A DNA stretch of 64,000 bases from assembly GCA_014323825.1 (NCBI GenBank), contig JACONI010000103.1:1-64000 (forward strand), in the 5' to 3' direction. The notes beneath the pieces are model-generated. The model did no database searches, was not told the origin of the DNA, and was given only the letters and a program-made list of their open reading frames with translations. Shown here piece after piece: positions 1 to 64,000 of this stretch; the stretch's first letter is position 1; every line of letters begins with the position of its first letter. The translations under genes were made by a program, and so were the position numbers. The DNA comes from Ekhidna sp. GTDB taxonomy: Bacteria > Bacteroidota > Bacteroidia > Cytophagales > Cyclobacteriaceae.

Positions 1-2
1 CC

Positions 3-1004
3 ATTCAGGCAGGCACCACCACCCTCACGTGGGTATATACCGACGAGGCCGACAATACGTCCGAGCAAACGCAGGACGTGACCATCGCCGACACCGAGTC
101 CCCGACAGTTACAGACCTGAACGCCATTACCGCAGCATGTTCACTTCAGGAAGATGACCTGCCCGAACCCACCGCCACGGACAATTGCGATGAAGGGCAG
201 ATCATGGGCGCACACAATGTCACCAACTTCCCCATTACATCTAACACCTCCATCACGTGGACGTATGAAGATAACTCAGACAACACCGCTACGCAAACAC
301 AGCAGGTGATAGTAGACAACACACCCCCGACAGTTACAGGCACCCTGAATGCCATTACCGCCGCATGTTCACTGGCGGAAGATGCCGTAACCTTCCCCAA
401 AGCCAATGACAATTGCGATGGGGAGATCACCGCCACACACAATGTCACCAACTTCCCCATTACCTCCAACACCTCCATCACATGGACTTACACCGACAGT
501 GAGGGCAATACTGCCACACAAATGCAGGACGTAATAGTAGACAATACACCCCCGACAGTTGAAGGCACCTTGGATGCCATTACCGCCGCATGTTCACTGG
601 CGGAAGATGCCGTAACCTTCCCCAAAGCCAATGACAATTGCGATGGGGAGATCACCGCCACACACAATGTCACCAACTTCCCCATTACCTCCAACACCTC
701 CATCACATGGACCTATACCGATGCCGCAAACAACACGGCCACACAAACACAGGCAGTGACGATTACCGCATGTGTGCTAAGTGCAGCGGATGATGTGACA
801 GAAGCAGTGGTCTTCCCCAATCCTTCGGGTCGTTACGTGGAGGTGCGGTCTCCCGTGAAAAGTCCGGTACGCATCCTGAGCGTAGGCGGGGAGTTAGTGT
901 TGGAAAGCACCACAAACACGAGGATAGATGCAGCCTCCCTGCGGAGCGGGCTATACCTAATCCAACTGCCGGACGGGCATCTGCTGAAGTTTGTGAAGAG
1001 GTAA
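3..1004 (+). CDS. C-terminal part of a large surface protein with HYR-like/Ig-like repeats and a T9SS type A sorting domain (5' truncated by window edge)
   Basis: Frame is open from the window start. About 75-aa repeats 'GTLNAITAACSLAEDAVTFPKANDNCDGEITATHNVTNFPITSNTSITWTYTD'. C-terminus 'VVFPNPSGRYVEVRSPVKSPVRILSVGGELV...LRSGLYLIQLPDGHLLKFVKR' is a typical Por/T9SS sorting domain. Confidence 0.85.
   Translation: MQAGTTTLTWVYTDEADNTSEQTQDVTIADTESPTVTDLNAITAACSLQEDDLPEPTATDNCDEGQIMGAHNVTNFPITSNTSITWTYEDNSDNTATQTQQVIVDNTPPTVTGTLNAITAACSLAEDAVTFPKANDNCDGEITATHNVTNFPITSNTSITWTYTDSEGNTATQMQDVIVDNTPPTVEGTLDAITAACSLAEDAVTFPKANDNCDGEITATHNVTNFPITSNTSITWTYTDAANNTATQTQAVTITACVLSAADDVTEAVVFPNPSGRYVEVRSPVKSPVRILSVGGELVLESTTNTRIDAASLRSGLYLIQLPDGHLLKFVKR
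351..712. repeat. Two near-identical direct DNA repeats (about 137 bp identical, 225-bp period) inside the HYR-like gene
   Basis: gccattaccgccgcatgttcactggcggaagatgccgtaacc...catcacatggac occurs at about 351-487 and again at about 576-712. Confidence 0.85.
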
Positions 1005-1304
1005 AAAATCTTAAACGGATGAAAACGACCTCGGAATGATCAAAAATAACCTTGGAGCGGTCAATAAAGCAGAAAATTGCTCATCATGATACTGAGTCCG
1101 GATCGGATTAATTATTAGCGGCTACTAACCTATGTGAAGAAATTTTGCTGACATTCAAAATGCTTGCATAGCAAAAAGAGGCTGCATAAGGGTGCAAATG
1201 AAATGTCAGAGCTAATTTCTTTGATAAGTTTGAAGTAAATACTTCCGGTTCTAAAAATCATTACTTAAATTTGTTTAATTTCGAAAGTAAAATTATCTTG
1301 GAAG

Positions 1305-1496
1305 ATGTACAAAATATTATTAATCGGGATGCCAGGGTGGACAGAAATGTTAATAATAGCCCTGTTTGTGATTGTATTCTTTGGAGCTAAGAAGATTCCC
1401 GAGATTGCGAGAGGAATGGGAAAAGGAATCAGAGAATTCAAAGATGCCACAAAGGAGATAAAAGACGAAATAAAAGAAGGGTCAAAAGAAGACTAG
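1305..1496 (+). CDS. tatA: Twin-arginine translocase subunit TatA/TatE family
   Basis: 63 aa; 'GMPGWTEMLIIALFVIVFFGAKKIPEIARGMGKGIREFKDA' is the TatA signature (TM helix, FGxxKxPE, amphipathic helix). Confidence 0.9.
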   Translation: MYKILLIGMPGWTEMLIIALFVIVFFGAKKIPEIARGMGKGIREFKDATKEIKDEIKEGSKED

Positions 1497-1588
1497 TTTT
1501 TTTATTCTACTGAGCTCAGGAACCACCGTTTTTAGATTTGAGTAGTAACTTTTTATTATCCTAAGTAAACAGTTCAATAGAGCATTTT

Positions 1589-2953
1589 ATGACTATGAGA
1601 CGGATTTTATTCATCCTTTGTATCACTATATCCTTTTCTGAAGGGATAACTCAGGAATTTTACCTGAACGAAGTTTTACCGGACTACACCTTTGATGAGG
1701 TCGCTGATAGAATGTCATGCATTCAAAATGAAATCCCTCTTAATTTCAATGAGCGGGTACTGGCTTTCATTGATTATTTCTCGCTAAAAGACAGAGAGTA
1801 TACAAGAGATATCATTAAAAGAAAAGAGCTTTACTTTCCTATTTTCTCTTCCGGACTGTCAAAATACAATATGCCGGATGAATTAAAATATTTGGCTGTC
1901 GTTGAGTCTGGTCTTCGGCCTAATGCTATCTCCAGAGCCAATGCTGTTGGTTTATGGCAGTTTATCTCTTCGACCGGTAAGATATATGGACTTGGTCATA
2001 ACTGGTATGTGGATGAGCGAATGGATCCTTATGAGGCAACAGATGCGGCTTGCCGCCACTTGTTGGATTTGTATCAAATGTTTGATAGCTGGGAGCTTGC
2101 GCTTGCCGCTTACAACTGTGGACCCGGAAATGTAAGAAAAGCAATCAGAAGGAGTGGGTATAAGAAAGATTTTTGGGACATCTACCGGTATCTCCCCCGT
2201 GAAACCCGATCATACGTACCGCAGTATGTTGCAATTACCTATCTTTTTAATCACCTGGATGAGCATGGGTTTTCAGATAAACCTGACCGGTTTTATCCCC
2301 GGCTAGACACCATTCAAATTAGTCAGTATTTTCATATAGAAACTTTTTGCAATCAATTAGGGCTTTGTCTGGATGATATGCTTTTGTGGAATCCCCAGAT
2401 TAAAAGAGGAGCTTTGCCGGAAGGGACGAAAAATTTTGCACTAAATCTCCCCAGTGAGTGGAAAGATTCAGTTGTATCAAGAAGGGCTTATCTGTATGAT
2501 ACAGCTTCGAAGGTTGGAAAGAAACACCTGGAATACCTTGCCAGAAATACACCCGGCAGCACTTACGGCAGGGAAAGAATCCATCACAAAGTTAGGAGTG
2601 GAGATGTTTTGGGTACTATAGCAAGACAATATGGAGTAAGGATTTCCGATATTAAATCCTGGAACAGACTCAGGGGAAGTATGATCCGAATCGGGCAGAG
2701 ATTGAGTATTTGGGTATTGCCTTCGTACAGTTCAAAAACCAAGAATCTGTATATGCCCAACAAAAGGACTAACAAAGTTCCTTCAACCAATGTTTCCATA
2801 AGCAGGAATGATAAACGTTATACGGTAAAATCAGGAGATTCGCTCTGGAGCATTAGTAAAAACAATAATACCACCATTGAAAAATTGAAGATTGCAAACA
2901 GACTCGCCTCTAATAAAATCAAACCGGGTCAGTCCCTGTTGATTCCTAATTGA
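1589..2953 (+). CDS. Lytic transglycosylase (SLT domain) with two C-terminal LysM domains, MltD-like
   Basis: SLT motif 'ESGLRPNAISRANAVGLWQFISSTGKIYGL...AAYNCGPGNVRKAI'; LysM 'HKVRSGDVLGTIARQYGVRISDIKSWN' and 'YTVKSGDSLWSISKNNNTTIEKLKIAN'. Confidence 0.92.
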   Translation: MTMRRILFILCITISFSEGITQEFYLNEVLPDYTFDEVADRMSCIQNEIPLNFNERVLAFIDYFSLKDREYTRDIIKRKELYFPIFSSGLSKYNMPDELKYLAVVESGLRPNAISRANAVGLWQFISSTGKIYGLGHNWYVDERMDPYEATDAACRHLLDLYQMFDSWELALAAYNCGPGNVRKAIRRSGYKKDFWDIYRYLPRETRSYVPQYVAITYLFNHLDEHGFSDKPDRFYPRLDTIQISQYFHIETFCNQLGLCLDDMLLWNPQIKRGALPEGTKNFALNLPSEWKDSVVSRRAYLYDTASKVGKKHLEYLARNTPGSTYGRERIHHKVRSGDVLGTIARQYGVRISDIKSWNRLRGSMIRIGQRLSIWVLPSYSSKTKNLYMPNKRTNKVPSTNVSISRNDKRYTVKSGDSLWSISKNNNTTIEKLKIANRLASNKIKPGQSLLIPN

Positions 2954-3026
2954 AAGAATTTGTCTCTGTTTGAGGTAATTTTGAATAGGCGTAATGTTTG
3001 CCTTGATATTCAAAAGAAGTGAGAAA

Positions 3027-4100
3027 ATGTATAAGTGTTTAATACTGGCTAGTCTTCTTGTTTTTTCATGCTCTGAAAGCAGTAGAAATAAACTAAAATC
3101 AGAGATGTTACCTAATTCGAGAGGCGAAGCGGATGAAATTATTCTTGTCGCAGACTCTGCGCAATGGGTAGATTCGATAGTAGGCGAGGAACTAAAAAAG
3201 ACCTTCCTGACACCCATGTTGGGATTGCCCCAGGATGAACCACTTTTCAATGTGAGCAAGGTAAGTCCCAAAAAACTCAATTCCGTGTTTAAATCAGCGA
3301 AAAATATGGTTTTTGTAATGACACTTGATAGTAAAACATCAGAAAGTCAGGTGCTGCAAAAGTATTTTACTGATCAATCACTGGATCAAATCAAAAAAGA
3401 TACATCAATGTTCTTTAGAGTTCAGAAAGACCTCTTTGCAAGAGGTCAGACGGCTTTATTTTTATTTTCTTCTTCCGAAGAGTTTTTGTCAAAAAAAATC
3501 AATTACCACCGATCTCAAATACGAGAGATATTTGAGTCCTCAGCAAGGAAAAGCATTCAAAGCAAGTTGTTTAACAGCACCAGAAAACAACTGGAAGAAC
3601 GCATCACTAAAGATCACAATCTTAAATTGACAATTCCCTACGGGTGGGAGAAAGCAAGGAATCTAAAAAATTTTTTCTGGTTAAGATTAATCAATGCTGA
3701 AACCGAACAGAGCCTTTTTGTTTATTATGAACCCTATACAAATCAGTCAATTTTCAACGAAGTTGACTTGTTTAGGGATAAGATTACCCAAAAATTCTTA
3801 TTTGACGGAGAAAACACACAGGTACACATAGAAAGACAACCTCAAATTCCGGTATTTACGGAGCGGGTAAATTTTAACGGACATTTTGCGGTAGAGGCTC
3901 GGGGCTTATGGCGGATAAGTGACTTATCCCGAGGCGGCCCTTTTGTAAGTTACACGGTAGTTGATAAAGAGGCAGGCTTAATTTACTATATTGAAGGCTA
4001 TGTGGACTCTCCGGGGACAAGGAAGAAAAACCTGATAAGAGAGCTTGAGGCGATATTAGGAACATTCCGAACGAAGTCAGATATATCAAATTTAGATTGA
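3027..4100 (+). CDS. DUF4837 family lipoprotein
   Basis: Signal peptide with lipobox 'ILASLLVFSCSES' (start likely at internal Met, 3027); 'GEADEIILVADSAQW...GLPQDEPLFNVSKV' resembles DUF4837 proteins. Confidence 0.7.
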   Translation: MYKCLILASLLVFSCSESSRNKLKSEMLPNSRGEADEIILVADSAQWVDSIVGEELKKTFLTPMLGLPQDEPLFNVSKVSPKKLNSVFKSAKNMVFVMTLDSKTSESQVLQKYFTDQSLDQIKKDTSMFFRVQKDLFARGQTALFLFSSSEEFLSKKINYHRSQIREIFESSARKSIQSKLFNSTRKQLEERITKDHNLKLTIPYGWEKARNLKNFFWLRLINAETEQSLFVYYEPYTNQSIFNEVDLFRDKITQKFLFDGENTQVHIERQPQIPVFTERVNFNGHFAVEARGLWRISDLSRGGPFVSYTVVDKEAGLIYYIEGYVDSPGTRKKNLIRELEAILGTFRTKSDISNLD

Positions 4101-4347
4101 CCTTATTTTGATGTAAAGATGATGGATAATCCCGAACCTATAAATCCTTTCTTAGCATAAGCCGGCAATGTTACGGATATTAGCTCTTTTGATATTTAAT
4201 ATTGAGTTTATGGAAACCTTTGCATAAGGAAGAGTTAATTATAAAGGAGTCAGGCAGAATCTCCATTCAAAATAAATTACTAAAAATTTTAGTTTTTTAT
4301 GTTTGCATTATAGTAACTTGCCAACAAGTTATCAACGCTAAAAAGAG

Positions 4348-7300
4348 TTGGAAGCAAAAAAACTGATAAAAACATTAGGATTCAAGCCTAAAGAGAATAC
4401 TTCGGAACTATTTCATAAGGAATATAACAGCTACGCTATTGAAGTTGATTTTGAAAAGAAGCAGTTTAATTTCGGAAACAAAATAGAAGCAGGAAGAGAA
4501 ACCACTCAAAACTTTTCTCAGCCTGAAAATTGGGTAGTCTTAGAATGCGTAGACAGATTACTTGAAAAAGGCTACCAACCTGAAAACATCATCTTGGAAA
4601 AAAAATACACCGTTGGTCACGGAGCAATTGAAGGGTGGCTGGATATTTTGGTAACCCGTCAAGATGGCTCTGCATATTTAATGATTGAGTGCAAGACCTG
4701 GGGAACGGAATTTGAAAAAGAGTTCAAAAAAACAGAAAAAGATGGCGGTCAATTGATGACCTATTTCCAACAGGACAAGTCGGCTGACATTTTAATGCTT
4801 TATGCTTCAAAACTGAGCGAAAACAAAATTGAGTTTAGAAACAAAATCATAAAAATTGAAGAACATTACAGACAAGCCGGAAATGTAGAAGATGTCTTTG
4901 ACAGATGGAATAAGATAACAAATACCAACGGAATTTTTGATGATTGGGTAAAACCCTATTCATTTGAAAACAAAAAACTTACCAAAAAGGATTTAACTGA
5001 CTTAGACGAAGAAGTCAGTAAATCTTTATTCAATAAATTTTTATCAATACTTAGAAAACATGCGGTTTCAGATAAACCCAATGCCTTTAATGTTATTTTC
5101 GATTTGTTCTTAGCCAAATTATGGGATGAAAAAAAGGAAGACGATGAGCAGCTTCATTTTCAATGGAAAGAAAAAGAAGATGACCCCGTCACTTTTCAGT
5201 ACAGGCTGTTGGATTTGTACCGTAAAGGAATGGACGACTTTCTAAAAAAAGAAGTTATAGGACTTGAAACTTCTGATTTTGGATGCCTTACTCCGCAACA
5301 ACTAAGCAACACAAAGAAAAAAGTATTAATGCTTGAAAAAGTATTTAATATCAAAAGTGTTATTGATGAAGAATCTTTTGAAGAAAATCATAAAGTATTA
5401 AAAGAAGTTGTACAACTGTTACAAGGGTATAAAATTTGTTACCCAAGAAGACAACAGCATTTAAGCGACTTTTTTGAACGATTGTTAACCACAGGGTTAA
5501 AACAAGAAGCGGGTCAGTTTTTTACCCCTCCGCCCGTCACCCGTTTTATTGTAAGATCGCTGCCCATACAACAAATGTTGATAGAGTCCATTAACCAACA
5601 AAGCCCTAAACTTCCCGCAGTGATAGATTATGCGGTGGGCAGCGGACATTTTTTAACGGAGGTAATGGAAGAATATCAATCTACAATAAGCAAACTTGAT
5701 ATTTCAAACTTTAAAACGGATGCTAAGAAAAAAATTAATAGCTGGAGAGAAGACGAATACAATTGGGCATCACAATACATTTATGGGATAGACAAAGACT
5801 ACAGACTGGTAAAAGTGGCCAAAGTGGGCTGCTATTTTTACGGCAACGGCTTAGCTCAGGTCATTCACGGAGATGGATTGGATAATTTTGAAAACTCAAA
5901 ATCGTTTAGGGGCTTATTAAAAGACAATGCTAGAAAACCACAATTTCAACTCGTCTTGTCAAACCCGCCGTATTCAGTAGATGTATTTAAAACGACCCTG
6001 AACTCTGCTTACGCTTCAGAAGACTTTAAACTATTTGATCGCCTAACCGATAAAAGTTCTGAAATAGAATGTTTATTCGTTGAACGCACTAAGCAGTTAT
6101 TAAAAACGGACGGAATTGCTGCCATCATCTTACCAAGTTCTATGTTAAGTAATTCGGGAGTATATGCCCAAGCGAGAGAAATTATTTTAAAGTCTTTTGA
6201 TATTGTTGCTATTACCCAATTAGGGGCTAACACCTTTATGGCAACAGGCACCAATACGGTGATCTTGTTCTTAAAACGCAGAGAAGATAAGCTGACCAAG
6301 CAAATAGAAGAATCTTTAACCACGTTCTTTACCAACCATAAAGACATTACCATAAACGGTATTGAAAAGCCCATAACAAAATACTTAAATCACGTTTGGG
6401 AAAGCATTTCATTTGATGATTATATAACACTCGTACAGAAAAAACCGAATGACACCATACAGCAGCACGAAATATTTAAAGAGTACGACAGTAAAATAAA
6501 AGCTAAAAACAAACAAGAAAACCGAGCTAAAATTTTGGAGATAGAAAAAGAAAAACTACTTTATTTTATTCTGTCATATCATCAAAAAGTGGTTTTAATT
6601 AAAACAGGTCAAAAAGAAAAGGAGAAACAATTTTTAGGTTACGAATTTAGTAATCGCAGAGGAAGCGAAGGCATGCACCCCGTACAGCGTAGTAAAACGA
6701 TTGATGAATGCACACAATTGTATGATACTGACACCTTTGAAAACCCCGAAAAAGCAAGCACCTACATTTACAAAGCGTTTACTGAACATAAATTTGATTT
6801 AGCCATATCGGAAACGCTAAAAGAAAATATAAGCTACCAGAATTTAGTCAATTTAATTGATTTTGATAATATTAATTTCGAGAAAAAGTTGCTATTAACG
6901 CGCAAACACAAAATAGTATTTGAAGAAATATGGAGAACAAATGAGTTGATTAGTTTAAGTGAGATTGCCTTTGTTGAAAAAGGAAAAGCTATTACAAAAT
7001 CAGACACTATAAAAGGGAATATTCCAGTAATCGCAGGTGGAAAAGAACCTGCATATTTTCATAATCAATCAAACAGAAATGGTAATGTAATCACAGTTAG
7101 TGCCTCGGGAGCATACTCAGGTTTTGTAAATTACTTTTCAGAGCCAATTTTTGCTTCTGATTGTAATACAATCATATCAAAAAAAGAAGCGGAATATCCT
7201 ACTAAACTAATTTATCATATTTTAAAATCTATACAAGAAGTTCTTTATTTACTTCAAAGAGGCCAAGCTCAACCACACGTTTATGGTAATGATATAGAAA

Positions 7301-7434
7301 ACATAAAAATACCTATATTAAATAGTAAAAAAAGTTTGAAAACCCTACAAGATATTAATCAACTGGAAAAAAAATCAAAAACAACAATTATTAATGATTT
7401 AGATTTAGAAATCAAAAAAATTATTTTAAAATAA
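4348..7434 (+). CDS. Fused restriction-modification protein: N-terminal PD-(D/E)XK-like nuclease, N6-adenine DNA methylase, and C-terminal type I S-like target recognition domain
   Basis: TTG start. 'GAIEGWLDILVTRQDGSAYLMIECKTWG' (D...ExK nuclease core); 'GQFFTPPPVTRFIV' and 'VIDYAVGSGHFLTEV' (methylase motifs); 'LVLSNPPYSVD' (NPPY); C-terminal 'ISLSEIAFVEKGKAIT...IPVIAGGKEPAYFHNQSNRNGNVITVSASGAYSGFVNYFSEPIFASDCNTI' (HsdS-like TRD). Confidence 0.88.
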   Translation: MEAKKLIKTLGFKPKENTSELFHKEYNSYAIEVDFEKKQFNFGNKIEAGRETTQNFSQPENWVVLECVDRLLEKGYQPENIILEKKYTVGHGAIEGWLDILVTRQDGSAYLMIECKTWGTEFEKEFKKTEKDGGQLMTYFQQDKSADILMLYASKLSENKIEFRNKIIKIEEHYRQAGNVEDVFDRWNKITNTNGIFDDWVKPYSFENKKLTKKDLTDLDEEVSKSLFNKFLSILRKHAVSDKPNAFNVIFDLFLAKLWDEKKEDDEQLHFQWKEKEDDPVTFQYRLLDLYRKGMDDFLKKEVIGLETSDFGCLTPQQLSNTKKKVLMLEKVFNIKSVIDEESFEENHKVLKEVVQLLQGYKICYPRRQQHLSDFFERLLTTGLKQEAGQFFTPPPVTRFIVRSLPIQQMLIESINQQSPKLPAVIDYAVGSGHFLTEVMEEYQSTISKLDISNFKTDAKKKINSWREDEYNWASQYIYGIDKDYRLVKVAKVGCYFYGNGLAQVIHGDGLDNFENSKSFRGLLKDNARKPQFQLVLSNPPYSVDVFKTTLNSAYASEDFKLFDRLTDKSSEIECLFVERTKQLLKTDGIAAIILPSSMLSNSGVYAQAREIILKSFDIVAITQLGANTFMATGTNTVILFLKRREDKLTKQIEESLTTFFTNHKDITINGIEKPITKYLNHVWESISFDDYITLVQKKPNDTIQQHEIFKEYDSKIKAKNKQENRAKILEIEKEKLLYFILSYHQKVVLIKTGQKEKEKQFLGYEFSNRRGSEGMHPVQRSKTIDECTQLYDTDTFENPEKASTYIYKAFTEHKFDLAISETLKENISYQNLVNLIDFDNINFEKKLLLTRKHKIVFEEIWRTNELISLSEIAFVEKGKAITKSDTIKGNIPVIAGGKEPAYFHNQSNRNGNVITVSASGAYSGFVNYFSEPIFASDCNTIISKKEAEYPTKLIYHILKSIQEVLYLLQRGQAQPHVYGNDIENIKIPILNSKKSLKTLQDINQLEKKSKTTIINDLDLEIKKIILK

Positions 7435-7442
7435 CTTTTAAA

Positions 7443-7640
7443 ATGAAAAATATCAAAGAGAAAATAGTAAATGCGATATCAAATAAAAAATTGAATATTG
7501 ATCAAGAAGGAGAGAGGTTTTGGTATAATTACAAGATAAGAATTACTAAACTTTACTGGACAAGAAATTTATTTGATGGTTATCAAATTGAAGTTTATGA
7601 CAAATATTCAAATAAACATCTTGAAACTTTAATTTATTGA
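7443..7640 (+). CDS. Small hypothetical protein (65 aa)
   Basis: ORF with ATG 8 bp after the R-M stop; no recognised family. It lies between two HsdS-like C-terminal tails. Confidence 0.35.
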   Translation: MKNIKEKIVNAISNKKLNIDQEGERFWYNYKIRITKLYWTRNLFDGYQIEVYDKYSNKHLETLIY

Positions 7641-7671
7641 GCTGGAAGAATCTTATTTATCATCTTATTAG

Positions 7672-7842
7672 TATTTGAGAATTAAAAAGTCTACTTCAAT
7701 AAAAATCCCCCTCCCACCTATCTCCGAACAACAAAAAATAGTCTCAAAAATAGAAAAACTCGAAACTAAAATAGCAGAGTTAGAAACACAAATTGCTGGG
7801 ATGCCTGATAAGAAAGAGCAAATCTTAAAGAAACATTTGTGA
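7672..7842 (+). pseudogene. Orphan C-terminal tail of a type I specificity subunit (HsdS remnant)
   Basis: Stop-bounded frame without a start codon: YLRIKKSTSIKIPLPPISEQQKIVSKIEKLETKIAELETQIAGMPDKKEQILKKHL*, the canonical HsdS distal conserved helix. Confidence 0.75.
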
Positions 7843-7955
7843 TCGTTTTAGTCCACATTCCCGGTAAAACTTTCGCTTTCTGAAATGAATTAACGTTAAA
7901 ATATTTTGTCTATCATATTTTGGGATTGCTACACGGGAGAGATTCTGAAAAACAG

Positions 7956-7963
7956 TACCTTTG
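7956..7963 (+). promoter_or_regulatory. Possible Bacteroidetes -7 element upstream of maeB
   Basis: TACCTTTG matches TAnnTTTG; no clear -33 TTTG at the usual spacing. Confidence 0.35.
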
Positions 7964-8038
7964 TTAATTAAACTCAGGTTAGTGACCTTTGAGGGTTAAT
8001 TAATAATTGGCCTCAGTTAAACCAACCAAACTCAAAGG

Positions 8039-10327
8039 ATGAGTACAACTAAAATCCGACCTAAAGATGCTTTAGACTATCACGAAAACAAGCCGGCAGG
8101 AAAAATAGAAGTGAACTCAACCAAGCCCGTAGGATCGCAGCATGATCTTGCACTTGCTTATTCACCCGGAGTGGCAGAGCCATGTCTCATTATCGCTAAA
8201 GATAAAGAAGCTGTTTATAAATATACAGCCAAAGGCAATTTAGTAGGTGTCATCTCGAATGGAACAGCAGTACTTGGTTTAGGGGATATTGGCCCGGAAG
8301 CCTCTAAACCTGTAATGGAAGGTAAAGGAGTGCTTTTCAAAAAATTTGCAGGGATTGATGTTTTTGACATTGAAATCAATGAGAAGGATCCCGATAAGTT
8401 CATAGAAATCGTCAGGTCGCTTGAACCCACTTTTGGGGGGATTAACCTTGAAGATATTAAGGCACCGGAAAGCTTTAAGATTGAGCAGGCACTGAGAGAT
8501 CAAATGAATATCCCTGTAATGCACGATGATCAGCACGGGACGGCCATCATATCAAGTGCAGCTTTGCTGAATGCGTTAGAAGTAGTGGGGAAGAGAATAG
8601 AAGAAATAAAGATTGTTGTAAGTGGAGCCGGGGGTGCTGCGATCGCTTGTACGGATCTGTACGTCTCACTTGGGGCAAAAAAGGAAAATATTTTAATGGC
8701 TGACAGTAAGGGGATTCTTAATAGAAAAAGAGAGGGGTTGGATGAAGTCAAATCAAAATATGTGACAGACGAAGATTTAGATACCATTGAAGATGCCTTA
8801 AAAGGAGCAGATATGTTTTTAGGTCTTTCTGTGGCGGATTTAGTCTCACCTGAAATGCTTAAATCAATGGCTCATGATCCGATAGTCTTTGCGCTTTCAA
8901 ATCCGGACCCGGAGATTGCTTATGATCTGGCAATACAAACAAGGAATGATGTGATTATGGCGACCGGTCGTTCGGATCATCCTAATCAGGTTAATAATGT
9001 TTTAGGATTCCCATACATTTTTAGAGGAGCATTGGATGTACGGTCTACTGTCATTAATGAAGAGATGAAGCTTGCTGCGGTGAAAGCAATAGCAGAATTG
9101 GCAAAAGAGCAGGTGCCCGATATCGTTTTGAAGGCTTACGGGAGGAAGAGTCTGAAGTTTGGTGCTGAATATTTAATTCCAAAGCCAATGGATCCCCGAT
9201 TAATTACTACCATTTCCCCGGCAGTTGCTAAAGCGGCAATGGACTCCGGAGTTGCGAGAGTTCAAATTGAAGATTGGAAAAAGTATGAGGAGGAGCTTTT
9301 GGAGAAAGTGGGCCTGGACCAGCGTTTAATTACACGCTTTGTCTACAGTGCAAGACAAAATAAACAACTTAAGAAAGTTGTATTTGCTGAAGCAGATCAT
9401 GTAAATATTTTGAAAGCGGCACAGATGACCCTTGATTCGGGGGTAGCGATGCCCATTTTTCTGGGTAAAAAGCCAATTATCAAAAAGCTGATTGAGGAAA
9501 ATGACCTTGAAGTTCTTAAAGACTGTGAAATCATTGATCCGAAAGATGATCCGAAAAAACTTGAAAATTTTGCTGCTGAGTATTGCAGGATGAGGCAGCG
9601 AAAAGGAATGACCATGCACCTGGCCAGGAAGGCAATTTCAAGTAGAACCTATTTCGGTATGATGCTTCTGGAGAAGGGAGAAGTTGATGTTTTGATTTCG
9701 GGCCTCTCAAATGATTATCCAAAAACAGTACTTCCGGCACTTCAGATTATTGGAACAGAGGAAGGCATCAAGCGAGTTGCAGGTATGTATATCGTAAATA
9801 CGCCCAAAGGAAATTTCTTTTTTGCCGATACATCTGTAAATCTTAATCCTGCCGCAGAAGAACTTGTGGAAATCATAGGTTTAACGCATAGAGCGGTAAG
9901 ATTCTTTGATTACGATCCTAAGATTGCCGTATTGTCCTATTCAAATTTTGGCTCAGCCAAAGGCGAAGTGCCTGAGAAAGTGGTGAAGGCCGTTAAAATG
10001 GCGAAGGATCGTTGGCCGGATTTTGTGATTGATGGCGACTTACAGGCAAATGTTGCTTTAAATAGAGAGCTTCGTGATGAATTATACCCATTCAATAATC
10101 TAAATGGAGAAAATGTAAATACATTGATTTTCCCGGATTTACAATCCGGAAACATTGCTTATAAAACCATGATGGAAATTGGCGGTGCTGAGGTAATTGG
10201 TCCTGTTCTCATGGGTATGAATAAATCCGTTCAGGTCCTTCAGCTTGGGAGTTCAGTAAGAGAGATTTTCAACATGGTAGCCATAGCAGTGGTTGATGCA
10301 AGCACCGTTAAAAGCGATAATTCATGA
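8039..10327 (+). CDS. maeB: NADP-dependent malic enzyme with C-terminal phosphate acetyltransferase-like domain
   Basis: '[40 protein letters not shown]' and '[20 protein letters not shown]' (malic enzyme); '[19 protein letters not shown]...[10 protein letters not shown]' (PTA domain). Confidence 0.95.
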
Positions 10328-10917
10328 TAACTTACCTGAAAGGAAGGTTAGCCTTCAAAGATCCTACACATTTAGTCGTAGATGTTAATGGAGTAGGTTA
10401 TGAATTAAAGATTAGCCTGACGACCTTCAGTTCTGTAAAGGATAAAGAAGACATTCTTATTCAAACTTATCTTCATGTCAAAGAAGATGCCCATACACTT
10501 TATGGTTTTTATGAGCAGTCCGAAAAGAAGAGGTTTCTTGATTTACTTTCTATTAACGGTGTAGGGCCAAGTACTGCATTAATGATTTTATCTTCTTTAG
10601 ATGCAAAGGAATTACAATCAGCGATCGTTCAGGAAGATGTCAAAATGATCCGGAGTGTAAAGGGGATAGGAGAGAAAACGGCTCAGCGAATTATTCTGGA
10701 ATTGAAAGATAAGATGAAAAAAGAAGGTTTATTAGATAAAAACCTTCAAATTCAATCACAAATTGATAATACACTTCATTCTGAGGCGTTATCTGCCTTG
10801 ACTACTTTGGGGATTAACAAATCAATTGCTGAAAAAACTGTGAATAAGATTTTGAAAGAATACGGAGAGGAAATTAAACTTGAAGAATTGATTAAACAAG
10901 CCCTCAAACGGTCTTAA
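10324..10917 (+). CDS. ruvA: Holliday junction branch migration protein RuvA
   Basis: '[31 protein letters not shown]', '[19 protein letters not shown]', '[19 protein letters not shown]' (HhH motifs). Confidence 0.96.
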
Positions 10918-10943
10918 CCAATCTAACCGACTAATCACTGTTT

Positions 10944-13900
10944 TTGAGAGGGAACTTTTATATACAACTGCTACTGGGAGGCGTATTGATTTTTGGGGCT
11001 TTAGTGGATGCAAAGGCATTATTCCAGCAACAAGACTCCGTTAAAAGTGATACCCTTCCCTATGAACCAACGGTAAAGCCTACTTTTCAGCCGACTTATC
11101 GCTTTGGTGATCCCTTTTCAAATCGAATATCACGGTCGCCTCTTTTCCTGAGAAATCCTTCGCAACTGGATATGCAGGTGAAGTTCAATCCTGATACGAC
11201 AGCCGAAGATGCCGGCATTACCTATTCAGTTTTTGAGCAAATTGGAGCACTCGACTTTCGCCCGGCTACCTTGATGAGTTTTGAAGAGTTTGACGAGTAC
11301 AATAACTCTCGGTTAAACAAAGAGTACTTTAAAGATCGATCCGCAGGGCTGGACGGAGAGAGTGCTGTCAGCGGTAGAAGCCTGATCCCAAGGCTTTATG
11401 TAAGTCCGATTTTCGATAGAATTTTTGGGGGGAGCTACGTGGACATACAGCCAAATGGATTTGTAAATCTGGATTTTGGCGGGAGGTTTCAGCGAGTAGA
11501 TAACCCTGCAATACCCCGAAGACAACAGCGAAACGGCGCATTCAATTTTAATCAGCAAATCAGCATGAGTGTGGTGGGCAAGGTTGGAGAAAAACTGGCC
11601 ATTACAGCCAATTTTGATAACAACAACACCTTTGATTTTCAAAATAACCTCAAGATAGAATATACAGGCTATGAAGAGGACATCATCAAAAAAATAGAAA
11701 TTGGTAATGTAAGTATGCCCGTAAGCAACTCTTTAATATCAGGTGCACAATCTCTTTTTGGACTAAAAACAGAACTTCAATTCGGAAAACTTTTTGTTAC
11801 AACGATACTCTCCCAACAACGAGGAAGAAGTGAGAATTTAACAATTGAAAGTGGCTTTCAGGGACAGGAGTTTGAGGTACAGGCTTCTGAATACGATGAA
11901 AACAGACACTTCTTTTTAGGGCATTTCTTTAGAGACAACTACGAGCGTTGGTTAGCCACAGCACCGCAGATAACCTCCGGCGTAAACGTAACCCGAATTG
12001 AACTTTACGTACTTAATCGAAACAATGATACCGAAACTACCCGAAATATTATCGGGTTGATGGACTTGGGAGAAGGTGCTGTGATTGCTAATGCGAATGT
12101 TTCTCCCAGCGGCGGAGTTCCTTCCGGGAACCCAACAAGAAATAATGCAAATGATTTATTTCAGCGTATTAATGTCAGATTACCGGTAGATCAAATTGAC
12201 GCGAATTTGGAGTCATTTGGGATCAATGGCCCGTTTGAAAGTGGAATTGACTTTCTGAAAGTGACGACAGCCCGAAGGCTGAGTGAGACCGAATATAATC
12301 TAAATAGTCAATTAGGCTATGTAACACTTACAAGGAGGCTTCAAAATGATGAAATGCTCGCAGTGGCTTATGAATATACATTTAATGGTGCAAATTATAA
12401 AGTAGGAGAACTCTACGAGGATTATCAGAACAGAGGGGAAGATCAGGCAATTTACCTGAAATTACTGCGTCCTAATCGAATCAATGTGGATGTGCCTAGC
12501 TGGGATTTGATGATGAAGAATATTTACAATCTCAATGCTGCCCAGGTCAGTCAGGAAGGGTTCCAACTTCGGGTGATCTACAGAGATGATGCAACAGGCC
12601 AGGACAACCCTTCTCTTCATGAAGGACAACAGCTTAAAGATGAGTTGCTGATCGAAGTTTTTGGTTTGGACAGACTAAATCCCAATAACGATCGCCAGCC
12701 TGATGGAAATTTCGATTTTATTGATGGTGTAACGATAGATACAAGAAATGGAAATGTGATTTTCCCTGTATTAGAACCTTTTGGATCAACCTTGCAGCGA
12801 AAATTCAATACGCCGGATGAAAACAGGCTGATTGAAAAATATGTCTATGACGAACTTTATGATGAACCAAAAGCACAAGCGGAGCTGAACGCAAACAAAA
12901 ATAAGTTCGTAATCGCTGGAAAACTGACTGCGGGCTCTGCGAGCCAGATTAAACTACCGGGAATTAATATTGCCGAAGGTTCGGTTGTTGTTACTGCCGG
13001 CGGACAGTTACTGACCGAAGGTCTTGATTATTCGGTAGACTACAATTTGGGATCGGTTAGAATCTTAAATGAGGGTATCCTTAATTCCGGTAAGACTATT
13101 AATGTAGCTTATGAAGATGCAGACCTCTTCAATTTCCAAACACGGACGCTTACCGGGACTCGATTTGATTATCGGTTTAATGAAAACTTCAATATTGGTG
13201 CAACCGTCCTCCATTTGAATGAAAGACAGGGACCTATAACAAGGTATGCCGTTGGGAACGAACCCACAGCAAATACTAAATATGGTTTTGATATCAATTA
13301 TCAAAATGAATCCCGGTTCCTTACCAAAATGGTTGATGCTTTACCATTGGTTAGCACAAAGGAGCCTTCGAATGTCTCCTTCAATGCAGAGTTTGCTCAG
13401 CTCATTCCGGGGACAAGCAACATTGTAAATGGAGAGGGCACTTCCTACATTGACGACTTTGAAGATGCCGTTAATACAATCAATATTGGGGGATGGCTAG
13501 CCTGGAAATTGGCCGCTACACCTCGCATTTTTAATGAGTCTTCCGATAGAGATATTACAAATAGGTTTCGATCTGCAAAGATCGCATGGTATACGGTAGA
13601 TAATAGTATTTTCTATCAGGCGGGAGGAAACAATCGGCCTGATAATATTTCATCTGAAGACCTGGAGAATTACTATGAAAGAGCCTATCTGCCTCAAGAA
13701 ATTTTCCCGCAGAGAGACCAGACACTTGTCAATTTTAATGAGCCGCTTTTTGATATTGCATACTTCCCCCAGGAAAGAGGTCAGTATAATTATAACCCCA
13801 ATGCAACGGTAGACCCACTTTCTGATCAGGAGCTACTGTTGGGGGATCCGGTGCAAAACTGGGGGGGTATCACAAGAGCAATCACAAATGAAGTCAACTT

Positions 13901-16900
13901 TGATAAGACAAATATAGAGTACATCGAATTTTGGTTACTAGACCCATTTATTCAGGATCAGGTCAGAGGGGCTGTCTTAGACGGTCGCTTGGATCGACCT
14001 AATTCAACCGGAGGACAATTGATATTCAATCTTGGAAGTATTTCCGAAGATGTAGCTAAGGATGATCAACATGCATTTGAGAATGGACTCCCTACAGATG
14101 GTGTGACACCAACAATTAATGATATTAACTCAGCGTGGGGACGAGTTTCCGAAGATCAATATCTTACCAATTTCTTCGAAAATTCAGCAGGTGCCCGGGA
14201 CAATCAGGATGTCGGGATGGATGGTTTGAATAACGACTCTGAACAACTAATTCTTCAGCAGAACACGCTTGCAGGTGTCGGGCTTTTTGCCGGAAACTTG
14301 GATGAAGTTGATGTTTCTGCGGACGATTTTGTTTACATATTGGATGGAAAATATGATGATAAGGACGCTAAAATCGTGGAGAGGTACAAGAACTGGAATG
14401 GTATGGAAAACAATTCACCTATTGCCGCTTCGGGCAATCAGGACTTCATCCCTGCTTCAAACACTTTACCTGATAATGAAGATTTGAATCAGGACAATAC
14501 TATTTCTAATCTTGAGGAATATTTTGAATACACTATTCCCTTAGCGTTTGGGAGTAATCCGATTGGAGGAAACTTAGCAGCTAATAGATTTATTAATGAT
14601 CAAATCACGGGGCCTGATGGTGTTTCAACGTGGTATCAGTTTAGAATTCCAATTCGAACGACAGGGAGGACAATTGGATCACCTTCTTTTGACAATATTA
14701 AATACATAAGAATGTACCTGACCGGCTGGTCGGAACCCGTAGTTTTAAGGATGGCGCAGTTCAGAATGGTTGGCAGTCGGTGGCGTAAGTACGAGGGATC
14801 ATTAAACGAGCCCGGTTTGAATGAAATTCCGAATGTTAATCCAACGGATTTCGATATCTCTGTAGTTTCCATTGAGGAAAACAGCACGAATGATGCCGGG
14901 GGAATTCGATACGTTCTGCCGCCGGGCTTAAGTCGTGATATTGATAATACAACTGCCCAAAATCGGAGATTCAATGAGCAATCGCTTCAGATCTGTATTG
15001 ATGACCTCAATGATAAAGACGGAAGAGGGGTTTATAAAAATGTTAACTTCGACTTGATTAATTACGGAAGAATCAAGATGTTTTTCCATGCGGAATCATT
15101 TAATAACAGCATAATCATGGACAATGAGGTCAATGCGTTTATAAGATTAGGTACTGACTTTGATGAAAACTATTACGAAGTAGAACTCCCACTGGTCATA
15201 ACTCCACTCGGGGTAAATGGCACAACCGAAGAAATAAGCAGATTAATTTGGCCTTTTGAGAATGAACTGGACATATCTATTCGAGAATTATTGGGCATAA
15301 AATCCGAACGTAACAGGCTGAATGTTGATGAGCTGAGCCCATACTCAGTACCATCTAATGATGGCCGATACACATTTACAATTAAAGGAAGACCGGACAT
15401 AAGTGCGGTTAAAATACTGATGCTTGGGGTTAGAAATCCGGGAGACGACAATTCTACATCTCCCAAGTCAGTCTGCGTTTGGGCAAATGAGCTTCGACTT
15501 ACAGATTTCGATTCGAACGCCGGTTGGGCAGCTAATGCCAGACTGAGCACAAAGCTTGCAGATTTGGGAACCATATCAGCTTCTACACGATATACTTCTA
15601 TTGGATTTGGAGGAATACAACAAAGAATTTCAGAACGCTCCAGAGCGGAGACAACGCAGTATGATATCTCTGCGAATGTTAATCTGGAAAAGTTCTTGAA
15701 GCCTGAGAAAACCGGCCTGGTAATTCCAATGTATGCAAGTTATGCAAAGACCAGAGTAACTCCTCAGTTTGACCCCCTAGATCCGGATATTCCACTGGAG
15801 GCCTCATTGGCAGCCTTTGACTCACAGGAAGAAAGGGACCAATATCGTAGAATAGTAGAAGACAGAACCACGAATAGGAGCATTAATTTTACAAATGTTC
15901 GAAAAGAAAAAGTAAATACAGAATCCCCCAGTCGCATTTATGATATTGAGAACTTTTCATTTAGCTATGCATACAGTGATCGGGTAACAAGCAATGTTAC
16001 TACTCAAAAACTGTTTAATAAAACAGTCTCCGGAGGAGTAAATTATAATTATACGCCCTCAACTCTAAGCATTGAACCCTTTAAAAATTATGAGAAGCTT
16101 TCAAGCCCCTACCTCGCGCTGATTAAGGACTTCAACTTTTCGCCTCTCCCTTCAAATTTTTCTTTTTCTGCCAATCTAAGGAGGGATTTTAGATCCACCA
16201 CTTTCTACGACAATAATTTACAACCTCTTGATCCGCTATACGAACGTCTTTTCACATTTGTGAGGAATTATGGATTCAGATGGGATTTCACAAAAAGCCT
16301 TGGACTAACTTATAATGCGGTTGCAAATGCTGTAATAGATGAACCGGAAGGAGTCATTGAGGGGGACATCTCGACCTCCTCGGAGAAAAGATATATTTGG
16401 GACCAAATTCTAAATCTGGGCAGACTTAAAAACTTCAATCAAAACATAAGTCTTAATTATGCTCTTCCATTGGATAAACTACCATTTACGGACTGGATAT
16501 CATCGGATGCAAGGTATTCAGTGGGTTACTCCTGGATAGCCGGAGCCATTGAAAATGGAGGAGCTGATCGCTTTATTGAAGATCCTTCCGATCCGACACA
16601 ACAGATAGACCTTTTCTTTGGAAACTTCATCAGCAATCAGCGAACAATTGGGCTTAATGCAGGAATTGATATGAATAAGCTTTATAACAAAGTAACATTT
16701 CTCAAAAATGCAAATACACTATCAGGTCAGGATGAGAAAGTAAGTTCCGGGAATCAAATCTTAAAGTTTTTGATGATGCTCCAGTCAATAAATGGTTCTT
16801 ATAATATCAATGAGGGTACTTCACTTTCCGGGTTTGCTCCGCGTGCTTTTTTATTCGGAATGGATAGTTCTTTTAATGCACCCGGTATTCAGTTTATCTT

Positions 16901-18125
16901 AGGGAGTCAGGATCCGGGGATTCGTCAGAAGGCCGCTCGCAATGATTGGTTGATAAAAAACGATGACTTAAATTCTCCTTTCCAACAGACCTACGGGACT
17001 GATCTGAACATCCAAGCTGATTTACAGCCGTTCAATGATCTGAAAGTTCAACTTACATGGAACCGGGGAATTAATAATCAGTATCAGGAAATCTTTAGGT
17101 TTAACACAGATGAAGGTGGATTTGAGACACTTACCCCTTCGCGTTCCGGGAGCTATTCAACTTCATTTCTATCTATTGCGACTGCCTTTGAGCCGGATAA
17201 TGACAATAACTTTTCACAAGCGTTTGATGATTTTGAGCAAAATTTGTTGTCCATCAGAAGAAGACTTAACGAGTTGAATCCGTCGGTTGACGTAAATAAT
17301 GGGATATTTTATGATACTCTTTCACAAGATGTTTTAGTGCCGGCTTTTATTGCAGCTTATTCGGGTAAAGATGCAGGTTCGGTTGAACTTACACCTTTTC
17401 CTAAGACCCCTCTCCCAAATTGGAGATTGGACTATACCGGTCTGACAAACCTCCCGGCTATTGCGGAAATATTTTCTTCATTTACTATTTCCCACGGTTA
17501 TAATTCCACATATAGTGTGTCAAGTTTCACAAATTCCTTAAACTATGATGATAGCGTAATCGGACTGCAAAATGATATTTTGGATTATCCATTAGCTGAA
17601 GATGACGGTATCGGCAGACTTGTTCCGGTCTACATCATTAATCAAGTATTGATTTCCGAGCAATTTGTTCCACTTATTGGGTTTAATATCCGAACCCAAA
17701 ATAATATTTCTGCCCGATTGGAGTTCAAAAAGAGCAGAAACTTATCATTGAACCTCTCAAATGCACAAATCGCTGAGACCACGAACAATGATATTACCTT
17801 GGATTTCGGTTATTCCAAAGTAGGGTTCAAGCTGCCGTGGAGATGGCAGGGAAGAACCATTACTTTACAGAATGATATTACATTCAGAATAGCAGCCTCT
17901 GTAAGGAATTCGAAAACAGTTCAGCGGCGTATTTTTGAGAAAGCCATACTCACCAATGGTAATCGGAGCTATCAAATCAGACCTACCATAACATATAAAA
18001 TAAACAAAAGGCTGGACTTCAGTTTTTACTTTGAAAGGAACGTTACTGACCCAAGAGTATTGAGTTCTTATCGCAGGGCTACCTCTGCTTTCGGAATTCA
18101 ATTAAGATTTGGGTTATCACAGTAG
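10944..18125 (+). CDS. sprA: Cell surface protein SprA (T9SS outer-membrane translocon)
   Basis: 2393 aa, TTG start; 'RRLSETEYNLNSQLGYVTLTRRLQNDEMLAVAYEYTFNGANYKVGEL', 'EGTSYIDDFEDAVNTINIGGWLAWKLAATP', beta-barrel end '...SAFGIQLRFGLSQ'. Size and motifs typical of SprA. Confidence 0.95.
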   Translation: MRGNFYIQLLLGGVLIFGALVDAKALFQQQDSVKSDTLPYEPTVKPTFQPTYRFGDPFSNRISRSPLFLRNPSQLDMQVKFNPDTTAEDAGITYSVFEQIGALDFRPATLMSFEEFDEYNNSRLNKEYFKDRSAGLDGESAVSGRSLIPRLYVSPIFDRIFGGSYVDIQPNGFVNLDFGGRFQRVDNPAIPRRQQRNGAFNFNQQISMSVVGKVGEKLAITANFDNNNTFDFQNNLKIEYTGYEEDIIKKIEIGNVSMPVSNSLISGAQSLFGLKTELQFGKLFVTTILSQQRGRSENLTIESGFQGQEFEVQASEYDENRHFFLGHFFRDNYERWLATAPQITSGVNVTRIELYVLNRNNDTETTRNIIGLMDLGEGAVIANANVSPSGGVPSGNPTRNNANDLFQRINVRLPVDQIDANLESFGINGPFESGIDFLKVTTARRLSETEYNLNSQLGYVTLTRRLQNDEMLAVAYEYTFNGANYKVGELYEDYQNRGEDQAIYLKLLRPNRINVDVPSWDLMMKNIYNLNAAQVSQEGFQLRVIYRDDATGQDNPSLHEGQQLKDELLIEVFGLDRLNPNNDRQPDGNFDFIDGVTIDTRNGNVIFPVLEPFGSTLQRKFNTPDENRLIEKYVYDELYDEPKAQAELNANKNKFVIAGKLTAGSASQIKLPGINIAEGSVVVTAGGQLLTEGLDYSVDYNLGSVRILNEGILNSGKTINVAYEDADLFNFQTRTLTGTRFDYRFNENFNIGATVLHLNERQGPITRYAVGNEPTANTKYGFDINYQNESRFLTKMVDALPLVSTKEPSNVSFNAEFAQLIPGTSNIVNGEGTSYIDDFEDAVNTINIGGWLAWKLAATPRIFNESSDRDITNRFRSAKIAWYTVDNSIFYQAGGNNRPDNISSEDLENYYERAYLPQEIFPQRDQTLVNFNEPLFDIAYFPQERGQYNYNPNATVDPLSDQELLLGDPVQNWGGITRAITNEVNFDKTNIEYIEFWLLDPFIQDQVRGAVLDGRLDRPNSTGGQLIFNLGSISEDVAKDDQHAFENGLPTDGVTPTINDINSAWGRVSEDQYLTNFFENSAGARDNQDVGMDGLNNDSEQLILQQNTLAGVGLFAGNLDEVDVSADDFVYILDGKYDDKDAKIVERYKNWNGMENNSPIAASGNQDFIPASNTLPDNEDLNQDNTISNLEEYFEYTIPLAFGSNPIGGNLAANRFINDQITGPDGVSTWYQFRIPIRTTGRTIGSPSFDNIKYIRMYLTGWSEPVVLRMAQFRMVGSRWRKYEGSLNEPGLNEIPNVNPTDFDISVVSIEENSTNDAGGIRYVLPPGLSRDIDNTTAQNRRFNEQSLQICIDDLNDKDGRGVYKNVNFDLINYGRIKMFFHAESFNNSIIMDNEVNAFIRLGTDFDENYYEVELPLVITPLGVNGTTEEISRLIWPFENELDISIRELLGIKSERNRLNVDELSPYSVPSNDGRYTFTIKGRPDISAVKILMLGVRNPGDDNSTSPKSVCVWANELRLTDFDSNAGWAANARLSTKLADLGTISASTRYTSIGFGGIQQRISERSRAETTQYDISANVNLEKFLKPEKTGLVIPMYASYAKTRVTPQFDPLDPDIPLEASLAAFDSQEERDQYRRIVEDRTTNRSINFTNVRKEKVNTESPSRIYDIENFSFSYAYSDRVTSNVTTQKLFNKTVSGGVNYNYTPSTLSIEPFKNYEKLSSPYLALIKDFNFSPLPSNFSFSANLRRDFRSTTFYDNNLQPLDPLYERLFTFVRNYGFRWDFTKSLGLTYNAVANAVIDEPEGVIEGDISTSSEKRYIWDQILNLGRLKNFNQNISLNYALPLDKLPFTDWISSDARYSVGYSWIAGAIENGGADRFIEDPSDPTQQIDLFFGNFISNQRTIGLNAGIDMNKLYNKVTFLKNANTLSGQDEKVSSGNQILKFLMMLQSINGSYNINEGTSLSGFAPRAFLFGMDSSFNAPGIQFILGSQDPGIRQKAARNDWLIKNDDLNSPFQQTYGTDLNIQADLQPFNDLKVQLTWNRGINNQYQEIFRFNTDEGGFETLTPSRSGSYSTSFLSIATAFEPDNDNNFSQAFDDFEQNLLSIRRRLNELNPSVDVNNGIFYDTLSQDVLVPAFIAAYSGKDAGSVELTPFPKTPLPNWRLDYTGLTNLPAIAEIFSSFTISHGYNSTYSVSSFTNSLNYDDSVIGLQNDILDYPLAEDDGIGRLVPVYIINQVLISEQFVPLIGFNIRTQNNISARLEFKKSRNLSLNLSNAQIAETTNNDITLDFGYSKVGFKLPWRWQGRTITLQNDITFRIAASVRNSKTVQRRIFEKAILTNGNRSYQIRPTITYKINKRLDFSFYFERNVTDPRVLSSYRRATSAFGIQLRFGLSQ

Positions 18126-18342
18126 TGAAATTCGAGTCAAAGAGGATATTGCTAAAATGGAGTAGATCTGCAATACCATCATTTTCTATGTATAAACTAG
18201 CAATTTCCTTCAGGTTTATTTAAAGCCTTACAGACACACTTTTTAGGTCGGGATCAATCATTGATTTGCTTGGCTAAGGAAAAAGCGATTTGTATTCAAC
18301 GAAAAAAACCTTTTACATAATGAACATAAAGGCTTTTATGTG

Positions 18343-18417
18343 TCGGGGTAGTAGGATTCGAACCTACGACCCCCTGCTCCCAAAGCAGGTACGCTAACCG
18401 GACTGCGCTATACCCCG
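18343..18417 (-). tRNA. tRNA-Pro (TGG)
   Basis: Minus strand CGGGGTATAGCGCAGTCCGGTTAGCGTACCTGCTTTGGGAGCAGGGGGTCGTAGGTTCGAATCCTACTACCCCGA; cloverleaf with anticodon loop TTTGGGA. Confidence 0.95.
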
Positions 18418-18800
18418 TGTGCCATTTCCGAAAACAAAATACAAATGTAGAGATTTTGAAATCTAAAATATCAATCAACTGAAGCTTTTGATTGAAAAAA
18501 TGAAATTCTACGCTTTAGTAATTTTCATATTTTTTATTGCATCATAACCCTCATATGACCCAATCCTATGAAATACTTTGATCCGGACAGAAGTCTCATT
18601 CCAACTCTGCAAGGTTGGAAAAGCAGATATTTCAAGGTAGTAAAAAAGTAAGATGGACGAAGGCATACTCAATTGCTGACCTTATGATGAACAAAAACGA
18701 GAATGACATCATTTATTTCGGAAATAAAAGAGTGATCGGTGAAACTAGATTCTTAACGATCCTGAATAAATAAAAACATTTATTTAAAGGAGTTTTACAG

Positions 18801-18874
18801 TAGCGAGGAGGGGAGTTGAACCCCTGACCTCCGGGTTATGAATCCGACGCTCTAACCAACTGAGCTACCTCGCC
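18801..18874 (-). tRNA. tRNA-Met (CAT)
   Basis: Minus strand GGCGAGGTAGCTCAGTTGGTTAGAGCGTCGGATTCATAACCCGGAGGTCAGGGGTTCAACTCCCCTCCTCGCTA; anticodon loop TTCATAA. Confidence 0.93.
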
Positions 18875-18992
18875 GTTTTGTGGCTTGAAAGGAGCCTTTC
18901 CCAAAAAGAACGTAAACTTAGAAAGATTTCTTTTTAATCATGGACTTGCAGTAATAGATTTTTTTCTTATCTTATCCAAAAATTTCTCTATC

Positions 18993-19379
18993 ATGGCCAA
19001 ATATCAATATGTGGGCGAATTTGAGTTTAATGCCTCTAAAAAAATGCTCTTTCCATATTTCAGCACTGCCTCAGGGTTAGCCCAATGGTTTGCTGATAAC
19101 GTTAATGTCAACAATGAGGATAAAATTTATACCTTTATCTGGGATGATGACGAGACGAGAGCTAAAATCACCTCAAACAGAACCAATCATCATACAAGGT
19201 TTGATGTCATTAATGAAGAAGATGATGATCCAAATTTCTTCGAGTTTAAAATTGAAATGAATGAACTTACACAGTCCGTATATGTGAGGATTACTGATTA
19301 TTCAGACATGGACGAAGAAGAGGCTGCTGAACTTTGGGAAGCCCTGATCCATGATCTGAAAGAAATTGTTGGAGGCTGA
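18993..19379 (+). CDS. START-like/SRPBCC domain protein
   Basis: 'MAKYQYVGEFEFNASKKMLFPYFSTASGLAQWFADNVNVNNEDKIYTFIWDDDETRAKI' resembles Bacteroidetes START-like domain proteins; start reassigned from 18885. Confidence 0.75.
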   Translation: MAKYQYVGEFEFNASKKMLFPYFSTASGLAQWFADNVNVNNEDKIYTFIWDDDETRAKITSNRTNHHTRFDVINEEDDDPNFFEFKIEMNELTQSVYVRITDYSDMDEEEAAELWEALIHDLKEIVGG

Positions 19380-19425
19380 TTTTGTAAGGTACTTTTATTG
19401 CTGCCATCTGTTTCTCTAACTTTGC

Positions 19426-21129
19426 TTGTATATGAAGAAACTGGATGTTTTCATGCTTAAGGCATTTATTGGGCCGTTCGTACTTACCACTGGGATAGCG
19501 ACATTTATTCTTCTTATTCAATACCTGCTCAAATACTTTGATGACTTGGTGGGTAAAAATCTGGGAGTATCCGTTTTTGCTGAATTGCTCTCCTACTTTT
19601 CACTAAACATGCTGCAAAATGCGCTTCCTCTTGGTGTTTTAGTTGCATCCCTCATGACTTTTGGAAATTTGGGGGAGCATTTTGAATTGACCGCAATAAA
19701 AAGTGCAGGTATCTCCTTGATTAGGATTTTAAAACCGGTATTTGTATTTGTTGTTTTTGTTGCTATTGGAATGTTCTTCTTCAACAATTACATCATCCCT
19801 GCCGTCAATCTAAAGGCTTACAGTCTTCTTTATGATATCAAACAAACAAAGCCTGCACTTGACATCAAAGAAGGAGCCTTTTATAATGGTATACCGGATT
19901 ATAGTATCAAGGTAAAGGAAAAATTACCTGATGGGAAAACCCTAAAAGATATTATTATTTATGATCACTCGGAAGGAAGAGGTGACCATACGATTATCCT
20001 GGCTGATTCAAGTTTGATGTATACCATATTAGATGATAAATACCTTAAACTGGAATTATTTGACGGTAATTATTTCTCCGAAGAGGCGAAACCGGGAAGT
20101 ACGGTAGATCAGTTTTACAGGACAAAATTTCAAAAGATGGACCTGGTCTTTAGTCTGTCATCTTTCGATTTGAAGAGAAGAAAAGAAGAATTATTTCAGA
20201 ATAATCGTCAGATGAAGAATATCAGGGAGCTAAAGCATGCTGTTGATTCTTTTAAGCATGAATTTTACAAACAGAAAGCAGACTTTCTTAATAACACAAG
20301 AAGGTACTTCAAATATCATCTTAACTCAAGGGAGTTCTTCCGGGAGAAGATTATTCCTTTAGATTCAGCCGGAAGAGATTCTATTGAGAAGTTCTATCAG
20401 GAAAAGTACGGAAAGGCTTCCATTTTTTCCATTGAGACTTTTGAATTTCCAGTTGACCTCCTTAAACAGGATACCGAGAAAGAAGAGAAGGCTGAAAATC
20501 TCAGGATAAGTGCTGTGGAGGATATAAAATTTGTGAATGCAATGACATCAGAGGATCCCGTGGATTCCTTGAAAGGAGAAACGACATTTGAAGAGATTCG
20601 CCTGAATGAAATTAATCCGGACACGTTGAATTGGGAACATTTGGAGAAATATATAGAGGTTCAGGGGCTAACAGCTAAATTTTTTGCCGAAAATTCTTTA
20701 AGTAATGCTCGAAATATCAAAGTAAATCTGTCGTCCGCCAAAGCAAGAGTTTATAAGCTAAAAAGGGATATCAACCGATTTACGATGGAGAAAGAAAAAA
20801 AATACACAATAGCAGTTGCCTGTATATTGATGTTTATGATTGGTGCGCCTCTTGGGGCGATTATCAAGAAGGGAGGTTTGGGGGTACCCGTCATTATTGC
20901 AGTCTTTTTCTTCATCACGTACTACATCATAGGAAGTATTGGTAATCAGCAGTCAAAAGAATTGCAACTGGACCCTTACATCGCAATTTGGATGTCGGAT
21001 GTTGTGTTGCTTCCGTTTGGTTTGTTCTTTTTAAGACAGGCACATATTGATGCAAGATTATTTGAGATAGACAGCTATTTAGTCTGGTTCGAAAAGATTA
21101 AAAATAGATTTGCTAAGAATAGTAAATAG
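19426..21129 (+). CDS. LptF/LptG (YjgP/YjgQ) family permease
   Basis: 'MKKLDVFMLKAFIGPFVLTTGIATFILLIQYLLKYFDDLVGKNL', 'GAPLGAIIKKGGLGVPVIIAVFFFITYYIIGSIG'. Confidence 0.9.
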   Translation: MYMKKLDVFMLKAFIGPFVLTTGIATFILLIQYLLKYFDDLVGKNLGVSVFAELLSYFSLNMLQNALPLGVLVASLMTFGNLGEHFELTAIKSAGISLIRILKPVFVFVVFVAIGMFFFNNYIIPAVNLKAYSLLYDIKQTKPALDIKEGAFYNGIPDYSIKVKEKLPDGKTLKDIIIYDHSEGRGDHTIILADSSLMYTILDDKYLKLELFDGNYFSEEAKPGSTVDQFYRTKFQKMDLVFSLSSFDLKRRKEELFQNNRQMKNIRELKHAVDSFKHEFYKQKADFLNNTRRYFKYHLNSREFFREKIIPLDSAGRDSIEKFYQEKYGKASIFSIETFEFPVDLLKQDTEKEEKAENLRISAVEDIKFVNAMTSEDPVDSLKGETTFEEIRLNEINPDTLNWEHLEKYIEVQGLTAKFFAENSLSNARNIKVNLSSAKARVYKLKRDINRFTMEKEKKYTIAVACILMFMIGAPLGAIIKKGGLGVPVIIAVFFFITYYIIGSIGNQQSKELQLDPYIAIWMSDVVLLPFGLFFLRQAHIDARLFEIDSYLVWFEKIKNRFAKNSK

Positions 21130-21140
21130 CTCTAAATTTG
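21109..21140 (+). promoter_or_regulatory. Putative Bacteroidetes promoter of rpsO (-33 TTTG, N20, -7 TAAATTTG)
   Basis: TTTG at 21109-21112, 20-bp spacer, TAAATTTG at 21133-21140, 31 bp upstream of the rpsO ATG. Confidence 0.6.
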
Positions 21141-21170
21141 TAACTTAAATAGAGAGGAAGAAGATTTAGA

Positions 21171-21440
21171 ATGTATCTAAAAGCAAAAAAAAAGAAAGAG
21201 TTTTTTAAAGAATATGGGAAGTCAGATACAGATACCGGTTCGACAGAAGCCCAGATTGCATTGTTTACATATAGAATCAATCATCTGACCGAGCATTTAA
21301 AACAACAAAAGAAAGATCACTCCTCAAGACTAGGTCTTTTAAGACTGGTTGGCAAGAGAAGAAGGCTGCTTGATTATCTCTACAAAAATGATATTGAAAG
21401 ATATCGCAGCATTATTGCTAAACTAGGTATTAGAAAATAA
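21171..21440 (+). CDS. rpsO: 30S ribosomal protein S15
   Basis: '[56 protein letters not shown]'. Confidence 0.97.
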
Positions 21441-21446
21441 AAAATT

Positions 21447-21475
21447 AAAAGAGGCCGCTTTTTGGCTCTCTTTTA
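21447..21475 (+). terminator. Rho-independent terminator-like hairpin after rpsO
   Basis: AAAAGAGGCCGCTTTTTGGCTCTCTTTT hairpin with T-rich 3' side. Confidence 0.55.
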
Positions 21476-21525
21476 TCATACTAACATTTAGGGGTGTTAT
21501 GTCCCTTTTATCAATTTATTATATT

Positions 21526-23688
21526 ATGATTCCAAATTTTACAACCAAGACTTTCCGACTTTCGGACGGCAGGGAAGTATCCATTGAAACGGGAAAATTA
21601 GCCAAACAAGCAGATGGATCTGTTGTCGTAAGCATGGGAAATGCCAGGCTTCTGGCAACAGTAGTTTCAGATCAGGAAGCTAAGGAAGGAGCTGATTTTT
21701 TACCGCTATCAGTGGATTATCAGGAAAAGTTTGCAGCCGCAGGAAAAATACCCGGGGGCTTTCTGAGAAGAGAAGGCAGGCTTTCGGATTATGAAGTACT
21801 CATCAGCAGACTGGTTGATAGAGCCTTGCGCCCTCTGTTCCCGGATGATTACCATGCAGACACACAGGTGTTCATCCAAATGATATCGGCAGATAAAAAT
21901 GTGATGCCTGATGCACTTGCCGCATTAGCCGCTTCCTCTGCAATTTCCATCTCAGACATCCCTTTCGGAGGGCCTATCTCAGAAGTGAGGGTAATTAAGC
22001 TAGGTGAAGAGTATAAGATCAATCCTACTCCCGAAGAAATGGAGCAAGCCTCTCTAGACTTGATCGTTGCAGGAACTATGGACAACATCATGATGGTGGA
22101 AGGTGAGTCTAGTGAAGTCAGCGAATCCGAGATGCTTGATGGAATTAAAAAAGCCCACGAAGAGATCCGAATTCAGTGTAAGGCACAGATTGAGCTGGCA
22201 GAGGAAGTAGGGGCTTCCGAAAAAAGAGAATATACTCATGAGCCGGTAGATGAGGAAATGAAAGCAAAAATGTACGAAGCAATGTACCAGAAGCTTTATG
22301 ATACAGCAGCCCGGAAAACCCCTGATAAGACACAAAGAAAAGAGTCTTTCAAGGCTGTTTATGAAGAATATATTGCCCGGTTCTCAGAAGAGGAGCTTGA
22401 AGAAATGGATGATTTTCTTCTTGAAAAGTACTTCCGTGATATCGAAAAAGAAGCAGTAAGAAACTTTGTACTTGACAATCAGGAAAGAATTGATGGCAGA
22501 CAGCCGGATGAAATCAGACCGATTTGGACAGAAGTTGACTATCTGCCGTCAGCGCATGGTTCTTCCATTTTTACAAGAGGAGAAACGCAATCCTTGACTT
22601 CTGTAACGCTGGGAACGAAGTTTGACGAACAGATGATTGACGGAGCCATGATCTCCGGATACAATAAGTTTATCCTTCACTACAACTTCCCCGGCTTTTC
22701 AACGGGTGAAGTTCGTCCTAACAGAGGCCCGGGCAGAAGAGAAGTGGGGCATGGCAATCTTGCCATGAGAGCTTTAAAACGAATGATTCCCTCAGAAGAG
22801 GATGGTAACCCCTATACTCTTCGAGTAGTATCTGACATTCTTGAATCCAACGGCTCTTCTTCAATGGCTACAGTTTGTGCGGGAACCATGGCACTGATGG
22901 ATGCCGGTATCCATATTAAGCGACCGGTTTCCGGTATCGCAATGGGTATGATTTCAGATAGCAAATCGGGCAAGTATGCGATCCTTTCGGATATCTTGGG
23001 TGATGAAGATCACCTTGGTGATATGGATTTTAAAGTAACCGGTACATCCGAAGGCATCACTGCCTGTCAAATGGATATTAAGGTAGATGGTCTTTCGTAT
23101 GAAGTGCTCGCAGAGGCACTGAATCAGGCAAAAAAGGGAAGACTTGACATCCTTGCGGAGATGGCTAAATCTATTTCTGAGCCACGTACTGATTTGAAAG
23201 AACATGCACCCAGAATGGAGATGATGCGAATTGAGCGTGAGTTGATTGGAGCTGTTATCGGACCCGGAGGTAAGATTATTCAGGAGATTCAAAAAGAGTC
23301 CGGTGCGACAGTGAGCATTGAGGAAGATGATAAGGGAGGCAAGGTAAGCATTTTTGCCGTTGATAGAACAACCCTTGAAAATGCCAAGTCTCGGATCAAA
23401 GCAATTGTTCAGCAGCCGGAAGTTGGTGAAGTGTACGATGGTAAAGTAAAATCAATTATGCCGTTTGGGGCGTTTGTTGAGTTTTTGCCCGGAAAGGATG
23501 GGCTACTCCATATTTCTGAAATTAAGTGGGAGCGTGTTGAGAATGTTTCTGATATAATAGAAGAAGGAGAGGAGATCAAAGTGAAACTGATTGATATTGA
23601 CAGGAAGACGGGAAAATTCAAACTTTCCAGAAAAGTTTTAATCCCACGACCTTCCGAATCAAACCTTAAAGAAAAAGCAGAAGGGTAA
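21526..23688 (+). CDS. pnp: Polyribonucleotide nucleotidyltransferase
   Basis: RNase PH core, KH '[32 protein letters not shown]', S1 '[33 protein letters not shown]'; likely start [10 protein letters not shown] at 21526. Confidence 0.97.
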
Positions 23689-23734
23689 ACTTAAAGACAC
23701 TCAGATTTTAATATTCGGGGACAAAGTGCCTCCG

Positions 23735-23764
23735 AATGGTGTTCTTAAAGGACACCATTTTTGT
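23735..23764 (+). terminator. Rho-independent terminator after pnp
   Basis: AATGGTGT-TCTTAAAGG-ACACCATTTTTGTT. Confidence 0.6.
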
Positions 23765-23787
23765 TTAAAATGAAAAGAAAAAACAGA

Positions 23788-24750
23788 ATGTCGGCAGAAA
23801 GAGTAAAAGTTTTGATCATCGGTTCCGGTCCTGCAGGATATACAGCCGCAGTGTATGCAGCAAGGGCAGGATTGAAACCTGTCCTTTATCAGGGAGATCA
23901 GCCCGGAGGACAATTGACAATCACCAGCGATGTGGAAAATTACCCGGGATATCCTGACGGGGTTATGGGACCACAAATGATGATTGATTTTCAAAAACAA
24001 GCAGAGCGGTTTGAAACGGATATTCGATCCGGAATAGTGAATTCGGTTGATTTTTCAGGATGGCCTCATAAAGTTACTGTTGATGAGAAAACTGAAATAG
24101 AAGCTGAGGCTGTCATTATCTCTACCGGGGCTTCTGCCAAGTGGTTAGGTTTAGAGAGTGAGCAAAGACTAAACGGAAGAGGCGTTTCAGCATGTGCGGT
24201 TTGTGACGGCTTTTTCTTCAGAAATCAGGATGTTGTGGTCGTTGGAGCGGGTGATTCAGCCGCAGAGGAAGCAGGTTATCTTTCCAAGATAGTGAAAAAA
24301 GTGTACATGCTGGTTAGAAGAGACGAAATGAGAGCTTCTAAGATCATGCAGCAACGAGTGAAAAGTGCACCGAACATTGAAATTCTGTGGAATGCAGAGG
24401 CTAAAGAGGTGCTGGGAGATGAAGAGGTAGACGGGGTCAGAGTAGTAAATAATGTTACAGGTGAAGAAAAGGTACTGGACGTGCAAGGATTCTTTGTTGC
24501 GATAGGTCACCAGCCAAATACCGATATCTTTAAGGAGTGGTTAGATATGGATGAGCAGGGGTACATTAAAACCATTCCCGGGACTTCACGCACTAATGTT
24601 CCGGGAGTTTTTGCTACAGGTGATGCGCAGGATAAAATCTACAGGCAGGCAGTAACAGCTGCCGGCACGGGATGTATGGGAGCGTTAGATGCTGAGAAAT
24701 GGATTGCTGAAAAAGAGGTTGAATTGAAAGAAACTGCTCAGGGAGTTTAG
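23788..24750 (+). CDS. trxB: Thioredoxin-disulfide reductase
   Basis: 'VLIIGSGPAGYTAAVYAARAGLKPVLYQGDQPGGQLTITSDVENYPG', 'GRGVSACAVCDGFFFRNQDVVVVGAGDSAAEEAGYLSK', 'GVFATGDAQDKIYRQAVTAAGTGCMGALDAE'; MSAERVK start. Confidence 0.96.
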   Translation: MSAERVKVLIIGSGPAGYTAAVYAARAGLKPVLYQGDQPGGQLTITSDVENYPGYPDGVMGPQMMIDFQKQAERFETDIRSGIVNSVDFSGWPHKVTVDEKTEIEAEAVIISTGASAKWLGLESEQRLNGRGVSACAVCDGFFFRNQDVVVVGAGDSAAEEAGYLSKIVKKVYMLVRRDEMRASKIMQQRVKSAPNIEILWNAEAKEVLGDEEVDGVRVVNNVTGEEKVLDVQGFFVAIGHQPNTDIFKEWLDMDEQGYIKTIPGTSRTNVPGVFATGDAQDKIYRQAVTAAGTGCMGALDAEKWIAEKEVELKETAQGV

Positions 24751-25208
24751 GAAGAGTAGACAAAAGCTAGCTTTACTCAACGGTTTTTTATGCAACAAAC
24801 GTCAAACTTTTTCAAGTAAGTAATACATTTCTTTTATTCTATTTCCAACCTTTAGTTTTTATTGTGAGTATAGCGAGACTATCTTTTCATTCAGAATAGT
24901 AAATCCTCTAATCCCATTGGCATCGTTTAAAGGATACTTGCTAACGCTAGCTTGATAATAAATTCAATGTTTTTCATCTTTGCAAGGCACTAAAGATTTT
25001 TCAACTTCTTCCCGGATCAAAGTAGATATTGGCCGGTAATGATGAGGTTCTGTCACTTGTGAATTTTATAGTAAAAAAGGTTGAGTTTTAATATATTAAC
25101 ATTTTGAATATCAATTAATTGAACTAAAAATCTATCTATGATATCAAGTACTAAAATTATCGAAATTTTCCGAGCTATTGACGATTTCTGTCACGATTTC
25201 TTACCCAC

Positions 25209-25469
25209 CTAGCAAAAAGTATTGCCGAGCAGTAAAAAGCGTAGAAGACCTTCTACATGGCATTTATCCGTTTGAATATCCTTGTGAATTACAGAGCCGG
25301 ATTTTCCTGCAATATTATGCCTATATGTTTCACAAGTGTCTTTATCATAATCACTTGCCCATTCATGAGTTACACTAAATTTTTCATTATTATGTGTAAA
25401 AGCAGCCTGTGTTGCACCTAAACCTAACCCCCCGGGACCGCAGAATAACTCCCCTAATCTGAAATTCAT
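25209..25469 (-). pseudogene. N-terminal fragment of a DNA (cytosine-5) methyltransferase
   Basis: 'MNFRLGELFCGPGGLGLGATQAAF...EWASDYDKDTCETYRHNIAGKSGSVIHKDIQTD' is motif I-II of a C5 MTase; after about 70 aa it runs into unrelated sequence and a stop, with no PC or TRD motifs. Confidence 0.8.
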
Positions 25470-25574
25470 TGAAAATGATTTGTTGGTAAAGCTAGTTAAA
25501 ACAACTTAGTTCTCCAATTAGACCAAAGGAAAGCCCATAAACGGCGATCATATTCACGATAAGGTTAGGTCAGG

Positions 25575-26603
25575 CTAAAAATGCCTCCAGCCCTGTGCTT
25601 TTAACTCAACCACATCCTGATTTCCGGTCACATAGCTCTTACCTTTTGAGGCCGACTGCATATATCCGATGGTGTGAATATCAGGGTGATTTTTGATTTT
25701 CTCAAAATCATCCTGTGGGATCGTAAACAACAATTCGTAATCTTCTCCTCCATTTAAGGCACATGCACCCGGATCAATACTAAATTCAGCAGCCGTTTCG
25801 TATACTTGCTTATCAATGGGAAGCTTATTTTCATATATTGCAACTCCCAAATTCGACTGCCTGCATAAATGGAATGAATCCGAAGCCAATCCATCGGACA
25901 CATCAATCATTGAAGTAGGTTTTACATTCAAATCTCTAAGCTCATAAATAATATCCATTCGGGCTTTGGGTCTAAGTTGGCATCCTACTATGTAATCATA
26001 CTTTTCCAATTGTGGCTGCATTTCAGCGTTGGCCATGAATTCTTGTTTTTCCCTTTCCAGCACCTGCAATCCAATGTAGGCTGCTCCTAAGTCCCCCGTA
26101 ACACAGAGGATATTGTTCTTCCGGGCCCCATTTCGATAAGTAATCAACTCTTTTTCTACGGTGCCTAAAACGGTAACAGACATCACCAATCCCGAATGAG
26201 AAGAGGTAGTATCTCCCCCCACAAGATCTACTTTGTACTCATCACAAGCTGCCCTGATCCCCCCGTAAATTGCTTCAACTGCTTCTACGGAGAACCGATT
26301 GCTCAAACCAAGATTCACTGTAATCTGTAGCGGGGTTCCATTCATTGCGGCTATATCCGAAACATTTACAGCTATTGCTTTATAGCCAAGGTGTTGAAGC
26401 GGCATATAAGAAAGATCAAAATGTACCCCTTCCAAAAGCATATCAGAGCTGGTAAGCAAATACTTATCTCCCACATCATAGACAGCGGCATCATCTCCAA
26501 TGCCCTTTATTATTCCTTCATTTTTGATTTTCAACCCCTCCGCCAGCCTCTCAATCAGACCAAATTCACCTAGCTCACTTATTTCAGTCCGTTTCTTCTC
26601 CAT
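25575..26603 (-). CDS. thiL: Thiamine-phosphate kinase
   Basis: 'ISELGEFGLIERLAEG...IGDDAAVYDVGDKYLLTSSDMLLEGVHFDLSYMPLQHLGYKAIAVNVSDIAAMNG', 'MIDVSDGLASD', 'GGEDYELLFTI'. Confidence 0.96.
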   Translation of the reverse strand: MEKKRTEISELGEFGLIERLAEGLKIKNEGIIKGIGDDAAVYDVGDKYLLTSSDMLLEGVHFDLSYMPLQHLGYKAIAVNVSDIAAMNGTPLQITVNLGLSNRFSVEAVEAIYGGIRAACDEYKVDLVGGDTTSSHSGLVMSVTVLGTVEKELITYRNGARKNNILCVTGDLGAAYIGLQVLEREKQEFMANAEMQPQLEKYDYIVGCQLRPKARMDIIYELRDLNVKPTSMIDVSDGLASDSFHLCRQSNLGVAIYENKLPIDKQVYETAAEFSIDPGACALNGGEDYELLFTIPQDDFEKIKNHPDIHTIGYMQSASKGKSYVTGNQDVVELKAQGWRHF

Positions 26604-26604
26604 G

Positions 26605-27009
26605 CTATTTCTTAATTTCCTGGCAAAGCTCTACCAATACGCCATTAGCTGTTTTAGGATGAACAAAGCACACCAATTTGTTGTCTGCTCCTTTTTTAGG
26701 CGGGTCATTTAACACCTGAAAGCCTTCTTTTCTCAGCCGGTCTATTTCAGCATAAATGTCTTCAACCTCGAAAGCAATGTGATGAATTCCTTCCCCTTTT
26801 TTATCTATGAACTTTGTAATTGTGCTATCGCTGCCCCCTTCCAAAAGCTCAATTTTAGTTTCTCCTAATTGAAAAAATGAAGTAGTTACATGCTCTGACT
26901 TAACCACTTCCTCTTTATAAGGTGAAGTATTAAAAAGGATTTTGAACAAGTCATTAGAGGCTTTAAGGTCTTTTACGGCAATACCGATATGCTCAATTCT
27001 TTTCCACAT
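26605..27009 (-). CDS. mce: Methylmalonyl-CoA epimerase
   Basis: 'IEHIGIAVKDLKASNDLFKILF...GEGIHHIAFEVEDIYAEIDRLRKEGFQVLNDPPKKGADNKLVCFVHPKTANGVLVELCQE'. Confidence 0.93.
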   Translation of the reverse strand: MWKRIEHIGIAVKDLKASNDLFKILFNTSPYKEEVVKSEHVTTSFFQLGETKIELLEGGSDSTITKFIDKKGEGIHHIAFEVEDIYAEIDRLRKEGFQVLNDPPKKGADNKLVCFVHPKTANGVLVELCQEIKK

Positions 27010-27084
27010 TGGGTCAATTATAATAAATTTGCATAAGTGCAGGAACTTTCAGCGAAGCTAAAAAGTTTGTCAAATTAATAAATT

Positions 27085-27492
27085 ATGGAGTCTAGGTTTG
27101 ATATACACGTAGAGTCGGCAAAGATTCAAAATGAGATCAAGAATTTCCTTGGACTTAGGAGTGATGAAGTAATTTTTGAATTTTCCAATAGTGACGGAAA
27201 GGTTAAACTTGACCTGATAACAATAAATCCAAGACATAATCAGTCATTTTTGTTTAAGACCATGAATGGTTTTGATAAGGCAGATGTTCTTCATAAGATG
27301 CTTGATTATGTACGTACCCATAAGGATAAAGAAAGTTCTTTTACGATACAATGGATGATGAGAGGAATGAATGAGCTCCAAACGTCTTATTTTCGTGCCA
27401 AGAGCATGTATGATGCCATGGACAAGTTGTATTACGGAAGAGACATAAACAATATCACAGTTTTTAGTATAGTTCTTAATCCAGTTGCATAA
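27085..27492 (+). CDS. Conserved hypothetical protein (135 aa)
   Basis: ORF with ATG, translationally coupled (ATAATG overlap) to the downstream IscA-like gene. Confidence 0.7.
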   Translation: MESRFDIHVESAKIQNEIKNFLGLRSDEVIFEFSNSDGKVKLDLITINPRHNQSFLFKTMNGFDKADVLHKMLDYVRTHKDKESSFTIQWMMRGMNELQTSYFRAKSMYDAMDKLYYGRDINNITVFSIVLNPVA

Positions 27493-27818
27493 TGATAAAC
27501 GTGACCGACAAAGCAAAAGAAGAGATTGTAATGCTGTTGAGTAAAGAAGGGAAATCCAATGATCATAATATCAGGGTTTCGGTAAAAGGTGGTGGTTGTT
27601 CCGGTCTTATGTATGACTTATCGTTTGACTCTCAAATCCGGGAGAAAGACGAGGTCTTTGAGGATAAAGGAATTAAAATTTTGGTTGACAAAAAAAGCCT
27701 GCTCTATCTGCTTGGAACAACACTTGATTTTTCGGGCGGACTGAACGGTAAGGGATTTCAGTTTGTAAATCCAAATGCATCCAGAACCTGTGGCTGCGGG
27801 GAAAGTTTTTCGGTTTAA
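27492..27818 (+). CDS. HesB/IscA family iron-sulfur cluster assembly protein
   Basis: 'VTDKAKEEIVMLL...RVSVKGGGCSGLMYDLSFD...GFQFVNPNASRTCGCGESFSV' (CX~60 CGCG motif). Confidence 0.95.
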   Translation: MINVTDKAKEEIVMLLSKEGKSNDHNIRVSVKGGGCSGLMYDLSFDSQIREKDEVFEDKGIKILVDKKSLLYLLGTTLDFSGGLNGKGFQFVNPNASRTCGCGESFSV

Positions 27819-27822
27819 TGGT

Positions 27823-27857
27823 TTTTGATCTGTGAGTTGTAAAGCCCGGATCAAAAA
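27823..27857 (+). terminator. Possible terminator hairpin after iscA-like gene
   Basis: TTTTTGATC ... GGATCAAAAAGC inverted repeat; not followed by a long T-run. Confidence 0.35.
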
Positions 27858-28100
27858 GCTAAAAGCATGGACTAAAGCAGCACTGGACCTTCCGATCAAA
27901 AATCATTTGAAAAACAGTCTAAGTCTCCGGACTAACATGCTCCGGCAAAGTCAAAAATCTATTCCTTCCGGTTACCCTTTTGTTTTTTGAGGACGGGACA
28001 CCTTGCGACAAGCTCTCCATTCTACCGCAGCTTTCGCTGATTGGCCGCAGATGTGTTTTGATGAAGAAAAAGAGGCCATTGTTGATGAATGATACTAGAG

Positions 28101-28133
28101 AAACCTTCAAGGTTTTGAAAACCTTGAAGGTTT
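28101..28133. repeat. Perfect 16-bp-arm palindrome, 1-nt centre
   Basis: AAACCTTCAAGGTTTT-G-AAAACCTTGAAGGTTT. Confidence 0.9.
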
Positions 28134-28183
28134 AAAATAACGACGATAGCATCGTAGGAGCCATCTCTACTTTGGCGAAGCAC

Positions 28184-28223
28184 TCACTTTTGGAAAGTTT
28201 CAAACTTTCCAAAAGTTTCTAAG
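28184..28223. repeat. Dispersed palindromic element, copy 1
   Basis: tcACTTTTGGAAAGTTT-C-AAACTTTCCAAAAGTttctaag; 38/40 identical to 42145-42184. Confidence 0.9.
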
Positions 28224-28482
28224 CTTAAACGCTTCTCATATCTTCTTTGTGACAGCCTCTGTGTCCTTTGCGGTAAAAAAACTTCGTTGATATTCGGAGC
28301 GACAAACAGGCAATAAGCAGACTTATCCATTTCTGAATTCCTTCAATTAGTTTGGTTACTTTCTTTTCCATATTTAATTGACGTTTTCTTAATATCTTTT
28401 ATTCAACAACATATCCTGTATAATGAATTAAGCCTAAATAATATTTTGCTTTTGCATTATCAAATTTTTCAATTTTCATTTT

Positions 28483-30559
28483 TTAGTTATCTGCGTATTT
28501 AATAATTAATTCATCTTCCAGGTTAAAAATTGTCAATGCCTGTTCTATTCGATCAAACTTATATACATTACTACCAATATTTTTTTCAATAAAGTATGTA
28601 TCACTTATTGGCTCGGGAGCAATTAGTCTGTCAGGCTCTTTGCAAATGTTTATTTTTCCCCTTAATTCTGAATGATTGAAAAATGTTTCCGGTTGAAGTT
28701 TAAAGAGCATTCTGAAAACTTCCACATAAAGACTGGTAACATTATTGATCTCAAGACGTTCTCCCATAAAAATTGCGTATTCTAATTTTTGATAGTTTTG
28801 TAGAGGAACAGCATCAAATATATTGACCTCGCTGTTGTCTCTATTAGCATCAATTTCTATTTGAGGACGACTCCATATCTTTAAAAATCTATCTGAAAGA
28901 ATCTTGTATCTTTCTTCCCATGCTTTTCGGTCCCACCTTTCAATTTCTTTTAAATACCGATTAAGCCAAAGCCTGCTATAAATGTATCCTTGTTCTCCAT
29001 TGCCTTTGTTCATCTCCTTTTTCTCAAGAAATGACTTGTTACCCAATGGACCATTATTTTCCGAGAGCGTTAAATTAGTCATGGTATGTACATTCTCTTC
29101 CAAGAAAGCTAAATCTGATGGCCCCAAGTCATTACGCCAGGACGAATCAGGTTTTTGAGGAAAGATATGTTGCAATGGTAATATCATTATTGCCGTTAAT
29201 TACTACGATTTCTTTATTGTTGTAATTTTCAAGTTTCTCAAAGAAATAAAACCTGTTCTTCGGTTGGAAGCTGTAAATATCTTTAGATTTTAGGGAGTCT
29301 AAAACTTCTTGGTCTTGAGGAAACCTGTGTGCCCCTGATTTACTGGTTAAGATTTTCTGAATAGAAGGTAGGTAGTTTTCAGGAGCAATTTTATCATAAA
29401 GTGCCATAAATATCTGATTTAAGACACTTGTTGGTAATCCAAGAATAAATCTTCTCCACACAAACGACTGAACAAGTCTCAATACTTCAATAAAGGCGGG
29501 CTTATCAATATTTTTCGAAGCATAGTCATCATACACTTTCATTAGAAAAGGGTAAGCCGCATTAATCTTTAATCTGTTCATATATATAAGTTCTGTGCGA
29601 ATGTCAGAATCTGCTTCGTTTTTAGGGTTTATTAGCTTATTGTAATACTTAACTAAATTCTTAATTTCCTTCAGTTCCTCCTCTAATTCTTTAATGGTTA
29701 AAGTAGTTGGATATCTGCTTTTAAATTCATTGTAAACCTTATCTCTAGTTGATACTTTCTTATACACAAGGGTCAAGTAATCCCTTACATAGTCAGAAAC
29801 TCTGCTTTCATTAGTTACTTCGTCCTTAGCAGAATTCTCAATTATTTCCCAATAGTTGCGATAAATTCTTTCTTGATCCCTTCTATTGAGCCCCATCAAT
29901 ATGTAGTTGCGAATCAAGTCAGCTTGTGATAAGTTAAGTCCCGTAGAGTTCAGGCTTTCAAAAATCCTTTGTGGAGAATCTTTTTGTCTTTCTAAAGAAA
30001 CTTCTACAAAAATCAGCTTAGAAAGTCCGTCACGTACAATCTCAAAATTCTCCTCTGATATTTGTCTTTTGAGATAGTCAAAATTATCAAATAATCTTGA
30101 AAATCCCGGAAACTCTTCATTTTCATCTCCTCTTAGCAAATACTTTAACGCTCGACTGTGGTTTTCCGTTGGTCGGAATTTTAGTTTTTCTTCCTCTGTT
30201 GCAAATTTATTAATCAGGTAGGTTTCGTTTATCTCATCTGCTAACGATTCATTTTTAGTGTCTCTTGCAATTCTATATATTACCAGATATATCAGTGTAA
30301 GTGTGGTCAAACGCTGCTGTCCGTCAATGATTGATAATTCTTTGATTTTTGATGCTGTATAAACATCATCGTGAACGAAAACAATGCTGCCAATGAAATG
30401 AGTTGTTATTTTCTTGTCTGTACCTACCTCCAGAATATCATCCAGTAATTGTTTACACTCGCTGACAGTCCAATCATAATTTCTTTGGTATATAGGAATG
30501 ACAAATTGAGTCTTGTTTGCAGACATAAAGGTTTCGATTTTCGTCTCTGTAGCTTTCAT
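28483..30559 (-). pseudogene. GmrSD-type DUF262 + DUF1524 restriction protein split by one-base frameshift (ORFs 29147-30559 and 28483-29187)
   Basis: 5' ORF has 'FVIPIYQRNYDWTVSECKQLLDDI...SIIDGQQRLTTLTLIYLVIY' (DUF262). 3' ORF has 'QHIFPQKPDSSW...VHTMTNLTLSENNGPLGNKSFLEKKEM' (DUF1524). Removing one base at about 29172 gives ...NNDITIEHIFPQKPDSSW... in one frame. Confidence 0.88.
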
Positions 30560-30727
30560 ATTTAGAACTGAATATTTCCATTGGAATTCAAATTATATAA
30601 ATAACCCGGATAATTTTGAGCGCAGTAATTGCCTTGCTGTCTGAGAATGGCATTAGTATTTATACGGAAAAAGGAAAATTGAATTATGCCATTTCTGATT
30701 ATCTTAGTAACCCTAAATATGATTTAT

Positions 30728-32356
30728 ATGAAGCAATTACTTTCTTTTACGATCATCACATCTTTTATTGGATGTAGTCCTTCTTTAGAAAAAATACAAA
30801 AAGCAGAAATATCGGAAGCCTCACTGGAAAGGCATTTGATTACCCTTTCTTCTGATGATTTTCAGGGCAGAAAACCCTTCACCGACGGTGAGGAGAAAAC
30901 AGTCAACTATTTAAAATCGCAATTTGAACAATTTGGACTGGTGCCGGGAAATGGTGATTCTTATTTTCAGGAGGTTCCATTGGTAGAGCTGACTGCTAAA
31001 CCATCTGAAACCATGAAAGTCAACGGCAATGGACAATCACTGTCACTTCAAGCCTTAAATGAGTTTGTTGCTTACACGGAAAGAGTAACAGATAAGGTCA
31101 GTCTTGAAAATTCGGAGTTGGTTTTTGCGGGATATGGTGTAGTTGCGCCGGAGTATAACTGGAATGACTATGAGGGGCTGGACGTAAAAGGAAAGACGGT
31201 GATCGTATTGGTAAATGATCCCGGTTTTACCTTCGGAGATTCAACCTTTTTTAAAGGAAAGACAATGACTTATTATGGTCGTTGGACCTACAAATACGAA
31301 GAGGCTGCCAGACAGGGGGCGGCAGGCTGCCTGATTGTTCACGAGACTGTCCCGGCCGGATATCCCTGGTTGGTGGTACGAAATTCATGGTCGGGAGCAG
31401 GTTTGTATCTGGCCCAAAAAGAAGGTACTTATCAGCCGGCAGTTTTAGGATGGCTGACGAGAGAGGCTGCCATTAAAATATTTGAAGCCTCAGGACAGGA
31501 TCTAAAGAATTTTAGTGAACGATCCAGGGAGAGAGACTTTGAGCCCGTCAGTTTAGGAATAAACGTTTCTGTTACCATTGAAAATGATATTAAAAGGGAT
31601 GCCTCAAAGAATGTGATCGCAAAAATCAAAGGATCTGCCAGACCGGATGAATACATCATCTACTCTGCGCACTGGGATCACCTGGGAATCGGACCGGAGG
31701 TTGACGGCGATAGCATCTACAATGGGGCACACGACAATGCCTCAGGAATATCTACACTACTCGGCATTGCAGAAGCGATGGCTAGTGGACCACAGCCGGA
31801 GCGATCTGTTGTTTTTTTAGCTGTAACTGCCGAAGAACAGGGGTTACTTGGATCTAAATATTATGCAGAAAATCCTACTTATCCGCCTGACAAGACGGTG
31901 GCAAATATTAATATGGACGGGATTACCGCATTTGGACCCATGAAGGATCTGACAATCGTTGGTTTTGGCCAGTCAGAACTGGAGGACATTGCTAAAAAAG
32001 TGGCAAAGTCTCAGGGTCGATATATTATTCCGGATCCGAACCCGGGAAAAGGGTATTTCTTTCGATCGGATCACTTTCAATTTGCCAAAGCAGGCATCCC
32101 GGCCCTTTATGCATCGGGCTCATACGAACACATGACAGAAGGGGTTGGATACGTGGACAGTTTAAATCAAATTTACCTGAATACTCAGTATCACAGACCT
32201 CAGGATGAATATCAGAGAGGATGGACATTTGACGGGATGAAACTGGACGGTGAGTTAATGATGGAGGTCGGCAATCATTTAGCAAATTCTGAAGAATGGC
32301 CAAAATGGAAAGATGGATCGGAATTCAAATCAATAAGAGAAGCATCTTACAAATAA
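30728..32356 (+). CDS. M28 family zinc aminopeptidase, lipoprotein
   Basis: Lipobox 'FIGCSPS'; 'YIIYSAHWDHLGIG...YNGAHDNASGISTLLGIAEAMA...VVFLAVTAEEQGLLGSKYYAENP'; start likely MKQLLSF. Confidence 0.92.
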   Translation: MKQLLSFTIITSFIGCSPSLEKIQKAEISEASLERHLITLSSDDFQGRKPFTDGEEKTVNYLKSQFEQFGLVPGNGDSYFQEVPLVELTAKPSETMKVNGNGQSLSLQALNEFVAYTERVTDKVSLENSELVFAGYGVVAPEYNWNDYEGLDVKGKTVIVLVNDPGFTFGDSTFFKGKTMTYYGRWTYKYEEAARQGAAGCLIVHETVPAGYPWLVVRNSWSGAGLYLAQKEGTYQPAVLGWLTREAAIKIFEASGQDLKNFSERSRERDFEPVSLGINVSVTIENDIKRDASKNVIAKIKGSARPDEYIIYSAHWDHLGIGPEVDGDSIYNGAHDNASGISTLLGIAEAMASGPQPERSVVFLAVTAEEQGLLGSKYYAENPTYPPDKTVANINMDGITAFGPMKDLTIVGFGQSELEDIAKKVAKSQGRYIIPDPNPGKGYFFRSDHFQFAKAGIPALYASGSYEHMTEGVGYVDSLNQIYLNTQYHRPQDEYQRGWTFDGMKLDGELMMEVGNHLANSEEWPKWKDGSEFKSIREASYK

Positions 32357-32360
32357 ATTT

Positions 32361-32915
32361 ATGAAAGTTGTATCCATGCTTTTAATGCTCCTGTTCTTTT
32401 ATGCCTGTGTTTCGGTTGAAGAGAAAGCTGCCGATAGAGAGCCGCTTTATGATTATGACGTAGAAGAGAGAATTGCTGAACTGGGAATCAAACTAAAAGA
32501 TCCCTCCCCGCCGGCTGCCAATTACGTTCATTCAGTCCGAACGAATGATTTGGTCTTTATGGCAGGAAAAGGGCCAACCCGGCCGGACGGAACCCGGATA
32601 ACAGGAAAAGTAGGCATTGATCTAACCGTGGAGGAGGGATATAAAGCGGCACAAATCGTTGCTGAAGCACAATTATCTGCCTTGAGAGCAGAGATTGGCA
32701 ATCTAAACAAAGTAGTCAGGATTGTCAAAGTGCTGGGCATGGTCAATTGCTCTCCTGAGTTTAAAAATCAACCGGAGGTTATCAATGGCTTTTCGGATAC
32801 GATGGTAGAGGTCTTTGGTGAAAGAGGTAAACATGCACGAGCTGCCGTAGGAATAGGCGCTCTGCCCGGAAACATTGCCGTTGAGATTGAAATGATTGTA
32901 GCAGTCGGTGACTAA
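32361..32915 (+). CDS. RidA/YjgF-family protein with lipoprotein signal peptide
   Basis: 'MKVVSMLLMLLFFYACVSVEEK' lipobox; 'YVHSVRTNDLVFMAGKGPTRPDGTRITGKVGIDLTVEEGYKAAQIVAEAQLSALRAEIGNLNKVVRIVKVLGMVN'. Confidence 0.88.
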   Translation: MKVVSMLLMLLFFYACVSVEEKAADREPLYDYDVEERIAELGIKLKDPSPPAANYVHSVRTNDLVFMAGKGPTRPDGTRITGKVGIDLTVEEGYKAAQIVAEAQLSALRAEIGNLNKVVRIVKVLGMVNCSPEFKNQPEVINGFSDTMVEVFGERGKHARAAVGIGALPGNIAVEIEMIVAVGD

Positions 32916-33607
32916 TGCGTAAAGAAATCATCATTATTTTTCTGTTCACAAACATTGGGGCGTATACTCAGGAGCGAAACCTAAGCAGTGAGTTTATTTT
33001 GTGGACTTACCTCACACAAAAAATTAAATTCAGTGATACTTACTCCGGCTCAATAGGGACACAATATCGATCATTCACGGATCGAGCCGGAGATTACCAC
33101 CTTTTCTTTTTTGCAATGATCACCGGCAAACTGGGGCATGGTTTTTCTGCTTCATTAGGATTTATGAATCTTAACATCAATCAATTTGTTGATACTGAAC
33201 ATGTTCTGGTCCCTGAGTTAAGGCCTGTTCAAAGCATTCAATTCTCTTATCCGATCAGCAAATCGGCTTTCTCATGGCGATTGATGACGGAACAACGTTT
33301 CTTTAGAAAAGCCGCTAACGGTGAACTGGTAAATGGTTACATACATAATTGGCGCTTCAGGAACAGGTTTGCTTATACACAATTCTTGTCTGAAAAATTT
33401 AAGTTGATCTGGAGTTCCGAAGTGATGATAAACGCAGGAGATATAGGCGTTAATATCTTTGATCAACATCGAACGCAAGCTATATTTACTTATAATATTG
33501 GTAAGTGGAATGTAGAAAGCGGTTACATGCATTGGTTCTTTCAGACCTCTGCCAATCATCATGAAAACAGACATACCTGGATGATTGGCTTATCGCATTC
33601 CTTATGA
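32915..33607 (+). CDS. DUF2490 domain-containing protein
   Basis: 'NLSSEFILWTYLTQKIKFSDTYSGSIGTQYRSFTDRAGDYHLFFFAMITGKLGHGFSASLGFMNLNIN'; secreted beta-rich. Confidence 0.7.
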   Translation: MRKEIIIIFLFTNIGAYTQERNLSSEFILWTYLTQKIKFSDTYSGSIGTQYRSFTDRAGDYHLFFFAMITGKLGHGFSASLGFMNLNINQFVDTEHVLVPELRPVQSIQFSYPISKSAFSWRLMTEQRFFRKAANGELVNGYIHNWRFRNRFAYTQFLSEKFKLIWSSEVMINAGDIGVNIFDQHRTQAIFTYNIGKWNVESGYMHWFFQTSANHHENRHTWMIGLSHSL

Positions 33608-33695
33608 CACTTAATGCAAAAGTCATCTTTAAAAAAAAGCCGTACAGTACCGGCAATACATAGCAGTCGAAATAATCTTTTAAGATATTCTACCC

Positions 33696-34277
33696 TTAAT
33701 TCCGTTTGTTCAATACATCTCTGATTTTGGCTGCTTGTTCATAATCTTCCTTATCCAATGCGTCAGAAAGTAATTTTTCCAATTCGACCGAAGTCATATC
33801 ACTAAGGTTCGTCTTTTGAGATTTTTGAACTTCCGTATGAGTGATCTCCTCCTCGTATTCATCCGTAAGAACAATCCCGGCTTCTGAGAGAATACTTTCG
33901 CTAGTATAAAAATCAACGTTGAACCTAAGGCCTATTGCAATCGCATCCGAAGGCCTTGAATCAATGGCAAAAGTCTGACCATTATGTTCGCAAACGATCT
34001 TGGCAAAAAAAACACCTTCTTTAAGATCTGAAATGCAAACTTCTTTTATTGTTATTTCAAAATTGAGTGCAAAAGATTTGAAAAGATCATGGGTCATGGG
34101 ACGGTTAGGGATAATTTTTTCTATTTCAATGGCGATTGCTTGTGCTTCAAACATCCCAATAATGACAGGAAGCCTCCTGTTGCCTTCTACTTCTCCCAAA
34201 ACAAGCGCAAATGAACCGGACTGAGACTGCCCCGAAGACAGTCCCAAAATCTCTAATTTTATTTTATCGTTGGACAT
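33696..34277 (-). CDS. Bifunctional nuclease family protein (DUF151) with C-terminal UvrB/UVR-like motif
   Basis: 'LALVLGEVEGNRRLPVIIGMFEAQAIAIEIE...RPMTHDLFKSFA...IDSRPSDAIAIGLRF'; C-term 'LEKLLSDALDKEDYEQAAKIRDVLNK'. Confidence 0.93.
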   Translation of the reverse strand: MSNDKIKLEILGLSSGQSQSGSFALVLGEVEGNRRLPVIIGMFEAQAIAIEIEKIIPNRPMTHDLFKSFALNFEITIKEVCISDLKEGVFFAKIVCEHNGQTFAIDSRPSDAIAIGLRFNVDFYTSESILSEAGIVLTDEYEEEITHTEVQKSQKTNLSDMTSVELEKLLSDALDKEDYEQAAKIRDVLNKRN

Positions 34278-35218
34278 TAACCCTGTGCCTTCCTGATCGC
34301 TTCCGTCAATTTTGGTACTACATCAAAAGCATCTCCAACAACTCCGAAATCAGCTGCTTTGAAAAAGGGCGCTTCCGGGTCTTTGTTTACAACAAGAATA
34401 TATTTTGAAGCATTTACACCTGCCAGATGTTGAATTGCACCTGAAATACCAATGGCGATATAAAGGGACGGACTAACCTTTATACCGGTTTGTCCCACGT
34501 GTTCGTGGTGTGGTCTCCAGTCCATGTCTGATACCGGTTTACTACAGCCCGTGGCCGCTCCGAGCGTCTTAGCCAGCTCCTCTATCATTCCCCAGTTCTC
34601 CGGACCTTTTAGCCCTCTGCCTCCGGAAACAACCAGATCAGCTTCCGGCAGAGAAACCTCTCCTTCTTGTTTTTCAATTTTTGTCGTTTTAACTGTAAAA
34701 TCCGAATCCGATATAGCCGGTGAAAATGCCACTATTTCAGGATCTTCTCCATCCTTTTTTATAGCCACTGCGTTTTTCCTGACTGAGAAAATCTTTTTTT
34801 CACCTTCAAATACCGTATTTGCAAAAGCTTTACCGGTATAAATACTTTTCTTAACCATGTCACCTTTTGGCAGTTCACTTACATTTGATACCAGTGCCGC
34901 ATCTGTTTTTATTGATACGCGGGCTGAGATCGGGTCACCAAGTGAGCTTCCGGCTAACACCAACAGGTCAGTTCCTTCTTTGTTCATCGCTTCTGCAATT
35001 GCAGAAGAATAGGCCATGATGTTTGGATGAGCCAGGGTTTCATTAGTAACGTGCAATACTTTGGAGGCTCCTGCCTTTCCAATTAACTCTACATCTTTTA
35101 CCTTTCCGAATACAATAGCAGTTACATCACCCGCTGCCTCTTTAGCATAGCTTACCGCTTCTAAAGATGATTTTTTAACACTTCCTTCGTCTGTCTCTAC
35201 AAATGCTAATGCTGCCAT
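34277..35218 (-). CDS. etfA: Electron transfer flavoprotein subunit alpha
   Basis: 'LVVSGGRGLKGPENWGMIEELAKTLGAATGCSKPVSDMDWRPHHEHVGQTGIKVSPSLYIAIGISGAIQHLAGV'. Confidence 0.96.
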   Translation of the reverse strand: MAALAFVETDEGSVKKSSLEAVSYAKEAAGDVTAIVFGKVKDVELIGKAGASKVLHVTNETLAHPNIMAYSSAIAEAMNKEGTDLLVLAGSSLGDPISARVSIKTDAALVSNVSELPKGDMVKKSIYTGKAFANTVFEGEKKIFSVRKNAVAIKKDGEDPEIVAFSPAISDSDFTVKTTKIEKQEGEVSLPEADLVVSGGRGLKGPENWGMIEELAKTLGAATGCSKPVSDMDWRPHHEHVGQTGIKVSPSLYIAIGISGAIQHLAGVNASKYILVVNKDPEAPFFKAADFGVVGDAFDVVPKLTEAIRKAQG

Positions 35219-35220
35219 TT

Positions 35221-35958
35221 TTATATCACTTTTGCTTCATTTTTTAATAGATTAACTAACTCGTCCATATTTTCAGGGGTAACTAATTTCACATCACCTT
35301 TAGCAGGCGGCAACTCAAATGCACTCACCCTGGTTTTGGGTACATCACCGGTCGGGTCTTTTACCTCCAACGGTTTGGCTCTTGCACTCATAATTCCTCT
35401 CATCGTTGGAATTTTCCATTCGGCAATAGGTTCCTGGCAGCCGGCAACAAAAGGGAGTGACAACTCCATGTACTCCTTACCTCCTTCTATTTCTCTTGCA
35501 ATTTTCGCAATATCACCTGCTATGTCTAATGTCATCACCGGAGACACGGAGGGTAAACCTAAAAGCTCGCCTACCATGCTATGTACCTGACCCCCGTTAA
35601 AATCAATTGATTCTCTTCCCATTAAAATCAAATCGTATCCACCATCCTTTGCAGCATAAGCTATTTGTTTTGCCACAAAAAAAGCATCTTCAGGAAAGGC
35701 ATTTATTCTTATTGCATTATCCGCGCCGATGGCCAGCGCTTTACGTATGGTAGGTTCTGTTTCAGCTTCTCCTACATTCAGTACCGTAATTGACCCGCCG
35801 GATTGTTCCTTTAGCTCTACAGCCCTGGCAAGTGCATAATCATCGTATGGACCAATAATAAACTGAACACCGCTCTTATCAAATTTGGTATTTCCGTCAG
35901 TAAATGCGATGCGCGTTGTAGTATCCGGCACATGCGTAATGCAAACTAATATCTTCAT
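35221..35958 (-). CDS. etfB: Electron transfer flavoprotein subunit beta
   Basis: 'MKILVCITHVPDTTTRIAF...GPYDDYALARAVELKEQ...IMGRESIDFNGGQVHSMVGELLGLPSV'. Confidence 0.96.
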   Translation of the reverse strand: MKILVCITHVPDTTTRIAFTDGNTKFDKSGVQFIIGPYDDYALARAVELKEQSGGSITVLNVGEAETEPTIRKALAIGADNAIRINAFPEDAFFVAKQIAYAAKDGGYDLILMGRESIDFNGGQVHSMVGELLGLPSVSPVMTLDIAGDIAKIAREIEGGKEYMELSLPFVAGCQEPIAEWKIPTMRGIMSARAKPLEVKDPTGDVPKTRVSAFELPPAKGDVKLVTPENMDELVNLLKNEAKVI

Positions 35959-36106
35959 TGTAAAGACTTAATACTTAAAAGTGTGAAAAAGTTCATATTA
36001 ATTTCAAAATTGAACCCCGAAGTTAGTAATTATGAATTATTTGAGCGGGTATAATGTATTGAAATTGTTAAATGAAGTTTCCAAACCGTTTAAGCGAGAA
36101 AATTAA

Positions 36107-37084
36107 ATGATCGAAAACATTTTAGATGTTGTAATCATCGGAGCCGGACCTATTGGGCTGGCATGTGGAATTGAAGCTGAAAAAACCGGCCTGTCCTATG
36201 AAATCATTGATAAAGGATGCCTGGTCAATTCACTGTACAATTATCCCGGCAATATGACCTTCTTCTCGACTTCTGACAAATTAGAAATCGGGGAAGTTCC
36301 ATTTATTTCTCATCATCCGAAACCTACACGTTCCGAAGCCCTTGAATACTACCGAAGGGTGGCTTCCTCATGGAAGCTCAGAACTCGGCTTTATGAAAGA
36401 ATAGAAAGCGTAAAAAGTGAAAAAGATAACTTCCTGATCAACTCCCAAAAGCAAACTTATAAAGCTAGAAATCTAATCATAGCAACGGGTTTCTACGATC
36501 TACCCTATTTGCTTGACATCCCCGGAGAGGACCTTCCAAAGGTGAAACACTACTATGATGAACCCCATCCCTATTTTGACATGAACGTCGCCGTCGTTGG
36601 TGCGGCTAATTCCGCAGTAGATGTCGCGCTGGAAGTCTTTAGAAAAGGTGCAAAAAGTGTCACAATGGTCATCAGGGAAGCGGAAATTAACCCCAGGGTA
36701 AAATACTGGGTAAGACCTGATATTGATAATCGGATCGGGGAAGGTTCGATCAAGGCTTATTTTAAGAGTAAAATCACAAAAATTGATCCATATACGATCA
36801 ATATCTCAACGCCTGAAGAAAACATGACCATTCAAAATGATTTTGTGCTCGCTATGACCGGCTACCGGCCGAACTTCTCTTTCCTTGAAAGCGTGGGCGT
36901 TAATATCAGGAACGATGAATTTAAAACACCCGAGTACAACACAAAGACCATGCAGTCGAATGTGAAAGGAGTCTATTTGGCCGGAGTGATATGTGGAGGA
37001 CTTAAAACCAACGAATGGTTTATTGAAAACTCAAGAATCCATGCCGAAGTGGCTGTAAGCAATATTGCAAAGAATAATACCTAA
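36107..37084 (+). CDS. ypdA: YpdA family putative bacillithiol disulfide reductase
   Basis: 'DVVIIGAGPIGLACGIEAEKTGLSYEIIDKGCLVNSLYNYPGNMTFFSTSDKLEIGEVPF', 'VAVVGAANSAVDVALEVFRKGAKSVTMVIRE'. Confidence 0.9.
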   Translation: MIENILDVVIIGAGPIGLACGIEAEKTGLSYEIIDKGCLVNSLYNYPGNMTFFSTSDKLEIGEVPFISHHPKPTRSEALEYYRRVASSWKLRTRLYERIESVKSEKDNFLINSQKQTYKARNLIIATGFYDLPYLLDIPGEDLPKVKHYYDEPHPYFDMNVAVVGAANSAVDVALEVFRKGAKSVTMVIREAEINPRVKYWVRPDIDNRIGEGSIKAYFKSKITKIDPYTINISTPEENMTIQNDFVLAMTGYRPNFSFLESVGVNIRNDEFKTPEYNTKTMQSNVKGVYLAGVICGGLKTNEWFIENSRIHAEVAVSNIAKNNT

Positions 37085-37139
37085 TGGATACCTTCGGGCC
37101 TCCCGCTGCCTTATTAACGTGTATGGCTTCCGCACCTCA

Positions 37140-37255
37140 CACAAACGGGACAATCCGACAGAAATGTCAGAAACAAATACACCGTCCGTCATGTCAATGT
37201 GAATGTAATCGGTTTTGCTTTCACTGAGCATTTCAATATCCCGCTGAATAAACAA
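37140..37255 (-). pseudogene. N-terminal fragment of ribulose-phosphate 3-epimerase
   Basis: Minus-strand 'LFIQRDIEMLSESKTDYIHIDMTDGVFVSDISVG' resembles the RPE segment '[31 protein letters not shown]'; no remaining domain. Confidence 0.65.
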
Positions 37256-37407
37256 AACAATGATTAGGACAGGAAAATACTAAGTATTATAGTTAAGTAA
37301 CAATACCGGATTTTTTTTAATACAAACACCGCTTACCGTTAAAAAATCACTAAATATTCATACCTCATGACAAATGAATAAAAAACTTTTTACATAATAA
37401 TCAATGA

Positions 37408-37440
37408 TTTGTTTGATATAAAAATAAATTTATATATTTG
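37408..37440 (+). promoter_or_regulatory. Putative Bacteroidetes promoter (-33 TTTG, N21, -7 TATATTTG) of the cadherin-repeat gene
   Basis: TTTG at 37408-37411 (alternative 37412-37415), TATATTTG at 37433-37440, about 50 bp upstream of the ORF. Confidence 0.55.
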
Positions 37441-37699
37441 CACAAATCTATTTTTACTTTAGGGTCATGTACCTTATTTTACATATTATTTTATGACAAA
37501 TAAAAAACAACAAATTATGAAAGTTATAAAATTTTTTCTTATGCTTACACACTTGAATAAAAGCATTTCGGCAGCCTTAGCCGTGTTGGCACTATGCCTG
37601 ACCGGCGGCACAGCCGATGCAGTTCAAACAGCATCGGGCACTCGCCTGCCTGCTCGGGACATCAATACCCTTGCAGCGGCGGGAAATACATTCCCTGGA

Positions 37700-38300
37700 G
37701 GCCTCTGGTCGGACTTTACCACGATGTGGGTAGCAGATGGTGAAGATAACAAACTCTACGCCTACACGCTGGCCAACGGGGCACGGGATACCAACAAGGA
37801 GTTTGGACTCAATGCGGGCAATGCAAGCCCTTATTTCCTCTGGTCGGACGAAACCACGATATGGGTAACAGATTTAGTGAATAAAGGAATCTACGCCTAC
37901 ACGCTAGCCGACGGTACACGGGATACCGGCAAGGAGTTTGCCCCCCATGCGGAAAATGGAACCCCTAGAGGCCTCTGGTCGGACGGCATCACGATGTGGG
38001 TAGTAGATAATACAGATAACAAACTCTACGCCTACATGCTGGCCAACGGGGCACGGGATACCGCCAAGGACATTGACCTTGATGTGGAAAATACAGCCCC
38101 TAGAGGCCTCTGTGGTCGGACGGTACCACGATGTGGGTAGCAGATAATACAGATAACAAACTCTACGCCTACATGCTGGCCAACGGGGCACGGGATACCG
38201 CCAAGGACATTGACCTTGATGTGGAAAATACAGCCCCTAGAGGTCTCTGGTCGGACGGTACCACTATATGGGTAGCAGATAATGCAGATAACAAACTCTA
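37700..38300. repeat. 135-bp (45-aa) tandem repeats, five units
   Basis: 'ggcctctggtcggac' anchor at 37700, 37835, 37970, 38105, 38242: spacing 135, 135, 135, 137. Confidence 0.92.
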
Positions 38301-38343
38301 CGCCTACGCTATAGAAACGACAATACCGGCGAATAATCCACCA

Positions 38344-40611
38344 ACGTTTACTACTGCCAGCACTTCATCACTAGCTCTGGATGAAAATGTTGCAGGGAGT
38401 ACGGAAGTCAGGCAGTTCACGGCTGATGCCAATGATGAAGGGCAGACTGTGAATTACTCCCTCACCGGAGATAATGCTGGTGATTTTTCAATAGCTAACA
38501 ACGGACAAATTACTGTTGGAGCCAGCGGCCTTGATTTTGAGACCACTTCGAGTTACGACCTTACCGTAGTAGCTACGGATAATGGAAGACCGGCACTTAC
38601 GGCCGAACGCACCTTTTCCATCATGGTGAACGATGTGAATGAGAAACCGGTAATTGGAAACATTCCGAACGATCTTTTTGTAAATGAAGATGCCGATGAC
38701 GGTGCTAATATCGGGTCTGTGATTATGATTACGGACGAAGATATGCCGGATCAAACGCTGACTTATGCTCTGACTGGTACCGGTAATGAGAATTTTGAAA
38801 TAGATGACACAGGGCAGCTTAAAGTTGCTCCCAGTGCCTCCCTTACTCCAGGGATTTATAGCCTCACCTTGACCGTTACGGATGATGGTGCCGGAAACCT
38901 ATCAACCTCGCAAGATTTCGAAATTAGGGTGAATGCTCCACCAACATTTCAAGCTGGCGGCACTACGGCAGTAACGCTGAATGAAGATGTGGGGACAGGC
39001 AGTAATGTCAAAATGTTAACAGCTACAGACAGTGATGGTGGTTCAGATGCAGCAATCACTTATGACATCACCAATGGCAATGCCGACGGTGATTTTGAAA
39101 TAGATATGAGCACGGGAGCAATTACCGTCGCAAAACCCCTTGACTTTGAAATCATGCCTAACAGTTACTCGCTTGAAGTAACCGCTACGGATGAAGATGG
39201 GGGAACAGCCACTGTCTCCTTCTCCATTACGGTGAACGATGTGAATGAGACTGCTCCGGTGATTGGAGCCATTCCGAACAACCTTACCATAACTGATGAT
39301 GCTAATGACGGTGATGAGGTCGGTTCAGCGATTCCGGCTATGGACGACGATACCAAGCAGACGCTGACTTATAGTCTTGGTGGAACTGATGCTGATGGGA
39401 CTTTCACTATAGACGGAAGCAGCGGGCAGATTACCGTTGCTACTTCCGGCAATCTTGATGCCACTAACAAAGCTAGTTATAATCTCACCGTAACCGTTAC
39501 GGATAATGGGACCGGACCCCTGTCAGACTCGGAATCGATCACCATTGAGGTCACTGCGGCAGTATCGAAAACGGCACCAAAGTTTACCGGGGGTAACACT
39601 ACAGCGCGCAGTGTAGCTGAAAACACCACAACGGGGAATGTAGGGGAAGCGGTTGCGGCTACCGACCCTGATGGTGACAATGATGCAATTACTTATGCCT
39701 TCAAATCGGGCACCGACAGTAATTTTGATATAGTTAGCAGCTCGGGACAAATCACTGTTAAAGGCAGTGCCAGCCTTAACCATGAGGACACGGAAGAGTA
39801 TATGCTTACCGTAGTCGCTACGGATGAAAATGGGGAAAAAGCTGAGAGTGTGGTCACCATTACCGTTACCGATGTGAATGAGTTCAGTCCGATGATTACT
39901 TCGGCGGACAAGATAAGTGTAGAGGAGAACCGAAAAAGTACAGGGTTGCTATTAACAGCCACTGACTTAGACGGAACAAGCTCAATCACGTACACTATCA
40001 CCGGAGGAGCAGACAGAAATCTTTTCGGGATTGACCTTGACTTAAGAGGTAATAAGCCTAGATTAATCTTCTCCCCTATTCCGAGTTTTGAAGATGCCAA
40101 AGATGCCAATAAGGACAATAAGTATGAGGTAGAGGTAACAGCCAACGACGGGAAGAACAACAGTACTCCACAGGCTATCACCGTTACCGTTACCGATGTA
40201 AATGAGGTACCGGTGATCACCGATGGTGGTCTTAAGAACTTCAGTGTACTAGCAAATGCCACTGTTGGTACGCCTGTCGGGACTCCGATTATGGTTACTG
40301 AAGAAGATGCCGGGCAGATGCTGTCTTATCCCATCACCTTCGTAAATGGTGGTGATGGAGACTTTGAAGTAGATAATACGACGGGGCAGATTAAAGTTAA
40401 ACAATTACTAACTAAATCTCCGGGAGAGAGATACCAACTTATTATAAAAGCTATGGATAATGGGATTCCGCCGCTGTCCTCCACAACCACAGTATTCTTC
40501 ATTGCGGTCACTGCACCGAATACGGCACCAACGTTTACTACTGCCAGCACTTCATTACTAGCTCTAGATGAAAATGTTGCAGGGAGTACGGAAGTCAGGC
40601 AGTTCACGGCT
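38344..40611. repeat. Intragenic duplication of a cadherin-like module (81-bp segments at 38344-38424 and 40531-40611, 2 mismatches)
   Basis: acgtttactactgccagcacttcat[c/t]actagctct[g/a]gatgaaaatgttgcagggagtacggaagtcaggcagttcacggct in both. Confidence 0.88.
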
Positions 40612-42006
40612 ACTCCCAATGATGCCGGGCAGACTGTGACTTACTCCCTCAAAGGAACTAATGCCGATGATTTTTCAATAAATTCAATGAACGGACAAAT
40701 TACTGTTGGAAGTAGCGGTCTTGACTTTGAGACTACGAGCAGTTACTCCCTTACCGTAGTAGCTACGGATAACGGAACTCCTCCTGCAGAAGTCGAGAGC
40801 ACCTTCTCCATTGCGGTGAATGATGTGAATGAGTTCGATCCGGTAATTGGAGCAATTCCAACCCTTACCATAACTGATGGTGCCGTTGGTGGTGCTAATG
40901 TCGGGGCTGAGATTTCGGCTACGGACAAAGATACTGAGCAGACGCTGAATTATGGGCTCACCGGAACCGGTGCTGAGAATTTTGAGATAGGCAGCACGGG
41001 GCAGATTACTGTTGCTAGCAGTCCCAGCCTTAGTGTCGGTAATTATAACCTCACCTTAACCGTTACGGATGATGTGGCCCCAACAAGGTCAGTCACGGCC
41101 TCGGTCACTATTAGGGTCACTTCGTCGGAAACGAACAACGCCCCGATGGTAGCGAACGCGATTGATGACCGGAAAGAAACGGAGGGCTTTGATCCGATCA
41201 CCATTAACTTGGCGGAGAGTTCAAGCCCTGTATTCAATGATACGGACGGACATGCCCTGACCTACACTGCGAGCAGTGGCAATAGGTCTTTGATGACTGT
41301 AAGTGTAGACGCAAATAACCTGACCATTACGTATGTAGCAGGGACAGGCACCAGCACCATTACCGTGACGGCCGATGACGGTAACGGAGGGACTGTTAGG
41401 GATATGTTTGATGTGATGGTCAATGCTGCGCCAGTAACTCCAACGAACAACGCCCCGATGGTAGCGAACGCGATTGATGACCGGTCAGAAATGGAGGGCT
41501 TTGATGCTATTACTATTGACCTGTCCACTGTATTCACTGACGCAGATAACGATGTGTTAACCTACACAACGACCAGCAGTGCTACGGATGTGGTGACCGT
41601 AAGTGAAAGTGGCGGTACCCTGACCATTACGTATGTGGGGGCAGGCACCAGCACCATTACCGTGACGGCCGATGACGGTAAGGGAGATGCTGCTGCTGAT
41701 GCGTTTGATGTGACGGTAACGCCAAAACCATTAGGATTTGCGGAGGAGATCGACTTGGAAATATTCCCGAACCCTGCCTCCGATCACTTCAGGCTGTCGG
41801 GCATTTCCGATGAGTGGATCGGGGTGAGCCTTATCGGCATGACAGGCCATTTGGTCAGGAGTTATCCTGTTTCCAAGGACGGATTGTACGATCTTTCAGA
41901 GTTGAATGAGGGTCTCTTTTTCGTTTTCACTGAAGGAGACGGAGGGCGTAAGGCTGTGGGCAGGCTTGTGATAAGGAAGTAAGGGAGAGCTGCTAAAACA
42001 TCAAGC

Positions 42007-42034
42007 AACCCCGACATTTCTGTCGGGGTTTTTT
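42007..42034 (+). terminator. Strong Rho-independent terminator
   Basis: AACCCCGACA-TTTC-TGTCGGGGTTTTTT: 10-bp perfect stem, T-run. Confidence 0.9.
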
Positions 42035-42144
42035 GTTCTCATCCGGAACGGATAAAAACCACCCGCTCCGAGTGTAGTTGGTAACTACTCTTTGTCTTGA
42101 ACAGGATTTATTTGATTTTAGGCTGCACCAGTTACCGTGATCAT

Positions 42145-42184
42145 TCACTTTTGGAAAGTTTGAAACTTTCCAAAAGCTTCTAAG
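42145..42184. repeat. Dispersed palindromic element, copy 2
   Basis: tcaCTTTTGGAAAGTTT-G-AAACTTTCCAAAAGcttctaag; 38/40 identical to 28184-28223. Confidence 0.9.
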
Positions 42185-42301
42185 TATGTTTTGACTTTGC
42201 CGGTGCGGATAACCTCTCCCTCCGAGTGCTTAATTAAGATCAACAAACCTGATCGGTTCTCCGATTAGCCTGCAATAGTAATGATCCCGTACTTTGTATG
42301 A

Positions 42302-43819
42302 TTAAAATGGTGTATCATCTTTTGAAGATAGGTTATCTCCGTTTGCTCTGCTTGGGAGTGTGATGGTAACGTTCGTATTATCGGAGCTTGAGGCTGGAAA
42401 TTGATTTCCATCCCAGTCCGTGAATTTGGTAAACTTACCAATGAATTTAAGGTTTACGGTATCCAGTGATCCGTTTCGGTGCTTAGCAATGATCATCTCT
42501 CCAAGCCCTTGTAAAGGCATCCCGTCTACATCGGCATCCAAACCATAATATTCAGGACGATACAAGAACATGACCATATCCGCATCCTGCTCAATAGAAC
42601 CTGACTCCCTCAAATCCGAAAGCTGAGGCCGCTTATCTCCTCCCCTGGTCTCTACTGCTCTGCTTAGCTGAGACAAAGCAATGACCGGTACATTCAGCTC
42701 TTTTGCAATTCCTTTTAAAGCTCTTGAAATGGATGCAATTTCCTGTTCACGATTTCCTCCGCCCCTATTATCGGCATCGCCGGACATTAGCTGTAAATAA
42801 TCAATGATGATGAGTGTCACACCATGTTGAGACGCTAACCTCCTGCATTTGGCACGCAGTTCCAGAATACTTAGTGCAGGCGTGTCATCAATAAAGATCG
42901 GAGCTTCGGAAAGTTTTCTTGTTTTGTGAATCATCTGTTCCCATTCATAGTCAGCCAAGTCTCCCTTCTTAATCTTTTCACCCGGAAGCTCTGCTTCGGC
43001 TGAAATGAGCCGATTAACCAACTGAACGGATGACATTTCCAGTGAGAAAATGGCAACAGGGGTATCGAAGTCAATAGCAGCGTTTCTTAATGCAGAAACT
43101 ACAAAAGCAGTTTTTCCCATCCCCGGCCTTGCTGCGATAATGATCAGGTCTGAAGCCTGCCATCCGGAGGTTACCCGATCTAAAGCAGAAAAACCACTGG
43201 GAACACCTGTCAGTCCGTCTTTTCGATCTTTTCTTGTCTGAATTTCATCAATTGCCTGATGCATTAAAGAGCTCATCTTATCATAGTTCTTTCGAATATG
43301 GGACTCTGAAACATCAAATAAAGACTGTTCTGCACGATCCAAAAGTTTAAAGACATCTATAGTGTCCTCATAAGCATCTTTTTGTATTTCGGAAGAGATT
43401 CTGATCAACTCACGCTTAATGGATTGTTCTGCAATGATCCTGGCATGATATTCGACATTGGCTGCCGAATTGACTTTTGTAGTAAGCTCAACGACATAGT
43501 GAGCCCCTCCAACCAATTCTAACTTACCTGCTTTTCTAAGTTGGTGAGTTACTGTTTTAATATCTACCGGCTGGCTGTCTTTAAACAAATCCACAATAGC
43601 CGCATAGATTTCCTGATGGGCATCACGATAAAAGCTCTCGGGATGTAAAATGTCCATTACGTTGGAAAGTGCATCTCTTTCCAACATCAGAGCACCTAGC
43701 ACCGCTTCTTCAATTTCAATTGCCTGTGGGGGTAATTTCCCTAAATGTTCACTCAGTGATGAAATTCCAAGTTGACGACTTTTAGCAGATGTTGCTGAGG
43801 ATTGTGGTACTCCTTCCAT
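42302..43819 (-). CDS. dnaB: Replicative DNA helicase DnaB
   Basis: 'GKLPPQAIEIEEAVLGALMLE', Walker A 'LIIIAARPGMGKTAFVVSALRNAA', 'LIIIDYLQLMSGD', 'QLSRAVETRGGDKRPQLSDLRESGSIEQDADMVMFLYR'. No intein. Confidence 0.97.
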   Translation of the reverse strand: MEGVPQSSATSAKSRQLGISSLSEHLGKLPPQAIEIEEAVLGALMLERDALSNVMDILHPESFYRDAHQEIYAAIVDLFKDSQPVDIKTVTHQLRKAGKLELVGGAHYVVELTTKVNSAANVEYHARIIAEQSIKRELIRISSEIQKDAYEDTIDVFKLLDRAEQSLFDVSESHIRKNYDKMSSLMHQAIDEIQTRKDRKDGLTGVPSGFSALDRVTSGWQASDLIIIAARPGMGKTAFVVSALRNAAIDFDTPVAIFSLEMSSVQLVNRLISAEAELPGEKIKKGDLADYEWEQMIHKTRKLSEAPIFIDDTPALSILELRAKCRRLASQHGVTLIIIDYLQLMSGDADNRGGGNREQEIASISRALKGIAKELNVPVIALSQLSRAVETRGGDKRPQLSDLRESGSIEQDADMVMFLYRPEYYGLDADVDGMPLQGLGEMIIAKHRNGSLDTVNLKFIGKFTKFTDWDGNQFPASSSDNTNVTITLPSRANGDNLSSKDDTPF

Positions 43820-44001
43820 TCAGTGATTCTTAATTTTTAAAACAATTTACGAAAATAGGTTGGTCACTTATCAAAAGAGGGTAAATAGTCCACAAGTTCT
43901 CCTGACTTATCCACACATCTAAACCTAACCTTTTCTATTCAAATGTTATCTTTGATTCAATAAGAAAAATTATTCAAAAACCTGGTTTAAACTCTAATAA
44001 T

Positions 44002-44805
44002 TTGTTTCAACTTAATCTAAAGAATCCTCTGGTTGTTTTCGACCTTGAAACAACAGGAACAAGTATTTCTCAAGACAGAATTGTAGAGATCGCCATGATA
44101 AAGGCAATGCCTGAAGGTACTGTAGAGGAGAAGTGTAGAAAAATAAATCCAACCGTACCGATACCTCATGAGAGCAGTCTGATCCACGGGATCTATGATG
44201 ATGATGTAAAAGAGGAACCCACATTTAAGCAAGTGGCAAAGTCCCTTGCTCAATTCCTGGAAGGTTGTGATTTAGCCGGATTTAATGTTCTAGGGTTTGA
44301 CGTACCCATGCTGGTAGAGGAGTTCCTGAGAGCCGATGTTAATTTTGAAGTGGAAAACAGGAAAATTTTAGATGTACAAAAGATTTTCCACCTGATGGAA
44401 AAGAGAAACCTAACCGCTGCTTATAAATTCTACTGTGATAAAGACTTAGAGAATGCGCACTCCGCATTAGCTGATACAAAAGCAACCTACGAGGTACTGG
44501 TTTCTCAGGTCGAAAAATATGAGGGACAAGAGGCTTTTGATAATCTTGGGAAAAGGGTTGCAACGGTTGAAAATGATATGTCAGTGCTGCATGAACTGAC
44601 CATATCCAACAGAATAGATTTTGCAGGAAGAATGATACTCAAAGATGGAATTGAAATCTTCAATTTCGGAAAGCATCGTGGAAAACCCGTTACGGAGATA
44701 TTGGATAAGGAACCCGGCTTTTATGATTGGATGATGAAGGGGGATTTTTCGTTGGATACTAAGCGTAAACTTACACAGATAAAACTGAGGGCTTTTAACA
44801 AATAA
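44002..44805 (+). CDS. DnaQ-like 3'-5' exonuclease
   Basis: 'LVVFDLETTGTSISQDRIVEIAMIK' (ExoI), 'LAGFNVLGFDVPMLVEEF' (ExoII), 'NAHSALADTKATYEVL' (ExoIII); C-term 'FNFGKHRGKPVTEILDKEPGFYDWM'. Confidence 0.92.
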   Translation: MFQLNLKNPLVVFDLETTGTSISQDRIVEIAMIKAMPEGTVEEKCRKINPTVPIPHESSLIHGIYDDDVKEEPTFKQVAKSLAQFLEGCDLAGFNVLGFDVPMLVEEFLRADVNFEVENRKILDVQKIFHLMEKRNLTAAYKFYCDKDLENAHSALADTKATYEVLVSQVEKYEGQEAFDNLGKRVATVENDMSVLHELTISNRIDFAGRMILKDGIEIFNFGKHRGKPVTEILDKEPGFYDWMMKGDFSLDTKRKLTQIKLRAFNK

Positions 44806-44887
44806 AAATTGACTTTAATTTCCTCCTGAGACTGGAAATAAGTTACCTAATATCCTGAATATATTATATTTGATTTTTGCTCTGCCT

Positions 44888-45976
44888 ATGCCATCTAAAC
44901 TAAAAAAGAACGCTAGCCTTAGGATTGTTTTGATCATACTGGGAGTCGTAAGTGTTTACTCTCTTTTAGTTTGGATTCTGGTTCAGGTAGAGCAGGATAG
45001 TTCTCAGTCTAATCTTACAAATTATTCAAATGCCATCTGGTATTCCTTAGCCACACTGACAACCGTTGGATACGGAGATCTTTTCCCCGGTACGATTTAT
45101 GGGAGAATAATTGGCTATATATTAATGCTGACAAGTATTTTTATCTTCGGTTTATTAATTGGGCAACTTACTACGCTTATGACAACAATTCGGGAAAACA
45201 AGAAACACGGATATTCAGGTACCAATTTCAGCAACCATGCCGTAATAATAGGGTGGAACGAATTTGGCTGGCACGTGGTGGATCAGTTAGTAGGAGTGGG
45301 GCGTAAAGTCGCTATTATCACCAATAAGAAAGATGATGTAGAACTCATACAAGAAAAATATCATCACAAGGGTGTTTTCGTACTCTTCTGCGATTATAAT
45401 AATTATGAACTCATTAAAAAGTCTAACCTTGAGAATGCTATGATTGCATTTATCAATATGGACGATGATACTGAAAAACTTGTCTATGTTTTGAATCTGA
45501 AAAAAATATTTCCAAACACGGAATTCGTTGTTACTCTGGAGAATGGTGATCTGAAAAATACATTTCTTTCTGCCGGGGTCAGCAACACCATCTCAACAAA
45601 AGAAATTTCCTCAAAACTTCTGGCATCTTATATGTTCGAACCTGATGTTGCTAATTACAGCGAGTCGATTCTATCATACGCTAAGTCAGACAGCGATTAT
45701 GATATTAAGCAGTTACTCATCATTCCAAATAATCCTTACAATGGGAAAGCTTACCAGGAGGTCTTTTTTGACCTAAAGAAAAGATATAATTCCATATTGA
45801 TCGGAATAACCAAAAGAGATAAATACGGTCATAAAAAGCTCATTAAAAATCCACTTGGCGATTTAAAAATCAATGTTGGTGATTATCTGATAATCATACT
45901 AAATGGGAAAGCTTATAAGCTGCTTAAAAAGACGTTCGGAGTTGAAGAGGGAACACTAAGGAATAAAAAGCAATGA
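44888..45976 (+). CDS. Potassium channel with TrkA-N (RCK) domain
   Basis: Selectivity filter 'LATLTTVGYGDLFPGTIYGR'; RCK 'NHAVIIGWNEFGWHVVDQLVGVGRKVAIITNK'. A TATATTTG at 44865-44872 overlaps the track start, favouring the ATG at 44888. Confidence 0.92.
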   Translation: MPSKLKKNASLRIVLIILGVVSVYSLLVWILVQVEQDSSQSNLTNYSNAIWYSLATLTTVGYGDLFPGTIYGRIIGYILMLTSIFIFGLLIGQLTTLMTTIRENKKHGYSGTNFSNHAVIIGWNEFGWHVVDQLVGVGRKVAIITNKKDDVELIQEKYHHKGVFVLFCDYNNYELIKKSNLENAMIAFINMDDDTEKLVYVLNLKKIFPNTEFVVTLENGDLKNTFLSAGVSNTISTKEISSKLLASYMFEPDVANYSESILSYAKSDSDYDIKQLLIIPNNPYNGKAYQEVFFDLKKRYNSILIGITKRDKYGHKKLIKNPLGDLKINVGDYLIIILNGKAYKLLKKTFGVEEGTLRNKKQ

Positions 45977-46404
45977 AATATTTAACCCTCCTGCTAATTA
46001 TTTCCGGCTTGCTCTCCTGTGAGAATAAAAATATCAATGAAGGAGAAGAATTTCGCCCAAGACCTCTTCAGGATAGTTTTGACAATTCACATTTTACCAA
46101 AGTAACGGTTGATGGCGTGGAGTACCTTATGATGGAACGGGATAATAATAATCCTCATGAAGGGTTTGGTTTTATGGCTTTCCGTGCGAATATATTAATG
46201 GAGAGACAAGACTCCATTATGTCTTACCTGAAAGCTATGCAGTATTTTCAAAATAAGATTTACTCCCGGATGTATAATATTTCCGAAGAAGAGGCACAGA
46301 TACGATTTGACCAAACTTTTAGTGAACTTCTACTTAGAGAAAGTACTAAACTAAAAGCACTTGAACAAGAGAGTTTTATATATCAAGAAGAGGCAGAAAA
46401 ATAA
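45973..46404 (+). CDS. Hypothetical lipoprotein
   Basis: 'MKYLTLLLIISGLLSCENKN' lipobox; overlaps the channel stop codon (coupled). Confidence 0.65.
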   Translation: MKYLTLLLIISGLLSCENKNINEGEEFRPRPLQDSFDNSHFTKVTVDGVEYLMMERDNNNPHEGFGFMAFRANILMERQDSIMSYLKAMQYFQNKIYSRMYNISEEEAQIRFDQTFSELLLRESTKLKALEQESFIYQEEAEK

Positions 46405-46420
46405 TGAATAAGGGTTCTCT

Positions 46421-47047
46421 TTATCCGAGGAACCCTTTTAAACTATTTAGAGAAGTTGCAAGCGCATCGCTTATGCCGGCCTTATCCGTGATTTCCTTTC
46501 CAACCTTTTCAGCGTCAATTAACTCATCACGATCTCTAAAGACCTCATCAAGGATATTCGTATAATCAATCAGGCAGAAGAGAATAGTTAATGGCGGAGA
46601 AGGCTTTGCGCTCTTAAATACAATTGCTTTTAACGCATTTCTAATATTTTGTTCGAATGCATAGTTGGCATTTTCCATTCTTTCGGAAAGTGGTATCCAA
46701 AGAAGTTTTGTTTCTTCTTTTTTCAATATGCCACGCTGCACAAGGAGTGCATTCAAGTCTACCTCAATATCTTTAAATTTGGCAGATAAAGCTTTTACCT
46801 GATCAACGATTTGAACTCCATTTTTCAACTTTTTTAAAACATTGTCAAGTATTCCGTTGCCTGTCCCAACAGTATCAAGCACTTTTACAATTCCTCCATG
46901 TAGTGATATTTTTTTTAATAAATACAACTCCAGAATACATGCTGAAATCACGCTGGGGACTACCGTTCTCTCAGCAGCTGCTAATATCCTTCCCTCTTCA
47001 TCGTCTAATGCAATCAGGTAATATGCTTCTGCAATACTTAGTTTCAT
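46421..47047 (-). CDS. GPP34 (Golgi phosphoprotein 3-like) family protein
   Basis: 'LSIAEAYYLIALDDEEGRILAAAERTVVPSVISACILELYLLKKI...GILDNVLKKLKNG...LVQRGILKKEETKLLWIPLSERM' matches the GPP34 pattern. Confidence 0.8.
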   Translation of the reverse strand: MKLSIAEAYYLIALDDEEGRILAAAERTVVPSVISACILELYLLKKISLHGGIVKVLDTVGTGNGILDNVLKKLKNGVQIVDQVKALSAKFKDIEVDLNALLVQRGILKKEETKLLWIPLSERMENANYAFEQNIRNALKAIVFKSAKPSPPLTILFCLIDYTNILDEVFRDRDELIDAEKVGKEITDKAGISDALATSLNSLKGFLG

Positions 47048-47179
47048 TTGCTATTGGTTTATTTTCTAATGGTATCTAATCATGTCTTTTAAGGCTTGAA
47101 GAATCACTCCATGATTGGTTAAAATTCTTCAGTTTGCGAAGATCACAAAGCTTTACTCAAACTTAGAAAAATCTTAAAA

Positions 47180-48466
47180 CTATTTTTTCAATAAAGCTCC
47201 AATAGTTAAACCTTGAACCAAAATTGAAAATACTACCACACAATATGTGGTAAACAATATTGTTTCTTTTACCGATGCGTCTATCCATGCAAAATTTGAA
47301 AGTGAGAGTGCCAGTGCTACTGAAATACCACCTCTAAGACCTCCCCAGGTAAGTATCTGAATTGTTTTAGGTTCAAACGTTCTGAAAATGGAGAGAATTG
47401 TAACCGGAATACTTACTCCGATAAACCTTGCAATCAACACAATGACAATTCCAATTCCTCCGATAATAAGATTATTCGTTACGAAAGAATCTGCAATTAC
47501 CATGATTTCCAAACCAATTAGAATGAATAGGATTGCGTTCAGTGCTTCATCCAAAAGGTGCCAAAATTTAAAAACATATTCGCCGGTAGCATTTGCGAGT
47601 TTTTCATCCCGACCTTCATTTCCGATAAAAAGTCCCATCACAACCATTGCCAGTGGAGCTGAAACATGCAGCAGTTCTGCTAATCTCCCACCCACCATTA
47701 CTAAAGTCAGTGTGATCAAAACTTCCAGTTCTACGTGATCGTTATCAATAAAATCAAGCAGCTTAAATCCTGCGAAACCAAACAGAGCTCCAAGCCCAAG
47801 TCCTCCGATTACTTCTTTTCCAAAAAGCAATACTACACTTCCTGTTGTGATCTCTACGGAGCCATGTCCTCCTGAATCATGCACACCAGCTTGTGCTTTG
47901 GCAATGGATAATATCGTTAAGAAAACAACTACCCCGACTCCGTCATTAAACAATGATTCACCGGCAATCTTTATTTCAAGTTTTTTAGAGAGCCCTGCTT
48001 TTTTTACCAAAGCCAAAACAGCAATAGGATCCGTGGGAGAAATTAAAGCTCCAAAGAGCAGGCAATAAATTAAATCTATCGGAGTCCCCGTGATTAATGG
48101 GAAGATGTAAAATACCAGAAAGCCAACGATAAAAGTTGACATCAACGTACTCCCTATTGCTAATATAAAAATGGGAAGACGTTCCTCCATAAGTTTAGTT
48201 AAATTGATGGACAAAGCACCGGCAAAAAGGAGAAAATTCAACATTACGTCCATTAATACCTCCTCAAAATCGAATCCTTCAATGATATGTTCTGCTACTT
48301 CTGTAATTGATGGGAAAAAACGTCCTAATACCAAAATCGTAATGGACATCATCAATGCAATAAACATCAGGCCTATTGTAGAGGGCAGTTTTAAAACGGT
48401 GATATTAATCAACGTAAAGGCAGCAGCAAGAAATATTAAAAAGGTAATTAATTCGAGTGTATTCAT
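47180..48466 (-). CDS. Na+/H+ antiporter (CPA1/NhaP family)
   Basis: 'LLFGALISPTDPIAVLALVKKAGLSKKLEIKIAGESLFNDGVGVVVFLTIL', 'LTWGGLRGGISVALALSL'. Confidence 0.93.
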   Translation of the reverse strand: MNTLELITFLIFLAAAFTLINITVLKLPSTIGLMFIALMMSITILVLGRFFPSITEVAEHIIEGFDFEEVLMDVMLNFLLFAGALSINLTKLMEERLPIFILAIGSTLMSTFIVGFLVFYIFPLITGTPIDLIYCLLFGALISPTDPIAVLALVKKAGLSKKLEIKIAGESLFNDGVGVVVFLTILSIAKAQAGVHDSGGHGSVEITTGSVVLLFGKEVIGGLGLGALFGFAGFKLLDFIDNDHVELEVLITLTLVMVGGRLAELLHVSAPLAMVVMGLFIGNEGRDEKLANATGEYVFKFWHLLDEALNAILFILIGLEIMVIADSFVTNNLIIGGIGIVIVLIARFIGVSIPVTILSIFRTFEPKTIQILTWGGLRGGISVALALSLSNFAWIDASVKETILFTTYCVVVFSILVQGLTIGALLKK

Positions 48467-48565
48467 TGATAGTGGGTAGTGATTGCGTCTATTCGTTTTA
48501 GATTAGCAAGTCCAAAATAAATAATAAAAAAGTTTTAAAAACTTAAACTCTGATCCGTATTCGCA

Positions 48566-49897
48566 ATGATACTTAAACAATTGATAAGTAGTATATTCTT
48601 TAATAATGAAACACTTATAATTAAGTTTCATATTATAATATTACTATTTTTTGCAAGTTGTGCCTCCGTAAAGCAGTTAACTATGGAAAGGGACATTTCC
48701 GAAATACTAAAGACCTCTCCGGTCTTTTCCAGGCATTTCACGGGATTTAGTCTTTATGATGCAGATAAAGATAAATTTATCATCAACCATAACTCGAACC
48801 TTCTCTTCACTCCGGCAAGTAATACAAAGTTATTAACCATGTACGTTGCACTTAAATCATTTCAAGATTCTATCCCCGGATTACTGTACCAAAAGCAACC
48901 AAACAGCCTTTTAATAAAGGCTGTTGGTGATCCAACGTTTCTGCATCCTGCTTTTCCGAATCAGGAGACCTACAACTTCCTGAGCAGTTATCATCAAATT
49001 GAATTAGTTAAAAATAAGATAACTATTGAACCTTATGGAACCGGATGGGCCTGGGATGATCATGTTTTTGGCTTTCAGGCTCAAAGATCCTGGTTTACCC
49101 TATATGGCAATACTGTCAGGATAAAGAAGGTTGATTCTGTTCTTTCAATAGTTCCACAGTTTTTTGAAGACTTCGTTGATATCAGAAAACAGGAACATCC
49201 CGGCAAGCTCGTAGACAAAGCGTTGCACTTCAATCAATTCACGGCTTTTTTAGCAAGTGATACGTCAGATTTTGAAAGGATCATACCTTTTGAAGTCTCT
49301 GATGAATTGCTTCTTCAATTACTCTGCGACACCTTAAATGCGGAGGTAACACATACACAAAAACTTACTGAACCTACTGATACACTTTTCAGTCAACATC
49401 TTGACACCGTACTGGTGAAAATGATAAAGCCAAGTGATAATTTTCTGGCGGAGCAACTTTTAATCATGTCGGCATGGAAAAATGGATACGTCTCAATAGA
49501 AGCATTTAGAAAATTTGTCAGCGATGTTTGGTTAAGTGATCTCAGTGATATGGTTTGGGTAGATGGCTCCGGATTATCAAGGTATAATTTGATTACTCCA
49601 ATTGATCAGGTCAGGTTAATCAAAAAGTCTGTAGATGAATTTGGTTGGTACAGGGTATCAGGTATCCTGCCAACTGGCGGTGAAGGCACACTCAAAGAAT
49701 TATATCTTTCGGAGGAACCTTACATCTTTGCTAAAACAGGAACGCTTTCTAATAATCATAATTTGAGCGGTTTATTGGTCACTCGTTCCGGTAAACGTTT
49801 GATTTTCAGTTTAATGAATAATCATTATACTATTCCGACAGATGACATTAAGAAAGCAATTGAACACTTTTTAATACAGATTCGTAATGCTTACTGA
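48566..49897 (+). CDS. D-alanyl-D-alanine carboxypeptidase / PBP4 (S13 family)
   Basis: 'FTPASNTKLLTMYVALKSF' (SxxK), 'KPSDNFLAEQLL' (SxN), 'VDGSGLSRYNLITP', 'FAKTGTLSNNHNLSG' (KTG). Confidence 0.9.
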   Translation: MILKQLISSIFFNNETLIIKFHIIILLFFASCASVKQLTMERDISEILKTSPVFSRHFTGFSLYDADKDKFIINHNSNLLFTPASNTKLLTMYVALKSFQDSIPGLLYQKQPNSLLIKAVGDPTFLHPAFPNQETYNFLSSYHQIELVKNKITIEPYGTGWAWDDHVFGFQAQRSWFTLYGNTVRIKKVDSVLSIVPQFFEDFVDIRKQEHPGKLVDKALHFNQFTAFLASDTSDFERIIPFEVSDELLLQLLCDTLNAEVTHTQKLTEPTDTLFSQHLDTVLVKMIKPSDNFLAEQLLIMSAWKNGYVSIEAFRKFVSDVWLSDLSDMVWVDGSGLSRYNLITPIDQVRLIKKSVDEFGWYRVSGILPTGGEGTLKELYLSEEPYIFAKTGTLSNNHNLSGLLVTRSGKRLIFSLMNNHYTIPTDDIKKAIEHFLIQIRNAY

Positions 49898-51246
49898 TTA
49901 TATTCACGAATCATACCTCCTGTAAGGCGCATGAGTTCAATTTTAGCATCAATAAGATTGTATGCTGCCTGTAGTTTCATTATGGATGATGACAGGTAAT
50001 TGTTCTGTACATCTCTGTAATCAAAAGAATTGATACTACCGTTTTTGAACTTCTCCGCTGAGAGATCAAGGTTAGTTTTAGCGGCTTCCTGCCTTCTGGT
50101 GTTCATCGTGTAAAGCTGTCTTCTCATATCATAACGATCAAGTGTACTTAGCAAGTCCCGATCCAGTGAATTTTCCAGTTGATCAACCCTTAACTGTCCT
50201 ACCCTTTCATTGACAATGGCATTTTTAATGGCACGCTTTATTCGACCTCCGTTGAATAATGTAAATGAAAGAGAAAAGTTAGCGGAATAATTATCAGTTA
50301 CACTATTGAGGCGCTCATCAGGACCGCTGGAGAATCCTTCTCCGGTAAAAAATATTGCATCGGAAAGATCCAGGCTGTTTCTTGTCTCTGAAAACCCGGC
50401 ACTTAAAGAAATCCTGGGATACTGATCCGATCTGCTCAAAAGTGTAGCCTGGCCCAGGATGGATTGGGTAATGTACTGTGTTTGTAAATCCACATTCTCC
50501 TGAAGCATCCTATTTCTGAGGTCTTGATAGGTAAACTCCTCATCAGGAATCATTAATGTATCTGCAAAATGGTAAGTTTTAGCCATGTCTTGTTCTGATA
50601 AAAGAACATTCAAATTTCTTATTGCATTCCGGTAAGCAAGTTGCTGATTGATATAGTTAATCGAATCGGTTAGATAGTTTCCCTCCTCTAATAGTACATC
50701 TGTGGTGGTTGCACTTCCTAATTCAGCTTTTATTTTAATATATTGGTATTTATCTCTTGACAGGGTTAGCTGCTTTTCAAACTCTTCAAGCCTTTCCCCT
50801 TCAAGAACTGCTAAATAATAGCCGAGAACAATACTTTGAAGGGTATTTGCAATGACAATTGATGCGTTACCCTGTGTTTCTGACTGGAGCAGTTCCAGCC
50901 TTTTCTTACTTATTTTAACTCGAAAGCCGTCAAACAAGGTCCAATTGACATTGACACCCGGATTCAAAGAATTTGCCAACGTTTGACCCTGAGTGGCAGT
51001 GGGAAAAGCCACTTTCACATTGTCCGTCAGGGAGTTATTTTGATTAACGTCCAAGGTAACTGTCGGCCACCTTCCTGCTTCTCCCCAGTTATTATTGTTT
51101 TCAGCTATCTCAGTGTTTCTTTCCTCAATTAAAATGCTATAGTTCCGTTGCAGTCCGATTTGAATTGCGTCGGAGAGTGATAATTGCTCCTGTGCATTGC
51201 CTTTTAAAAGGCATACGATTCCCAGCAAAAAAAGTAACTTTCTCAT
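49891..51246 (-). CDS. TolC family outer-membrane protein
   Basis: 'LSLSDAIQIGLQRNYSILIEERNTEIAENNNNWGEAGRWPTVTLDVNQNNS'; OEP architecture; adjacent to RND pump. Confidence 0.92.
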   Translation of the reverse strand: MRKLLFLLGIVCLLKGNAQEQLSLSDAIQIGLQRNYSILIEERNTEIAENNNNWGEAGRWPTVTLDVNQNNSLTDNVKVAFPTATQGQTLANSLNPGVNVNWTLFDGFRVKISKKRLELLQSETQGNASIVIANTLQSIVLGYYLAVLEGERLEEFEKQLTLSRDKYQYIKIKAELGSATTTDVLLEEGNYLTDSINYINQQLAYRNAIRNLNVLLSEQDMAKTYHFADTLMIPDEEFTYQDLRNRMLQENVDLQTQYITQSILGQATLLSRSDQYPRISLSAGFSETRNSLDLSDAIFFTGEGFSSGPDERLNSVTDNYSANFSLSFTLFNGGRIKRAIKNAIVNERVGQLRVDQLENSLDRDLLSTLDRYDMRRQLYTMNTRRQEAAKTNLDLSAEKFKNGSINSFDYRDVQNNYLSSSIMKLQAAYNLIDAKIELMRLTGGMIREYNQ

Positions 51247-51254
51247 TTAAGTGA

Positions 51255-54200
51255 TTAAGCGGATTCTTTGTATTCTTCTATTCTTTTTTGATCTATCAGT
51301 ACCCTTTCGACTTCCTCTCTCACGGGCTTCTTACCTGTCCATAACCATTTGGCATATCTTCTTACATCATTAAAAATGATAATGAACACCGGGAAGAAGA
51401 GAAGGATAATTGTGGTACCAAAAAGTACGCCATAAGCGACTGAAACAGCCATTGGTATGAGAAACTGTGCTTGAAAACTGGTTTCCTTGATTAATGGGTA
51501 AAGCCCTAAAACAGTGGTAAGAGAGGTCAGTACAATGGGTCTAAACCTTGATAGCCCGGCATTGTAGGCTGCCTGATAGACGGTCATCTTTTCCGTTTTG
51601 ACCAGGTTGTTAAACTTGGCCAGAAAGATTACTCCATCATTGATAATTACTCCGGATAATGCGACCATACCCCAGGCACTTAAAAGAGAAACCGGAAGTT
51701 CCTTTGCCGGAGATATCCAATCTTCGATACCGTGCCCTAAAATCGCACCAAACCACCCCAATGGAATCATCATTATAATCAATATTGCCTGATAAAATGA
51801 CCTGAAAGTAATCATAATAATGAAGAAAATAAGCAGGAAAGCTCCTCCGAAATACAACCCGATTTCTTGTCCTGCTTTTGCACTCTCCTGAGATTGTCCG
51901 CCATAATCCACGGTTACAGAGGGATATTTAGCCAGCAGGTTTGGAACAATTTCTTCTCGAATTTTTTTCAAGATCGGCGGGACTTCACCAAAAGGATCAA
52001 CCATATCAGCTTCAACTGTAACTGCCCGGGAAGTATTATAGTGTTTGATTCCGGATACACCGCGTTCAATCTTGTAATCAGCAAGCTGCGTAAGAGAGAA
52101 CTCCTGCCCTATAGTAGTTTTTACTTTTAAGTCTTCCAATTGGCTAATACTCTTTCTGCCGGAATCGGGATACCTTACCCAGACTCTTAACTCATCATTT
52201 CCCTTCATGAATCTCTGTACCTCTTCACCAAAGAACCCTTGACGCATTTGTTTGGTGATTTCATCATGAGTAAGTCCAAGAAAGTAGGCTTCAGGCCTTA
52301 AATCAAACAATATCTCTCTCCTGCCTATCGGCACATTGTCCTCTATTTCCTTTAGACCGGATATGTTAGCGAGTTCTTTCTTTAAGAAGTTTTTTGCACT
52401 TGCTAATTCCTCGTAGTTTTTCCCTAAAAGCCTTATTGAAACGGGTTTACCCCATCTGTTTCCGCCGCCGATACTGAATTTCTCAGCTTCGGCAACGGGT
52501 CCGATTTCATCCCTTATTTTATTAATCAAATCAAATTGGTTGATTCCATAATCATCAAGCTCTTTATAGAAAATATTGATATTTCCGACATGTGAACCCG
52601 ACTCCCATTGCGAATAACCAATATTCGAGAACGTGTTATTAACAATATTATCCTCAGTACCAAGTTCAATTTTTAGTTTGTCATTGGTACTCCAAATAGC
52701 TTTCTCAAACCGTTTTAAATATGCTTCCACTTTTTGCTCTCGTTCACCCGGCTTAAAAGCGATATTTACATTAAAACTATTAAAAGGAATTTGAGGAAAG
52801 AAGGTAGCCCTTATTTGTCCTCCTGCTAAAAGTCCGACAATCAGGATCATAAATGCAAGAATACCGGCAACGGATATTACTCTATATCTCATTGTAAATG
52901 CCAGTGCCTTTCCGTAGATATTGATCTTCATATGATTGATCACACCATTAAGTGCTGATCTGATTTTATGACTTCTTGTATTTTCTTTTTTGATTTTAAG
53001 AACACGCCTACTTGCAAGGTGAGCAGGAAGTACAAAGAAGGCTTCAAGTAATGAAAAACCTAAACTAAAACATACAACGATTGCCATATCCCGTAGAAAC
53101 TCAAAACCACCTGTCAAAAGAAAGAGCGGGGTAAATGCGATAATCGTGGTAGTAACTGAGGTAAATACTGCAGGTAGTACTTCAATGGTGCCATGAACAG
53201 CAGCTTTGATCGGATTACCATGCTTTTCAAAATGAGCATAAATGTTCTCTGCTATCACAATGCCGTCATCTACCAAAATTCCAATAACGAGGATCATGCC
53301 AAAAAGAGAAATCATGTTGATTGTAAGGCCAACGAATGCTCCAAGAATGAACATGCCCAGAAATGAAGAGGGAATACCCCAAGCGACCCAGAAAGAGAGC
53401 CGAAGACTTAAAAACAATCCTAACGAAACTAAAACAAGCAGCAAACCAACCATACCATTGCGTGTAAGCAGGTCTAAACGCTGATTTAGCATAGACATGA
53501 AATCCCAGGTCATGTGTAACTCAACCGCATTATTCTTTTCATTGAACTCATCAACATAATTGTTGACCCGCTTCGATATTTTTTCCAAATCTTCAGTTTC
53601 CAGTTTCCTCACTTCTATAAAGACCGCTTGCTTTCCGTCTAACATTGCTTTATTAGGGACATCCGAAAATCGCTCCTTGATGATTGCCACATCCTTTAAA
53701 AGCAGTTCACTGCCGTCTGAATTACTGCGTACTACAATATCCGAAATCTTAGCCGCATCTGTTTCTTTAGCCCTTGACCTGATTAAGATTTCTTCAGAAG
53801 AAGATTTGACAGAACCCGCAGAGATGTCTCGATTATTGAGCCTGACAGCATCAGCTACCTGATCAAAGGTTAGATTATACCTAAGTAAGTCTTGTTCGGA
53901 TACTTCTATTGAAATTTCTAAAGGAGGAAAGCCTGAAACGTTTACTTGCGAAATCGCATCAAAGGCGAGTAATTCATCTTCAATATCTTCTGCAAAGATT
54001 TTTAAAGACTTCAAATCAACATCTCCCGTAAGAGCAAGCCACTGTGCAGTGGATCGCTGTTTTTGCTTTGTAACAATCGGCTTTTCCGCATTTGCGGGGA
54101 AGGAGTTGATTCCATCTACGGCATTTTTCACCTCAGTATAGATATCATCTATGTCAAAGTTTTCAAGCGTAACAATTGTAATGCTTGCCACATTTTCTGA

Positions 54201-54464
54201 GGAAGTTGAGATGATTTCATCGATCCCTGCGATTGGGTTAATCGCTTCCTCAACTTTAAGCGTAACACCCTCTTCCATTTCCTCGGGAGAGGCTCCCGGA
54301 TACGAAACTGAGACCGTAATATTCCGATCCGATCTGGTTGGGAAAAAGGACTTTTGTGTTGAAAACATCGCTACCAGGCCACCTATCAGGGTTAAAGCGA
54401 TGAGGATGTTCGCAAGGATTGGAAACTTTACGAAATATTCAATAAGATTTTTAATAAAAGTCAT
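51255..54464 (-). CDS. Efflux RND transporter permease subunit
   Basis: 1069 aa; 'NLIEYFVKFPILANILIALTLIGGLVAM', 'VSYPGASPEEMEEGVTLKVEEAI', 'GILVDDGIVIAENIYAHFE'. Confidence 0.95.
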   Translation of the reverse strand: MTFIKNLIEYFVKFPILANILIALTLIGGLVAMFSTQKSFFPTRSDRNITVSVSYPGASPEEMEEGVTLKVEEAINPIAGIDEIISTSSENVASITIVTLENFDIDDIYTEVKNAVDGINSFPANAEKPIVTKQKQRSTAQWLALTGDVDLKSLKIFAEDIEDELLAFDAISQVNVSGFPPLEISIEVSEQDLLRYNLTFDQVADAVRLNNRDISAGSVKSSSEEILIRSRAKETDAAKISDIVVRSNSDGSELLLKDVAIIKERFSDVPNKAMLDGKQAVFIEVRKLETEDLEKISKRVNNYVDEFNEKNNAVELHMTWDFMSMLNQRLDLLTRNGMVGLLLVLVSLGLFLSLRLSFWVAWGIPSSFLGMFILGAFVGLTINMISLFGMILVIGILVDDGIVIAENIYAHFEKHGNPIKAAVHGTIEVLPAVFTSVTTTIIAFTPLFLLTGGFEFLRDMAIVVCFSLGFSLLEAFFVLPAHLASRRVLKIKKENTRSHKIRSALNGVINHMKINIYGKALAFTMRYRVISVAGILAFMILIVGLLAGGQIRATFFPQIPFNSFNVNIAFKPGEREQKVEAYLKRFEKAIWSTNDKLKIELGTEDNIVNNTFSNIGYSQWESGSHVGNINIFYKELDDYGINQFDLINKIRDEIGPVAEAEKFSIGGGNRWGKPVSIRLLGKNYEELASAKNFLKKELANISGLKEIEDNVPIGRREILFDLRPEAYFLGLTHDEITKQMRQGFFGEEVQRFMKGNDELRVWVRYPDSGRKSISQLEDLKVKTTIGQEFSLTQLADYKIERGVSGIKHYNTSRAVTVEADMVDPFGEVPPILKKIREEIVPNLLAKYPSVTVDYGGQSQESAKAGQEIGLYFGGAFLLIFFIIMITFRSFYQAILIIMMIPLGWFGAILGHGIEDWISPAKELPVSLLSAWGMVALSGVIINDGVIFLAKFNNLVKTEKMTVYQAAYNAGLSRFRPIVLTSLTTVLGLYPLIKETSFQAQFLIPMAVSVAYGVLFGTTIILLFFPVFIIIFNDVRRYAKWLWTGKKPVREEVERVLIDQKRIEEYKESA

Positions 54465-54476
54465 TGTCTTAAAAAG

Positions 54477-55679
54477 TTATGATCCTGCTTTGGCAGATCG
54501 TGTCTCTCCTTCCATTTTTTTATTCTCCCGGCTTTCTCCCAACTCAAGATCAATGTCACGTTGTTCTCTTTTTTCAACGAGCATATTATTGTATGCTCCA
54601 ATTAATGGCTCTACTACCAAATCACTTCCTTCTTCAAGCCCATTAAAGATTGCGTTCTCATCGGTCAATCGAAGCACTTTTACCCGCTTGACTTTTAGGA
54701 GTGAATCTTGCACAATAAAAACTTCGTCTCCGTTGTAAATTGCACTTCTTGGCATAATCATACCATTTGTAATGGTTTCCAAAGGAATAGAGGCCTGAAA
54801 AAACTGACCGTCATAAATACGTTTACCATTTGGCCGGATTGCAATAAAAACGTCTACGGATTGGGTGTTTTGATTTACATAATCACTGATCCTTGCTACA
54901 TTTCCTATCCACGATTGCCGAGTTTCTTCCGAATAAATTTCAACTTCGGAATGAGGAATAATCCATGGAATATCTTTTGTTTCCACAGCCACTTTCAGTT
55001 CATGAACTCCTTTTCTTATGATTTTACCGATGTTGCTCCCCTCATTGACAAAAGACCCGGATTGCAGATTTACCTGGATTAAACTTCCGTTGAATGGCGC
55101 ATAGTACCGATACTTTTCCGAGTTGACCTCAGCACTTTTTATTGAATAGTAAGCTGAATAAATCCCTTGGGTTGCCAGAAAAATTTTCTCCTTATCAGAC
55201 TTTGTTTTTGGGAGCTCCTCAAAAGTTTTTTCAATATCTAAGGCATTGAAGTATTCCTGCCATGGAACGAAATTTTCAGTGAAATCTACTTTGAGATCAG
55301 GTAGAATTCCGGCTAAATCACGAAGGAAATTACTTTTTTGAGCCTTTAGGTTCAACTTTACTTCTTCATCATCTATGTAAAACAGAAGCGTACCTTTTTT
55401 AAAACTTTGCCCCTCTTTTAACTCAATATTCCCGTGGAACATCCTGCCGGAAACTTCAGACAAAAGGTCTAATGCTTGTGCAGTCTCTACTCTCCCGTAG
55501 GTAACAATTTCCGTATTCAGTTTATCATACACTATTGGACGGGTAAGTACGGTCTTCTTAACTATCGGAGGCTTATTAATCTCCGGTGCTTCTTTTTGGC
55601 TCGCAAAAAAGCCGGCGAGCACAAATGCCATTGCAATTATACCAAAGGCAGAACCTGAAATAATTAGTTTTCTTCTCAT
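54477..55679 (-). CDS. Efflux RND transporter periplasmic adaptor subunit (HlyD family)
   Basis: 'VETAQALDLLSEVSGRMFHGNIELKEGQSFKKGTLLFYIDDEEVKLNLKAQKS', 'YAPFNGSLIQVNLQSGSFVNEGSNIGKII'. Confidence 0.93.
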   Translation of the reverse strand: MRRKLIISGSAFGIIAMAFVLAGFFASQKEAPEINKPPIVKKTVLTRPIVYDKLNTEIVTYGRVETAQALDLLSEVSGRMFHGNIELKEGQSFKKGTLLFYIDDEEVKLNLKAQKSNFLRDLAGILPDLKVDFTENFVPWQEYFNALDIEKTFEELPKTKSDKEKIFLATQGIYSAYYSIKSAEVNSEKYRYYAPFNGSLIQVNLQSGSFVNEGSNIGKIIRKGVHELKVAVETKDIPWIIPHSEVEIYSEETRQSWIGNVARISDYVNQNTQSVDVFIAIRPNGKRIYDGQFFQASIPLETITNGMIMPRSAIYNGDEVFIVQDSLLKVKRVKVLRLTDENAIFNGLEEGSDLVVEPLIGAYNNMLVEKREQRDIDLELGESRENKKMEGETRSAKAGS

Positions 55680-55819
55680 CTTGAGTAGTTAGTTCAATGT
55701 ATATATGTAAAAGAGCGAATTAGGTTACACTATTTTTATCTAATATGATGAACGGTTTGATTTAAAGTTAAGCGATAATATGTTCACTTATTCGGTTCTA
55801 TTTTCAACGAATGATAAGA

Positions 55820-56431
55820 TCAGGTCACAATATTCAATTTTGAGATTCGCAGGAAGTTTTCATCAATCAACCAAAGGAAATAAGGGGATATATTAACCAC
55901 TGCACCTGTCAGAGTTGATTTCACATAAAAACGGGTATTTATCTGTTCATTTTCGTTTTTAAGATAATCATTAACCAGATCACCCCTCATGTTTCGAATA
56001 ACGGGTACTTCGGGTATTACCCGAACCCCAAGAAATTCGGAAAGTGCTGCTATGGATTGATTTGCTATGAGGTTCTCAATTTCAGACATAAAATCATGTT
56101 TCATCATTTTCGTCTGCGTGTTTCGCGTAGTGACCACACTCTCAGGAAGATTTACTTTGTTTATCAAGTCCATTTCGTGGTTATTAATCACGAAATAGAG
56201 TGCACCATTAATTTCCCCCCGAAACGCAACCCTCATAAGGTTTACTTTAAATCTTCCGAGATCATCAAACTCAGAAATTTTTTTAATAGGCCCTAATCCA
56301 AATCCCATGATTTTTGGCTTTATACGAATCTTTAGCATTTGTTCCATGGATACCGCTGCTCTATATAATGATTCCAGGATTATATCCTCAATAATTTCTA
56401 TGTGTACCTGAGATAATTCTTCTTTATTCAC
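55820..56431 (-). CDS. CheC/CheX-like domain protein
   Basis: 'FRGEINGALYFVINNHEMDLINKV...HDFMSEIENLIANQSIAALSEFLGVRVIPEVP' resembles the CheC phosphatase helix ExxN and fold order. Confidence 0.5.
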   Translation of the reverse strand: MNKEELSQVHIEIIEDIILESLYRAAVSMEQMLKIRIKPKIMGFGLGPIKKISEFDDLGRFKVNLMRVAFRGEINGALYFVINNHEMDLINKVNLPESVVTTRNTQTKMMKHDFMSEIENLIANQSIAALSEFLGVRVIPEVPVIRNMRGDLVNDYLKNENEQINTRFYVKSTLTGAVVNISPYFLWLIDENFLRISKLNIVT

Positions 56432-56744
56432 TTATCCGTTTTTTCGAGTTTTTGACAGCCCGATAAAATTAATAAATATAAAAGATATTAAATAAAATAA
56501 CCATGAAATCATTCAGAGTAATCTCCTCCCAAGGCTAAAATGCTATGTTGAAAAAATAGCCCGGAATTAAATACGATGAAGAATATGGAATTGCTGACTT
56601 TAAATAAGTTTAAAATTTTTGAGTTTTTTTAATATATCGCGTTATATAGATAAAATACAGAATTTAAAGATGAAGTAATCATCTTAGTAAAGTTAAAATT
56701 TACTGTAATGAAACCTCATTCGTTTTTTATCGTTATTAAATATT

Positions 56745-57215
56745 GTGAAAAACCTGGCTTTTGTTTTGATGACTTCAATTTCGCTCTTTGCATATTCTCA
56801 AAAAGTAGAGATAATTGATGTAGAGGATTTACAAGAAAAGATGCTTCATACCAAAAGTCAATTAACCGTATTCAATTTTTGGGCTACCTGGTGCAAACCT
56901 TGCATTAAGGAACTTCCTTATTTCGATGAAGTTGGGGAAAAGGAAAATGTAAAGGTTTATCTGGTGAGTCTGGATTTTCGGGATCAACTGGAAAGAGTAA
57001 AGTCTTTCGTAGCAAGGAATTCCGTGCAATCAGAGGTATTATTCTTAAACGAAAAAAACCCGGAAGCCTACGTGGAAAAAGTGAGTAAAGAGTGGACCGG
57101 AGCTATTCCGGCAACTTTGTTTGTAACAAATTCAGGAAAAGCATATTTTTACGAAAATGTTTTTACAAAAGAAAATTTAGAAAAAACCGTAAATAAACAT
57201 TTAAACTTAAATTAA
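56745..57215 (+). CDS. TlpA-like thioredoxin family protein
   Basis: GTG start, signal peptide, 'QLTVFNFWATWCKPCIKELPYFDEVGEKENVKVYLVSLDF' (WCKPC active site). Confidence 0.93.
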   Translation: MKNLAFVLMTSISLFAYSQKVEIIDVEDLQEKMLHTKSQLTVFNFWATWCKPCIKELPYFDEVGEKENVKVYLVSLDFRDQLERVKSFVARNSVQSEVLFLNEKNPEAYVEKVSKEWTGAIPATLFVTNSGKAYFYENVFTKENLEKTVNKHLNLN

Positions 57216-57232
57216 TAATAATATTACGAGTT

Positions 57233-57856
57233 ATGAAAAGAACACTTATTCTCCTTTTAGGAGTTTTGGCTGTTGCAGCCATATTATTCATGAATGCATC
57301 AAAACCATTACCAGGCTATGAAGTAGGAGATTATGCCTCAGATTTTGATTTGCCTGATGTGAATGGAAAGACCGTTTCCATGTCTGATTATACGGATGCT
57401 AAAGGTTTCATCATCATATTTACCTGCAATACATGTCCTTATGCAAAAGCGTATGAGTCAAGAATAATTGCCCTTGATAAAAAGTATTCCGGTAAGGGGT
57501 TCCCTGTTATAGCTATCAACCCTAACGACCTGGAAAAACAACCGGGGGATTCTATGGAAGAGATGAGAAAGAGAGCGAAAGATAAAGCGTATACTTTCCC
57601 TTACCTTAGAGATGACAGTCAGCAAGTTGCAAAAGCTTTTGGTGCAACTAAAACGCCTCATGTGTTCGTACTGAATAAAGAAGATAATGATAAATACAGA
57701 GTAGAATTTATCGGAGCAATTGATGACAGTGCAAATGATCCTTCGGATGTTTCAGAAACGTATGTTGAAGATGCTATTGACGCATTACTTTCAGGAAAAA
57801 AACCATCAAAGACAGAAGCAAGAGCCATAGGATGTTCCATTAAGTGGAAAAGCTGA
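57233..57856 (+). CDS. Thioredoxin-like / AhpC-TSA redoxin family protein
   Basis: 'EVGDYASDFDLPDVNGKTVSMSDYTDAKGFIIIFTCNTCPYAKAYESRIIALDKKYSGKGFPVIAINPND'. Confidence 0.92.
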   Translation: MKRTLILLLGVLAVAAILFMNASKPLPGYEVGDYASDFDLPDVNGKTVSMSDYTDAKGFIIIFTCNTCPYAKAYESRIIALDKKYSGKGFPVIAINPNDLEKQPGDSMEEMRKRAKDKAYTFPYLRDDSQQVAKAFGATKTPHVFVLNKEDNDKYRVEFIGAIDDSANDPSDVSETYVEDAIDALLSGKKPSKTEARAIGCSIKWKS

Positions 57857-57877
57857 AATTTAAAACATGGAAAGTAC

Positions 57878-57906
57878 GAAAAAGCCCCGACCGGGGCTTT
57901 TTTATT
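57878..57906. terminator. Bidirectional terminator
   Basis: AAAAAGCCCCGACCGGGGCTTTTTTA between convergent genes. Confidence 0.85.
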
Positions 57907-57911
57907 TAAGT

Positions 57912-58211
57912 TTAATGTGCAAGTAATTTCTCTTTATGTTTTTTGAGTTGTCTTCTCAGGCTTTCTACTGCTGCATCCACGCCTGCTTCGAATGACTTTG
58001 ATTTCTGTTTTGAGAAGAACTGATTTTTAGGCCCGTTTAATTTTATTTCAACAATTTTATTCTCTTTAGAATTATCATTTTCTACGCGTAGGAAAACTTC
58101 TCCATCTATAATCCTATCGTAAAATGTCTCAAGTTTATCTACTCTTTTCCGGATAAAGTTAAGCAGCTTGATGTCTGCGTTGAAGTGAATAGAATGCATT
58201 TGCAATTTCAT
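57912..58211 (-). CDS. hpf: Ribosome hibernation-promoting factor, HPF/YfiA family
   Basis: 'MKLQMHSIHFNADIKLLNFIRKRVDKLETFYDRIIDGEVFLRVENDNSKENKIVEIKLNGP...SKSFEAGVDAAVESLRRQLKKHKEKL'. Confidence 0.94.
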   Translation of the reverse strand: MKLQMHSIHFNADIKLLNFIRKRVDKLETFYDRIIDGEVFLRVENDNSKENKIVEIKLNGPKNQFFSKQKSKSFEAGVDAAVESLRRQLKKHKEKLLAH

Positions 58212-58236
58212 ATAATTACTTTTTAAAGGTTAAACA

Positions 58237-59112
58237 TTAGGCTTTAGGATGCGCCTGATTGAACGCTTCCTTCAACTTTTCTATTGAATTATGGGTATAT
58301 ACCTGAGTGGCTGCCAAACTAGTATGTCCCAGAAGATCTTTTACAGCATTCAAATCCGCACCTTTATTCAATAGATGGGTCGCAAAGGTGTGTCTCAGTA
58401 CATGCGGGCTTTTTTTACTCTGGGTAGTTACAAGGGAAAGATAAGACTTGATCTTTCTGTAAATAAACATTGGATACAAAGGCTTACCAGCGTCTGTTAA
58501 GAGCAAAAATGTACTTCCCATTCCCTCTGTTTTTTTAAGATTTAAATACTTTCTTATTAGTTGTATTAACGAATTATTAACGGGTAAGATGCGTTCTTTA
58601 TTTCTTTTTCCTAAGACTCTGATGGTATTTTCATAAAAATTAATATCATTGTCCTTCAAGTTCTTTAGCTCGGCAAGTCGAATACCTGTACTGTAAAATA
58701 ACTCAAGTAATAATTTATCCCTTTGACCCTCAAAATCCGGATTATACTCAATCGAATCAAGGAGTAAACTGACTTCTGATTCCTTTATAAATGATGGTAG
58801 TTTTCTGTCTGTTTTAAGTGGTTTTAACTCTTCTGCGGGATTGGCCTCCAGGTATTCACGAGCAACTAAAAACTTATAAAAAGATTTTAATGTGGCAATT
58901 TTACGATTTACTGACACAGGACTAAGCTCTAAATCAGTAAGTTCAACGATCCAGCTACGCAAGTGGACATGCTTTACTTCATCAAAATCTGAAATTTCAA
59001 ATTCAGCTTTTAGATAACTCTGAAACTGTTCTAAGTCTCTCTTGTAAGCAATCAATGTATGACCACTATAGCGTTTTTCTGAGGAGAGATATTTAAGAAA
59101 GAACCGGATCAT
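58237..59112 (-). CDS. xerC: Tyrosine recombinase XerC
   Basis: 'GHTLIAYKRDLEQFQSYL', 'LLELFYSTGIRLAELKNL', 'SPHVLRHTFATHLLNKGADLNAVKDLLGHTSLAATQVYTHNSIEKLKEAF'. Confidence 0.94.
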   Translation of the reverse strand: MIRFFLKYLSSEKRYSGHTLIAYKRDLEQFQSYLKAEFEISDFDEVKHVHLRSWIVELTDLELSPVSVNRKIATLKSFYKFLVAREYLEANPAEELKPLKTDRKLPSFIKESEVSLLLDSIEYNPDFEGQRDKLLLELFYSTGIRLAELKNLKDNDINFYENTIRVLGKRNKERILPVNNSLIQLIRKYLNLKKTEGMGSTFLLLTDAGKPLYPMFIYRKIKSYLSLVTTQSKKSPHVLRHTFATHLLNKGADLNAVKDLLGHTSLAATQVYTHNSIEKLKEAFNQAHPKA

Positions 59113-59186
59113 AAACAACACCATCTCAGGAATGAGATGAGTGCTAACTTAATCATTTCTTTGACAAAAAGATGAAGTACGGTTAA

Positions 59187-59381
59187 TTATTTATTTTCCT
59201 CTGCTCTCAAGTGTTGTATATACTGCGCTTTCCTGACCTCTTCTCTCCTTTTCACTGATGGTTTCGTGAAGTGAGTTCTAAATCTCAACTCTCTGAGAAC
59301 ACCCGTTTTTTCAAACTTCTTTTTATATCTTTTAAGCGCTCTCTCTATTGATTCGTTTTCTTTAACGTTAACAATTAGCAT
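59187..59381 (-). CDS. rpsU: 30S ribosomal protein S21
   Basis: 'MLIVNVKENESIERALKRYKKKFEKTGVLRELRFRTHFTKPSVKRREEVRKAQYIQ'. Confidence 0.96.
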   Translation of the reverse strand: MLIVNVKENESIERALKRYKKKFEKTGVLRELRFRTHFTKPSVKRREEVRKAQYIQHLRAEENK

Positions 59382-59437
59382 TTTGAAAATATTAATGAAG
59401 GGCAAATATAGAACCCCATTTCATAGATTCCAAACTA

Positions 59438-60604
59438 TCAGGCCAGCAACGCCCTGGCAATCACAACTTTCTGAATCTCTGATGTCCCTTCTCCAATTGT
59501 ACAAAGTTTTGCATCTCTGTAATACTTCTCCACCGGGTAATCTTTTATGTAACCATATCCTCCAAATATCTGAACGGCACTATCCGCAATTTCAACTGCG
59601 GTCTCCGAAGAGTAAAGTTTGGCCATGGCCGACTCTTTTGTTACGCTTTTGGCCAGGTTTTTTAGCTCGGCAGCATTGAAAGTAAGCTGCTTTGCGGCCT
59701 CAATCTTAGTAGCCATTTCCGCCAGCTTAAATGAAATACCCTGAAATTGGGAAATTGACTTCCCAAATTGCTCACGCTCCTTAGCGTACTGAACAGCAGC
59801 TTCAAATGCACCTTCTGCAATTCCACAGCTTAATGCTGCGATAGATATTCTCCCCCCATCTAAAACACTCAGGGATTGTACAAACCCATCTCCAACTTCC
59901 CCTATCAGATTTTCTTCAGGAACACGACAGTCTTCAAAAATCATTTCAGCAGTTTCTGAAGCACGCATCCCCAACTTATCTTCTTTTCTTCCTTTTTTCA
60001 ATCCGGGATTACCTCTTTCCACAATAAATGCGCTGGCATTTCTCGAAGTATTCGAATCACCCGTTCTTGCAATGATCACGGCAACGTCTCCGGAGTTCCC
60101 GTGGGTAATGAAATTTTTAGCTCCATTAATTATCCACTCATTTCCTTCTTTCACTGCGGTTGTTTTCATATTACCGGCATCAGAACCGGTGTTCGGCTCC
60201 GTCAGTCCCCAGGCACCAATCCATTCAGCGGTGGCTAACTTTGGCAAATAGTGGCTTTTTTGGGATTCATTGCCATGCTGCAAAATATGTCCGGTGCATA
60301 ATGAATTATGAGCCGCCATTGAAAGACCAATTGATCCGTCCACTTTCGCAAGTTCTATGATCGCAGTAACATATTCATGATAGCCAAATCCCGATCCTCC
60401 GTATACCTGAGGAACCAAAACACCCATCAATCCTAGCTCACCCATCTTTTTAAACAAATCAAGCGGGAAATGCTGGGAATTATCCCATGTCATGCTATAA
60501 GGAGTCATTTCTCTTTCAGAAAATTCTCTCACCATCTGGGAAATCATTTCTTTATTTTCAGAAACAAACTCCGAAATGGGAGCATTGAAAACGTCTTTTG
60601 ACAT
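59438..60604 (-). CDS. Acyl-CoA dehydrogenase
   Basis: '[38 protein letters not shown]', '[40 protein letters not shown]'. Confidence 0.96.
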
Positions 60605-60744
60605 TAATTTTATTAATTTAAATTAATATTAAAAACATAAAAGTAAAAAGATTTGTTTGATACAGGGTATTATTCAAGAATCTTAAAGACAATTTGATTT
60701 ATTTAATTTTTATCTTTCTGTCAACATTATTTAGCTAATAAACA

Positions 60745-62058
60745 ATGAAAATAGCCGTAGTTGGAACCGGATATGTAGGCTTGGTAACAGGAACTTGCTT
60801 CGCAGAAACCGGAAATCATGTAACGTGTATTGATATTAATGAGCAAAAAGTTGAGAGGCTTTCCAATGGCCAAATAACTATCTACGAGCCGGGGTTACAG
60901 GTTCTGTTTGAAAGAAATGTAAGACAAGGTCGTCTTGACTTCACTACCCGTTTAAAAGAAGGTATTAAGGGTGCTGAGATAATCTTTTTAGCATTACCTA
61001 CTCCACCGGGAGAAGATGGATCTGCAGATTTAAAATATGTTCTTGGCGTTGCTGAATATCTTGGTCCTTTACTTGAAGACTATACAGTCATCGTAGATAA
61101 AAGCACTGTTCCCGTTGGAACTGCAGAAAAAGTGACTGAAAAGGTAAAAGCAGGGGCAAAAGTTGAATTCGAGGTTGTTTCAAATCCTGAGTTTTTGAGA
61201 GAGGGGGTTGCGGTAGAAGATTTCATGAGACCCGACAGAGTAGTCATCGGCGCTGAATCCGAGAGAGCTGTCAGACTAATGAATCAATTGTATGCTCCCT
61301 TTGTAAGACAAGGTAACCCAGTCATCTTCATGGATGTAAGATCCGCCGAGCTTACAAAGTATGCTGCAAATTCATTTCTGGCTACTAAGATTACTTTCAT
61401 GAATGAGATCGCAAACCTTTGTGAATTAATGGGAGCAGATGTGGATATGGTTAGGAAAGGAATTGGAACGGACTCAAGAATTGGAAGAAGATTCTTATTT
61501 GCCGGAATCGGATATGGTGGAAGCTGTTTCCCGAAAGATGTTCAGGCGTTAGCTAAATCCTCCAATGAAGTCAACTACGATTTCAGGATATTGAATGCTG
61601 TAATGGATATTAATCATACACAGAAACAAAAAATGATCGAACCATTAAAGGCTTATTTTGATGGGGATTTGTCCGGCAAAACAATCGCAGTGTGGGGGCT
61701 TGCTTTCAAGCCATACACAGATGATATTCGTGAGGCACCGGCTCTTGAAAACATTACAACGTTACTGAGTCTTGAGGCTAAAGTTAAGGCATACGATCCC
61801 GAAGCGATGGAAAATGTGAAGGAAGTTTTTGGAGATAAAATCACGTTTTCGAAAGATGAGTACGATGTGCTGGATGGAGCAGATGCACTCATGATCATGA
61901 CTGAATGGCCAATTTTCAGAACCCCGGCGTTTGATCGGATTAAAGAGAAATTGATAAATCGGGTGATTTTCGATGGTAGAAATTTGTATGACCCGGAGCA
62001 AATTGCTAAACTTGGATTCGAATATTATAGTGTAGGTCGAAAAACTATTAAATCCTAA
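60745..62058 (+). CDS. ugd: UDP-glucose 6-dehydrogenase
   Basis: 'MKIAVVGTGYVGLVTGTCFAETGNHVTCIDIN', 'GYGGSCFPKDVQALAKSS', 'VWGLAFKPYTDDIREAPALENI'. Confidence 0.96.
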   Translation: MKIAVVGTGYVGLVTGTCFAETGNHVTCIDINEQKVERLSNGQITIYEPGLQVLFERNVRQGRLDFTTRLKEGIKGAEIIFLALPTPPGEDGSADLKYVLGVAEYLGPLLEDYTVIVDKSTVPVGTAEKVTEKVKAGAKVEFEVVSNPEFLREGVAVEDFMRPDRVVIGAESERAVRLMNQLYAPFVRQGNPVIFMDVRSAELTKYAANSFLATKITFMNEIANLCELMGADVDMVRKGIGTDSRIGRRFLFAGIGYGGSCFPKDVQALAKSSNEVNYDFRILNAVMDINHTQKQKMIEPLKAYFDGDLSGKTIAVWGLAFKPYTDDIREAPALENITTLLSLEAKVKAYDPEAMENVKEVFGDKITFSKDEYDVLDGADALMIMTEWPIFRTPAFDRIKEKLINRVIFDGRNLYDPEQIAKLGFEYYSVGRKTIKS

Positions 62059-62078
62059 GCCCCTCCATAAGAAAGTGA

Positions 62079-62108
62079 AAAAGTTCTGATTAAGAAATCA
62101 GGACTTTT
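62079..62108. terminator. Bidirectional terminator
   Basis: AAAAGTTCTGATT-AAGA-AATCAGGACTTTT between convergent genes. Confidence 0.7.
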
Positions 62109-62855
62109 CTACTGTTCGTTAAGTGTCCAGTCGTAATCCTTCCAGGCGATTTTAGCATCCTTTTCAAGCCGGAGAGGAGCATATTGATTTAAGTATTCAA
62201 TAAGCGTCCCGTCGTTATTGAAGTCCTCTCCATACCAGTTAAAAATCTTTGATAACTCCGCTTTCTTAGTGTTCTTAAAATCGTTCTTCTCAACATCCGC
62301 TAAAAACTCAGTGGCCGCTTTACTTAACAGACTCTCCAAATTCTCCGAAGTAAACGCACTGTTCTGAAGTTTTGGACAGGAAACTGCGGCACATACCAAA
62401 GCAAAGTGTATTCTGGGCTCATCAAACACCTTTCTTATTATGCCGTGTTCAATATCGTTCAGGTTATATTCCTTCCCCCCAACATTTATAAACCTAATAT
62501 CCCAGGCAGTGCTAACAAAAGGAATTTTAATCACGGAACCTATATCCTTGATGCTTTTGACCGGATAATGGGTCAATATGAGTTCAAGAGTAAAAGCATT
62601 GTAAGCATTTATCCAAAAAGCAAGCTTTTGATTATTTGTCCATGATGCTTGCGGAGGGTTAGCCTCAAGAACTTCTAAATAAGATTTCAGCTTGGATCTT
62701 TCTGTCCGGAGGTCTTTATAGTTGACCATTCCATTTTCATCAACATATTTCCGAAGTAATTCATCATAAGATTTATGAGAAACCCCCGGCTGAGCTGACA
62801 AACCGGAAACAATAACAAACGGTAACGAATACAACAGTAGTTTTTTCATGTTCAT
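62109..62855 (-). CDS. DUF547 domain-containing secreted protein
   Basis: 'SYDELLRKYVDENGMVNYKDLRTERSKLKSYLEVLE...AFWINAYNAFTLELILTHYPVKSIKDIG...FALVCAAVSCPKLQNSAF'; signal peptide from MNMKKLL. Confidence 0.9.
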   Translation of the reverse strand: MNMKKLLLYSLPFVIVSGLSAQPGVSHKSYDELLRKYVDENGMVNYKDLRTERSKLKSYLEVLEANPPQASWTNNQKLAFWINAYNAFTLELILTHYPVKSIKDIGSVIKIPFVSTAWDIRFINVGGKEYNLNDIEHGIIRKVFDEPRIHFALVCAAVSCPKLQNSAFTSENLESLLSKAATEFLADVEKNDFKNTKKAELSKIFNWYGEDFNNDGTLIEYLNQYAPLRLEKDAKIAWKDYDWTLNEQ

Positions 62856-63184
62856 TGGAATTACATCAATAGCTAGATAACGAAATAAAATGAATTGAGG
62901 TTTATGCTTGGTTAATGTTCTCACAATTCTTCACGAAAGAAACACCAAAAAACGGTGGCTGTGCCTGATATAACAACGAGAGGTTTTCATATCCTTCTCC
63001 AAATGTAATTGCTTTTATTAAATCTAAGCGTTTAAATAATGTGAGCTCGGTGTAATTATCTACTTCAAAGAGGTAGTATTAACCCATTGTGCGTCTTGAA
63101 ACAATTATTCCCTTTCAGTATCAGCACAGTAACCACTCCTTTTTAAATTTATCTACATTTTTAGTAAAAAAAAATAGACGACCC

Positions 63185-63216
63185 CTTGACAATTAAATAT
63201 TTTTATACTTACTTTG
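63185..63216 (+). promoter_or_regulatory. Putative promoter upstream of the poly-C lipoprotein locus (-33 cTTG, N20, -7 TTACTTTG)
   Basis: CTTG at 63185-63188, 20-bp spacer, TTACTTTG at 63209-63216 (imperfect match to TTTG / TAnnTTTG), 49 bp upstream of ATG 63265. Confidence 0.45.
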
Positions 63217-63264
63217 TATTTTTATAAAAAAGGGTTTAACCTTGCAACTGAAATAATTTTTTTT

Positions 63265-64000
63265 ATGATGTTTTATTTTATTATACCCCCCCCCCCTATA
63301 TATAGTTAAACTTTTTCAGAAAGTTCTCCTATTTATCAGCGTGGGGTTGACGCTAACCGCTTGCGGGGGGGACGACGATAAGCCGGTAGAAATAAAATTA
63401 GCTTTAGCTGAAACTTCGCTTTCCATTTCTGCCGATGAACTGGAGCCGACAGACATAGCCGTCACGGCGAGCGGAGGGGAATGGACGGTAACCTCTAATG
63501 TAAACTGGCTAAGCGCTGAAAACGTGGACAATAAAACACTTCGCGTGAGTTATGACAAAAATAACAAAGCGGAACCTCGCGAAGGGATCATTACCGCTTC
63601 TATTGGAGAAGTCAGCGGTACGATCAACGTAACGCAAGAAGGCGTAAAGTTAGAATTAGACAAATCTTCCCTTTCCATTCCCGCAGATGCGCTGGCTCCA
63701 ACGGATATAGCCGTTACCGCAAGCGGAGGGGAATGGACGGTAACCTCTAATGTAAACTGGCTAAGCGCTGAAAACGTGGACAATAAAACACTTCGCGTGA
63801 GTGCTAACGCAAATATGACCGCCGACTCACGCAAGGGCAGCGTCACGGTTTCATTAGGGGAGGTGAAAAAGTCCCTTAACGTTACGCAAGCCGGTGCGCC
63901 TGAAGACAATACGGAACAAAACACGGCAAACACCGCACCGAACATTGCCGATCAAACCTTCTCCGTGCCCGAAGATGCGATGAACGGAACCGAAGTCGGA
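63265..64000 (+). CDS. BACON-domain lipoprotein with a following cadherin-like domain, 3' truncated by window edge; start codon out of frame in this sequence (C11 tract), possibly phase-OFF
   Basis: Downstream frame (from 63269, no ATG): ...VKLFQKVLLFISVGLTLTACGGDDDKPVEIKLALAETSLSISADELEPTDIAVTASGGEWTVTSNVNWLSAENVDNKTLRVSYD... (two BACON domains), then 'APNIADQTFSVPEDAMNGTEVG' (cadherin start). With C10, ATG 63265/63268 reads straight into it. Confidence 0.75.
63286..63296. repeat. Homopolymeric C11 tract (simple sequence repeat)
   Basis: ttata-ccccccccccc-tatatata; lies between ATG 63265/63268 and an out-of-frame signal peptide. Confidence 0.9.
63470..63802. repeat. Exact 81-bp direct repeat within the BACON domains (63470-63550 and 63722-63802, 252-bp period)
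   Basis: agcggaggggaatggacggtaacctctaatgtaaactggctaagcgctgaaaacgtggacaataaaacacttcgcgtgagt in both. Confidence 0.9.

Follow-up and report, generated by a model that had tools for sequence, protein, structure and literature searches.

A C11 tract upstream of a BACON-domain lipoprotein gene: a probable slipped-strand contingency locus, one of about sixty, in an Ekhidna sp. genome

Introduction

DNA inversion is the usual explanation for surface variation in Bacteroidota. Contingency loci that vary by repeat slippage have been catalogued in other bacteria: 115 genes are given for Neisseria meningitidis (PMC5084427), 29 tract-associated coding regions are reported in Helicobacter canadensis (PMC2823697), and poly-G contingency tracts occur in haemoglobin receptors (PMC3786947). 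In Candidatus Mycoplasma girerdii, a large family of BspA-type repeat proteins is switched by short-repeat slippage, some BspA-like copies being OFF with low-frequency ON variants, and a tendency to OFF has been reported for its genes, BspA-like ones included (PMC5476646). Within Bacteroidota, the nearest report in the literature searched is a statement made in passing on the FSD proteins of Ornithobacterium hominis, a set of at least 20 adhesin paralogs for which a putative mechanism of phase variation is mentioned (PMC13183296); the FSD repeats break assemblies (PMC10353427). The literature searched, which left out most subscription journals, contained no account of arrays of poly-C slippage tracts in this phylum, so that absence is not proven.

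Here we describe a gene at the end of a 64,000-nt stretch of Ekhidna sp. DNA (hereafter the window; positions 1 to 64,000, forward strand, of contig JACONI010000103.1, assembly GCA_014323825.1). As in the contingency loci of Neisseria, Campylobacter and Helicobacter, a C/G homopolymer lies in the 5' coding region of surface genes, its length sets the reading frame and many loci are involved. We consider it highly probable that the window gene is a slipped-strand translational phase-variation (contingency) locus, one of about sixty in the genome. In the absence of read, second-strain, transcript or protein data, we infer that the gene is transcribed, that its product is exported, that it switches and that switching is of benefit.

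Results

Leader, tract and frame of the window gene

The gene opens on the forward strand with tandem ATG codons (63265/63268) which, followed by FYFII, form a leader ORF of seven codons (63265..63285; ATG ATG TTT TAT TTT ATT ATA), here termed class A. The leader runs directly into the C11 tract (63286..63296), after which the sequence continues with TATATATAGTTAAAC. With 11 C, the ATG frame is closed by a TAA (63307..63309), yielding the OFF product MMFYFIIPPPPIYS. The frame with the lipoprotein leader peptide reads YIVKLFQKVLLFISVGLTLTAC, then GGDDD after the lipobox cleavage mark. This long frame begins at the final C of the tract, from where its translation is LYIVKLFQKVLLFISVGLTLTAC, then GGDDDKPVE; the signal peptide it contains, YIVKLFQKVLLFISVGLTLTA (63299..63361, + strand), has no start codon of its own. 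The lipoprotein frame is closed upstream by a TGA at 63266, no ATG precedes the lipobox in that frame of the window sequence, and the sole alternative starts, GTG 63341 and TTG 63347, lie 5-7 residues before the lipobox cysteine and leave no basic region. Since the 21 nt of the leader, the n cytosines and 2 further nt must add up to a multiple of three, n = 10 or 13 corresponds to ON and n = 11 or 12 to OFF; in the assembly (11 C) the window gene is OFF, whereas a tract of 10 or 13 C would link the leader to the lipoprotein in one continuous frame.

Direct reading and frame arithmetic thus agreed with the initial annotation, which had proposed a C11 between the start codons with their five following codons and an out-of-frame lipoprotein leader, an early TAA, no usable start in the lipoprotein frame, and one continuous protein at 10 or 13 C. 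Its statement that the ORF list holds only antisense ORFs at this place did not stand: a truncated sense ORF starting at GTG 63341 appears when open ends are allowed.

The tract is the sole C-run longer than 6 in the window, the second longest being 6, and 0.004 runs of at least 11 C are expected under a first-order model of the window. The class to which the gene belongs, defined by a leader of MMFYFII or MMYSFII type and a BACON/cadherin lipoprotein, has 15 gapless members; at the tract position, the gapless paralogs of this class A have 11-13 C or 20 C. Upstream, a promoter-like pair composed of TTG (63186-63188), 20 nt and TTACTTTG (63209-63216) was read directly on the same strand (63186..63216). 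This putative promoter resembles the -33/-7 pattern of Bacteroidota, and comparison of upstream regions found similar sequences in the other class A paralogs.

Mature lipoprotein and second homopolymer

The mature surface lipoprotein predicted from the long frame (63362..64000, + strand) starts with CGGDDDKPVE and contains, according to Pfam, two BACON domains (approximate positions 63479-63640 and 63698-63898), after which a cadherin domain begins. Matches were obtained with PF13004 (BACON; 1.2e-15, 57.7 bits against a cut-off of 25, so that the protein counts as a BACON-domain protein), PF19190 (BACON_2; 2.2e-11) and PF00028 (cadherin; 1.6e-6). The frame is still open where the contig ends (64113). 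The C-GGDDD following the lipobox resembles the SDDDD/K-(D/E)2 export signals (PMC5080379), without the polar or positive residue.

Immediately behind the lipobox cysteine codon (63362-63364) lies a G7 run (63365-63371; together 63362..63371, + strand), already put forward as a second potential slippage site. In a paralog on contig C24, 98% identical, the run is G9 instead of G7, and the sequence downstream of it is out of register; the second tract therefore also varies, in support of that proposal.

Reading frame through the tract

Class B leaders (30 distinct sequences of 32 codons, 96 nt) have an open ATG frame in 29 of 30 cases, and all 30 contain stops in both other frames. Leader substitutions amounted to 50 synonymous and 145 nonsynonymous, the random expectation being 59:220; purifying selection on the leader amino acids is weak, so that the openness of the frame counts more than the sequence itself. 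Locked copies were also encountered: in one of them (L246) a single frame reads MNTSDKKRLKHIMNTENTSYMPPKGLYEPNLM-PPTPLP-YILSIKSTILVLLVFFLSLQG, three others (L245, L249, L250) have long leaders and no tract, and in paralogs with short or interrupted tracts leader and signal peptide are read continuously. Such locked in-frame copies are what is expected if the intended reading passes through the tract.

Tracts in this and other genomes

The genome of the window (G000; 3.0 Mb in 122 contigs) has 108 C/G runs of at least 9, against 7.8 expected from the base statistics of the window, and ranks first in tract count among the 398 Bacteroidota genomes sampled. The search proposed at the outset, for other C/G tracts of at least 9 near the starts of signal-peptide genes, thus gave a positive result, most of the 108 being found there. 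Within the genus, eight genomes have 0-2 such tracts and a ninth (G009) has 37. About 100 stretches around the tracts of the window genome were examined, comprising 104 tracts of at least 9, 67 with gapless flanks. A short in-frame leader is joined to a secretion signal, usually with no ATG between, by 58 of these 67; the rest are five antisense views of poly-G in SusC-like receptors and four others.

Tract count by itself was rejected as evidence. The runner-up genome (G372) has 107 tracts and another (G080) 35, and the contigs that hold those sampled from both are short, of low complexity and devoid of the gene layout; the leader-tract-signal peptide layout was also absent at loci sampled from G256, G280, G344, G216, G312, G149 and G185. 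It is the arrangement that matters, the number alone proving little. The sister genome G009 conserves the layout only partially and with different leaders: a BACON lipoprotein (L181, contig C348) has an unrelated leader and C19-C21 tracts, and other tracts (L185, L167, L190) lie upstream of a normal ATG. The two tract-rich genomes, G000 and G009, are smaller, at 3.0 and 2.7 Mb, than the eight others of the genus (4.2-5.6 Mb), a size that may hint at host-associated life. A mismatch-repair-deficient mutator as the cause of the tracts was rejected, MutS and MutL being both full length in the window genome.

Leader classes and target proteins

Six recurrent leader classes, from 7 to 32 codons long, were recognised. 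The largest reads MSTLNKKRSKDIMNTKNTSHTLPKGLYGLNLM, prolines, then YSLILSSKSTFLVISTLLLTLFGQAQTEPKPFITTW, and its proteins are DUF285 (BspA-like) repeat proteins with type IX sorting tails, as identified with Pfam. In SusC-like TonB receptors (L071, L077, L121, L141 and L067, on G000 contigs C10, C14, C92, C113 and C7, respectively), a G11-G13 run is placed between ...RLTLADA and VILVFSYVGFETQEV, within the carboxypeptidase-like domain at the N-terminus. The frame is kept with G11 (L071, L077, L121) and lost with G12 (L141).

Leader and signal-peptide classes are mixed across the tract at four gapless joints (L138, L144, L118, L094), which suggests module exchange. Two lipoprotein leaders of class C22 (L130 and L142) have a G run of their own upstream of the C tract (GGGGGG and GGGGG, respectively), a possible extra slippage site. 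A methyltransferase-like gene (L133; contig C104, near 4357, - strand) is split by a mid-gene C11 into out-of-frame halves of 102 codons upstream and 176 codons downstream; the name rests on the upstream half as read by eye, since the downstream half has no Pfam match.

Variation of tract length

Eight pairs of near-identical tracts (no more than 3 mismatches in the 60 nt on each side) were available, and in six pairs the two lengths are exactly one C apart; these are paralogs in one assembly, not cells. One pair consists of an OFF copy with 12 C (L114) and an ON copy with 11 C (L140), and near-identical SusC copies likewise have 12 (L141, OFF) and 11 (L071/L077, ON) residues in the tract. Slippage-type length variation at surface genes, as had been postulated, is thus matched by near-identical paralogs that differ by one C, some of them ON versus OFF. 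Tracts were found within 30 nt of a contig end in 12 of the 100 listed (0.24 expected) and next to an N gap in 26 of 104. This excess fits variable lengths, but equally repeated leaders that confuse the assembler, and is only suggestive. All lengths derive from a single assembly, and short-read assemblies can miscount by one.

State of the OFF genes

Among 50 scored genes, 9 were in frame and 41 out of frame. Shuffling the lengths among genes gave a mean of 16.7 ON genes (P = 0.011); related paralogs were counted as independent, and their kinship weakens the P value. The required n mod 3 differs by class (0, 1 or 2), so that the shortage of ON genes does not simply reflect a single favoured length, and an ON count below chance indicates that the frame matters. 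Downstream frames are uninterrupted for up to 1032 aa, and the median dN/dS across 136 OFF-OFF paralog pairs, mostly of class B, is 0.36. Such purifying selection means that OFF genes are not pseudogenes and must be expressed at times.

Discussion

The window gene meets those criteria of a homopolymer contingency locus that a sequence can address: a repeat in the 5' coding region that is longer than chance would give, a toggle of one unit to an early stop, no usable start downstream of the tract, and OFF alleles that remain functional, as indicated by the dN/dS of about 0.36 in OFF-OFF pairs. Polymorphic repeat length is seen between near-identical paralogs of one genome, not between strains or cells. 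The original interpretation, a surface lipoprotein phase variable by slippage, is therefore supported by the paralog lengths, the locked frames and the genome-wide recurrence, switching in the cell being inferred. In the mechanism we propose, transcription would come from upstream and ribosomes would begin constitutively at the ATG before the tract, the C number of which would be altered by replication slippage. An in-frame length would give a lipoprotein whose signal peptide follows a short leader and 3-4 prolines, and which is predicted to be exported to the cell surface; with the two other lengths, translation would stop few codons past the tract. About sixty loci would drive BACON/cadherin lipoproteins and DUF285 proteins in this manner, the SusC-like receptors representing an in-gene poly-G version, and the benefit of switching might consist in escape from immunity, phage or grazers.

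Errors are frequent in long runs of C, and many of the tracts are situated at the end of a contig or beside an N gap; the true tract could have 10 or 13 C, with the gene always ON and the other tracts similarly miscounted. We regard such an assembly or sequencing error as very improbable, because the tract is found again in about sixty genes, which belong to several families and have sequence-specific flanks, because the lengths are biased against the ON frame while random error would be neutral, and because G372, despite a comparable count and poor contigs, lacks the leader-tract-signal peptide layout. The excess of out-of-frame genes (41/50) might instead reflect a graveyard of pseudogenes, in which tracts fixed paralogs in the OFF state and these are now decaying; some copies are indeed broken, for example L258, in which TAG follows an interrupted tract, and the C12/C84 matches, which carry one internal stop. 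Decay is hardly credible, however, with downstream frames open over such lengths, with the low OFF-OFF dN/dS and with ON copies present in several classes.

The same OFF bias would be tolerable if output leaked, that is, if slippage of RNA polymerase or ribosome on C11 produced a constant low level of protein at any tract length, and transcriptional slippage on long homopolymers is known from the poly-A of Buchnera (PMC2831843). Recoding of this kind has little to recommend it here, since a recoding site would keep one length, whereas the DNA tract differs in length between near-identical copies, and since locked ON copies exist. The few gapless joints that mix classes leave room for a tract that serves mainly as a recombination seam for swapping promoter-leader modules between surface genes; most joints, however, are class-faithful, and swapping needs no length-unstable homopolymer and leaves the frame-dependent lengths unexplained, so that we hold a mainly recombinational role to be very improbable. 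Slipped-strand phase variation remains our reading of the locus. A broader proposal, which is tentative and rather doubtful at present, is that of a system for coat diversity, in which a few interchangeable promoter-leader-polyC modules would be common to dozens of surface genes, the tract acting both as switch and as exchange seam, with lengths selected to be mostly OFF and cells showing a small, shifting subset of proteins.

If phase variation is confirmed, a clonal population could carry many different coats, and Bacteroidota would have a second, recombinase-free route to surface variation, at meningococcus scale and including SusC-type nutrient receptors. Annotation is prone to miss or truncate such genes, and short-read assemblies break at their tracts.

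When compared with the known systems, the mechanism is most likely that of the homopolymer contingency loci already described, all defining features that can be tested on a sequence being met. The differences from Neisseria, Campylobacter and Helicobacter lie in the host, a member of Bacteroidota, in the dozens of paralogs served by few common leader-tract modules, and in the targets, namely BACON/cadherin lipoproteins, DUF285 proteins with T9SS tails and SusC-like receptors. Candidatus Mycoplasma girerdii is a mollicute and uses dinucleotide repeats, whereas here C homopolymers are found in Bacteroidota and lipoproteins and SusC-like receptors are involved as well; the FSD loci of O. hominis, for which the texts consulted specify no mechanism, differ in having noncoding repeats of about 450 bp and another protein family. 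With the DNA inversion of Bacteroides the present loci have in common surface heterogeneity in the same phylum, but inversion employs a site-specific recombinase and inverted promoters. As far as the literature searched shows, what is new for the lineage is the scale of the arrangement and its common leader-tract modules.
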